DNA of 38,961 nt from Bacteroidota bacterium (GTDB taxonomy: Bacteria; Bacteroidota; Ignavibacteria; SZUA-365). Numbering within the stretch: the first letter of the stretch is position 1; the number at the start of each line of letters is the position of its first letter. The position numbers and the translations under genes were made by a program. The stretch spans positions 1 through 38,961 of the forward strand of contig JACZJN010000120.1 of the NCBI GenBank assembly GCA_014860565.1. The letters are read 5' to 3'. This document shows positions 1-38,961 of this stretch, piece after piece. The notes below the pieces were generated by a model. It searched no databases, was not told where the DNA came from, and saw only the letters and a program-made list of their open reading frames with translations.

Positions 1-57
1 GGATTGTTCGAGGAGTAAGGCTACGTTCTTAATACGCTTTCATGCAAGGAGGACCCT

Positions 58-2148
58 TTGAAAGAATTTACCCCCGATCAAATCAGAAATGTCGCCATCA
101 TCGGCCACGGAAGCTCCGGAAAGACCATCCTGGCCGATGCCATGTTGATGACTTCCGGAGCTACCACCCGAATTGGTCGCATTGAAGATGGCACGACCGC
201 CTCAGACTATCATTCTGATGAGATCGAACGACAGATCTCCATTAACAGCACATTGTTGAGTACCGAATTTCACGGACACAAACTCAACATTCTCGACACT
301 CCCGGCTATTCAGACTTCCTCGGAGACGTGATCTCCAGCCTCTACGTGATGGACACTGCACTGATGGTGCTCAAGTCCGTCGAAGGCGTGGAAGTGGGCA
401 GCGAGCTGGTATGGGGCTATGCCGCCGAGGCGAACGTCCCGGTGGTGATTGCTGTGAACAAGATGGATAATGAGCACGCCGATTTTGATCGGGTGTACGA
501 AGAAGCAGTGGCGCGTTTCGGCAGCGACGTCGTGATCGCGCAGTTCCCGGTCAACAAGGGACCGGCGTTTGACACCTGCATCGACGTCATCCGCATGAAG
601 CAGATGAAATTCAGCACGGACGGATCGGGCAAGTACGAAGAGACGGAGGTCCCGGCTGAATTCAAGGAGCGCATCGATGAATTGCATCAGGCCCTGCTCG
701 AGAAGGTCGCTGAATCCTCTGAAGAACTTCTGAACGCGTTTTTTGAAAACGGAACGCTTACCGAGGCGGAGCTGGCAGAGGGACTCAAAGCCGCCATCCG
801 TACCCGTAAGGTTTTTCCGATGTTCTGCATGGCCGCCGGAATGAATATCGGTGTCGGCCGCATGATGGAATTTCTCATCAATTACTGTCCCGACCCCGTG
901 AGCGGTCGGACTTTTGCAGCCTTCAAAACCGATAGCACGGATGAAGTGGTCATTACACCATCGGATTCCGGCGATGCCTGCGCCTTCGTGTTCAAGACCA
1001 TTTCCGAGCCGCATGTGGGCGAGCTTTCGCTTTTCCGCGTCTATAACGGCACGCTCAGCGCCGGGACGGATATGGTAAACCAGAACAACGGTAAGGGGGA
1101 GCGCGTCAACCAGATGTATGCGCTGCGCGGTAAGGAGCGCTTCGAGCTGGGCAAGGTGCACGTGGGCGACATCGGTGCGGTTGTCAAGCTGAAGGATACG
1201 CACACGAACAATACGCTGACTGCCAAGGGATACAATGTGCAGATGCCTGCCATCAACTTCCCCGAGCCGGTCATGTCAAGCGCGGTGCGTTCGAAGGCCA
1301 AGGGCGACGAAGACAAGATCGGTACAGGACTGCACACGCTGCACGAAGAAGATCCCTCGTTCCAGGTCAAGGTCGACCAGGAAACCGGTGAGACCATCGT
1401 GCTCGGACAGGGCGAGATCCACATCAACATCATGGTCAAGCGTCTCAAGGAGCGCTTCGGCGTGGAAGTGGATCTGTTCGCACCGAAAATCCCGTATCGC
1501 GAGACGATCCGCAAGCATGCCGACGTTTCCTACAAGCACAAAAAACAGACCGGCGGCGCCGGCCAGTATGCTGAAGTGTATATCAAACTCGATCCGCAGC
1601 CGCGTGGCACTGGCTACGAGTTCGTCGACAATATCGTCGGCGGCGTGATCAGCGGCCGTTTCGTGCCCGCAGTCGATAAGGGCATCCAGGAGCAGATGAA
1701 GAGGGGCGTCGTTGCCGGCTGCAAGATGATCGATCTCAAGGTCACGCTTTATGACGGCAGCCAGCACACGGTCGACTCCAATGAAATGGCCTTTAAGGTC
1801 GCTGCGCAGCAGGCATTCCGCAGGGCAGTCAATGACGCCAGCCCCATGCTTCTCGAACCGATTTACGAAATCGAAGTCACGATCCCCGATGAATTCATGG
1901 GTGACGTGATGGGTGATATCTCCACACACCGCGGAAAAATCCAGGGTATGGACGCCAAAGGTCCCTTCCAGATCATCCGCGCCAAGGTTCCCCTTTCCGA
2001 ACTGTATAACTATGCCACGCGCCTTCGTTCGATCACGCAGGGACGCGGGATATTCAAACGGTCCTTCGCCAATTACGAGGAAGTGCCGGGTGATGTGCAG
2101 CAGAGGATTATTGAGGAATACAAGGCAGCCAAGGAAGAGGAAGACTAA
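58..2148 (+). CDS. Elongation factor G-like translational GTPase (EF-G2 type)
   Basis: A 696-residue protein with the full EF-G domain order: an N-terminal GTPase, a beta-barrel domain II near 300-390, then domains III-V. Visible GTPase motifs are G1 GHGSSGKT (16-23), DTPGY (80-84) and NKMD (134-137). Canonical EF-G reads AHIDAGKT and DTPGH. Here the switch II histidine is tyrosine, and the switch I region carries ERQISI instead of ERGITI, as in the EF-G-like proteins typified by Thermus TTHA1498. It is therefore probably a paralogue, not the main translocase, with an unsettled role in ribosome translocation or recycling. The TTG start is chosen because a strong AAGGAGG lies at 46-52, six bases upstream. 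The next gene begins on the base after its stop. Family certain, subfamily likely. Confidence 0.9.
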   Translation: MKEFTPDQIRNVAIIGHGSSGKTILADAMLMTSGATTRIGRIEDGTTASDYHSDEIERQISINSTLLSTEFHGHKLNILDTPGYSDFLGDVISSLYVMDTALMVLKSVEGVEVGSELVWGYAAEANVPVVIAVNKMDNEHADFDRVYEEAVARFGSDVVIAQFPVNKGPAFDTCIDVIRMKQMKFSTDGSGKYEETEVPAEFKERIDELHQALLEKVAESSEELLNAFFENGTLTEAELAEGLKAAIRTRKVFPMFCMAAGMNIGVGRMMEFLINYCPDPVSGRTFAAFKTDSTDEVVITPSDSGDACAFVFKTISEPHVGELSLFRVYNGTLSAGTDMVNQNNGKGERVNQMYALRGKERFELGKVHVGDIGAVVKLKDTHTNNTLTAKGYNVQMPAINFPEPVMSSAVRSKAKGDEDKIGTGLHTLHEEDPSFQVKVDQETGETIVLGQGEIHINIMVKRLKERFGVEVDLFAPKIPYRETIRKHADVSYKHKKQTGGAGQYAEVYIKLDPQPRGTGYEFVDNIVGGVISGRFVPAVDKGIQEQMKRGVVAGCKMIDLKVTLYDGSQHTVDSNEMAFKVAAQQAFRRAVNDASPMLLEPIYEIEVTIPDEFMGDVMGDISTHRGKIQGMDAKGPFQIIRAKVPLSELYNYATRLRSITQGRGIFKRSFANYEEVPGDVQQRIIEEYKAAKEEED

Positions 2149-2694
2149 GTGCCATTGCGCAATCTGTTCATTACGCTTCTTTTCATCGTGGGATTTGCGC
2201 CCGGTCTCCGGGCGCAAATCCTCACCGACGGCAACTCCGCGTCGCAGTTTTTTTCCACCCAGACCGGCTCGTACTATAACTTTTCAAGCAACAGCGGATG
2301 CGATCTGCTCGTGAGTGTGTGGGGTTTCGTCCGGAATCCGGGTCGCTATCGCGTGCCCTGCGAAACCAACCTGCTCGATCTTATGTCCTATTGCGGGGGG
2401 CCCAACGACCGTGGAGCGGAGGTCTTTCTCGACCGTGTCAAGGTTGTCCGCAAGGGCGGCGCTGATCAGCAGAATGAGATCGCCGAGGTGTTCGAAGTAG
2501 ACGTTGAAAAATATCTGGAGCTGCGGAGCAGTCCGACCGTAACCTCGGATCTTTTTCTTTTCCCGGGGGATTTGATTATTGTAGATGGCAAGGAGTCGCG
2601 CGGCGATACGATTCTGCGCATCGCTCAGATTGTCGTGGCAATCGCATCGGTGATTACTTCCACGGTCGCCGTGATCAATATCGCGTCGAAATAA
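2149..2694 (+). CDS. Secreted SLBB-domain protein, polysaccharide-export type
   Basis: A 181-residue protein with a signal peptide (hydrophobic 6-17, LRAQ cleavage site near 22). An SLBB-like beta-grasp domain spans about 50-145, with the VWGFVRNPGRYRVP motif followed by LLDLMSYCGG. A hydrophobic C-terminal segment lies at about 156-178. SLBB domains occur in Wza/GumB-type export proteins and in capsule-export partners. The Poly_export domain that normally precedes SLBB is absent, so this is a short accessory form and not a complete export channel. The GTG start immediately follows the EF-G stop, implying translational coupling. The Wzz/BY-kinase gene follows 84 bases later, which supports a role in extracellular polysaccharide export. 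Confidence 0.75.
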   Translation: MPLRNLFITLLFIVGFAPGLRAQILTDGNSASQFFSTQTGSYYNFSSNSGCDLLVSVWGFVRNPGRYRVPCETNLLDLMSYCGGPNDRGAEVFLDRVKVVRKGGADQQNEIAEVFEVDVEKYLELRSSPTVTSDLFLFPGDLIIVDGKESRGDTILRIAQIVVAIASVITSTVAVINIASK

Positions 2695-2778
2695 AACCCG
2701 TGCAGAGCACTGCTTCGCGAAACGGGCTGTTCCGAAGAGAGAGAGTTACGTTCCCATATTTTTTATACGCACACCTGA

Positions 2779-5154
2779 ATGACCGCAAGAGACGACTTCA
2801 ATAAGCAGGTGCAGGAATATCTACGCATTGCCTTCGAAGGCAAATGGGTGATTCTTGCAATCTTTGTCATCGTTGTCACTGCAACGTGGTTCTACACGAT
2901 GCAGCAGGATGACATCTACCAGGCGAGCGCTAGCGTTCGTCTCAAAGCCTCGAAGGATCTCCTCAGCGGACAGGCGTCGCAACCGGGATTCGACGTGCTG
3001 GGCTGGGGCGGGGAACGCATCATTGCAAACGAAATCCTCATTATCCAGAGCGACGGCGTTGCCGACCGGGTCGCGAAAATGCTGGTGGATCGCACGGAGA
3101 TGCAGAGCGCGGCAGGTGACACGCTGCCCATCCTGAAAGCGCGACAACGCCCATCGACGCTCAGAAAGATCGCACGCACGGTGGGGCTTGAAGATTTCTT
3201 TGTTTCTCTTGGCCTCGCCAAGCTTGACACTTCGACGCGCATGGCGGACCGCGAGATGGTCGCCGCGCGTGCACGTGCGCAGATGTCGGCCGAGGAGGTT
3301 CGCGGTGTCGATTTCATACGTATCAACGTGCAGAGCACCTCGCCGATAGAGGCCGCGACTATCGCAAACATGTATGTCGATGCCTACCAGTTGAGGAATC
3401 TCGAATCCGCTCGTGAGAATGTCACCACGGCGCGCAGCTTTCTCGAAGGGCAGATGGATTCCAAAAAGGACTCTTTGGCCACCGTCGAGAATCAGGTACG
3501 CGGCTTCCAGCAATCGCAGGGATTCATCAGCCTCGATGCGGAAACGAACCAGCTGATACAGCAGGTGGCGACCTTTGAAGCCCAGCTGGAACAGGCAAAG
3601 ATCGAACTCGCTTCGGCCGAGAAAATCCGTTCCGAGATGCACCAGCAGTTGAAGCAGGTGGAGCCTAATCTCGCACGTCAGCTGAAGGAGGGCGTCGATC
3701 CGCAGCTCAAAGCCCTGCTTGAAAAGAAAACCAAACTCGAAGCGGATATCCAGACTGCGGAATACAATCGGAGGCAGACGCTGAAGGTACGTCCCGACCT
3801 CGAGCCGTTCGCGGCAAAGGATATCGCGGAAAAACAGCGCCAGCTTCGCGAGGTCCTTGATCAGATCGAGATTGCGAGCAAGAATCTCGCTGCCTCCGAC
3901 GATCTGTCCGGCGCCCCGGTGGAGTATGCACGGGAGCTGCGGCAAAAGATACTCCAGCAGGATATCGATATCGAATCCCAGCGCTCCCGCATCAGCAACC
4001 TGCAGAATGTCATCAAGCAGTACAACGTGCAGTTCGAACAAATTCCTTCGCAATCGATTCAGTACGCACGCCTGGAGCGCAAGCGACTGAGCTACGATAA
4101 GCTATATGGCCTGCTTGATGAAAAGTATCAGGAGGCCATGATCAATGAGCAGACGACTATGGGCAATGTCGACATCGTTGACCGTGCCCGCGTGCCTCTG
4201 CGGCCGGTGAAGCCCAACCGGCCGATGAACATGATTCTCGGTATCCTGGTCGGACTTGGTCTTGGCTTCGGTATTGCGATTCTGCTCCGGTATATGGACT
4301 CTACCATCAGAAGCCCCGAGGACGTCGAGAAGCTTGGCATGCCGGTGCTGTCGTTTATTCCTACATTTGGTTCCGACGATAACAAGTTGGATCGTAACCA
4401 GACGCTCGTCACGTTGACGGCACCGCAGTCGCCTCCGAGTGAAAGTTATCGCACTATGCGGACCTCGATCGAGAATTCCCTCCCAGAACATGGGAGATCA
4501 ATGGCAGTGGTTTTCACGAGTCCCGCTCCGAAGGAGGGGAAGTCGACTGCCATTGCAAACCTCGCTGTCAGCGCGGCTAATTCGGGCCGCAAAGTGCTGT
4601 TGGTGGATGCCGATCTTCGCCGCCCCGTGCAGCATCAGATATTTGACGTTGAGCGCGAGCCCGGACTGTCGAATGCACTGATCGGGGAAGTCCCCGTCAA
4701 CCAGTGCATCAAGAAAACCTCGGTGCCCGGCCTTCATATCACGCCCTGCGGCAACATCCCGAGCCATCCGGCAGAGCTTTTGGGATCCGCGAGGATGGAT
4801 AGGTTCGTCAAGCTCGTCCGGCAATACTATGACCTCGTGCTTTTCGATGCCCCTCCGATTATCGCAATGGCGGATACTCTCGTTCTTTCAAAGTACACCG
4901 ATGGGACCGTTGTTATCGTTTCTGCAGATCAAACGAAATCGCTGGGATTGACAAAAGCCTACGAAATGCTCGAATCCAACAACGCGCGTATTCTCGGTGT
5001 GGTCGTCAACCGCTTCAACGCGAACAAAATGTACTATTCCTACTATCGCTACTACTATCAGAATTACTATTATTACTCCACGGACGGCGAAAAGAAATCG
5101 CGTCGTGTACGGAAGAAAAAGGCGAAGGAAGACGAAGCTGCAAAAGCCGGGTGA
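2779..5154 (+). CDS. Wzz/BY-kinase: polysaccharide chain-length regulator and tyrosine autokinase
   Basis: A 791-residue inner-membrane protein combining a Wzz chain-length domain with a CpsD/Wzc-type tyrosine kinase. Transmembrane segments lie at about 19-37 and 483-505, enclosing a long periplasmic coiled-coil region rich in Q/E/K (about 210-440). The cytoplasmic kinase has Walker A APKEGKST (Lys588), Walker A' VLLVDADLRRP (Asp610, Asp612) and Walker B LVLFDAPP (Asp690). The tail holds an autophosphorylation cluster of 11 tyrosines within about 16 residues, starting near 753. Such kinases control synthesis and export of capsule or exopolysaccharide through cycles of tyrosine phosphorylation. 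The SLBB gene lies just upstream. Its stop codon sits inside the loop of a terminator hairpin. Confidence 0.93.
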   Translation: MTARDDFNKQVQEYLRIAFEGKWVILAIFVIVVTATWFYTMQQDDIYQASASVRLKASKDLLSGQASQPGFDVLGWGGERIIANEILIIQSDGVADRVAKMLVDRTEMQSAAGDTLPILKARQRPSTLRKIARTVGLEDFFVSLGLAKLDTSTRMADREMVAARARAQMSAEEVRGVDFIRINVQSTSPIEAATIANMYVDAYQLRNLESARENVTTARSFLEGQMDSKKDSLATVENQVRGFQQSQGFISLDAETNQLIQQVATFEAQLEQAKIELASAEKIRSEMHQQLKQVEPNLARQLKEGVDPQLKALLEKKTKLEADIQTAEYNRRQTLKVRPDLEPFAAKDIAEKQRQLREVLDQIEIASKNLAASDDLSGAPVEYARELRQKILQQDIDIESQRSRISNLQNVIKQYNVQFEQIPSQSIQYARLERKRLSYDKLYGLLDEKYQEAMINEQTTMGNVDIVDRARVPLRPVKPNRPMNMILGILVGLGLGFGIAILLRYMDSTIRSPEDVEKLGMPVLSFIPTFGSDDNKLDRNQTLVTLTAPQSPPSESYRTMRTSIENSLPEHGRSMAVVFTSPAPKEGKSTAIANLAVSAANSGRKVLLVDADLRRPVQHQIFDVEREPGLSNALIGEVPVNQCIKKTSVPGLHITPCGNIPSHPAELLGSARMDRFVKLVRQYYDLVLFDAPPIIAMADTLVLSKYTDGTVVIVSADQTKSLGLTKAYEMLESNNARILGVVVNRFNANKMYYSYYRYYYQNYYYYSTDGEKKSRRVRKKKAKEDEAAKAG

Positions 5155-5170
5155 TCCCGGCTTTTTCTTT
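5144..5170 (+). terminator. Rho-independent terminator after the BY-kinase
   Basis: An 8-bp stem AAGCCGGG/CCCGGCTT with a four-base loop TGAT is followed by TTTCTTT. The kinase's TGA stop codon lies in the loop, so coding sequence and terminator overlap. Confidence 0.85.
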
Positions 5171-5180
5171 GCCGCCCGCT

Positions 5181-5212
5181 TTTGAAAAACAGACGAAAAA
5201 GGGCTATTTTTA
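5181..5212 (+). promoter_or_regulatory. Bacteroidota-type promoter for tryptophanase
   Basis: TTTG (5181-5184), 20 bases, then TATTTTTA (5205-5212) fits TTTG-N19/20-TAnnTTTG. It lies just after the preceding terminator and would give a leader of roughly 60 nt before the tryptophanase ATG at 5282. Confidence 0.6.
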
Positions 5213-5281
5213 TATGCTATCGACGGATCATCTCCGTCCACCCAATCCATCAGCCTCACCAACATCTGTTCCAGAGAAAAG

Positions 5282-6670
5282 ATGATACGAGACAGCTACA
5301 TCAAGACGGTGATCGAGCCCTTCAAGATCAAGACCGTCGAACCCATCAAATTCACCACCTTTGAAGAACGGGAGCGCATTCTCAAGGATGCGGGCTACAA
5401 TCCGTTTCTCATTTCCGCCGAGAACGTGCTGATCGATCTGTTGACCGACAGCGGTACTTCGGCGATGAGTTCCGCGCAGTGGGCCGGCCTGCTCGACGGC
5501 GACGAGTCCTACGCGGGCTCCCGAAGCTTCTACCGCATGGAAGCGAAGGTACGCCAGATCACGGGCATGAAGAATATCATCCCGACGCATCAGGGCCGCG
5601 CCGCGGAAAAAATCCTCTTCTCCATCATCGGCGGGAAAGGCAAGGTCGTACCCAACAATACGCACTTCGATACCACGCGGGCCAACGTCGAATATTCAGG
5701 CGCCATGGCGATCGACTGCCTCAACGAGCAGGGGAAGCATCCTGAAATCATCGCGGATTTCAAAGGCAACATGGACATTGAGAAACTCGAAGCAACGATT
5801 CTCAAATACGGCGTCGAGAACATTCCGGTGGTGATGATCACCGTGACAAACAATTCCGGCGGCGGTCAGCCTGTCTCCATGGAAAACATTCGCCAGACGC
5901 GCGCGATATGCGACAAATACGGACTTCCGCTGATCATGGACTCGTGCCGCTTCGCGGAAAACGCCTATTTCATCAAGATGCGCGAACCGGGCTATCAGGA
6001 TAAAACGCCGCTTGAAATCGCCCAGGAAATGTTCTCTTATGCAGACGGATCCACGATGTCAGCAAAGAAGGATGCGCTGGTGAATATCGGCGGCTGGCTT
6101 GCGCTCAACAACGACGACCTCGCGGTGCAGTGCCGCAATTTGCTGATCGTTACTGAAGGTTTTCCGACCTATGGAGGTTTGGCGGGCCGCGATCTCGAGG
6201 CGATCGCGCAGGGACTCGAGGAAATTCTTGACGAGGATTATCTGCATTACCGCATTAAAAGCACCGAGTATCTGGGGAATAAACTCACGGAACTCGGTAT
6301 CCCCATTCTGCTGCCTCCCGGCGGGCACGCGATCTATCTCGACGCCAAGCGGTTTTGCCCGACCATCCCGCAGGATCAGTTTCCCGCGCAGTCGATTACC
6401 TGTGCGTTGTATCTCGACGGCGGCATCCGTGCGGTAGAGATCGGCAGCGTCATGTTTGGCCGCATGGAAGAAGGGGCTTTCGTTGCGCCTGATCTTGAAC
6501 TGGTTCGCCTCGCGATCCCACGCCGGGTCTACACGCAGAGCCACATCGATTACGTCATCGAAGTTGTGAAGCATGTTCATGACCGCCGTGAGGAGCTCAG
6601 GGGTCTGCGTCTGACCTACGAAGCACCGATGCTTCGGCATTTCACCGCACGATTTGATTACATCGACTGA
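5282..6670 (+). CDS. tnaA: Tryptophanase (tryptophan indole-lyase)
   Basis: A 462-residue PLP enzyme of the beta-eliminating lyase family, splitting L-tryptophan into indole, pyruvate and ammonia. Family hallmarks are LLTDSGTSAMS, PTHQGRAAE, TVTNNSGGGQPVSM, the PLP lysine motif SAKKD (Lys263 likely) and TYGGLAGRDLEA. Tyrosine phenol-lyase is very similar, but its substrate-reading Met/Arg pair (MER) is replaced here by Val385 and Ile387 in AVEIG, the tryptophanase pattern. It has its own promoter and no tnaB permease beside it. No TnaC-like leader peptide is evident in the short leader. A separate kynurenine operon lies about 10 kb away, giving a second tryptophan-degrading route. Confidence 0.92.
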   Translation: MIRDSYIKTVIEPFKIKTVEPIKFTTFEERERILKDAGYNPFLISAENVLIDLLTDSGTSAMSSAQWAGLLDGDESYAGSRSFYRMEAKVRQITGMKNIIPTHQGRAAEKILFSIIGGKGKVVPNNTHFDTTRANVEYSGAMAIDCLNEQGKHPEIIADFKGNMDIEKLEATILKYGVENIPVVMITVTNNSGGGQPVSMENIRQTRAICDKYGLPLIMDSCRFAENAYFIKMREPGYQDKTPLEIAQEMFSYADGSTMSAKKDALVNIGGWLALNNDDLAVQCRNLLIVTEGFPTYGGLAGRDLEAIAQGLEEILDEDYLHYRIKSTEYLGNKLTELGIPILLPPGGHAIYLDAKRFCPTIPQDQFPAQSITCALYLDGGIRAVEIGSVMFGRMEEGAFVAPDLELVRLAIPRRVYTQSHIDYVIEVVKHVHDRREELRGLRLTYEAPMLRHFTARFDYID

Positions 6671-6712
6671 TAATTCGCTGGTTTGGCATCGTTTCCGCTC
6701 CGCGCGGAGACG

Positions 6713-7960
6713 ATGCATTCTTATTCCACAAGCTGCGCGCCCGTGAGGAAAATCCTCTACGTCCATCATGGAAAGGGCATCGGCGGTGCGCCGCTGAGTC
6801 TGCTCTATCTGATCCGCGGGTTGGACCGTTCCCGGTATCAGCCAACGGTACTGTGCATTCATGAGAGCGAGGCCGCGGACCTGTATCGCCGTGAGGGGAT
6901 CGAGACCATCGTCGACGAATCCCTTCATGATTTTTCGCACACGAATGTGCTGTGGTACCCCTGGTGGCAGTTCCCTAAAATTCTGCTCAGGGCACTTCAG
7001 TTACCTGTTACATACATGCGCGCGCGGCGTCTGCTTCGCCGTCGGCGATTCGATGCCGTTCACCTGAACACGTCTACACTCACGGCGTTCGGCCTTGCCG
7101 CGAAGGCGGAAGGTGCACGGGTGATATGGCATATACGTGAGCCGCTGCAACGTGGGTATCTTGGTCTCCGCCGTGCGATCGTTCGCCGCATCATCGACCG
7201 CACTGCTGATCTGGTGCTGCCCATCTGCCACTACGACGCAGAACAGCTGCGATCCTCACCGCGAGTACATGTGGTGTACAATTTTATCGATTTCGCGCAG
7301 TTCGACTCCGCGATCGATGCCTCGGCCCTGCGCGATGAGCTCGGCATCGCCGAGGGACAGCAGGTGATCACGATGCTGGGCGGCGTCAATCCCATCAAAG
7401 GGACAAAAGAATACATTGCCGCTGCGGAACGTGTGCTCACCGCGCATCCCGATACCGTGTTTCTTGTCGCCGGTCCCATCCCGGACGACAGTTTCAGAAA
7501 CAGAATCAATGGACTGCGCGTATACCGGGATGCGGCTTTTTCGATGATCTCCGGCGCCCATGTTCCCGCAATACGTTTTCTCGGTGTCCGGTCCGACATC
7601 CCGCGTCTACTGGCCTTTTCCAATGTTCTCTGCTTTCCTTCCACCGTGCCTCATTTCGCCCGGCCGGTGATTGAAGCCAGCGCGATGGGGCTGCCGGTAA
7701 TCGCATCGGATCTCGGAGGTCCGAAAGAGCTGGTCCGTCACGAGGAAACAGGATTGCTTGTTCCCGCCGGAGACGCGGATGCACTTGCAGCGGCAATGCT
7801 CCGGTTGATCGAAGATCCTGCTCTGGCGGAACGTCTGGGCCGCAATGGAATCGTGTTCGCGCGTGAACGGTTTGACGCGGAAAAAAACACCGCCAAGGTG
7901 CTTCAGTTTTATGACCGGATGTTCGCATCCGACGGGCATCGAGAGCTGACGTTCGATTGA
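6713..7960 (+). CDS. GT4-family glycosyltransferase
   Basis: A GT-B fold retaining glycosyltransferase of about 415 residues. The N-terminal acceptor domain starts with RKILYVHHGKGIGGAP. The C-terminal donor domain begins near MLGGVNPIKGTKEYI and carries the E-x7-E-like motif in VIEASAMGLPVIASDLGG. It likely adds a sugar to a surface polysaccharide or lipid, but donor and acceptor cannot be told. The ATG at 6713 is preferred over the upstream TTG at 6683 because a GGAG lies just before it. A GTG at 6743, right at the start of the conserved domain, is a possible alternative. It follows tnaA by about 40 bases with no clear terminator and could be co-transcribed. Confidence 0.88.
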   Translation: MHSYSTSCAPVRKILYVHHGKGIGGAPLSLLYLIRGLDRSRYQPTVLCIHESEAADLYRREGIETIVDESLHDFSHTNVLWYPWWQFPKILLRALQLPVTYMRARRLLRRRRFDAVHLNTSTLTAFGLAAKAEGARVIWHIREPLQRGYLGLRRAIVRRIIDRTADLVLPICHYDAEQLRSSPRVHVVYNFIDFAQFDSAIDASALRDELGIAEGQQVITMLGGVNPIKGTKEYIAAAERVLTAHPDTVFLVAGPIPDDSFRNRINGLRVYRDAAFSMISGAHVPAIRFLGVRSDIPRLLAFSNVLCFPSTVPHFARPVIEASAMGLPVIASDLGGPKELVRHEETGLLVPAGDADALAAAMLRLIEDPALAERLGRNGIVFARERFDAEKNTAKVLQFYDRMFASDGHRELTFD

Positions 7961-7971
7961 GCGTCTTTCCC

Positions 7972-8004
7972 TTTGTGGAATTGTATCTGTTTACCGTATT
8001 TTAC
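7972..8004 (+). promoter_or_regulatory. Bacteroidota-type promoter for the propeller-LarA operon
   Basis: TTTG (7972-7975), 21 bases, then TATTTTAC (7997-8004). The downstream box is identical to the one before the kynurenine operon. A GGAG ribosome site at 8025-8028 precedes the ATG at 8034. Confidence 0.5.
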
Positions 8005-8033
8005 CCAATACTATCATCACAGCAGGAGACACA

Positions 8034-9404
8034 ATGCGCTTCGTACTCACCTTGTTGATCGGCCTGTTTGCCGCCACCGCAGGTTTTGCGCAGACCGCGG
8101 AACCGCAGAATGTCTGGATCGAGGACGGCTTTGCCCAGGACGCCCTTTCCGCGGATTGGAAGACCGTATCGGGTACCTGGACCGTCGAGGGTGACCGCGT
8201 GCGTGTCACCGGCGGCGGAGAGAACATGGCCATGTTAAACGGCCACTACCTCATGAATTCCAAGCCCTACGTCCTTGAGACGACGCTCAGCAAACTGGGT
8301 GGCGGCGTGATCTTTAACGCCGAGAACGCCGGAGCGCTGAACAATTCGCATGTGGTCAAGGTCGTTGACGGCGGCGTCACTGTGGGCTACATGGATTATT
8401 TGGGTGCGTTCATTGAAACTCGCACTGTGATGATCCAGGATCTGACCGCGCCGGTGAAAGTCCGCGTGTTCACCAATCCCAGAGACAAGAGTTTTTCCGT
8501 ACTCATCAACGATCGCAACGTGGTTCTCGAAGAACTGCGGTTCAACTCCGGCTTCTGTGGTCTTTACAGCGTTTCTTCCGGCGTCTCGTTCGAGGATTAT
8601 CGCATCTCCGGCGACGGCGCGATGGACATCCCCGCATACTTCATGAAATCCAACCGCCGCCAGCTCGACAACCTTTCATACATGTCGGGCAAGGAAGACG
8701 GTCTGCTGATCGTCAATCCGGTGGTCGGCATCGTGCAGCGCATCACCAGCGTCGGGACCTACGTGAGTGAAATCAGCATCGAGGAAAAAACCGCGCTGCG
8801 CGGCGTCGATGCGGATGAAAAATACACGTATGTCGTCGATGCGGAATCGAATTCCCTGCGCGTTTTCAATACCAACAACAAAGTCGAAAAGACCATCGCC
8901 TCCGATCTCGAGGATCCGCGCGATGTGGCTGTCGACGATGCACGCATCTACGTCCTCGACAAAAAAGGCATCGCCGTGTTCGACAAGAACCTGGCGCTGA
9001 TCAAGCGCTACGCCGGCGGGCTTTTCCGTGATCCCCGCGGCATTACCGTTTCGGGCGATCGCGTTGTCGTTGCCGATTTCGGAAACGGACAAGTGCAGGT
9101 GCTGAATAAATCCGATCTGTCGGTCGATCTCGTCATCAAGGATGATCTGGTCAATCCGAGTGGCGTCTGCATCGATGCAGAGAATGGAGATATCTACGTA
9201 GCCGATCCCGCGGCGGTGGCTGTATTTCATTACGACCGAGAAGGCGGGTTCATCGAGCGGATCGACCCCATCACCATTCGCGGGTTCATTTCTCCGCGGG
9301 ATGTGTTTCTGCTCAACGATATGATTTATGTGGCGGATTTTGACCGTATACTCGGTTTCCGCAAAGGCGTGCTGACCCTCCGTCCGAGTCTGCGCATCGA
9401 CTGA
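8034..9404 (+). CDS. Secreted beta-propeller (NHL-like) protein with N-terminal LamG-like domain
   Basis: A 456-residue exported protein. The signal peptide is clear (MRFVLTLLIGLFAATAGFAQ, cleavage after the AxA-like site). Residues about 25-190 look like a concanavalin/LamG-type jelly roll (EDGFAQDALSADWKTVSGTW opening, then WTVEGDRVRV and VSFEDYRISGDG). Residues about 215-450 contain repeats of roughly 40-45 residues with the pattern 'DPRDVAV..ARIYVLD...IAVFD', typical of NHL/SMP-30-like propellers. No catalytic motif was recognised; binding or scaffolding is possible. It heads a tight operon: the LarA homologue starts one base after its stop. Confidence 0.75.
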   Translation: MRFVLTLLIGLFAATAGFAQTAEPQNVWIEDGFAQDALSADWKTVSGTWTVEGDRVRVTGGGENMAMLNGHYLMNSKPYVLETTLSKLGGGVIFNAENAGALNNSHVVKVVDGGVTVGYMDYLGAFIETRTVMIQDLTAPVKVRVFTNPRDKSFSVLINDRNVVLEELRFNSGFCGLYSVSSGVSFEDYRISGDGAMDIPAYFMKSNRRQLDNLSYMSGKEDGLLIVNPVVGIVQRITSVGTYVSEISIEEKTALRGVDADEKYTYVVDAESNSLRVFNTNNKVEKTIASDLEDPRDVAVDDARIYVLDKKGIAVFDKNLALIKRYAGGLFRDPRGITVSGDRVVVADFGNGQVQVLNKSDLSVDLVIKDDLVNPSGVCIDAENGDIYVADPAAVAVFHYDREGGFIERIDPITIRGFISPRDVFLLNDMIYVADFDRILGFRKGVLTLRPSLRID

Positions 9405-9405
9405 C

Positions 9406-10704
9406 ATGGACCGCGCCGCTGACACGATACTCGAGCTGCGCTATGGTTCGGGCGTTCAGCGTACCGCGCTGCCTTCCGACTGGCATCACCACCGTCTTCG
9501 GACCGCCCCATCTCCTGCGGGGCGATCCGAAGACGAGGTGATCGAAGCCATACTCGCCGCTCCGTTCGGCCCCTCCCTCACGGCCTTCCTGAATCCTGAC
9601 CTCCCGCTCCTTATTCTCGTATCCGATAAAACACGCCGCTGCCAGACCGGTGTATTTCTGCCGCATTTGCTCGCCATCGTGCATGCCGCGGGGATTCCGC
9701 GCGAGCGTGTGAGCATTCTCTTTGCATCAGGCACACATCCCGCGCAGAGCGAGGCGGAGAAACGGGCGATTATCGGAGACGACATTTACGACCATTATCT
9801 CGTTCGCGAGCATGATGCCCGCGACGAGGAAGCCTGCATCGCTGTGGGGAGCACACGATTCGGTACGCCCGTGCTCATCAACCGCATGGTGGCCGATGCG
9901 GCGCAGGTCCTGGCTACCGGCACGATCGTGCACCATTACTTCGCCGGCTTCGGCGGCGGTGCGAAACTCTTCGTTCCCGGCGTTGCCGCGCACAGCACGG
10001 CGGTCGCGAACCACCGCCGCACGATCACGGCGGAGGGGCGATTCCACCCCGGCTGCACTGACGGAGCGGTCGAGGGGAACCCTGTGATCGAAGATATTAT
10101 GGACGCGCGACGCCTGATGCCCCCGCATTGGTATTTCGCCGCGCTGCTTGATGATCATGGACGCATCGCCGACGGCGTCTGCGGCGACATGGACGCTGCG
10201 CATCGCGAGGGTTGTCGGCGGGTCGATGCGCGGTTCCGCTGTACGGTCGAGAACGCGGCAGACGTGACCATCGTGAGTGCCGGGGGATATCCGAAGGACA
10301 TCAATTTCATTCAGGCGCATAAGGCGCTGCATCACGCCTCCTATGCGACGCGGGAAGGCGGCGGCATCATCTGCCTTGCAGAGTGCCGAGACGGCATCGG
10401 CAATGACCGTTTCATGGAATGGTTCGCTCATAAAGACGAATCTTCGTTCCGTGAGGCGCTTCTTCACCACTACGCAATGAACGCGCATACCGCTCTCGCG
10501 ATGCGTGAAAAAGCCCGGCGGCATCGCATCATATTTGTCTCGAACCTGCCGGCAGCGGATGTGCTGGCGATGGGGATGGAAGTCGCGCCTTCTCTCGAGG
10601 CCGCCGTAGACATGCTGCGGAATACGACGGGACAGGGATCAGATGTCGCGGTTCTTGAAAACGGTTCACTCACCGTCCCGATGCTGAGGGAGAATCGCGC
10701 GTGA
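9406..10704 (+). CDS. LarA-family nickel-pincer (NPN) racemase/epimerase homologue
   Basis: A 432-residue member of the LarA (DUF2088) family, whose characterised member is lactate racemase, using a nickel pincer nucleotide cofactor bound to a lysine. The catalytic set of Lactobacillus plantarum LarA can be traced: DKTR (Asp74, Arg77), His111 in SGTHP, His177 in HHYFAGFGGG, Lys187 in GGAK and His203 in NHRR. The spacings 111-177-187-203 match the LarA residues 108-174-184-200 exactly. The protein should therefore be able to hold the cofactor. Substrate is unknown, since the family also acts on other 2-hydroxy acids and sugars. The cofactor genes larB, larC and larE are not in this window. The next gene overlaps its stop by four bases. 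Confidence 0.85.
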   Translation: MDRAADTILELRYGSGVQRTALPSDWHHHRLRTAPSPAGRSEDEVIEAILAAPFGPSLTAFLNPDLPLLILVSDKTRRCQTGVFLPHLLAIVHAAGIPRERVSILFASGTHPAQSEAEKRAIIGDDIYDHYLVREHDARDEEACIAVGSTRFGTPVLINRMVADAAQVLATGTIVHHYFAGFGGGAKLFVPGVAAHSTAVANHRRTITAEGRFHPGCTDGAVEGNPVIEDIMDARRLMPPHWYFAALLDDHGRIADGVCGDMDAAHREGCRRVDARFRCTVENAADVTIVSAGGYPKDINFIQAHKALHHASYATREGGGIICLAECRDGIGNDRFMEWFAHKDESSFREALLHHYAMNAHTALAMREKARRHRIIFVSNLPAADVLAMGMEVAPSLEAAVDMLRNTTGQGSDVAVLENGSLTVPMLRENRA

Positions 10705-11321
10705 GCGGCGCCGAAATGCACCTGATGCTCGCGGCCGGCTGGATACTGTGGTGCGCGCTGCACAGCCTGTTGATCGCACCTTCATGGATGCGGCGCGTCG
10801 GCCGGATGTTCGACGCGCACATGGCCTACTACCGCCTCGTGTATGTCGCAATCAGTATCGTCACCCTTATTCCCGTGCTCTTCCTTCAGTGGACGATTGA
10901 TTCGCCCCTGCTCTGGTCCTGGCCGCTGTTGCTGCGCGTACTGCAGTGGGGAGGGATTGCAGGCGCCCTTGTCATTTTCGTTCTTGCGTCACGGCAATAC
11001 GATCAACCGTTTTTTTTCGGACTTCGACAGATTCGCGAACAGCTCGATGGAAAACAGGCGATATACCGTGGTTTCGTGGCTACGGGAATTCTTCGACGCA
11101 TGCGCCATCCGTATTACTCCGCCGGCATCCTCCTGCTGCTGTTCTGGGGGAACCTGACCGCTGCCAATCTCATCATGAAAGGAATCGGCATCGCCTATTT
11201 CATTCTCGGTGCGTTTCTCGAAGAACGGAAGCTTGTCGCTGAATTCGGCGACGACTACCGCCGCTACCAGCGGGACGTTCCGATGTTCGTGCCGCGTCTT
11301 CAATGGCGGGGGGCCAAGTGA
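10701..11321 (+). CDS. ICMT/MddA-like integral-membrane methyltransferase
   Basis: A 206-residue polytopic membrane protein with about five hydrophobic segments. The C-terminal signature is that of the isoprenylcysteine/phospholipid/thiol methyltransferase superfamily: RRMRHPYYSAG, then LEERKLVAEFGDDYRRYQ and VPMFVP. These motifs bind S-adenosylmethionine at the membrane face. Known relatives methylate isoprenylcysteine, phosphatidylethanolamine or methanethiol, and the substrate here cannot be assigned. The GTG start overlaps the LarA stop as GTGA, so the two are translationally coupled. Confidence 0.75.
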   Translation: MSGAEMHLMLAAGWILWCALHSLLIAPSWMRRVGRMFDAHMAYYRLVYVAISIVTLIPVLFLQWTIDSPLLWSWPLLLRVLQWGGIAGALVIFVLASRQYDQPFFFGLRQIREQLDGKQAIYRGFVATGILRRMRHPYYSAGILLLLFWGNLTAANLIMKGIGIAYFILGAFLEERKLVAEFGDDYRRYQRDVPMFVPRLQWRGAK

Positions 11322-12337
11322 TCGAAGGAACAGTGGAACGCATCCTCGTGATTCGCCGTCACAACCACATTGGCGACATGCTGTGCTCCGTGCCGCTCTA
11401 CGCTGGGCTGAAGAAGCGATGGCCGTCTGCCGAGATCACGCTTCTCGCCTCGCCCACCCGCTATCCCATTCCCCTGCGCGACGTGAACCCGTTCCTTGAC
11501 CGGGTGGAATACTACGCGAAGGGCACGCTCACGGAAGTGATCCGCGCCCACACATCACTGCGTTCCCGCGGTTTCGACGTGGCCATCGTTCCCTCCACCA
11601 TCGCGCTCTCGCGCACGTCGCACATCACCGCGCTGCTCAGCGGTGCGCGCGTCCGCGTCGGTGTCGGGACCCTTGATGGTAAGCGGAACCCGATGCACCG
11701 TTTTCTCAATGTGAAAGGCGACATGCACTGGGGTACCGAGCATGTGCATCAGGAGGAACGCAACCGCGAGATTGCCGCGCTGGCCGGTTGCGGCATCACA
11801 CAGGATGAAATGCGCGCGTTCCGAATTCCGCTGACAGACAAGGCGGAGGGGAAGGCCACGCACGTACTCGGGGATTGGGCAGACGGGCGTCCGCTGATCG
11901 GCGTACATCCCGGGGCGGGAAAAATGCAGAATATATGGCCGGCCGAGCGATACGCTGAGGTTCTCGGGGATCTTGCATTTACGAACGCCGGAGATGTCGT
12001 CATCACCGGCGGCGTCCTCGATGACGCGGCGGTGGAGGCGCTTGGGGCCCGGTTGACGATAATGGGAATAGAGCATCGGAAACTCCGGAACCTCCCGATC
12101 GCCGCGCTCTCGGCGGTGTATCAGCGTCTGCGTCTGTATCTCACCAACGACACCGGTACGATGCATATCGCAGCCTACAGTGGCTGCCGGACCGTGTCGC
12201 TGTTCGGCCCGACCGCATCCTGGGAATGGGGTCCACGTGGCGACCATCATCGCGTGGTGCAGTCGGATGACGGGAGCATGGGAGGTATTCCTATCGATAG
12301 CGTGCGGATGGCCTGTCAGAGTTTATTGGGGGATTGA
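11318..12337 (+). CDS. GT9-family glycosyltransferase (heptosyltransferase-like)
   Basis: About 339 residues with the GT9 pattern of ADP-heptose:LPS heptosyltransferases: ILVIRRHNHIGDMLCSVPLY at the N-terminus, IGVHPGAGKMQNIWPAERYAEV at the donor-domain start and YLTNDTGTMHIAAYSGC plus VSLFGPT near the C-terminus. It probably adds a heptose or similar sugar to a lipid-linked surface glycan on the inner face of the cytoplasmic membrane. Two starts are possible: ATG 11303 with no ribosome site, or GTG 11318, which has a G6 run four bases upstream and overlaps the previous stop as GTGA, as the preceding pair does. GTG is preferred. It ends the four-gene operon and is convergent with rsmB. Confidence 0.88.
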   Translation: MIEGTVERILVIRRHNHIGDMLCSVPLYAGLKKRWPSAEITLLASPTRYPIPLRDVNPFLDRVEYYAKGTLTEVIRAHTSLRSRGFDVAIVPSTIALSRTSHITALLSGARVRVGVGTLDGKRNPMHRFLNVKGDMHWGTEHVHQEERNREIAALAGCGITQDEMRAFRIPLTDKAEGKATHVLGDWADGRPLIGVHPGAGKMQNIWPAERYAEVLGDLAFTNAGDVVITGGVLDDAAVEALGARLTIMGIEHRKLRNLPIAALSAVYQRLRLYLTNDTGTMHIAAYSGCRTVSLFGPTASWEWGPRGDHHRVVQSDDGSMGGIPIDSVRMACQSLLGD

Positions 12338-12397
12338 GCCGGGGGAAGCTGCGCAGGGAAGGAGTCAGGGAACATCCTCACGCGCGAGGGGGCGCGG

Positions 12398-13900
12398 TCA
12401 GGAGGAAGTATCGCGGCACAGCCGCGCCATGTAGAATCCATCGGAATCGAGCAGGGTCGGGGAAAGGAGCAATTCTCCGCTGTCCGCATGCAGTTCTCTC
12501 AGCGACACTCCTGCATCGAGAAGCTGCGGCGCAAGCGGATCGAGTGAGAAATCGTCGTGCTTCTCGAGGAATCTCCGTACGTTCGCGCTGTTTTCCTGCG
12601 GGAGCAGGGAGCAGGTCGCGTAGAGCAGGATGCCGCCAGCTTTCACGTACGCTGCATTGCGCGCAAGGATCGCCGCCTGACGCTCTGCGAGACGCGCCAC
12701 CGTCTTTTCTGTCAGCCGCCACTTCAACGCGGGGTGCCGGCGCACGGTGCCGAAACCGGAACAGGGGGCATCGACCAGAACGCAATCGAATTTCATATCA
12801 GGATCGAATGGTTCACGTCCGTCGGTTCTCATGCCGACCGGGGTGAGAGCGAGCGTCCGGATGCTGCCCAGCGCGAGACGCTTGCCCCGCTGTTCGAGTC
12901 CCCGCAGTTTATGCCGCTCGATATCGCAAGCCACGATGCTGCCCTGGTCGCGCATGGTGTCGGCCAGTTGCATGGTCTTCCCGCCGCCCCCTGCGCACGC
13001 GTCCATGATGTTCATTCCAGCTGTCACTCCGCAGCCAAGCACGATGAGCTGACTACCGGCATCCTGTATCTCGAACAACCCGTCTTCATACCAATGGCTC
13101 TCCATCAGGGGACGCCGCTCGGAAATAACGGCGTCGGGAAGGATTGCATGCGCCGTGGCGGTGATGCCGGCTTCCCGTAGTGCTGATAGAAGCGCTTCGC
13201 GTTCTCCCCGCATGCGGTTGGTACGCAGGACAAGCGGGGCCGCGGCGCAGAGTCCACGACCGAGTTCGGAAATATCGGCGAAGGAAAACGGGGGCTGGTG
13301 CTCGCGCCATGATCGCACGACCCAGTCGGGGAGGGACCAACGGACGGCGACGGCTTCCCCCCAGGCGTCCTCTGGCATCGTAGTCTCTTCACCCGCAGCC
13401 GATGTCGATTCCCCGAGCCCGGAAACCATGGGGGCGAACACCGCTTCGGCTGAAATGCAGGCGGACTGCCAATCCTCGGCCCGCAGCAGCAATGATTCGA
13501 CTCCATCTGTGGAGCGGCGCTTGAGAATCGCGATGCAGGCGTCCTCAACAGCTGTGCCCGCCGCCCCCTCGATCTCGCCATCGTCGAAGGGCGGTACGAA
13601 GCCCCGAAGTGAGAGCAGCAGAGCCGCGGCCGTGACCGTCTGTGTTTCGTCGACCGAAGGCCGAAGGTCGACGTCGCCGGTCACGCCGTTGCCGCAGGCG
13701 CGGGCAAAACGCCACACCCGCAGAGCATGATGTGTCGCAGAGGAAACGAACTGACGTTCCGTTCCGTCCAGCCGTTTTTGCTGATGCAGATACGTCGACG
13801 CCAGCTCCCGTGGGGGCTGTGACGATTTCAGGAGGAGGCGCGCGAGTTCCGCGGCGAGCTCGATCAGCGTCGCCGCGCGCGCAGGGGTGAGAGAGATCAC
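12398..13900 (-). CDS. rsmB: RsmB/Sun-type rRNA (cytosine-C5) methyltransferase
   Basis: A 500-residue SAM-dependent methyltransferase of the NOL1/NOP2/Sun family. An N-terminal NusB-like helical domain (1-150) suggests RsmB, which methylates C967 of 16S rRNA in E. coli, over RsmF. The catalytic domain shows MDACAGGGGKT (SAM loop, 299-309), DAPCSGFGT (Cys380) and ATCSL (Cys430), the two cysteines of the mechanism. It is the last gene of the kynurenine operon, overlapping the tryptophan dioxygenase stop by ATGA. That is an odd companion for a catabolic operon. The insert around residues 160-185 is longer than usual. Confidence 0.85.
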   Translation of the reverse strand: MISLTPARAATLIELAAELARLLLKSSQPPRELASTYLHQQKRLDGTERQFVSSATHHALRVWRFARACGNGVTGDVDLRPSVDETQTVTAAALLLSLRGFVPPFDDGEIEGAAGTAVEDACIAILKRRSTDGVESLLLRAEDWQSACISAEAVFAPMVSGLGESTSAAGEETTMPEDAWGEAVAVRWSLPDWVVRSWREHQPPFSFADISELGRGLCAAAPLVLRTNRMRGEREALLSALREAGITATAHAILPDAVISERRPLMESHWYEDGLFEIQDAGSQLIVLGCGVTAGMNIMDACAGGGGKTMQLADTMRDQGSIVACDIERHKLRGLEQRGKRLALGSIRTLALTPVGMRTDGREPFDPDMKFDCVLVDAPCSGFGTVRRHPALKWRLTEKTVARLAERQAAILARNAAYVKAGGILLYATCSLLPQENSANVRRFLEKHDDFSLDPLAPQLLDAGVSLRELHADSGELLLSPTLLDSDGFYMARLCRDTSS

Positions 13901-14997
13901 CGGCTACCGCTTTTGTGCACAAATCCGAGACGGTCGCGCACGAGCGCCGGCAATTCCGGCAGCGCCGTACGTGGAATCAGAAAAGTAGACAAATTCGTGA
14001 GATCTGAAAAGACGCGGTGGCTTTCTGCGGTGGACTTCAGGTAATGGTAGCCGGATGATCCGCCGGTGCCGATCTTCGTGCCGATCATGCGGTGTACCAT
14101 CAGCGCGTGCCGGTAGCGCCAGGTCGTCATCAGTTCGTCGATATCGACAAGAGCGGCGATCAGGCGGTATGGCATTGCGAGAATAGGCTGGTCGCGGTAC
14201 AGGGAAACAAAGAGCGCGGCGAGTGTGGCGCGATGCGAGAGCCGCAGCTTGCCTTCTGTCCGCAGCGCCTCATGCCGTGAGGGATCGAATACCGCGTCGA
14301 AATGCGCGGTCGTCTCGCCGAGTCCGAGCAGTTGTACTGATTTTTCTTCTTCGCTGAGCGTGGGATTGCGTTCGATTACGCTGCGGTCCGCATCCAGCAT
14401 CTCGTGCACTGCACTGCGGTAGGCATCCCAGAAGCGATAGGACTCCGTTTCGAGAAACGGTGTGCGTTCGAGCCAGCTCTGTATGGCGTCGAACATCGTC
14501 GGGTGCTGCTCCGCCTCGATCAGTTGGTCCCGGTGCTGCGGCGAGACGCGGCTGTGATATGCGGCCTGATTGTAGCGGAGACGGGAGTCGGATTGCAGTC
14601 CGAGTCGAATCTCCAGCATACGGAACTGAATACTTTGAAATCCGGAGGCCGGGAAAAGGAAGTCGCGGAAATCCAGAAAATCCAGCGGCGTCATTGTTTC
14701 GAGAATGCGCAGCTGATCGATGAGCACCTTCTGGATCTCGGTCACGCGGTGCAGCCGCGAAACGCACATGCCGATGTGCGCCTCCTCAACCGGTTCGGCG
14801 GACAGAAGACCGATGACGGAGTCCATTTCGAAAAGAATCTGCTTGAACCAGAGTTCATATGCCTGGTGCACGATGATGAACAGCATTTCATCGTGGGCGG
14901 GGGCGCCGTACTCCTCGCTCTTTCGATGCTGACTGTCGAGCAGGCCGTCGAGCTGAAGGTACTCCGAGTAGTACAGGGGCGGGAAAGGTCTATCCAT
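13897..14997 (-). CDS. kynA: Tryptophan 2,3-dioxygenase
   Basis: A 366-residue haem enzyme that opens the indole ring of L-tryptophan to give N-formylkynurenine, the first step of the kynurenine route. Family signatures are YSEYLQLDGLL, HDEMLFIIVHQAYELWFKQ (His44 matches the distal histidine), FRDFLFPASGFQS and WRYRHALMVHRMIG, where His297 matches the proximal haem ligand His328 of human TDO. GTGGSSGYHYL at about 310-320 forms the substrate/haem loop. The C-terminus resembles the animal-type enzyme (FSDLTNLSTFLIPR). It lies 19 bases after the KMO stop and overlaps rsmB by four bases. Confidence 0.97.
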   Translation of the reverse strand: MDRPFPPLYYSEYLQLDGLLDSQHRKSEEYGAPAHDEMLFIIVHQAYELWFKQILFEMDSVIGLLSAEPVEEAHIGMCVSRLHRVTEIQKVLIDQLRILETMTPLDFLDFRDFLFPASGFQSIQFRMLEIRLGLQSDSRLRYNQAAYHSRVSPQHRDQLIEAEQHPTMFDAIQSWLERTPFLETESYRFWDAYRSAVHEMLDADRSVIERNPTLSEEEKSVQLLGLGETTAHFDAVFDPSRHEALRTEGKLRLSHRATLAALFVSLYRDQPILAMPYRLIAALVDIDELMTTWRYRHALMVHRMIGTKIGTGGSSGYHYLKSTAESHRVFSDLTNLSTFLIPRTALPELPALVRDRLGFVHKSGSR

Positions 14998-15016
14998 GAA
15001 CGAGTCTCCTCACGTT

Positions 15017-16399
15017 TCAGCGCAGGGATCCTGCTTCCTCCGTATAGGGACGCAGGCGTGTTGAAATACGTTGTTCGGCAAGGGCGAAATGCACGTCTTC
15101 GATTTTCTCGATGCCACGGGTCAGCTCTTCGAGAATCTCCTGCTGAATCTGCCCACGTCGACGGGCGACGGCATATGGCGTACGATGGAACGTCACCATG
15201 GAATATTTCGGGATGAAATACTCCGGAAATTTTTCCTCCAGCACGAGCCCGACCTTCTTCATGAGCAGAAAATGTGGATCGGCGACGCGGTCCCGCATTT
15301 CGATGAAGTTCTCCAGTGCCAGGTCGGCGATCGCGTCGGCATTGATCTTGCGGCGCTCCTGGTACGCTGCGAACACGCGGTGCCAGTCGGTGCCGAATTC
15401 ATCGAGACACTCGTTGAGTACGGTGCAGTCTTCGAAGGCGCAGTTCATGCCCTGTCCGTAAAACGGAACGACGGCGTGGCAGGCGTCGCCCAACAGTGCC
15501 GCCGCATCACCGACATGCCAGGGGAAGCAGCGGATTGTTCCCAACGCACCGGTCGGATTGGAGAAAAAGTCGTCCTCCAGCGTGGGCATGAGCGCCAGCG
15601 CATCGGGAAATTCCCTCTCGAAAAACGCGCGCACGCCTGCTGGCGTGTCGAGCGATGAAAAGCCGGGATCGCCTTCCTGCTGAAGGAAGAGCGTGCAGGT
15701 GAAGCTCCCGTCGGGATTCGGCAGGGCGATGAGCATGAAGGAGTGGCGCGGCCAGATATGCAGCGCGTGTTTCTCAAGCTGGAAACCACCGTCCCTGCCC
15801 GGAGGAATCGATAATTCCTTGTATCCGTGTTCGAGAAATTCCTGCGAAAAGTTGAAGCGCGGTGTGGCCTCCATGGATTGACGCACCGGCGAACCTGCGC
15901 CGTCGGTAGCGATCACGGTGTCTTCGCTGCGCATGTACGACGCCCCGGTCTCCTCGTCCGTGAAGTGTACCGCGCGTTTCGCGAAGTCCATGCCATCACA
16001 GCGCTGCTGGAAGTGGATGCGCACATGAGTGTGACTTTCGGCCAGATCCATGAGCTTGCGGTTCAGATCGCCGCGGGAGACGGAATAGATCACCTCCGAA
16101 TCATCCTTGCCGTAAGGCTGAAAAGTGAGGGAGCTGTTCTCGCCATGGATCATGCGCCCACGCATGGGGATGGCGATGTCCATGATGGCGTCGAGCAGAC
16201 CCACTTCGTCGAGGGCGTGAATACCTCGTTTCGACAGGGCAAGGTTAATCGAACGTCCGGCGCTCATGTGCGCGAGGCGCATGTCGGGACGCCGTTCATA
16301 CACATCGACCGCGTAGCCGCGGCGTGCGAGATAGATCGAAAGCAGGGACCCGGCAAGACCGGCGCCGACGAGAAGAATATGCTGCTGATGGTCGGGCAT
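15017..16399 (-). CDS. kmo: Kynurenine 3-monooxygenase
   Basis: A 460-residue class A FAD monooxygenase hydroxylating L-kynurenine to 3-hydroxykynurenine with NADPH and O2. The N-terminal dinucleotide fold VGAGLAGS is at 11-18, followed by the KMO-specific GRSINLALSKRG (48-59). The second FAD motif GDACHAVVPFYGQGMN lies at 304-319. The C-terminal region (about 380-450) has the basic and hydrophobic stretch that follows the catalytic domain in this family. It lies between kynureninase (29 bases upstream) and kynA, and supplies the step between them. Confidence 0.96.
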   Translation of the reverse strand: MPDHQQHILLVGAGLAGSLLSIYLARRGYAVDVYERRPDMRLAHMSAGRSINLALSKRGIHALDEVGLLDAIMDIAIPMRGRMIHGENSSLTFQPYGKDDSEVIYSVSRGDLNRKLMDLAESHTHVRIHFQQRCDGMDFAKRAVHFTDEETGASYMRSEDTVIATDGAGSPVRQSMEATPRFNFSQEFLEHGYKELSIPPGRDGGFQLEKHALHIWPRHSFMLIALPNPDGSFTCTLFLQQEGDPGFSSLDTPAGVRAFFEREFPDALALMPTLEDDFFSNPTGALGTIRCFPWHVGDAAALLGDACHAVVPFYGQGMNCAFEDCTVLNECLDEFGTDWHRVFAAYQERRKINADAIADLALENFIEMRDRVADPHFLLMKKVGLVLEEKFPEYFIPKYSMVTFHRTPYAVARRRGQIQQEILEELTRGIEKIEDVHFALAEQRISTRLRPYTEEAGSLR

Positions 16400-16428
16400 G
16401 GGATCACTCGCGCGATAGTGGATGAAAG

Positions 16429-17715
16429 TCAGACCGTCGCATCGAAATACGCGTGAAAAAGCTCGGCAAAACGCCAGACGTCTTCGAAGCTGTTGTAGAG
16501 TGGAACGGGAGCGATGCGGATAACATCGGGCTCGCGCCAGTCGCAGATAACATGCGCGGCCGTGAGATAGTCGAAGAGCAGCCGTCCGTTATGCGGCACA
16601 CGCAGAGAAAGCTGGCAACCGCGCTGCGCGGAATCCTGCGGCGTGATGATGCTCCAGTTCGACCTGCCCCTGCGTGCGAGGAGGAACTCGAGATATCCCG
16701 TGAGCAGTTCGCTCTTCGCGCGTAACGCGTCCATACCGGCCTGGTCGAACAGTTCGAGCGAGGCCCGCAGCGCGGCAAGGGGAAGGATCGAGGGATTGCT
16801 CAGCTGCCACCCCTCCGCGCCCGTGATAGGCAGGAATCGCGGAGGCATCGTGAAGCGCGATGACTTGTCGTGTCCCCACCATCCCGCGAAGCGGGGGAGG
16901 TCGCTGTCGGCGTGCCGCTCGTGCACGAAGCATCCCGCCGTGCTTCCCGGACCCGCGTTCAGATACTTGTAGGAACACCAGGCAGCGAAATCCACGTCCC
17001 AGTCATGCAGCCGCAGGGCCACGTTGCCCGCGGCATGGGCGCAGTCGACGCCGACGACGATCCCTGCTTCGTGCGCCGCCCGCGTGATCTCCGCGATATC
17101 GAACAATTGTCCGTTGTAATAATTCACGCCCCCAAGCAGCAGCAGTGCTGCGTCGTCGCGGTGACGCGCGATGGTCGTGAGCACGGTGTCGGTGGAAAAA
17201 CGTCCATCCGCATCCAGAGGAATTTCCACCACGCCTTCGACAGGGTCGTAGCCATGAACCCTCAACTGCGATGCTACGGCATATTGATCAGAGGGAAAGG
17301 CTTTTTCCTCGATGATGATCTTGTGACGTCCGGGTGTGGGACGGTAGAACGACACCATGAGCAGATGCAGATTGACGGTGAGCGTGTTCATGGTCACGAC
17401 CTCGACGGGCAGTGCGCCGACGATGCGTGCGGTCTGACTGGTCAACAACTCGTGATAAGGCATCCACGGATGCTTCGCACGGAAATGCCCCTCCACGCCG
17501 AGGTCGGCCCAGTCGCGGAGTTCTTCTTCGATATACGCGCGCGTGTTGACCGGCTGCAGTCCGAGGGAGTTGCCGCACAGGTAGATCTGATCCTTTCCTT
17601 CCGGCGTCCGCGGTGCGTGGAATTGCGCGCGAAAGCCGCGCAGAGGATCCGCTTCATCCATCCGGAGAGCGTATGCGTGATCGATACCGAATTCATGTGT
17701 CGTGTTCATGCTCAT
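16429..17715 (-). CDS. kynU: Kynureninase
   Basis: A 428-residue PLP fold-type I hydrolase that cleaves 3-hydroxykynurenine to 3-hydroxyanthranilate and alanine. Motifs seen are YLCGNSLGLQP (substrate/PLP entry), VVTMNTLTVNLHLLM, VGVDCAHAAGN (Asp224 facing the PLP ring) and CSYKYLNAGPG with the PLP lysine Lys250. Length matches bacterial kynureninases. The gene starts within the formamidase stop (ATGA overlap), so the two are translationally coupled. Confidence 0.97.
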   Translation of the reverse strand: MSMNTTHEFGIDHAYALRMDEADPLRGFRAQFHAPRTPEGKDQIYLCGNSLGLQPVNTRAYIEEELRDWADLGVEGHFRAKHPWMPYHELLTSQTARIVGALPVEVVTMNTLTVNLHLLMVSFYRPTPGRHKIIIEEKAFPSDQYAVASQLRVHGYDPVEGVVEIPLDADGRFSTDTVLTTIARHRDDAALLLLGGVNYYNGQLFDIAEITRAAHEAGIVVGVDCAHAAGNVALRLHDWDVDFAAWCSYKYLNAGPGSTAGCFVHERHADSDLPRFAGWWGHDKSSRFTMPPRFLPITGAEGWQLSNPSILPLAALRASLELFDQAGMDALRAKSELLTGYLEFLLARRGRSNWSIITPQDSAQRGCQLSLRVPHNGRLLFDYLTAAHVICDWREPDVIRIAPVPLYNSFEDVWRFAELFHAYFDATV

Positions 17716-18560
17716 ATGCTGCTGGAAGTTTGGGTGACGGCATACAGCACGGGCCGGCTCGGCGCGGCGTCGGCTGCGAAGGGGGCGATCTGTATGTCAA
17801 TGAGATATCGTCCGTCGGGAATGTCGTCGGGCACGTAGATCATCTCCGTCACCGATCGTCGCGACGCCGATGCGCGAGGAACGTCGTGACTCCCCGCCTC
17901 GACGTCCCAGAAAATGTGATGCGCAGCCATGCGTCCCTGGTCGAACGCGCGGTCGAGCGATGGGATATCGACCAGCAGATGCGTCACGTCCAGATCGCGC
18001 AGCAGCTGCATCGCCTCGATGCTGAAATACGGGGCGGGCTGCGCCATGTAATTCCTTACGGTTTTCGATCCGTCGTTCGGGAGGGTGCGCAGTACGAAGG
18101 CCTGATGAAACGCAGTGGGATGCACTTTGGCGTCGGCGGCGTTGGCAAGGGCGGTGCGCAATGCGGCCGCGGTGATCAGCCTGTCGCCGATATCCATCGC
18201 AGGTTCGTAATGGTCGTTGCTGTGGATGGCGTCTTCCACGCCGACGGAGAGCAGCGTTGCGGGAATCATGGCGGGAACGAGGATATCGTCAATGGAGATG
18301 CGATCGATCGCGATGTGTCCAACGCATTCGGTATGCGTGCCGTTGCAATGCGGGGTGATTGTCACGGTGTCGAAGTTACAGCTGCCGCCGCTGCGCGTGT
18401 CACCGACGAACGAGCCGACCTCGTAGGCACGCGCTCTTGCGGGAGGGACGTCATAGCTGTTGGGCTGGGGGCCGGAAAAGTTCACAGGGATAGCGATGCT
18501 GCGTCCGGAACTGAGATCAGTGTGGTATTCGATGCCGTCGATGGTGATGCGCGCGATCAT
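17712..18560 (-). CDS. Cyclase-family N-formylkynurenine formamidase, divergent
   Basis: A 282-residue member of the metal-dependent cyclase/KynB family. Its place between ACMSD and kynureninase, and the lack of any other formamidase, point to hydrolysis of N-formylkynurenine to kynurenine. The family metal motif HxGTHxDxPxH appears as [11 protein letters not shown] (72-82): Cys72 for the first histidine, Glu78 for the aspartate, Val for proline. A C-terminal HH (in RMAAHHIF) and a Glu in VTEM could complete the site. It is longer than typical KynB (about 210 residues). The ATG at 18560 overlaps the ACMSD stop (ATGA) and is chosen over the longer reading from 18593. Confidence 0.78.
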
Positions 18561-19573
18561 GAACGAAACCTCGCGATATCCACGCCGAGCCATTCCATTG
18601 CATTTTCTCCGAGCAGCATGCGCTTGACGTGGTCGGGGAAGACGTCCATCGATTCGATCAGTGTGCCGGGCTGCAGCTCGCCCAGAGGGAATGGGTAATC
18701 CGACCCCAGCGTGACGCGGCTTTCGCCGACCAGGTCGACGATGTAGCGCAGCATCACCGGGTCGTGCACCAGCGAGTCGAGATAGAAGCGGCCGAGGTAG
18801 GTACGGGGATTGACTGCGTTGTCGATCGCCACGAGATCGGGGCGGACGTTGAAACCATGCTCGATGCGTCCGATGGTTGCGGGGAAGGAGCCGCCGCCAT
18901 GCGCGAAGTTGACACGCAGCTTGGGAAGACGCTCAAGCACGCCGCCGAAAATCATCGAGCAGACTGCGAGCGAGGTTTCCGCGGGCATTCCCACGAGCCA
19001 CGGCAGCCAGTAGCGCCGCATGCGGTCGCTGCCCATCATGTCCCACGGATGCACGAAAACCGCGGCGCCGAGTTCCTGCGCAGCCTCGAAAAAGGGGAAC
19101 AGCTCCGGCTCGCTCAGATTCCATTCGTTCACATGCGTGCCGATTTCTACACCAGCCAGTCCGAGTTCCTTCACTGCGCGCTCTAGTTCGCGTATGGCCA
19201 GTTCGGGCGACTGCATCGGCACGGTTGCAAGGCCGACGAATCTTTGCGGCTGTGCGGCGACTGTTTCGGCGATGTGGTCGTTGAGAATGCGCGAGAGATC
19301 CAGCGCGTCTCCCGGCTTTGCCCAGTAACTGAACATGATCGGCACGGTGGAAAGCACCTGGACGTGCACCCCATGGCTGTCGCAGTCCGTGAGGCGGACC
19401 TCCGCATCCCAGGAGTTCGGTTGGAAGGTGCGGAAGTGCTTGCAGTCCACCATCATGGCCTTGTTGCCGTTGGCCTGCGGCTCGAATTGCGGGAAGCCCG
19501 CGTATCCGTAGCGCTTCTCGAGATCGGGCCAGGCGGGAGGGAGGATATGCGTGTGAACGTCGACCTTGAACAT
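18557..19573 (-). CDS. 2-amino-3-carboxymuconate-6-semialdehyde decarboxylase (ACMSD)
   Basis: A 338-residue zinc amidohydrolase-fold decarboxylase turning ACMS into 2-aminomuconate semialdehyde, which diverts the pathway from quinolinate/NAD. Zinc ligands match the Pseudomonas fluorescens enzyme: His7 and His9 in VDVHTH, His175 in FVHPWD, the catalytic His225 in FAHGGGSFP and Asp292 in LGSDYP. The [11 protein letters not shown] and IGRIEHG segments supply substrate-binding arginines. The open frame extends upstream to 19747, but that part overlaps the dioxygenase gene. MFKVDVHTH at 19573 is the family's normal start. Confidence 0.96.
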
Positions 19574-19596
19574 CGGAGAACCTCGTAATAAGAATG

Positions 19597-20121
19597 TCAG
19601 GACGCCTGTATTGGCGGCGCCATCACCGCGCCGCAATTGCCGCAGCTCCGGTGCGCTTCCGATCCGTAAAAGCGGTCTACGATCGGGGGAAACTGCGTAA
19701 CAATGTTCTCGAGAGTGAAATATTCTTCGTAGAGCTTGTTGCCGCACTGTTCGCAGTACCAGATGAAGCCATCGAGTTCCCCGTCGAGACGCTTGCGCTC
19801 GACGACGAGTCCGACGGTGTCCGACGGACGCTGCGGCGAATGGGGGACGCGAGCCGGGAGCAGGAAGATTTCTCCCTCTCGGATCGGGATATCGCGCGGT
19901 GTCTCGCCGTCCATGATCTTGAGCGTGATGTCGCCTTCGACCTGGTAGAAGAATTCCTCTCCCTCATTGAAGTGGTAATCCTTTCGCGAATTCGGTCCGC
20001 CGACGACCATGATGATGAATTCAGCGTTCTCGAATACCAGCTGATTCCCGATGGGGGGCTTGAGCAGATGCCGGTGCTCGTCGATCCATTTCTGGAAATT
20101 TATACCTTGCAGAGAATACAT
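19597..20121 (-). CDS. 3-hydroxyanthranilate 3,4-dioxygenase
   Basis: A 174-residue cupin dioxygenase that opens 3-hydroxyanthranilate to ACMS. Iron ligands His50, Glu56 and His94 and substrate arginines Arg46 and Arg98 match the Cupriavidus enzyme (His51, Glu57, His95, Arg47, Arg99). The bacterial C-terminal rubredoxin-like site is intact: CEQC (123-126) and CGNC (160-163). The start MYSLQG at 20121 is supported by an AAAGGA about nine bases upstream, and the longer reading from 20184 is rejected. The 87-base gap to the RidA gene is the largest in the operon. Confidence 0.97.
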
Positions 20122-20208
20122 ATCAATTCCTTTCACGGATGGGGGCGATGGATTTCCATGTCTGCGTGCGCCTGCCGGACACACGCAGCAGCAGGGCGGT
20201 GTCTTGTC

Positions 20209-20640
20209 CTATATTGTCGCGATGCATTTGAGCTCGATGGCGATGGGTGTCGGCAGGGAATTGATCTCCACCGTTGTGCGGCAGGGCTGGTTTTCGGTGA
20301 AGTACTCGGTATAGATGCGATTGTAGGCCGCGAAATCACGCTTCATGTTGGTCAGGAACACCGTTACGTCGACCAGCTTGCTCCAGTCCGACCCCGCCTC
20401 CTCGAGAATGGTGCGCACATTCCGGAACACGGCATGGCACTGCGCTTCGATGTCGTGATCGACGACATTGCCCTCCGCGTCAAGAGTGACGCCGGGAATG
20501 GCCGCGCTGCCGCGCTCGCGCGGACCGACGCCGGAGAGAAACAGGAGGTCGCCCACGCGTCGCGCGTGAGGATAGCGTCCGACCGGTTCCGGTGCGGCGC
20601 TGGATTCGATGATGTCGCGTTCGTTGCTCATGATTGTCAT
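20209..20640 (-). CDS. RidA-family protein, probable 2-aminomuconate deaminase
   Basis: About 143 residues of the RidA/YjgF fold: GDLLFLSGVGPRE near the N-terminus, the central VFRNVRTILEEAGS and the ligand-binding arginine in PCRTTVEINSLP. The family includes enamine/imine deaminases and, in 2-nitrobenzoate and aminophenol degraders, 2-aminomuconate deaminase of this length. Since it sits directly after the 2-aminomuconate semialdehyde dehydrogenase, deamination of 2-aminomuconate to 4-oxalocrotonate is the likely role. The start is uncertain: ATG 20640, ATG 20631 and an upstream TTG at 20694 are all in frame. 20640 gives the usual length. Confidence 0.85.
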   Translation of the reverse strand: MTIMSNERDIIESSAAPEPVGRYPHARRVGDLLFLSGVGPRERGSAAIPGVTLDAEGNVVDHDIEAQCHAVFRNVRTILEEAGSDWSKLVDVTVFLTNMKRDFAAYNRIYTEYFTENQPCRTTVEINSLPTPIAIELKCIATI

Positions 20641-20697
20641 ATCGTCGTTACGGTTTTTTAATTCCTTATTGTCGAATTGCTCGGTGCTGTTCAAACC

Positions 20698-22140
20698 TTA
20701 GAGCTTGATACAGACATTTTTCGCCTCGGTGAAAAAGCGCAGGGCTTCCCAGCCGCCTTCGCGGCCAACGCCCGATTGCTTGACGCCGCCGAAGGGTGTG
20801 CGCAGGTCGCGCAGCATCCAGCAGTTCACCCACACGATGCCCATGTGCAGCGCCGCGGCCACGCGATGGGCGCGGCGAAGGTCCGAGGTCCACACCGACG
20901 CGGCGAGTCCGTAGCTGGTGGAATTCGCCATGGCGAGCAGTTCGTCCTCCGTGTCGAAGGGCGTGAGGGTCACGACGGGACCGAAGATCTCTTCCTGGTT
21001 TGTCCTGCAGGTGAAGGGGAGTCCTTCGATCACCGCGGGCGAAACAAACCATCCATCTTCACAGCGCCCCGTCAGCTGGATGCGTTCGCCGCCGCAGAGC
21101 ACCGTGCCGCCTTCTTCCCGGGCAAGGGCGATGTAAGAGAGCACTTTCTCCATATGGGTTGCGGAGACCAGTGCGCCCTGTCCCGTCGCGTCGTCGAGCG
21201 GATCGCCGACCACGAGGGCGCGAACACGTTCGACGAACGCGTCGCGGAAGCGGTCGTAGAGGGAACGTTCGACGAAAATGCGCGAGCCGCAGAGGCAGAT
21301 CTCCCCCTGGTTTGAAAACGCGGATCGCAGCACGGTCACGAGCGTTTCCTCGAAATCGCAATCCGCAAAAATGAGGGTCGGATTCTTTCCGCCGAGTTCG
21401 AGCGATAGCTTCTTGAACATGGGTGCGGCAGTGCGGGCGATGGAGGCGCCGGTTGCCGTGCCGCCGGTGAAGGAAATGGCAGGGATGTCCGGATGCGCGG
21501 TGATCGCGGTACCGACGTCCGTGCCGAGCCCGTGCACGATGTTGAGTACGCCCTGGGGGAGTCCCGCCTCGATGCACACCTGCGAGAGCAGGAAGGCCGA
21601 ATACGGTGTGATTTCCGAGGGCTTCGCGACGACGCAGTTCCCCGCGGCCAGAGCGGGGGCGATTTTCCATGTGAACAGATAGAGGGGGAGATTCCACGGC
21701 GAAATGCAGCCCGCGACGCCGATCGGCTGCTGGAGAGTATAGTTCAACGCGATATCGTCGGTCTGATGGGCTTCGCTCGATGTATGCAGAATGGCGGTGG
21801 CGAAAAAGCGGAAGTTCTTCGCGGCGCGGGGAATATCCACCATGCGCGCCAGCCAGACGGGTTTGCCGTTGTCGCGCGATTCCGCCTGCGCGAATTCTTC
21901 CAGTCGTTCCTCGATCATGTCGGCGACGCGCCGAAGCAGACGCGAACGCTCCTCGGCTTCGGTCGCACACCATGCGGGAAACGCGCGTTTCGCCGCATCG
22001 ACCGCCGCGTCGACGTCCGCTCCAGCGGAGGCGGGCGCCTGCGCGTAGACGTTCCCCGTTGCGGGTTCATGCACCGCGAGCCAGGTGCCGGTCAGCGCTT
22101 CCGACAGCACGCCGTCGATATAGTTCTGAATGTACAGCAT
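20698..22140 (-). CDS. 2-aminomuconate 6-semialdehyde dehydrogenase
   Basis: A 480-residue aldehyde dehydrogenase oxidising 2-aminomuconate semialdehyde to 2-aminomuconate with NAD. ALDH motifs: CISPWNLPL (Asn150), FTGGTATG, the general base Glu248 in LSLELGGKNP and the nucleophile Cys282 in NQGEICLCGSRIFVERS. The last stretch is typical of the hydroxy/aminomuconic semialdehyde subgroup. Two ATGs compete: 22149 touches the GGGAGG ribosome site with no spacing, while 22140 lies nine bases after it, so 22140 is chosen. It is the first gene of the operon, about 80 nt after the predicted transcription start. Confidence 0.93.
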   Translation of the reverse strand: MLYIQNYIDGVLSEALTGTWLAVHEPATGNVYAQAPASAGADVDAAVDAAKRAFPAWCATEAEERSRLLRRVADMIEERLEEFAQAESRDNGKPVWLARMVDIPRAAKNFRFFATAILHTSSEAHQTDDIALNYTLQQPIGVAGCISPWNLPLYLFTWKIAPALAAGNCVVAKPSEITPYSAFLLSQVCIEAGLPQGVLNIVHGLGTDVGTAITAHPDIPAISFTGGTATGASIARTAAPMFKKLSLELGGKNPTLIFADCDFEETLVTVLRSAFSNQGEICLCGSRIFVERSLYDRFRDAFVERVRALVVGDPLDDATGQGALVSATHMEKVLSYIALAREEGGTVLCGGERIQLTGRCEDGWFVSPAVIEGLPFTCRTNQEEIFGPVVTLTPFDTEDELLAMANSTSYGLAASVWTSDLRRAHRVAAALHMGIVWVNCWMLRDLRTPFGGVKQSGVGREGGWEALRFFTEAKNVCIKL

Positions 22141-22210
22141 CGGGACCATCCTCCCGGATAACAGATGACCGCGTCAATCCCTGACGGATCGCACGGCATG
22201 GACGTATGAT

Positions 22211-22253
22211 GTGAATTCCAACATTGTAAAATACACGTGATGTCCGAATTCAC
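22211..22253. promoter_or_regulatory. Inverted repeat bracketing the kynurenine promoter (putative operator)
   Basis: GTGAATTC (22211-22218) and its inverse GAATTCAC (22246-22253) are separated by 27 bases. On the transcribed (-) strand one half lies directly beside the TTTG box and the other at about the expected transcription start. That placement suits a regulator dimer or a looped pair. The regulator is not identified. Confidence 0.5.
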
Positions 22254-22256
22254 AAA
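22226..22256 (-). promoter_or_regulatory. Bacteroidota-type promoter of the kynurenine operon
   Basis: Read on the minus strand: TTTG (22256-22253), exactly 19 bases, then TATTTTAC (22233-22226). Expected start is near 22220, leaving a leader of about 80 nt before the dehydrogenase ATG. All nine downstream genes run the same way with short gaps or overlaps. Confidence 0.65.
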
Positions 22257-22267
22257 TCCCGATCGTA

Positions 22268-22289
22268 CGGCGGATTCACGAATCCGCCG
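22268..22289. repeat. Palindromic repeat, short copy
   Basis: A perfect 10-bp inverted repeat CGGCGGATTC/GAATCCGCCG with an AC loop. It shares the core GCGGATTC-AC-GAATCCGC with the longer hairpin 30 bases away. It has no T-run. Confidence 0.8.
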
Positions 22290-22320
22290 ATCATGCGCAT
22301 CAAACGAAATTAACAACACC

Positions 22321-22352
22321 TCGTAGGGCGGATTCACGAATCCGCCCTACGA
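22321..22352. repeat. Palindromic repeat, 15-bp stem
   Basis: TCGTAGGGCGGATTC and its exact inverse, separated by AC. It lies after the DUF4870 gene and before the kynurenine promoter, so it may weaken read-through, although no T-run follows. It resembles the GTAGGGGCGCAGC palindromes at 28078 and 34021. Confidence 0.85.
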
Positions 22353-22390
22353 ACGGATGACATATCATCTCCCGGGATTTCGTAACCCCA

Positions 22391-22852
22391 TCACGAAACG
22401 AAATGGATCGAGAGGGGATAACGATAACGTTCGCCCTTGTAGGCACGGACGGCGGCGATGATGACCATGACGAGATTTACCAACCCCAGAACCAGGAATG
22501 AGGCACTGGAGAGGATCAGCGGTGTGGGAAATTTCTCATGATAATCACCGGCAATGAAGCCGAGAAGGGAAACGACAAAAACAATCAGGATAATCACCGT
22601 ATATATCGTCATGCTGATCTGGAAATTGAGAGATTCACGTCCCTGGTCCGCGACCAGCGGGAACTGTTCCTTCTTCACCATCCAGACGACCAGCGGTCCG
22701 ATGATATGTCCGAAAGGAATAATAACCGAGGAAAATACTGCGAGATGACACAGCATGGCCCAGGAGCGCTCGTCCTGTTCCTTTTTATAGGACTCATGCG
22801 CTGCCGCGGCCGGGTCGTCGGAAAGCAATGTGGGGTCTTCAACATTATTCAT
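22391..22852 (-). CDS. DUF4870 (Tic20-like) membrane protein
   Basis: A 153-residue protein with a charged N-terminal region (about 1-35) and hydrophobic segments at about 40-60, 80-105 and 115-140. The pattern RSWAMLCHLAVFSSVIIPFGHIIGPLVVW and later REQ-like DQGRESLNFQ is that of DUF4870 proteins, which are small inner-membrane proteins of unknown function. ATG 22852 is preferred because GGAGAG lies seven bases upstream. Upstream in-frame starts at 22867 and TTG 22882 would run into the divergent rpsD promoter. It reads towards the kynurenine operon but hairpins and a separate promoter intervene. Confidence 0.8.
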   Translation of the reverse strand: MNNVEDPTLLSDDPAAAAHESYKKEQDERSWAMLCHLAVFSSVIIPFGHIIGPLVVWMVKKEQFPLVADQGRESLNFQISMTIYTVIILIVFVVSLLGFIAGDYHEKFPTPLILSSASFLVLGLVNLVMVIIAAVRAYKGERYRYPLSIHFVS

Positions 22853-22868
22853 GGAACAGCTCTCCATA

Positions 22869-22900
22869 TTTTGATCTTTCAAAGTGCGGTGGTATATTTA
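22869..22900 (+). promoter_or_regulatory. Bacteroidota-type promoter for rpsD
   Basis: TTTTG (22869-22873), 19 bases, then TATATTTA (22893-22900). It predicts a leader of about 100 nt. A small stem CAGGC/GCCTG (22916-22932) lies at its 5' end. Confidence 0.6.
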
Positions 22901-23005
22901 CCGATGCCCTCATTGCAGGCAAACTACGCCTGTTTCGAGGCACTGTCAAGCTAACATGATTGTTGAATAGAGGATACCAGAAAAAGGTCCACGGAGCAAG
23001 CCAGT

Positions 23006-23611
23006 ATGAAGTACAACGGCCCTAAGGTCAAACTCTCGCGCCAGCTCGGCGTTCCCCTCACTCCCAAGGCATCGAAGATCATGGAGCGCAAGCCCCATCC
23101 CCCCGGTGCCCACGGTCTTTCGCGTAATCGTCGTGCGAAGATTTCCGATTACAAGAAGCAGCTTGTGGAAAAGCAGCGTCTGCGCTGGCAGTACAACATC
23201 AGCGAAAAGCAGATGCTGAACTACTACAAGAAGTCGTCTCTCAAAACCGGAAATACTTCAGACAACCTGGCCCTGATGCTCGAGTGCCGTCTGGACGCAG
23301 TCCTCTTCCGCGGTGGACTCGCCCGCACGATCTATGCTTCACGTCAGTACGTGACGCACGGACACATCGAAGTGAACGGCAAGCGTGTCGACATTCCTTC
23401 GTATCAGGTGCGCGTCAATGACGTCATCACCGTCCGTCAGAAAAGCCGCAAGATCGAGTGCTTCAATGACGCGGTCAAGTTCGCCCGTCCGCCTGAGTAT
23501 CTTGCCATTTCCAAGCCCGAGCTTTCCATCACGCTGATGGCGCCGCCCGAGCGCGAGAAGATCCCCGTGGTGTGCGACTTCCCGCTGGTTATCGAATACT
23601 ACTCCCGCTAA
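23006..23611 (+). CDS. rpsD: 30S ribosomal protein S4
   Basis: A 201-residue S4. The N-terminal segment (KYNGPKVKLSRQLG, then KPHPPGAHG) lacks the zinc-binding cysteines found in some S4 proteins. The S4 RNA-binding domain runs from about 92 to 150 (LECRLDAVLFRGG, SRQYVTHGHIEVNGKRVDIPS), and the C-terminus ends in VIEYYSR as expected. It binds 16S rRNA early in 30S assembly and in some bacteria represses its own mRNA. A GGAG at 22993-22996 precedes the ATG. It stands alone instead of in the usual rpsM-rpsK-rpsD-rpoA cluster, so it may be a moved gene or a second copy. Confidence 0.95.
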   Translation: MKYNGPKVKLSRQLGVPLTPKASKIMERKPHPPGAHGLSRNRRAKISDYKKQLVEKQRLRWQYNISEKQMLNYYKKSSLKTGNTSDNLALMLECRLDAVLFRGGLARTIYASRQYVTHGHIEVNGKRVDIPSYQVRVNDVITVRQKSRKIECFNDAVKFARPPEYLAISKPELSITLMAPPEREKIPVVCDFPLVIEYYSR

Positions 23612-23631
23612 GCGCGGCACAACGAATTTCA

Positions 23632-23665
23632 AAAGAGCGACGCATCCGCGCCGCTCTTCGTTTTT
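23632..23665 (+). terminator. Rho-independent terminator after rpsD
   Basis: A 7-bp stem AAGAGCG (23633-23639)/CGCTCTT (23652-23658) with a 12-base loop is followed by CG and TTTTT. Confidence 0.75.
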
Positions 23666-23837
23666 ATATGCTATTCCGGGGAACTCGGACCTTTCACAAA
23701 TAGCCGGGCCATGTGCCCGCTCAGGAACCGCGAACGCATCGCGTAAAAATCGAAAATTCCGTATACTGGAGGAATTGATCCCGCATGCATTCGCAGTGGG
23801 ACAATTCGCTTGCTTTCGTTTACATCAGGACGATACC

Positions 23838-26066
23838 ATGATTCGACGGACACCCGCCCCCAATCGACGGACACCCGCTGCCAAACGACGGCTGCGCGCT
23901 GGAACCGCCGCTTTCCTCTTTTTCGTCATCCCGCTGCTGCCTCTCCGCGCGCAGGTGGATGCCAATCTTGCACATCTTCGTGCATCTACCACCGGGAAGG
24001 ACTATCCCGCTGCCGACGTCGTCGTGCTCTATGACAGCACGGACGTCGATGTGCAGGAGTCCGGCCTGAGCTACGTGCGCATGCATAAGCTGGTGAAGGT
24101 GCTCACGGCCAAGGGCGCGCGGGATATGAAGAGCGTGACCTTCGATTACGATCCGCTTTCCGCCGCGGTGGACGTGCTGCGCGTGCGGGTGTACCGGAAG
24201 GACGGCAGCGTGCGTACGCTCGCGCCCTCGGACGTCTACGACTACGCCGCTCCGGCGCGTGCGATCTACTGGGGTGCGCGGCAGAAGCTGGCCTCCGTCG
24301 GCTGGCTCGAACCGGGCGACGCGGTCGAGACCCTGGTTTTCCGCAAGGGCTTCACGTACGCGCTGCTCGGCGACGAAGAAATTGAAACGATGCAGGAAGC
24401 CGCGGTCCGGGAATCCGCTGTTGCAGCGGGCGCCGTGTCCGGAGGTTCCGTGCGGGCAGGGGCGGATGCGCCGGCCGGGGAAGAGGACGACAGCCGCTTC
24501 GTGCCGCCGATGAAGGGGCATTTCTACGATATCGTGGAGTTCTGGTCATCAGTGCCGGTGAAGGAAAAAGTCTATCGCGTGCTTATGCCGGAGAACAAGC
24601 CGCTGCAGTACGAAGTGTACAGCGGCGAACTCGCGTCCTACGTGCATTTCCATCCGAAATTCAATCACCTTCTGACGGTGGACGTCAATCCCGCCGGCGC
24701 CCAGCACCCGACACCGCCCGAGGACCTGCACCCGACGCACGGGATGTTCACCCGTGCGGGCAAGGTGACCTACTGCTGGTACAAGCGCGACATCGAGCCG
24801 TTCAAGGGCGAACCCGACATGGTTTCGCCATCGGATGTGGCGACAAAACTGCTGGTGTCGACATCCCCGGACTGGTATGCGAAATCCACCTGGTTCCATG
24901 GGGTCAACGAGAACTTCGGCAGCTTCAAGGTGACACCCGAAGTGCAGGAGATGACCGACGGACTCCTGCGCGGCGTGACCGACGAACTCGAGAAAATCAG
25001 CATTCTCAACCACTGGGTCGCCGAGGAAATCCGCTACTCCGGTATTTCCATGGGCGAGGGCGAGGGGTACACGCTGCACACCGGCGCAATGACCTTCTCC
25101 GACCGCTGCGGCGTGTGCAAGGACAAGGCCGGCATGCTCGTGACCATGCTTCGCGCGGCGGGCTTCGAATCCTATCCGGCGATGACCATGGCCGGTTCGC
25201 GCATCGAGCGCATCCCCGCAGACCAGTTCAACCACAGCGTCACCGTGGTCAAACGCGCGAACGGACACTGGATGCTGCTCGATCCGACGTGGATTCCCGG
25301 TGCACGGGAAATGTGGTCGTCGGCAGAACAGCAGCAGGAATTTCTCATGGGAATCCCGGGCGGAGCGGACGTCATGTCGACGCCGCTTTCTCCGGCGGAG
25401 AACCATTACATGCGCATGAAAAACACCGCCACGCTCGCGGCCGACGGCACCCTCGAGGGCGTTGTGGAAATCGAGGCCGAAGGTCAGTCCGACGGACTCA
25501 TGCGACGCGCCTTCACGCGCAGCTACAAATCTTCCTGGGAAGACACCTACAGCGGCATGCTGACCAGAGCGTATCCGCTTGCGCAGGTGACATCGCAGGT
25601 CATTCCGGATCCGAACGATCTCACTGCGCCGTATCATGTCCGCATCGAATATCGTATTCCCGCATTCGCGAAAAATACAGGCAGCGGACTCGCTTTCGTC
25701 CCGCTCCTCGCGGGAAGTGTCTTCGGCGACTATTACCACGCTCCCGAGCTTTCGACGCGCACGAGCATGGAGACCAGGAAATACGGGTTCCGGCAGCGGT
25801 GTTCCCGCCTCGTGGAACTCGACGAGTCCATCACCGTCCCCGCCGGCATGCGCGCGCAGCGTCTGCCTGATAAGGCCGCGACGATATCCGACGACGGAGT
25901 CGCCAGCTTCCGCGGCGCGACGACACTGGAGGGAAACGCTCTGCACTTCACCGCGACACACCGGATGGAAAAACGCGTGTACGACGCCACGGACTGGCCG
26001 GAATTCCGTGCCGCATTGACCGCGCGCACCGCGCTCGCCGATTCACCCGTCATTCTCACGAAATAG
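23838..26066 (+). CDS. Secreted DUF3857 / transglutaminase-like protein
   Basis: About 742 residues. The N-terminus is arginine-rich, followed by a hydrophobic stretch and PLRAQ, indicating export. A DUF3857 domain covers about 35-300 (ESGLSYVRMHKLVKVLT near its start). A transglutaminase-like cysteine-protease fold follows, with a complete triad: Cys427 in CGVCKDKAGMLVTMLRAAG, His466 in NHSVTVV and Asp482 in LLDPTW. The rest is beta-rich. Such proteins are common in Bacteroidota envelopes; substrates are mostly unknown. ATG 23838 is chosen over 23775 because CAGGA lies eight bases upstream and the signal peptide then starts normally. A GACGGACACCCGC direct repeat encodes the basic N-terminus. 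Confidence 0.85.
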   Translation: MIRRTPAPNRRTPAAKRRLRAGTAAFLFFVIPLLPLRAQVDANLAHLRASTTGKDYPAADVVVLYDSTDVDVQESGLSYVRMHKLVKVLTAKGARDMKSVTFDYDPLSAAVDVLRVRVYRKDGSVRTLAPSDVYDYAAPARAIYWGARQKLASVGWLEPGDAVETLVFRKGFTYALLGDEEIETMQEAAVRESAVAAGAVSGGSVRAGADAPAGEEDDSRFVPPMKGHFYDIVEFWSSVPVKEKVYRVLMPENKPLQYEVYSGELASYVHFHPKFNHLLTVDVNPAGAQHPTPPEDLHPTHGMFTRAGKVTYCWYKRDIEPFKGEPDMVSPSDVATKLLVSTSPDWYAKSTWFHGVNENFGSFKVTPEVQEMTDGLLRGVTDELEKISILNHWVAEEIRYSGISMGEGEGYTLHTGAMTFSDRCGVCKDKAGMLVTMLRAAGFESYPAMTMAGSRIERIPADQFNHSVTVVKRANGHWMLLDPTWIPGAREMWSSAEQQQEFLMGIPGGADVMSTPLSPAENHYMRMKNTATLAADGTLEGVVEIEAEGQSDGLMRRAFTRSYKSSWEDTYSGMLTRAYPLAQVTSQVIPDPNDLTAPYHVRIEYRIPAFAKNTGSGLAFVPLLAGSVFGDYYHAPELSTRTSMETRKYGFRQRCSRLVELDESITVPAGMRAQRLPDKAATISDDGVASFRGATTLEGNALHFTATHRMEKRVYDATDWPEFRAALTARTALADSPVILTK

Positions 26067-26082
26067 AAAGAGGGAAGAGACC

Positions 26083-28041
26083 ATGAAATACACGATTATC
26101 ATCCTTCTGCTCTCCTTTCTTCCCCTTTCCGCATTCGCGCAGACCGACAAGGACGCCGGTGAAAAAACGTATGTCGTGAACGGGACACAGAACGACCCGC
26201 CGCGGCGCAAGGACACGGCCGACGCCGCGTACGAGGACATGGTGCATGAATGGGTGCTCAAGTCCGACGGCAGCGTGGTGTACACGTACAGCCACAAGCT
26301 GCGTCTGATTACACCCTTCTCGTTTACCCGCGCCTACGGCGAGTCCTTCATCACCTATAATCCGCAGTGGCAGACGCTGGAAGTGCTGCGCTCGGTCACG
26401 ACGATGCGGGACGGCAAGAAAGTGGAATCCCCGTTCAACGCCTACAACGAGGTGCTCCCGGGTTATGCCGCGGGCGCCGCGCCGTATCTCGGCCTCAAGG
26501 AAATGGTGGTCACCCACGCCGGCGTCGAAGCCGGCGCGGTGATCGACTTCGCGTACCGGCTGACCACGAAACCCGGGATGCTCCCGGGAATGATGGACCG
26601 CGTCGTGTTCGGCGCGCGGAGTCCCATCGTCAACATGACCGTCCGTCTCGTCGTGCCGTCGGATGTCGTGCTGGAATATGGTCTCGTGCGTGACGACGTG
26701 CTGCCCGACGTGACGGAAGAAGGGGATACCCGTGTGTTCACCTGGCGGCGAAAGGACATTCCTATCATTGAAGTAGAAGACAATCAGCCCGCGCTGGAAG
26801 ACTTTCTCCCCGTGCTGTTTTTCACCACCGCGACGAAAGAGCAGATGATCCGGCATTGCCTGCAGGACGTGGGCGACGGCGACCTCGGACCCGCACAGGC
26901 GGTCGTGGATGACATCATGGTAAAGGAAAGCGATCCCGCAAAGCGTGCCATCGCCCTGCAGCGCTGGGTGGTGGAACGCGTCGGCCGTATGGGCGGTCCG
27001 CTCGACATTCTCGGATTCCGCGCGATGTCCCCCGCGGCCACGCTGACTGCGAATGTCGGTTCGGATCTCGATCGGGCGGTTCTTCTCGCAGCGTTGTGTC
27101 GCGCCTCCGGCGTAAATGCCGAAGTCGCGATGTTCAGTACCGACATTCGGAGTGACGGCATACGGATTGAAGATATCCCGAGAGGCAACGGCGTGGTCGA
27201 ATCCAGGATCCTGCCGGATCCGAAACCGGACATCGCTTCGCTGCCGCTGTACGCGCACCCTGCGGTGCTGTGCAGGAATGTCGGCGGATTCGCCTTGCTC
27301 GCGCTCGATCCTTCGCATGCGCAGAGCGGACCGATGCCTCCTCAGTACTGGACGAAGTATTTCATCGAACTGAAGGAACAGGCCGAGAGTCCGCTGCAAT
27401 ACGCGGCACCGATCGGGGGTCCCTCAACCGTGAGCACGACCTCCGACTGGGTGCTTTCCCCGGATTTGACCATAAAAGGGAAGACCAGCGTCTCCTCGTC
27501 CGGTATCCGCAGCTACGCATTCGATACCGACGGATTCAAGGGCGTTGTGAAAAAAGCACTCGCAGCCGCGGGACAGGGAATGACCGTCGAGCCCCGCACG
27601 CCCGAAGTTCGCGCGAGTTTCGAGACGGTGTGCGAAGCGGATATCGCATCGACGAAGCCGCTCGACGCAGTGGAGGGACTGGCGGAATTCCGCGTCCCGG
27701 TCGCCCCCGGCGGAGTGACGGATCTGCATCTGCCGATGGGCGACCGCATGCGCACGACGTCGATCGCCATTCCGGGAAGTCTGCGCGAGGAATGCCGCAT
27801 GACGCTGCACCTTCCGAAAAACGTGGCCGCCGTCGGCGTTCCCTCCGCGGTGGAATTCACGAACAGTATCGGCAGCGTGCGCTCCGTGGTCAAGGCCGAC
27901 GGGCATGACGTCGAAATCACACGCCACATCCTGATTTCCGCGTCCGATCTGAAGGGTGAATCCTATCCGATGCTGCTCGAATTGCTGCAGCGATGGATGC
28001 ATCCTGCGCACACCGTGCTCACGCTCCGGGTGCAAGGATAA
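26083..28041 (+). CDS. Secreted DUF3857 protein with degenerate transglutaminase domain
   Basis: A 652-residue paralogue of the preceding gene, 16 bases downstream, with a clear signal peptide (MKYTIIILLLSFLPLSAFAQ). The DUF3857 region covers about 45-260 (SDGSVVYTYSHKLRLITPF). At the transglutaminase position, the family pattern GxCKDKAxLL reads GSDLDRAVLLAALCRASG, with Asp328 replacing the nucleophilic cysteine. An LLALDPSH segment still resembles the aspartate motif. It is therefore probably non-catalytic, either a binding partner or a regulator of its neighbour. An AGAGGGAAGAG purine run precedes the ATG. Confidence 0.8.
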   Translation: MKYTIIILLLSFLPLSAFAQTDKDAGEKTYVVNGTQNDPPRRKDTADAAYEDMVHEWVLKSDGSVVYTYSHKLRLITPFSFTRAYGESFITYNPQWQTLEVLRSVTTMRDGKKVESPFNAYNEVLPGYAAGAAPYLGLKEMVVTHAGVEAGAVIDFAYRLTTKPGMLPGMMDRVVFGARSPIVNMTVRLVVPSDVVLEYGLVRDDVLPDVTEEGDTRVFTWRRKDIPIIEVEDNQPALEDFLPVLFFTTATKEQMIRHCLQDVGDGDLGPAQAVVDDIMVKESDPAKRAIALQRWVVERVGRMGGPLDILGFRAMSPAATLTANVGSDLDRAVLLAALCRASGVNAEVAMFSTDIRSDGIRIEDIPRGNGVVESRILPDPKPDIASLPLYAHPAVLCRNVGGFALLALDPSHAQSGPMPPQYWTKYFIELKEQAESPLQYAAPIGGPSTVSTTSDWVLSPDLTIKGKTSVSSSGIRSYAFDTDGFKGVVKKALAAAGQGMTVEPRTPEVRASFETVCEADIASTKPLDAVEGLAEFRVPVAPGGVTDLHLPMGDRMRTTSIAIPGSLREECRMTLHLPKNVAAVGVPSAVEFTNSIGSVRSVVKADGHDVEITRHILISASDLKGESYPMLLELLQRWMHPAHTVLTLRVQG

Positions 28042-28077
28042 ATCAGCGCGATGACTCCTTCATGTCCCTGAATGACC

Positions 28078-28113
28078 CTTTGTAGGGGCGCAGCATGCTG
28101 CGCCCCTACAAAG
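28078..28113. repeat. 36-bp perfect palindrome
   Basis: CTTTGTAGGGGCGCAGCA and its exact inverse meet with no loop. The same core, with one change, recurs at 34021-34050. It lies between two genes read in the same direction. A reading frame through it upstream of the thioesterase is taken as non-coding. Confidence 0.9.
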
Positions 28114-28166
28114 CCGTAAGCGCCGTCGTTTTCACCACCAAAGACGAAACTTCCGAACTGGATCTC

Positions 28167-28598
28167 ATGGCCCGCATCAAAATCGAATTCCCGGAAACGG
28201 GATTGTTCACGACGGAGATAAAAATCCGGATCTCCGACATCAACTACGGCGGGCATCTCGGTCATGACGCGGTGCTCTCCATCGCGCATGAGGCGCGGAT
28301 GCGCTTCCTTGCTTCGCTCGGGTACAGCGAAATGGACGTCGAAGGCGCGGCGATCATCATGAACGACGCAGCCGTCGTGTATCGTTCCGAGGCAGTGTAC
28401 GGCGAGGTGCTGCGAGTGGACGTCGGCGCGGCGGATGCGCATCGCAAGGGCTGTGACCTGCTCTACCGCATCAGTGCAACCGACGGAAGGGAAGTGGCTC
28501 TGGTGAAGACCGGGATCATGTTTTTCGATTACGCGTCGCGGCGTCCTGTGTCCGCGCCGCTGCGTGCACTCGAACAATTCGGACTGGTGACCGAGTAA
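28167..28598 (+). CDS. Hot-dog fold acyl-CoA thioesterase (4HBT-like)
   Basis: A 143-residue single hot-dog domain. The helix-start motif ISDINYGGHLGHDAVLSIAHE matches 4-hydroxybenzoyl-CoA thioesterase-like enzymes (pattern D-x-N/D-x-x-G-H-x-N/G plus a downstream glutamate). The second half (IIMNDAAVVYRSEAVYGEVL) supplies the beta-strands that line the acyl site. It likely hydrolyses an acyl-CoA in the cytoplasm, substrate unknown. The frame opens at 28095 but that stretch is the palindromic repeat, so ATG 28167 is used. The stop overlaps the next start (TAATG). Confidence 0.8.
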   Translation: MARIKIEFPETGLFTTEIKIRISDINYGGHLGHDAVLSIAHEARMRFLASLGYSEMDVEGAAIIMNDAAVVYRSEAVYGEVLRVDVGAADAHRKGCDLLYRISATDGREVALVKTGIMFFDYASRRPVSAPLRALEQFGLVTE

Positions 28599-29440
28599 TG
28601 TTGTACCTCCTTCTTGCCATCAGCTGCAGCGTTGCCGTTGCCGTCACCATGACATACGCGCACAGGAACAACCTCCCGACGTTCTCCCTGTTCGCGACGA
28701 ATTACGTCGTTGCAACGATCGCCTCGGTGATCGGAAGCGGGGGATCGATACGCATTTTTGGGGTCCCGGAGGAGCTGGGCTTCTCGGTCATCCTGGGCGT
28801 TCTGTTCATCGGCTGTTTCTGGCTGCTGATGAAAACCATACAGAAACTCGGTATGGTCATTCCTGTCACGCTCATGCGGCTGTCCGCGGTACTGCCTACG
28901 GCCGGTTCGATTCTACTTTACGCTGAAGTACCGACGGCGCTGCAGGTGGGTGGGATTCTGCTCGCGTTTTTCGCGCTGCCGCTCGCCTCACCCAAACCGC
29001 TCACGCGAGCGACGCTGCGTCCCCTGATCGAGGGAGGTTTCGGCTGGGGACTCCTGCTTTTCGTCGCCTTCGGCCTCACGGAATTCCTTTTCAAGTTTCA
29101 GAAGGAAGTTCTCCCCATCGAGAATCCCTCCGAGATGCTGCAGGTCGTGTTCGGTACGGCCATGGTCATCGGTGTCGCGGCCGCGCTGCGCCTGCGGGAA
29201 CGCATCTCACTGCATCTCGTGCTGACGGGTGCGGTGCTGGGCGTGGTCAACATGTATTCCGCGAAATTTCTCATACTGGCCCTGCGCGAACTTCCCGGCA
29301 TGGTGCTGTTCCCTGCGAACGGCATCGGCGTGATCATGCTCTCCGCCTTTGTGGCCGCGATCGTCTGGAGAGAGCGCCTCAACACCCGCAACTACATCTA
29401 TCTCGCCTGCGCCGCTGTGGCGCTGATTCTCATCGCCTGA
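28598..29440 (+). CDS. DMT-superfamily (EamA-like) membrane transporter
   Basis: A 280-residue very hydrophobic protein with about ten transmembrane segments in two similar halves, as in EamA/DMT-type transporters. Conserved helix ends include GCFWLLMKTIQKLGMVIPVT at the end of the first half and LPGMVLFPANGIGVIMLSAF in the second. It likely exports or imports a small metabolite, substrate not inferable. Its ATG overlaps the thioesterase stop by one base and a GT2 gene follows after six bases, so the three form one operon. Confidence 0.75.
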   Translation: MLYLLLAISCSVAVAVTMTYAHRNNLPTFSLFATNYVVATIASVIGSGGSIRIFGVPEELGFSVILGVLFIGCFWLLMKTIQKLGMVIPVTLMRLSAVLPTAGSILLYAEVPTALQVGGILLAFFALPLASPKPLTRATLRPLIEGGFGWGLLLFVAFGLTEFLFKFQKEVLPIENPSEMLQVVFGTAMVIGVAAALRLRERISLHLVLTGAVLGVVNMYSAKFLILALRELPGMVLFPANGIGVIMLSAFVAAIVWRERLNTRNYIYLACAAVALILIA

Positions 29441-29446
29441 CCGCCG

Positions 29447-30475
29447 ATGTCCGCCGTCTCCGTCATCCTGCCTGTCTATAACGCGCACCGTACACTCCGC
29501 GAGGCGGTGGAGAGTCTCGAGGCGGATGTCCTCCATGCCGCCGAACCCGACTGCGTGGAAGTGATCGCGGTGAACGACGGCTCGACCGACGGAAGCGGGG
29601 AGATGCTGGATGCGATGGCTCGCATCGCACCCTGGCTGCGCGTGCTGCATCGGTCGCATGGAGGTATCGTCAGCGCACTCAATGCCGGACTCGCGGCGGC
29701 ACGCGGCACGTACATCGCACGCATGGATGCTGATGACGCGAGTCTTCCCGGAAGGCTGACGCATCAGCGCGCGTACCTCGACGCACACCCTGATATCGGA
29801 CTTGTCGGCGGGCAGGTGGAATTCGGCGGCGACCACGGCAGCGCACGCGGCTACGCCCTGCATGTCGATTGGCTGAACACGCTCTCCACGCCGGAAGACA
29901 TCATGCTCGCACGTTTCATCGAATCGCCTTTCGCGCATCCCTCGGTGATGTTCCGCCGCGAACTGGTCGAGCGGTACGGCGGGTATCGAGACGGCGCATT
30001 CCCCGAGGATTACGAACTCTGGCTGCGGTGGATGGACGCCGGCGTGCGCATGGCGCGTGTCGATGCTCCCGTGCTGCGATGGAACGATCCCCCTGCACGC
30101 TTGTCGCGTACGGACGCGCGCTATTCCGTCGCGGCCTTTTACACGATCAAAGCGCAGTATCTCGAATGCTGGCTCTCGCGAGAGAATCCCTTCCATCCCG
30201 ATGTGTATCTCTGGGGTGCTGGACGCATCACGCGGCAGCGCGTGCGGAAACTTCAGGACGAGGGCGTGCGCGTGCGCGCGTGGGTGGACATCGATCCCGC
30301 CAAGATCGGGCAACGCATCGGCGGTGCTCCGGTGCTTTCGCAAGAACAGCTTCCCTCACCGGGTTCATGCTTCATCCTGACCTACGTCGGCAATCGCGAT
30401 GCGCGCTCGGAGATCGCCTCCTGGCTCGATGCGCGCGGCTATCGACTGGGCGTGGATTATCTGCCTGTTGCATAG
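29447..30475 (+). CDS. GT2-family glycosyltransferase with C-terminal Rossmann-like domain
   Basis: A 342-residue protein. The first 220 residues are a GT-A inverting glycosyltransferase: VSVILPVYNAHRTLREAVES, VIAVNDGSTDGSG and the metal-binding MDADD (93-97), with EDYELWLRW as the catalytic-base region. After residue about 250 a second domain begins VYLWGAGRITRQRVRKL, then VRAWVDIDPAKIGQRIGGAPV, resembling a nucleotide-binding alpha/beta fold like that of PglD-type N-terminal domains. It probably modifies a surface glycan. A long purine-rich tandem array starts directly at its stop codon. Confidence 0.87.
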   Translation: MSAVSVILPVYNAHRTLREAVESLEADVLHAAEPDCVEVIAVNDGSTDGSGEMLDAMARIAPWLRVLHRSHGGIVSALNAGLAAARGTYIARMDADDASLPGRLTHQRAYLDAHPDIGLVGGQVEFGGDHGSARGYALHVDWLNTLSTPEDIMLARFIESPFAHPSVMFRRELVERYGGYRDGAFPEDYELWLRWMDAGVRMARVDAPVLRWNDPPARLSRTDARYSVAAFYTIKAQYLECWLSRENPFHPDVYLWGAGRITRQRVRKLQDEGVRVRAWVDIDPAKIGQRIGGAPVLSQEQLPSPGSCFILTYVGNRDARSEIASWLDARGYRLGVDYLPVA

Positions 30476-30643
30476 GAGCGGGAGGAGCGGAAGGGACGGG
30501 AGGAGCGGAAGGGATGGAAGGAGCGGAAGGGACGGGAGGAGCGGACGGGACGGGAGGAGCGGAAGGGACGGAAGGAGCGGAAGGGATGGAAGGAGCGGAA
30601 GGGACGGAAGGGACGGAAGGAGCGGAAGGGACGGGAGGAGCGG
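30476..30643 (+). repeat. Purine-rich 9-bp tandem array
   Basis: About 18 contiguous 9-bp units of two alternating kinds, (G/A)AGGAGCGG and AAGGGA(C/T)GG, giving an 18-bp higher-order period with small variations. There are no spacers between units. It forms the immediate 3' untranslated region of the GT2 gene. Frames through it give collagen-like or (on the other strand) leucine-proline repeats and are not believed. Confidence 0.92.
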
Positions 30644-30645
30644 AA

Positions 30646-30691
30646 CGCCCCGAAGGGGCGGAACGTCATAGCCCAGGGCTTCAGCCCTGGG
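30646..30691. repeat. REP-like double hairpin
   Basis: CGCCCC-GAA-GGGGCG (30646-30660), then CCCAGGGCT-TC-AGCCCTGGG (30672-30691). This composite resembles intergenic repeats often seen in Bacteroidota. From 30692 to 30798 only degenerate GC-rich sequence and a weak TATCTTG box (30793-30799) are seen. Confidence 0.75.
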
Positions 30692-30798
30692 TTGAGGGCG
30701 CATCCCAGAAATCCTCCTCGCCCTGTAAGGGCGATACCACAATACGCGGCACCCTTCGGGCGCAGTCACTCGGGATGACGCTCTCAATTTGCTATCTT

Positions 30799-30830
30799 GC
30801 CAACAGCCAACAGCCAACAGCCAACAGCCA
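30799..30830 (+). repeat. GCCAACA heptamer array, four and a half copies
   Basis: Four perfect GCCAACA units plus GCCA end eight bases before the start codon at 30838, occupying the place where a ribosome site would be. The same heptamer recurs at 32624 and, as related units in both orientations, at 38693-38755. Confidence 0.92.
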
Positions 30831-30837
30831 CATTCCC

Positions 30838-31791
30838 ATGCCCTGGTTCCCGACCCTTTCCGAAATTGAATCCGCCGCCGAACGCATCGCTCCCTGGGCG
30901 CATCGTACGCCGGTGATGACATCATCCGCCATCGACGCGATCGCCGGCTGCACGCTGTTTTTCAAATGCGAAAATTTTCAGAAGGTGGGTGCTTTCAAGT
31001 TCCGCGGTGCGAGCAATGCGGTGCTGTCGCTGACGCCGGAGGAGGCCGCGTGCGGCGTAGCCACGCATTCATCCGGCAATCACGCGCAGGCGCTCGCTCT
31101 GGCCGCGAAGCTGCGGGGAATTCCCGCGCACATCGTCATGCCCTCGAACGCTCCCACGATCAAGAAGGCCGCGGTGGCCGGGTATGGTGCGCATATCGTC
31201 GAATGCGAGCCGACCCTCGAGGCACGGGAGACGACGCTCGACGAGGTCGTACGTCGAACCGGCGCGGCCTTTGTGCATCCGTACAACGACCAGCGGGTGA
31301 TCGCCGGACAGGCAACCGCCGCGCGGGAACTGATTGCGGACATCCCCGATCTCGATATCCTCATGACACCCGTGGGCGGCGGGGGACTGCTGAGCGGGTC
31401 CGCCATGTCGGCGCATTACCTTGCTCCGGCAACGGTTGTGATCGCCGCCGAACCGGCGGGAGCTGACGACGCGCAGCGCTCCTTCCGGGCGGGATACATC
31501 ATCCCGTCAGAACATCCGAACACCATCGCCGACGGTCTGCTCACCAGCCTCGGCGACCGAACGTTCACGATCATCCGGGAGCATGTGCACGATATCGTCA
31601 CCGTCCCTGACGACGCCATCATTCGCGCCATGCGCCTCGTGTGGGAACGCATGAAAATTATCATCGAACCGTCCGCCGCTGTTCCCCTCGCAGCAATCCT
31701 CGAACACCGCATCGAATCGGACGGTAAGCGGGCCGGAATAATTTTATCCGGGGGAAATCTGGATCTGGATCGTCTCCCGTGGATGCCGTAA
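30838..31791 (+). CDS. Serine racemase / threonine dehydratase-like PLP enzyme
   Basis: A 317-residue fold-type II PLP enzyme. The PLP lysine is Lys54 in GAFKFRGASNA; SSGNHAQALALAAK and VGGGGLLSG bind substrate and phosphate. The segment AAEPAGADDAQRS reproduces the divalent-cation site of mammalian serine racemase (Glu, Ala, Asp in EPxxADD), and the C-terminus (WERMKIIIEPSAAV, IILSGGNLDL) is also close to that group. It may racemise or deaminate serine, deaminate threonine, or act on 3-hydroxyaspartate. There is no regulatory ACT domain, so it is not the biosynthetic IlvA. The frame is open far upstream through the repeats; the ATG at 30838 begins the conserved protein but lacks a clear ribosome site. 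Confidence 0.87.
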   Translation: MPWFPTLSEIESAAERIAPWAHRTPVMTSSAIDAIAGCTLFFKCENFQKVGAFKFRGASNAVLSLTPEEAACGVATHSSGNHAQALALAAKLRGIPAHIVMPSNAPTIKKAAVAGYGAHIVECEPTLEARETTLDEVVRRTGAAFVHPYNDQRVIAGQATAARELIADIPDLDILMTPVGGGGLLSGSAMSAHYLAPATVVIAAEPAGADDAQRSFRAGYIIPSEHPNTIADGLLTSLGDRTFTIIREHVHDIVTVPDDAIIRAMRLVWERMKIIIEPSAAVPLAAILEHRIESDGKRAGIILSGGNLDLDRLPWMP

Positions 31792-31860
31792 CACATCGGG
31801 CACGGGCACGGAGCTGAGAAAGCACGAAGAATTCTCCGATAACGAATTGACTGAGCAGAA

Positions 31861-32562
31861 ATGAAATACCGGGCAATATTCTTTGATGCGGACGATACGT
31901 TGTTCGACTACGTTTCAGCGGAGCGCGAGGCGTTCGCACGCACGGCTGAGGCGTTCGGGCTCGGTGCGCGACTGCAGGAAGCGCATGAGGTCTATCGCGT
32001 GCACAACCACGATGTATGGCGCGAACTCGAACGGGGAGAGATCACGCAGGACGATCTGAAAATTGAACGCTTCCGGCGCATGCTCCAGGCGATGGATATG
32101 GACGATGTACCCGCCAGGGCGATGTCTCCGTATTATCTCGACCGACTGTCTGAACAGACGCAACTGCTCCCCGGCGCAGAAGAGGCCGTGCGCGCGGCAG
32201 GGGAGATGCACACGCTGGTGCTGGTGACAAACGGACTCACCTCCGTACAGCGCCGACGCTTCGCCGCCGCTCCCATCACACGGTATTTCCAGCGCATTCT
32301 GATATCCGAGGAACTCGGCGTGGCCAAACCGGACCCAGCCATCTTCAATCCTGCGATGGAGGAATTCTCGCTGCGTGCGGAGGACGTTCTCCTCGTCGGC
32401 GACAGCACTTCCAGCGACATGCCCGCCGCCCGCAACGCCGGCATGGATTTCTGCTGGATCAATCCCGGTCGAACCCCCGTGCCGGCGGGACTGCAGGCGA
32501 AGTACGATATTCGCAGTGTCGGGGAACTGGTCGGTATCCTGCGGAATGGAAAGATGGAATGA
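31861..32562 (+). CDS. HAD-family YjjG-like nucleotidase
   Basis: A 233-residue haloacid dehalogenase-fold hydrolase. Motif I is FFDADDTLFDY (nucleophile Asp9, acid/base Asp11), motif II is VLVTNGLTSVQ, the lysine is in ELGVAKPDPAIF and motif IV is LLVGDSTSSDMPAARNAG. The overall pattern, including the DADDTLFDY start, matches YjjG, a 5'-nucleotidase that removes non-canonical pyrimidine nucleotides. A helical cap lies between about 20 and 95. The start has only a weak ribosome site, and the gene follows the PLP enzyme by 69 bases. Confidence 0.86.
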   Translation: MKYRAIFFDADDTLFDYVSAEREAFARTAEAFGLGARLQEAHEVYRVHNHDVWRELERGEITQDDLKIERFRRMLQAMDMDDVPARAMSPYYLDRLSEQTQLLPGAEEAVRAAGEMHTLVLVTNGLTSVQRRRFAAAPITRYFQRILISEELGVAKPDPAIFNPAMEEFSLRAEDVLLVGDSTSSDMPAARNAGMDFCWINPGRTPVPAGLQAKYDIRSVGELVGILRNGKME

Positions 32563-32623
32563 AGGAAGTATGGAAAGATGGCAAGATGGCGTGAGGATAC
32601 GGGAGAATGCGCTGAATGCGGGT

Positions 32624-32681
32624 GCCAACAGCCAACAGCCAAGGTCGCGAGCGTAGCGAGCGCAAAGAGCGTAGCGAGCGC
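32624..32681 (+). repeat. Heptamer remnant and 15-bp direct repeat
   Basis: GCCAACA twice plus GCCAA (32624-32642), then GAGCGTAGCGAGCGC at 32649-32663 and again at 32667-32681, 18 bases apart. The second copy ends six bases before the TTTG box of the next promoter. Confidence 0.85.
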
Positions 32682-32686
32682 GGGCA

Positions 32687-32717
32687 TTTGCCCTGATCCC
32701 CGTATTCCGTAATTTGA
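32687..32717 (+). promoter_or_regulatory. Bacteroidota-type promoter for the IDH-family gene
   Basis: TTTG (32687-32690), exactly 19 bases, then TAATTTGA (32710-32717). The predicted leader is about 55 nt. Confidence 0.6.
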
Positions 32718-32779
32718 AACTACATATCGCGTGACGCGAAACGTTCAATCACCACTTTCGACGAATTGAGGAAGAGAGT

Positions 32780-33961
32780 ATGAAACGCACCATCGTGGCG
32801 ATGCCCGGCGACGGCATCGGAAAAGTCGTTCTCCCCGAAGCCATTCGTGTACTGGACGCCGCCGGGTTCGAGGCGGAATATGTCAACGGCGACATCGGCT
32901 GGGATTTCTGGTGCAGCGAGGGGAACCCCCTGCCGCAGCGCACCGTCGATCTGCTGGCCGAGCACAAGGTCGGCCTGTTCGGCGCCATCACATCCAAGCC
33001 GAAGAACAAGGCCGCTGCCGAACTCGATCCCGCTCTCCGCGATAAGGGATTCGTCTACTACAGTCCCATCGTGACTATGCGCCAGCATTTCGACCTGGAC
33101 ATCTGCATCCGTCCCTGCCTGTCCTTCCCCGGCAATCCGCTGAATTTCATCCGGAAATCCGCCGACGGCGGCTTCGAGGAACCCAAGGTCGACGTGGTGA
33201 TTTTCCGTCAGAATACGGAAGGACTGTACTCGGGTGTGGAATGGACCAATCCGCCGGCGGACGTGCGCGCGGCGCTCGATACACATCCACGCTTCAAGGC
33301 CTTCCGTGACGTGCCGGGCGAGGACCTCGCCGTGTCGACCCGTATCTTCACGCGTAAGTACTGTCGCCGGATCGTAACCGCCGCGTTCGAGTATGCGGAC
33401 AAGTACGGGTACAAGTCCGTCACCGTCTGCGAGAAGCCGAACGTCATTCGCGAGACCTCGGGCATGATGGAAGCCGAGGCGGCGGAGGCGGCCAAGCGTT
33501 TCCCGCACATCCAGCTCTGGTCGACGAACATCGACGCGCAGATGATGTGGCTGACGAAGAATCCGGAAGACTACGGCGTTATTGTCGCGGGCAACATGTT
33601 CGGTGATATCGTCTCCGACGGTTTTGCAGGACTCGTGGGCGGACTCGGCTTCGCCTGCAGCGCCAACATCGGTCCTGATGTCGCGGTGTTCGAGCCCACG
33701 CACGGATCCGCCCCGAAGTATGAAAAACTTGATCCCTCCATCGTCAATCCCATCGCCATGGTGCTCAGCGCCTGCATGATGCTCGATCATATCGGCGAGA
33801 AAGAAAAATCCGATCGCATCCGCACGGCCGTCGCAGCTGTCATCGCAGAAGGCAAAGTGCGCTCTTACGACATGATGAAGCTCGCCGGCGGTCCCGACGT
33901 CTTCGCGCGCGGCGCTGCCACCACGCAGCAGATCACCGACGCCATCATCGCGAAGATGTAG
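32780..33961 (+). CDS. Isocitrate/isopropylmalate dehydrogenase-family enzyme
   Basis: A 393-residue beta-decarboxylating dehydrogenase. Substrate arginines lie in RQHFDLDICIRP (Arg101, Arg111) and FRQNTEG (Arg143), a catalytic lysine in CEKPNVIRE (Lys219) and metal aspartates Asp252, Asp276 and Asp280. HGSAPKY (Lys313, Tyr314) matches the NADP-selective lysine-tyrosine pair of E. coli isocitrate dehydrogenase; NAD-linked relatives use Asp-Ile. However, the isocitrate-reading SxN loop is SPI here (Ser95, Ile97), so isocitrate is likely but not certain. It has its own promoter. A GAGGAAGAGAG purine run precedes the ATG. Confidence 0.82.
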   Translation: MKRTIVAMPGDGIGKVVLPEAIRVLDAAGFEAEYVNGDIGWDFWCSEGNPLPQRTVDLLAEHKVGLFGAITSKPKNKAAAELDPALRDKGFVYYSPIVTMRQHFDLDICIRPCLSFPGNPLNFIRKSADGGFEEPKVDVVIFRQNTEGLYSGVEWTNPPADVRAALDTHPRFKAFRDVPGEDLAVSTRIFTRKYCRRIVTAAFEYADKYGYKSVTVCEKPNVIRETSGMMEAEAAEAAKRFPHIQLWSTNIDAQMMWLTKNPEDYGVIVAGNMFGDIVSDGFAGLVGGLGFACSANIGPDVAVFEPTHGSAPKYEKLDPSIVNPIAMVLSACMMLDHIGEKEKSDRIRTAVAAVIAEGKVRSYDMMKLAGGPDVFARGAATTQQITDAIIAKM

Positions 33962-33967
33962 TAGGAA

Positions 33968-33999
33968 GGCACAGAGGCACAGAGGCACAGAGGCACAGA
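33968..33999 (+). repeat. GGCACAGA octamer tandem repeat, four copies
   Basis: Four perfect contiguous 8-bp units begin six bases after the dehydrogenase stop. Frames through it read as cysteine-leucine repeats and are not real genes. Confidence 0.92.
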
Positions 34000-34020
34000 G
34001 TGCCGATGCCATAAACGAAA

Positions 34021-34059
34021 TGTAGGGGCGCAGCACGCTGCGCCCCTACATCGTTTTTT
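34021..34059. terminator. Palindromic repeat acting as probable terminator
   Basis: TGTAGGGGCGCAGCA and its near-perfect inverse (34021-34050, one central mismatch pair), then TCG and TTTTTT (34054-34059). It is nearly identical to the palindrome at 28078. It lies between two convergent genes, where a two-way terminator is expected. Confidence 0.7.
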
Positions 34060-34085
34060 AATGAACAATACGAGCTGTTTTCCCT

Positions 34086-34718
34086 CTACGCCAAGTCTCC
34101 CGCAGCCTGTACTCCATGGGTGAGGGAGTCGGCGAAGACATCGACATGCGGGGCGAGGATCGAGCGCATCGAGGGTTGGGATATGCCCCCGATCATTACT
34201 TTCACACCCGCGTGCGTGGCGCGGAGCTGTTCGAGAAGCTGCAGCGTGGCGTCGAGGCAGCTGAGGGATTTCATCGTCAGGCAGAGAAGGTCGGGTTTGT
34301 AGTGGCCCACGGCCTGAACGATGTCATGCACGGGGACGGAAGAACCGTAATGCACGACACGCCAGCCGGCTTCCTCGAGCGCATTGGCCATGAACAGCGA
34401 GGCGAGGTCATGGTGTTCGTCGGGCACACAGCCGACCATTGCGGTCCTGCCGAGAGTAGCCTCCGGCTCCATGGTCACGGCCTTGTAGGCGAGAATCTGC
34501 CGCACGACCTGTGAGGCCACGTGTTCCTCGACGATGCCCTGCTCGTTTTTCTCCCAATGGTCGCCGAACTGCACGAGTGCGGGAATGAGGATGTCGTTAT
34601 ACAGAAGTTCGTTGGGCAAGCCCTGCTGCTCCCATTCGCGCACGAGCATGAAACAGCGGCGGCGGTCGCCCGCACGAAGTGATTCGACGAAGAGGCGAAG
34701 CTGTTCCTGTATGATCAT
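34086..34718 (-). CDS. B12-binding sensor protein, CarH-like, without DNA-binding domain
   Basis: A 210-residue cobalamin-binding protein. Residues 1-85 form the helical cap (B12-binding-2 type). They carry Trp55-x9-Glu65-His66, the W-x9-EH signature known from CarH/LitR photoreceptors, where these residues cover the upper face of adenosylcobalamin. Residues about 90-205 form the Rossmann-like B12 domain, with DEHHDLA (His103 fits the lower axial ligand of the E/D-x-H-x-x-G motif), HYGSSVP, LCLTMKSLSC and MIGGISQPS. No MerR-type DNA-binding domain is present, so output must pass to a partner. The ATG overlaps the upstream gene's stop (ATGA), naming that helical protein as candidate. Methyltransferase corrinoid proteins are an alternative, but no methyltransferase is near. 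Confidence 0.8.
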   Translation of the reverse strand: MIIQEQLRLFVESLRAGDRRRCFMLVREWEQQGLPNELLYNDILIPALVQFGDHWEKNEQGIVEEHVASQVVRQILAYKAVTMEPEATLGRTAMVGCVPDEHHDLASLFMANALEEAGWRVVHYGSSVPVHDIVQAVGHYKPDLLCLTMKSLSCLDATLQLLEQLRATHAGVKVMIGGISQPSMRSILAPHVDVFADSLTHGVQAAGDLA

Positions 34719-35143
34719 GCGCCGACCTCCCGCGCCTGGCCAAGCTCACGAGCGCGCAGGCGGCGCAGGGCGGCGCAGATGTCGTCGCTGCCCGCGTCCT
34801 CGAGAAACGCGTGCACCGCGTTTCGCATGCCCGAGATCATCTGGGGAATGAACGCTGCGGGAAATTCCCTGCTTCGCAGAAAACCCCGCAGCCAATCGAG
34901 GTACTCGATCAGCGCGGCCGGCAACTGATACTTGACCGTTGCCAGGAAATTTTCCGTGAAGATCTTCACACATTCACGCGCCAGGCGTGCCTTCTCGGTA
35001 TCAGCAAGCGTGCTGGCGAGAACATCGCAGCGGAAAAGGTGGTCGGTGACGGCCGTGACGATTTTCTCTTTCTGCCGTGCGAAGGCCTCGATGTCTGCCG
35101 CGGCGATGGAGCTGAACGAAAGCGTTTCGGCGGAAGGGTCCAT
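34715..35143 (-). CDS. Unrecognised small helical protein coupled to the B12 sensor
   Basis: A 142-residue soluble protein with no signal peptide or transmembrane segment. It looks all-helical: about five amphipathic helices between 10 and 135, including LARECVKIFTENFLATVKYQ and ALIEYLDWLRGFLRSRE. I do not recognise a family with confidence; a faint likeness to RsbR/globin-type sensory helical domains is only an impression. It precedes and overlaps the B12-binding gene by ATGA, so equal expression and physical interaction are plausible. The open frame continues upstream to 36034 antisense to citDE, but ATG 35143 (MDPSAETL) is taken because the upstream part mirrors a solid gene on the other strand. 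Confidence 0.55.
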   Translation of the reverse strand: MDPSAETLSFSSIAAADIEAFARQKEKIVTAVTDHLFRCDVLASTLADTEKARLARECVKIFTENFLATVKYQLPAALIEYLDWLRGFLRSREFPAAFIPQMISGMRNAVHAFLEDAGSDDICAALRRLRARELGQAREVGA

Positions 35144-35238
35144 GATTCTGCTGGAAAGTGAGAGAATGGGGTACTCGATGATAACAAGGCGTTGTGGCGC
35201 AAAAGTTTCATTCCTCGGCAGAATTCCCGCCGTCTTGC

Positions 35239-35246
35239 TATATTTG
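35239..35246 (+). promoter_or_regulatory. Possible TAnnTTTG box before the citrate lyase genes
   Basis: TATATTTG fits the -7 box perfectly, 62 bases before the CitDE start. No TTTG lies 19-21 bases upstream, so activation by a regulator, or chance, are both possible. Confidence 0.35.
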
Positions 35247-35308
35247 AAGAACCGTCGCCGAGGGAGCGGCGGCACACATGAATCTCCGTCACCGAATACG
35301 GGTTCTCC

Positions 35309-36532
35309 ATGAACATGAAAGCAGAAGCCGGCCGCAGCGGAAAAAGCGTACGCTCGGACTGCCGTGTCGCAATTACGCTGCGCGAAAGCGGCGGCATCGA
35401 TCTGCAGCTGACGAGCAAGGTGGAATCGCTCTACGGCAATTCCATCCGCACACTCGCTGCTGAAGTGCTCGCGAAATTTGAAATCGAACACGCGGAAGTC
35501 ATCATCGAAGACAGCGGTGCGCTGCCGTACACCATCACCGCGCGCATTGAAGCCGCGGTCAAGCGTCTTCGTCCCGAAGAAAGCCGCGATTTTCTTTTGC
35601 CTTACAGGGAAGGACTCCGACAGTCCACCGCGCGCGATCGCTTCCGCCGTTCGCGGCTGTACCTGCCGGGCAACGATCCCAAGCTGGCAATCAACGCGGG
35701 TATCCACCGTCCCGACGGCGTCATCCTCGATCTGGAGGATTCCGTCGCACCGCCGGAAAAAGACGCGGCGCGCATTCTCGTGCGCAACACGCTGCGTGAG
35801 GTGGACTTCTACGGCGCCGAGCGCATGGTGCGTATCAATCAGCTGCCTCTTGGACTCGCCGATCTCGACGCGATCATCCCGCAGGAACCGAATCTTCTGC
35901 TCATCCCCAAAGTCGAAACCGCGGCACAGGTCGTGGAAGTCGTCGACCGTATCGAATCCCTGCGCGCGAGCTTCGGTATCGAAGCGCCGATACACTTGAT
36001 GCCGATTATCGAAAGCGCCAAGGGCGCCATCCACGCCTATGAGATCGCATCAGCGCATTCCTCGGTCGTCGCCCTCGCGATCGGACTTGAGGATTATACC
36101 GCCGACATCGGCGCCGAACGGACGCTGGAAGGGAAGGAGAGCCTGTGGATGCGCGGCGCCGTGCTCAATGCAGCGCATGCCGCCGGCGTGCAGGCCATCG
36201 ATACTGTGTACTCCGATGTCAATGATATGGAAGGTTTGCTCGCCAGCGTCCGTGAAGCGAAATCGCTTGGCTTCAACGGAAAGGGCTGCATTCATCCGAG
36301 GCAGATCCCCGTCGTGCATGAGGGTTTTGCACCGGAGGCAAAGGAAATTGAGAAAGCGAAGAAAATCGTTCTGGCTTTCGACGAGGCGCAGCGGCAAGGA
36401 CTCGGAGTCGTATCTCTCGGTTCGAAAATGATTGATCCCCCCGTTGTCAAACGCGCTCTGCACACGATCGATCTCGCGCTCCGCTCGGGAATTCTCAATG
36501 AAGGATGGAAGGAGGAAACAAATGAAGGATAA
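35309..36532 (+). CDS. Citrate lyase gamma-beta fusion (CitD-CitE)
   Basis: A 407-residue protein joining two citrate lyase subunits. Residues about 8-95 match the acyl-carrier CitD: VRSDCRVAITLRES places Ser16 where the CoA-derived prosthetic group attaches, followed by GIDLQLTSKVESLYGNSIRT and the EDSGALPYTITARIEAAV end. Residues about 110-400 are CitE of the HpcH/HpaI TIM-barrel family: RSRLYLPGND, DGVILDLEDSV (metal/CoA acidic residues), PIIESAKGAI, LAIGLEDYTADIG and GKGCIHPRQIP. CitE splits citryl-carrier thioester to oxaloacetate and acetyl-carrier. CitF follows with an 11-base overlap. In most bacteria CitD and CitE are separate genes. No citC, citX or citG accompanies them here. Confidence 0.88.
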   Translation: MNMKAEAGRSGKSVRSDCRVAITLRESGGIDLQLTSKVESLYGNSIRTLAAEVLAKFEIEHAEVIIEDSGALPYTITARIEAAVKRLRPEESRDFLLPYREGLRQSTARDRFRRSRLYLPGNDPKLAINAGIHRPDGVILDLEDSVAPPEKDAARILVRNTLREVDFYGAERMVRINQLPLGLADLDAIIPQEPNLLLIPKVETAAQVVEVVDRIESLRASFGIEAPIHLMPIIESAKGAIHAYEIASAHSSVVALAIGLEDYTADIGAERTLEGKESLWMRGAVLNAAHAAGVQAIDTVYSDVNDMEGLLASVREAKSLGFNGKGCIHPRQIPVVHEGFAPEAKEIEKAKKIVLAFDEAQRQGLGVVSLGSKMIDPPVVKRALHTIDLALRSGILNEGWKEETNEG

Positions 36533-38078
36533 GCTTGTCCGCAATGCAGCGGGACGCGAAGTCGTTACTGAAATCAACGGCAACCCGGCGGTCCCGTATC
36601 TGGGAGTTGGGAAATTCAAACCTGAGGGACGCAAAGCGGCACCTCCGATTCCGACCTGCGCCGACTATCCGGCTGACGGCAATAAGGTGCTGTCTGATCT
36701 GAAGACCGCGCTGGAGAAAGCAGGTCTGCGCGACGGCATGACGATCTCCACGCACCACCATTTTCGCAATGGGGATCTGGTGGCGAACCGCATCTTCGAT
36801 GCCGCTGCCGAACTCGGCGTTAAGGATTTGCGCTGGTTCCCTTCCGCTTCCTTCCCATGTCATGAACCAATGATCCGTCATCTCGACAGCGGTGTGATTC
36901 ATCATATCGAGGGATCGATGAATGGTCCGCTTGGCGATTACGCCTCTTCGGGAAAAATGCGCGGCCTCGGCGTGCTGCGCTCCCACGGTGGACGCTATCA
37001 GGCGGTGCAGGATGGCGAGGTGCACATCGACATCGCTGTGATTGCCGCCCCGACTTCGGATCCCTTCGGGAATTGCAACGGCGTCAACGGTCCTTCAGCC
37101 TGCGGAGGACTCGGCTTCGCCCTCGCCGATTCTCAATACGCCGACAAGGTGATCGTGGTTACCGACAACCTTGTCCCTTTCCCTTGCGTCCCCTGGCAGA
37201 TCATGGGCAACAATGTCGATTCAGTCGTCGTCACGGAGAAAATCGGCGACCCGGAAAAAATCGTCAGCGGTACGACGAATATTACGAAGAGTCCCGACCG
37301 TCTGCTCATTGCCGAACTCACGGCACGCTTTGTTGAAGCTGCCGGGATTCTGCAGGATGGCTTCTCCTTCCAGGCGGGAGCAGGCGGGACGGCGCTGTCC
37401 TTCGCCCTGTTCCTCCGCGACATGATGCGGGCGAAAAATATCAAAGCCCGCTTCGTGCGTGGCGGCAGCACGCAGTATCTCGTCGACATGCTCAACGAAG
37501 GACTCACCGACTACATCCTGGATGGACAGACGTTCGATCTCGCTGGTGTGCGGTCAATGCGCGACAATCCGCATCACATCCACACCAATCCCTTCGTCAG
37601 CTACAACTACCACAACAAGGGCAACATCGCCTCCATGGTAGATGTGGTGGTGCTGGGCGCGACAGAAGTGGACGTGCACTTCAACGCCAACGTCGTCACG
37701 CACAGCGACGGACGCCTGCTGCATGGCATCGGCGGATGGCAGAACTGCCTGTTCTCGAAATGCACCATTCTTCCGATTCCCACATTCCGCGACCGCATTC
37801 CTGTTATCGTTGACGAAGTGACGACGCTCTGCGGACCCGGCGAACTGATCGACGTCATCGTGACCGAACGCGGTATCGCCATCAATCCGCTGAGGCAGGA
37901 TCTGATCGACCGTACGAAGAATTCAGGACTGCCGATCCGCTCGATTGAGGCGCTGAAAGACGAAATCGAGTCCATCTGTGGCGGCGCGCCCGACAAGCCG
38001 CGCTTCCGCGACAACGCCATCGCCGCCATCAAATGGGTCGACGGCACCGTCATCGATATTGTAAGGCAGTTGGAATGA
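36522..38078 (+). CDS. citF: Citrate lyase alpha subunit (citrate:acetyl-ACP transferase)
   Basis: A 518-residue CoA-transferase-fold protein that exchanges acetyl on the carrier for citrate, the first half-reaction of citrate lyase. Features include GMTISTHHHFRNGD, WFPSASFPCHEPMIRHLDSGVI, APTSDPFGNCNG, QAGAGGTALS and the C-terminal VTERGIAINPLRQDL, all typical of CitF. Length is close to E. coli CitF (510). The ATG at 36522 is supported by GGAGG at 36511-36515; the frame opening at 36432 lies inside citDE. It overlaps the CitDE stop and ends one base before the convergent lipoprotein gene. Confidence 0.95.
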   Translation: MKDKLVRNAAGREVVTEINGNPAVPYLGVGKFKPEGRKAAPPIPTCADYPADGNKVLSDLKTALEKAGLRDGMTISTHHHFRNGDLVANRIFDAAAELGVKDLRWFPSASFPCHEPMIRHLDSGVIHHIEGSMNGPLGDYASSGKMRGLGVLRSHGGRYQAVQDGEVHIDIAVIAAPTSDPFGNCNGVNGPSACGGLGFALADSQYADKVIVVTDNLVPFPCVPWQIMGNNVDSVVVTEKIGDPEKIVSGTTNITKSPDRLLIAELTARFVEAAGILQDGFSFQAGAGGTALSFALFLRDMMRAKNIKARFVRGGSTQYLVDMLNEGLTDYILDGQTFDLAGVRSMRDNPHHIHTNPFVSYNYHNKGNIASMVDVVVLGATEVDVHFNANVVTHSDGRLLHGIGGWQNCLFSKCTILPIPTFRDRIPVIVDEVTTLCGPGELIDVIVTERGIAINPLRQDLIDRTKNSGLPIRSIEALKDEIESICGGAPDKPRFRDNAIAAIKWVDGTVIDIVRQLE

Positions 38079-38079
38079 A

Positions 38080-38610
38080 TTATTTGATGATCATCCGTGC
38101 CCCGGCGTAATGTCGGGTGTAGTAATCATCGTCGAGGGAGGAAATAATTACACCGGCGCGGGTGGAGGAATGGATGAAGCGGTCCTCGCCGACATAGATC
38201 CCTACATGCGTGATCCCTTTGCCGGCTGTATTGGCGAAGAAGACGAGGTCCGCGGGACGCAGGTGTTCCCTTTTTACGGAGCGGCCTTTCTTAAACAGAT
38301 CGCTGGCACGGCGGGGGAGTGTGAGGTTGAAGCGTTTGAACACCGCGTGTACCAGGCCCGAGCAGTCGATCCCGCGTTTGGTGTTGCCCGCATAGCGGTA
38401 CGGTGTCCCTATATACTCGTACGATTCGGTGACGACGGCCCGGCGTCCCCGGCTGATATCATCCGGCAACGCAGGACGGTAGTCCATACCACGCGTCCCG
38501 CCGCCACCCGTCCTTCCACTCCCCGATGTGGTTTCCACGGAACTGCTGCATGCGCCCAGCATCACCAGCAGGGGCAGTAGTAGAATCAAATTCCGTGACC
38601 AGCGTAACAT
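38080..38610 (-). CDS. NlpC/P60-family lipoprotein endopeptidase
   Basis: A 176-residue exported lipoprotein. The signal peptide is RNLILLLPLLVML followed by a lipobox LGAC (Cys about 18), so it should be membrane-anchored. After a Gly/Ser/Thr linker the NlpC/P60 domain has RYAGNTKRGIDCSGLV with the catalytic cysteine and THVGIYVG / RFIHSS with the histidines. Such enzymes cut D-Glu-diaminopimelate bonds in peptidoglycan stem peptides. The ATG at 38610 is chosen; the frame extends upstream to 38829, but that part is a translated heptamer repeat. Confidence 0.88.
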   Translation of the reverse strand: MLRWSRNLILLLPLLVMLGACSSSVETTSGSGRTGGGGTRGMDYRPALPDDISRGRRAVVTESYEYIGTPYRYAGNTKRGIDCSGLVHAVFKRFNLTLPRRASDLFKKGRSVKREHLRPADLVFFANTAGKGITHVGIYVGEDRFIHSSTRAGVIISSLDDDYYTRHYAGARMIIK

Positions 38611-38692
38611 ATTGTCTTCACTTACAGTTGGTACGGGGAAGATAAAGTATTCTGTGAAGAGAGTAAAGTCGTGTTCCGCTGCGCGGAACACT

Positions 38693-38755
38693 TTGGCAGT
38701 TGGCAGTTGGCAGTTGGCTGTTGGTAAGAGCCAAGAGCCAAGAGCCAACAGCCAA
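38693..38755. repeat. Inverted heptamer arrays
   Basis: TTGGCAG three times and TTGGCTG (38693-38720), a short spacer, then GAGCCAA three times and CAGCCAA (38728-38755). TTGGCTGTTGG (38714-38724) and CCAACAGCCAA (38745-38755) are exact inverses, so a hairpin can form. It lies between divergently read genes. Confidence 0.88.
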
Positions 38756-38805
38756 AGTCCATTATCGCGCGTGGGCCGAAGGCACAAAGCGCGACGCGAA
38801 GCCCA

Positions 38806-38837
38806 TTTGCTTTTTCCACAGCCGCGCACTAAATTGA
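38806..38837 (+). promoter_or_regulatory. Bacteroidota-type promoter for tRNA-Ala
   Basis: TTTG (38806-38809), 20 bases, then TAAATTGA (38830-38837), placed 10 bases before the tRNA 5' end as expected for a tRNA gene. Confidence 0.6.
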
Positions 38838-38844
38838 ATATTCG

Positions 38845-38920
<76 letters not shown>

Positions 38921-38961
38921 CTAAATATTTGTTGGACCAGAGATTGGTTGTATGAACGCGC

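Follow-up and report, generated by a model that had tools for sequence, protein, structure and literature searches.

The window analysed here is a stretch of 38,961 nucleotides from a Bacteroidota bacterium (contig JACZJN010000120.1). Its reverse strand carries two genes that share an ATGA overlap. The 5' gene (34715..35143, minus strand), the first of the pair, encodes P0002, a photoglobin homologue of 142 residues with a phycobiliprotein-like globin fold, and the 3' gene (34086..34718, minus strand) encodes P0001, a B12-binding photoreceptor-type protein of 210 residues made up of a helical cap and a Rossmann B12 domain. The coordinates and the overlap agree with the preliminary description, which had reported a sensor gene overlapped by that of a 142-residue helical protein. 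The two genes occur together in 9 of 9 genomes, as a linked pair of one family and as separate genes in all nine. A promoter-like element, GAAACT-N16/17-TGTT (35183..35209, minus strand), lies 66 bp 5' of the photoglobin ATG; it is present in one copy per locus at all nine loci including that of G007, preceding the photoglobin gene by 64-74 bp. Outside the pair, the perfect -7 box of citDE, TATATTTG (35239..35246, plus strand), is followed by the divergent citD-citE fusion (35309..36532, plus strand; Pfam ACP/MdcD and HpcH_HpaI) and by citF, the citrate lyase alpha chain (36432..38078, plus strand; Pfam CitF, E 4e-140), whose true start is probably near 36522. The citD-citE fusion is conserved across the family. 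Elsewhere in the window, an 18-bp tandem repeat of about 10 copies (30479-30645) lies between two genes, one glycosyltransferase-like and the other threonine dehydratase-like.

The Pfam search of P0001 returned B12-binding_2 (PF02607, E 7e-10) and B12-binding (PF02310, 3e-15), with no further Pfam domain and no match to an HTH family, and the protein begins at the B12 cap, which bears out the earlier claim that the sensor is missing its DNA-binding domain. The best phmmer matches were CtMerR (4e-18) and SasPcob (2e-14), methyltransferase corrinoid proteins ranking behind them, and a Foldseek search with the AF2 model (pLDDT 92) placed CtMerR, SasPcob and TtCarH on top, with TMq up to 0.90. In the predicted pocket, Trp55 (34554..34556, minus strand) is the adenosyl-stacking Trp of the GxxW signature element, Glu65-His66 (34521..34526, minus strand) forms the EH element, and His103 (34410..34412, minus strand), within E101-x-H103, is the predicted lower axial cobalt ligand, aligned with His108 of SasPcob and His204 of CtMerR. 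W55-x9-E65-H66, H103 and G125xxxP129 are invariant among the nine P0001 homologues; the W, EH and H are invariant across every compared CarH/photocobilin-type B12 domain, and MetH from the same genome has F at the Trp site and VL at the EH site. The Trp55-x9-Glu65-His66 layout with His103 is thus as the preliminary description gave it, and it is not due to chance. The published light signature consists of GxxW, EH, GxxH and GxxxP (PMC11796333), and three of these elements are found in the P0001 family. In the GxxH element His103 is kept and the Gly position is D, E or N, so that a strict signature search would miss this family. The position of CarH His132, the residue of the bis-His light state, is taken by the invariant Glu56, and the His132 counterpart is also missing from CtMerR and the photocobilins. 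By homology, P0001 is a B12 protein of the base-off/His-on type. The adenosyltransferase PF01923 was detected in every pair-bearing genome searched, indicating that adenosylcobalamin (AdoCbl) can be made from cobalamin in these organisms.

Searches with the P0002 sequence against Pfam, NCBIfam, the PDB and plasmids gave nothing significant, and the first hint of its identity was a weak match to AbPcob (E 0.79), later confirmed by profile comparison. With the AF2 model of P0002, made from the nine-member family (pLDDT 91), all of the 50 best PDB matches in Foldseek were phycobiliproteins or related bilin-binding and near-infrared fluorescent folds, at E values of 0.007-0.04 and TMq of 0.60-0.70 that indicate a match of fold and no close kinship. 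The family profile aligned over its full length with photoglobin domains by hhalign (E about 5e-8, score 43-50), in comparison with scores of at most 19 for 100 column-shuffled templates and of 11 for an unrelated B12 family. Trp84 (34892..34894, minus strand), the counterpart of the corrin-contacting Trp296 in SasPcob and of Trp289 in AbPcob, is invariant in 42 of 42 photoglobin domains, and Glu57 and Trp84 are common to 15 of 15 photoglobins in one alignment. Of the unrecognised helical protein in the preliminary description, the length and the helical nature therefore stand, while by fold and profile the protein can be recognised as a photoglobin homologue. It had also been suggested to be an output or docking partner; as a photoglobin, P0002 is likelier to belong to the sensor, whose cap or docking surface it would form, than to be an output with no relation to it. 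Since the partner's fold and family profile match bilin-binding folds and photoglobin domains, the pair is, by homology, a two-gene photocobilin, composed of a B12 photoreceptor domain and a photoglobin. The photoreceptor-type B12 domain, the true two-gene unit and the earlier idea of a split light- or B12-responsive switch are all supported. Two conditions named beforehand as refuting that idea, membership of a methyltransferase clade and a lack of co-occurrence of the two genes, both turned out in its favour. Pfam, in which no photoglobin model matched, would miss such systems.

The bilin pocket of P0002 differs from that of the known photocobilins. In Glu57-Cys58 (34970..34975, minus strand), Cys58 occupies the site of the biliverdin-contacting Asp270 of SasPcob, as placed through an ungapped stretch back from Trp84. 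This site is C, S or T in 9 of 9 focal members, N in the other split pairs, and D, E or H in the fused photocobilins save for an Asn in Ilyobacter. The site of SasPcob His137, which forms a salt bridge with biliverdin, is D or E in all nine focal members. Heme oxygenase, searched as PF01126, the one heme-degradation family covered, was found in none of 100 relatives, including all pair-bearing genomes, and in 3 of 14 control genomes. However, the photoglobin-bearing genomes G054 and G085, in which the Asp is retained, are likewise devoid of PF01126, so that the missing heme oxygenase is weak and unspecific evidence. Judging from these residues, the globin of the focal family has probably lost biliverdin binding. 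Alternatively, the two genes might make a complete two-chromophore photocobilin whose globin uses other residues to hold biliverdin or a different bilin and reaches red light. Consistent with this, the AbPcob bilin-pocket positions W84, L89 and R92 are invariant in P0002, with F94 and F98 at the Val299 and Val303 sites, Glu57 beside the Asp site is invariant, and AbPcob with a His in place of the Asp still binds some biliverdin (PMC10979010). The retention of W84, L89 and R92 also leaves room for a different ligand. Nevertheless, the replacement of the Asp270 and His137 counterparts in all nine members and the absence of PF01126 from every pair-bearing genome make a second chromophore unlikely.

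Relatives of the pair occur both fused and split. The globin is fused N-terminal to the B12 domain, in the pair's own order, on Skermanella, Azospirillum and Ilyobacter plasmids and also in many genomes of the focal class (G054, G533 and others), and the actinobacterial fusions have the reversed order, as in SasPcob. At eight loci in the focal class the two genes are separate and the B12 gene precedes the other; such pairs accompany a histidine kinase in G360, G261, G674, G080 and G532 and as second copies in G002 and G003. In the tree, the B12 domain of P0001 joins all globin-coupled B12 domains (97/90), and the MerR-CarH types and MetH fall outside this group. The focal family forms a well-supported clade of its own in both the B12 tree (100/99) and the globin tree (97/98), although the long branches in both leave the branching order of the groups unsure. 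A histidine kinase gene adjoins the photocobilin genes at all 15 of the class loci whose flanks are long enough, G504 at a contig end being left out, versus 0 of 9 focal loci, two of which have short flanks, and no kinase elsewhere in G000 has the N-terminal part of the relatives' kinase. The class-wide operons (L127-L133, L120-L125, L071 and L072) combine a photocobilin, either fused or split, with a histidine kinase of the HisKA type, in many cases also with response regulators, and they represent a probable B12/light two-component system. On Streptomyces plasmids (L076, L085 and L086), the photocobilin gene is flanked three times by a gene for a PP2C (SpoIIE/RsbU-like) phosphatase on one side and one for a STAS protein on the other. 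In the anaerobe Ilyobacter polytropus, a plasmid (L079) encodes a fused photoglobin-B12 protein with Asn at the Asp site, and its gene overlaps a GGDEF gene.

Homology, predicted fold, residue conservation, gene linkage, a conserved promoter-like element of the pair's own and the absence of an adjacent kinase are observed at the locus. The best explanation, which we consider reasonably probable, is a split photocobilin that relies on B12 only and exerts its effect by protein contacts, for which we infer AdoCbl binding, complex formation, a light response, bilin loss and a contact output. The fusions of globin and B12 domain in the pair's own order serve as Rosetta stones for this reading, and the standalone photocobilins and the Myxococcales gene pairs give it published precedent. 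The D, E or N at the Gly of GxxH, Glu56 at the CarH His132 position, the unspecific lack of PF01126 and the absence of the kinase found with the relatives speak against it. P0001 would bind AdoCbl in the base-off/His-on mode, with His103 below and the adenosyl group surrounded by Trp55, Glu65, His66 and Pro129. In the dark, P0001 would dimerise head to tail, and P0002 would dock on the B12 domain at the corrin edge via Trp84, like the fused globin domain of SasPcob. Upon illumination, the Co-C bond would be broken and the adenosyl group lost, resulting in loosening of the dimer and of the globin interface. The surface thus freed or rearranged would work on a partner through protein-protein contact. 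As the globin is probably without biliverdin binding, the unit would sense green light by B12 only. More tentatively, the bilin-less globin of split photocobilins might be a regulatory subunit that has its own gene and can detach, so that light would switch how two different proteins assemble, and not a homodimer with built-in output; we hold this to be possible but somewhat doubtful.

The same fold would also do for a sensor of AdoCbl supply, or of the redox or alkylation state of the corrinoid, in place of light, with the globin as a co-regulator. The adenosyltransferase in the pair-bearing genomes and the loss of the Gly from GxxH are compatible with such a role. In contrast, the W, EH and GxxxP elements, tied to light sensitivity in CarH and the photocobilins, are invariant, so we regard a sensor of this kind as rather improbable.

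The intergenic region bears on the regulation of the pair. GAAACT-N16/17-TGTT was matched 9 times versus 0.6 expected, with no other match in 325 kb of strand-bases, and its shape and position are like those of a promoter of the ECF-sigma type. The other photocobilin operons of the class are not preceded by it. A regulon search with the element in G000 gave 3 matches versus 2 for a control pattern, which gives no ground for claiming a regulon. A second GAAACT-N-TGTT copy (L137 and L138), conserved in two species, in G000 (C139) and G001 (C15), lies upstream of an Rrf2-type regulator, between it and the divergent gene for the C-half of metH; this copy may be chance. The methionine synthase of G000 seemingly consists of two open frames (C195:21907-23691 and C139:44287-46143; L089 and L090) of 631 and 629 residues, the second carrying the B12 and reactivation domains.

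The preliminary description had proposed citDE-citF as a target of the pair, pointing to a perfect -7 box and a missing -33 box, and TATATTTG is indeed found with no TTTG 17-23 bp upstream. Regulation of citDEF, directly or via an unseen DNA-binding protein, would fit the divergent adjacency in 8 of 9 genomes, including G004 without an isocitrate dehydrogenase (IDH) neighbour; in G007 the operon is about 13 kb off. However, citDE has its own TATATT box, which is kept in G006 and G012, where the pair is absent, and in G007. The conserved element keeps a fixed distance from the pair's gene, its spacing to the citDE box varies (35-70 bp), and citDE genes that do not adjoin the pair are not preceded by it. 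Moreover, IDH and an NlpC gene belong to the same conserved block, so the synteny of pair and citDE is not specific; in G006, IDH adjoins citDE with no pair between. The contig of G009 ends inside citDE, which makes its lack of the pair uninformative. Therefore, the co-location is real, whereas citDEF regulation by the pair is unsupported and, in our judgement, quite unlikely, because the citDE box is kept with or without the pair and the element is tied to the promoter of the pair's own gene.

Finally, it is extremely improbable that P0001 serves a methyltransferase system as its corrinoid protein, the helical protein being an accessory subunit, a candidate suggested by a weak NCBIfam match to MtgC (5.7e-12, 46 of the 370 bits needed) and rejected from the phmmer nearest relatives and the tree placement, since CarH, CtMerR and the photocobilins score higher in sequence and fold, DxHxxG is replaced by E-x-H-x-x-A, the tree groups P0001 with globin-coupled B12 domains outside the methyltransferase clade, and no methyltransferase is seen in the neighbourhood.

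The reading as a B12-only split photocobilin may be set against the known systems. The definition of photocobilins, which dates from 2024, describes one polypeptide that carries two chromophores and has its B12 domain at either terminus, and standalone members regulate an enzyme in trans (PMC10979010). Here, a natural two-protein photocobilin occurs alongside fused and oppositely ordered versions in one class, most with a histidine kinase. This class-wide set is suited to finding out if light output depends on the globin when no bilin is bound, and for optogenetics the pair might offer a natural heterodimer controlled by light. An arrangement in two genes has precedent in itself, as Myxococcales have separate B12 genes beside BBAG-2 biliverdin globin genes (PMC10151467); the differences here lie in the lineage, the loss of residues that bind bilin, the absence of the oxygenase, an operon devoid of a kinase and the private conserved promoter-like element. 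Similar to the photocobilins SasPcob (8J2W/8J2X) and AbDPcob (8J2Y) (PMC10979010), the focal pair combines a CarH-like B12 domain with a photoglobin and shares W-x9-EH, E-x-H, GxxxP and the corrin-contact Trp. It differs from them in consisting of two polypeptides with the globin gene first and no output domain, in the replaced Asp270 and His137 counterparts, and in that no heme oxygenase was found. The BBAG-2 pairs, compared by their description (PMC10151467), likewise encode a globin of the photoglobin lineage and a B12-binding protein as neighbouring separate genes, but those are accompanied by a bilin reductase, a heme oxygenase or both, and their biliverdin binding is proven, whereas neither enzyme adjoins the focal pair and PF01126 is absent. 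CarH and CtMerR have the same B12 domain fold and adenosyl-pocket residues, whereas P0001 is without the MerR DNA-binding domain, has Glu56 in place of the bis-His His132 and has a partner globin. The split photocobilin and histidine kinase operons of the class also keep the B12 and photoglobin genes separate; in contrast to the focal pair, their B12 gene precedes the globin gene, the Asp site holds Asn and a histidine kinase is adjacent, and they stand apart from it in both trees.
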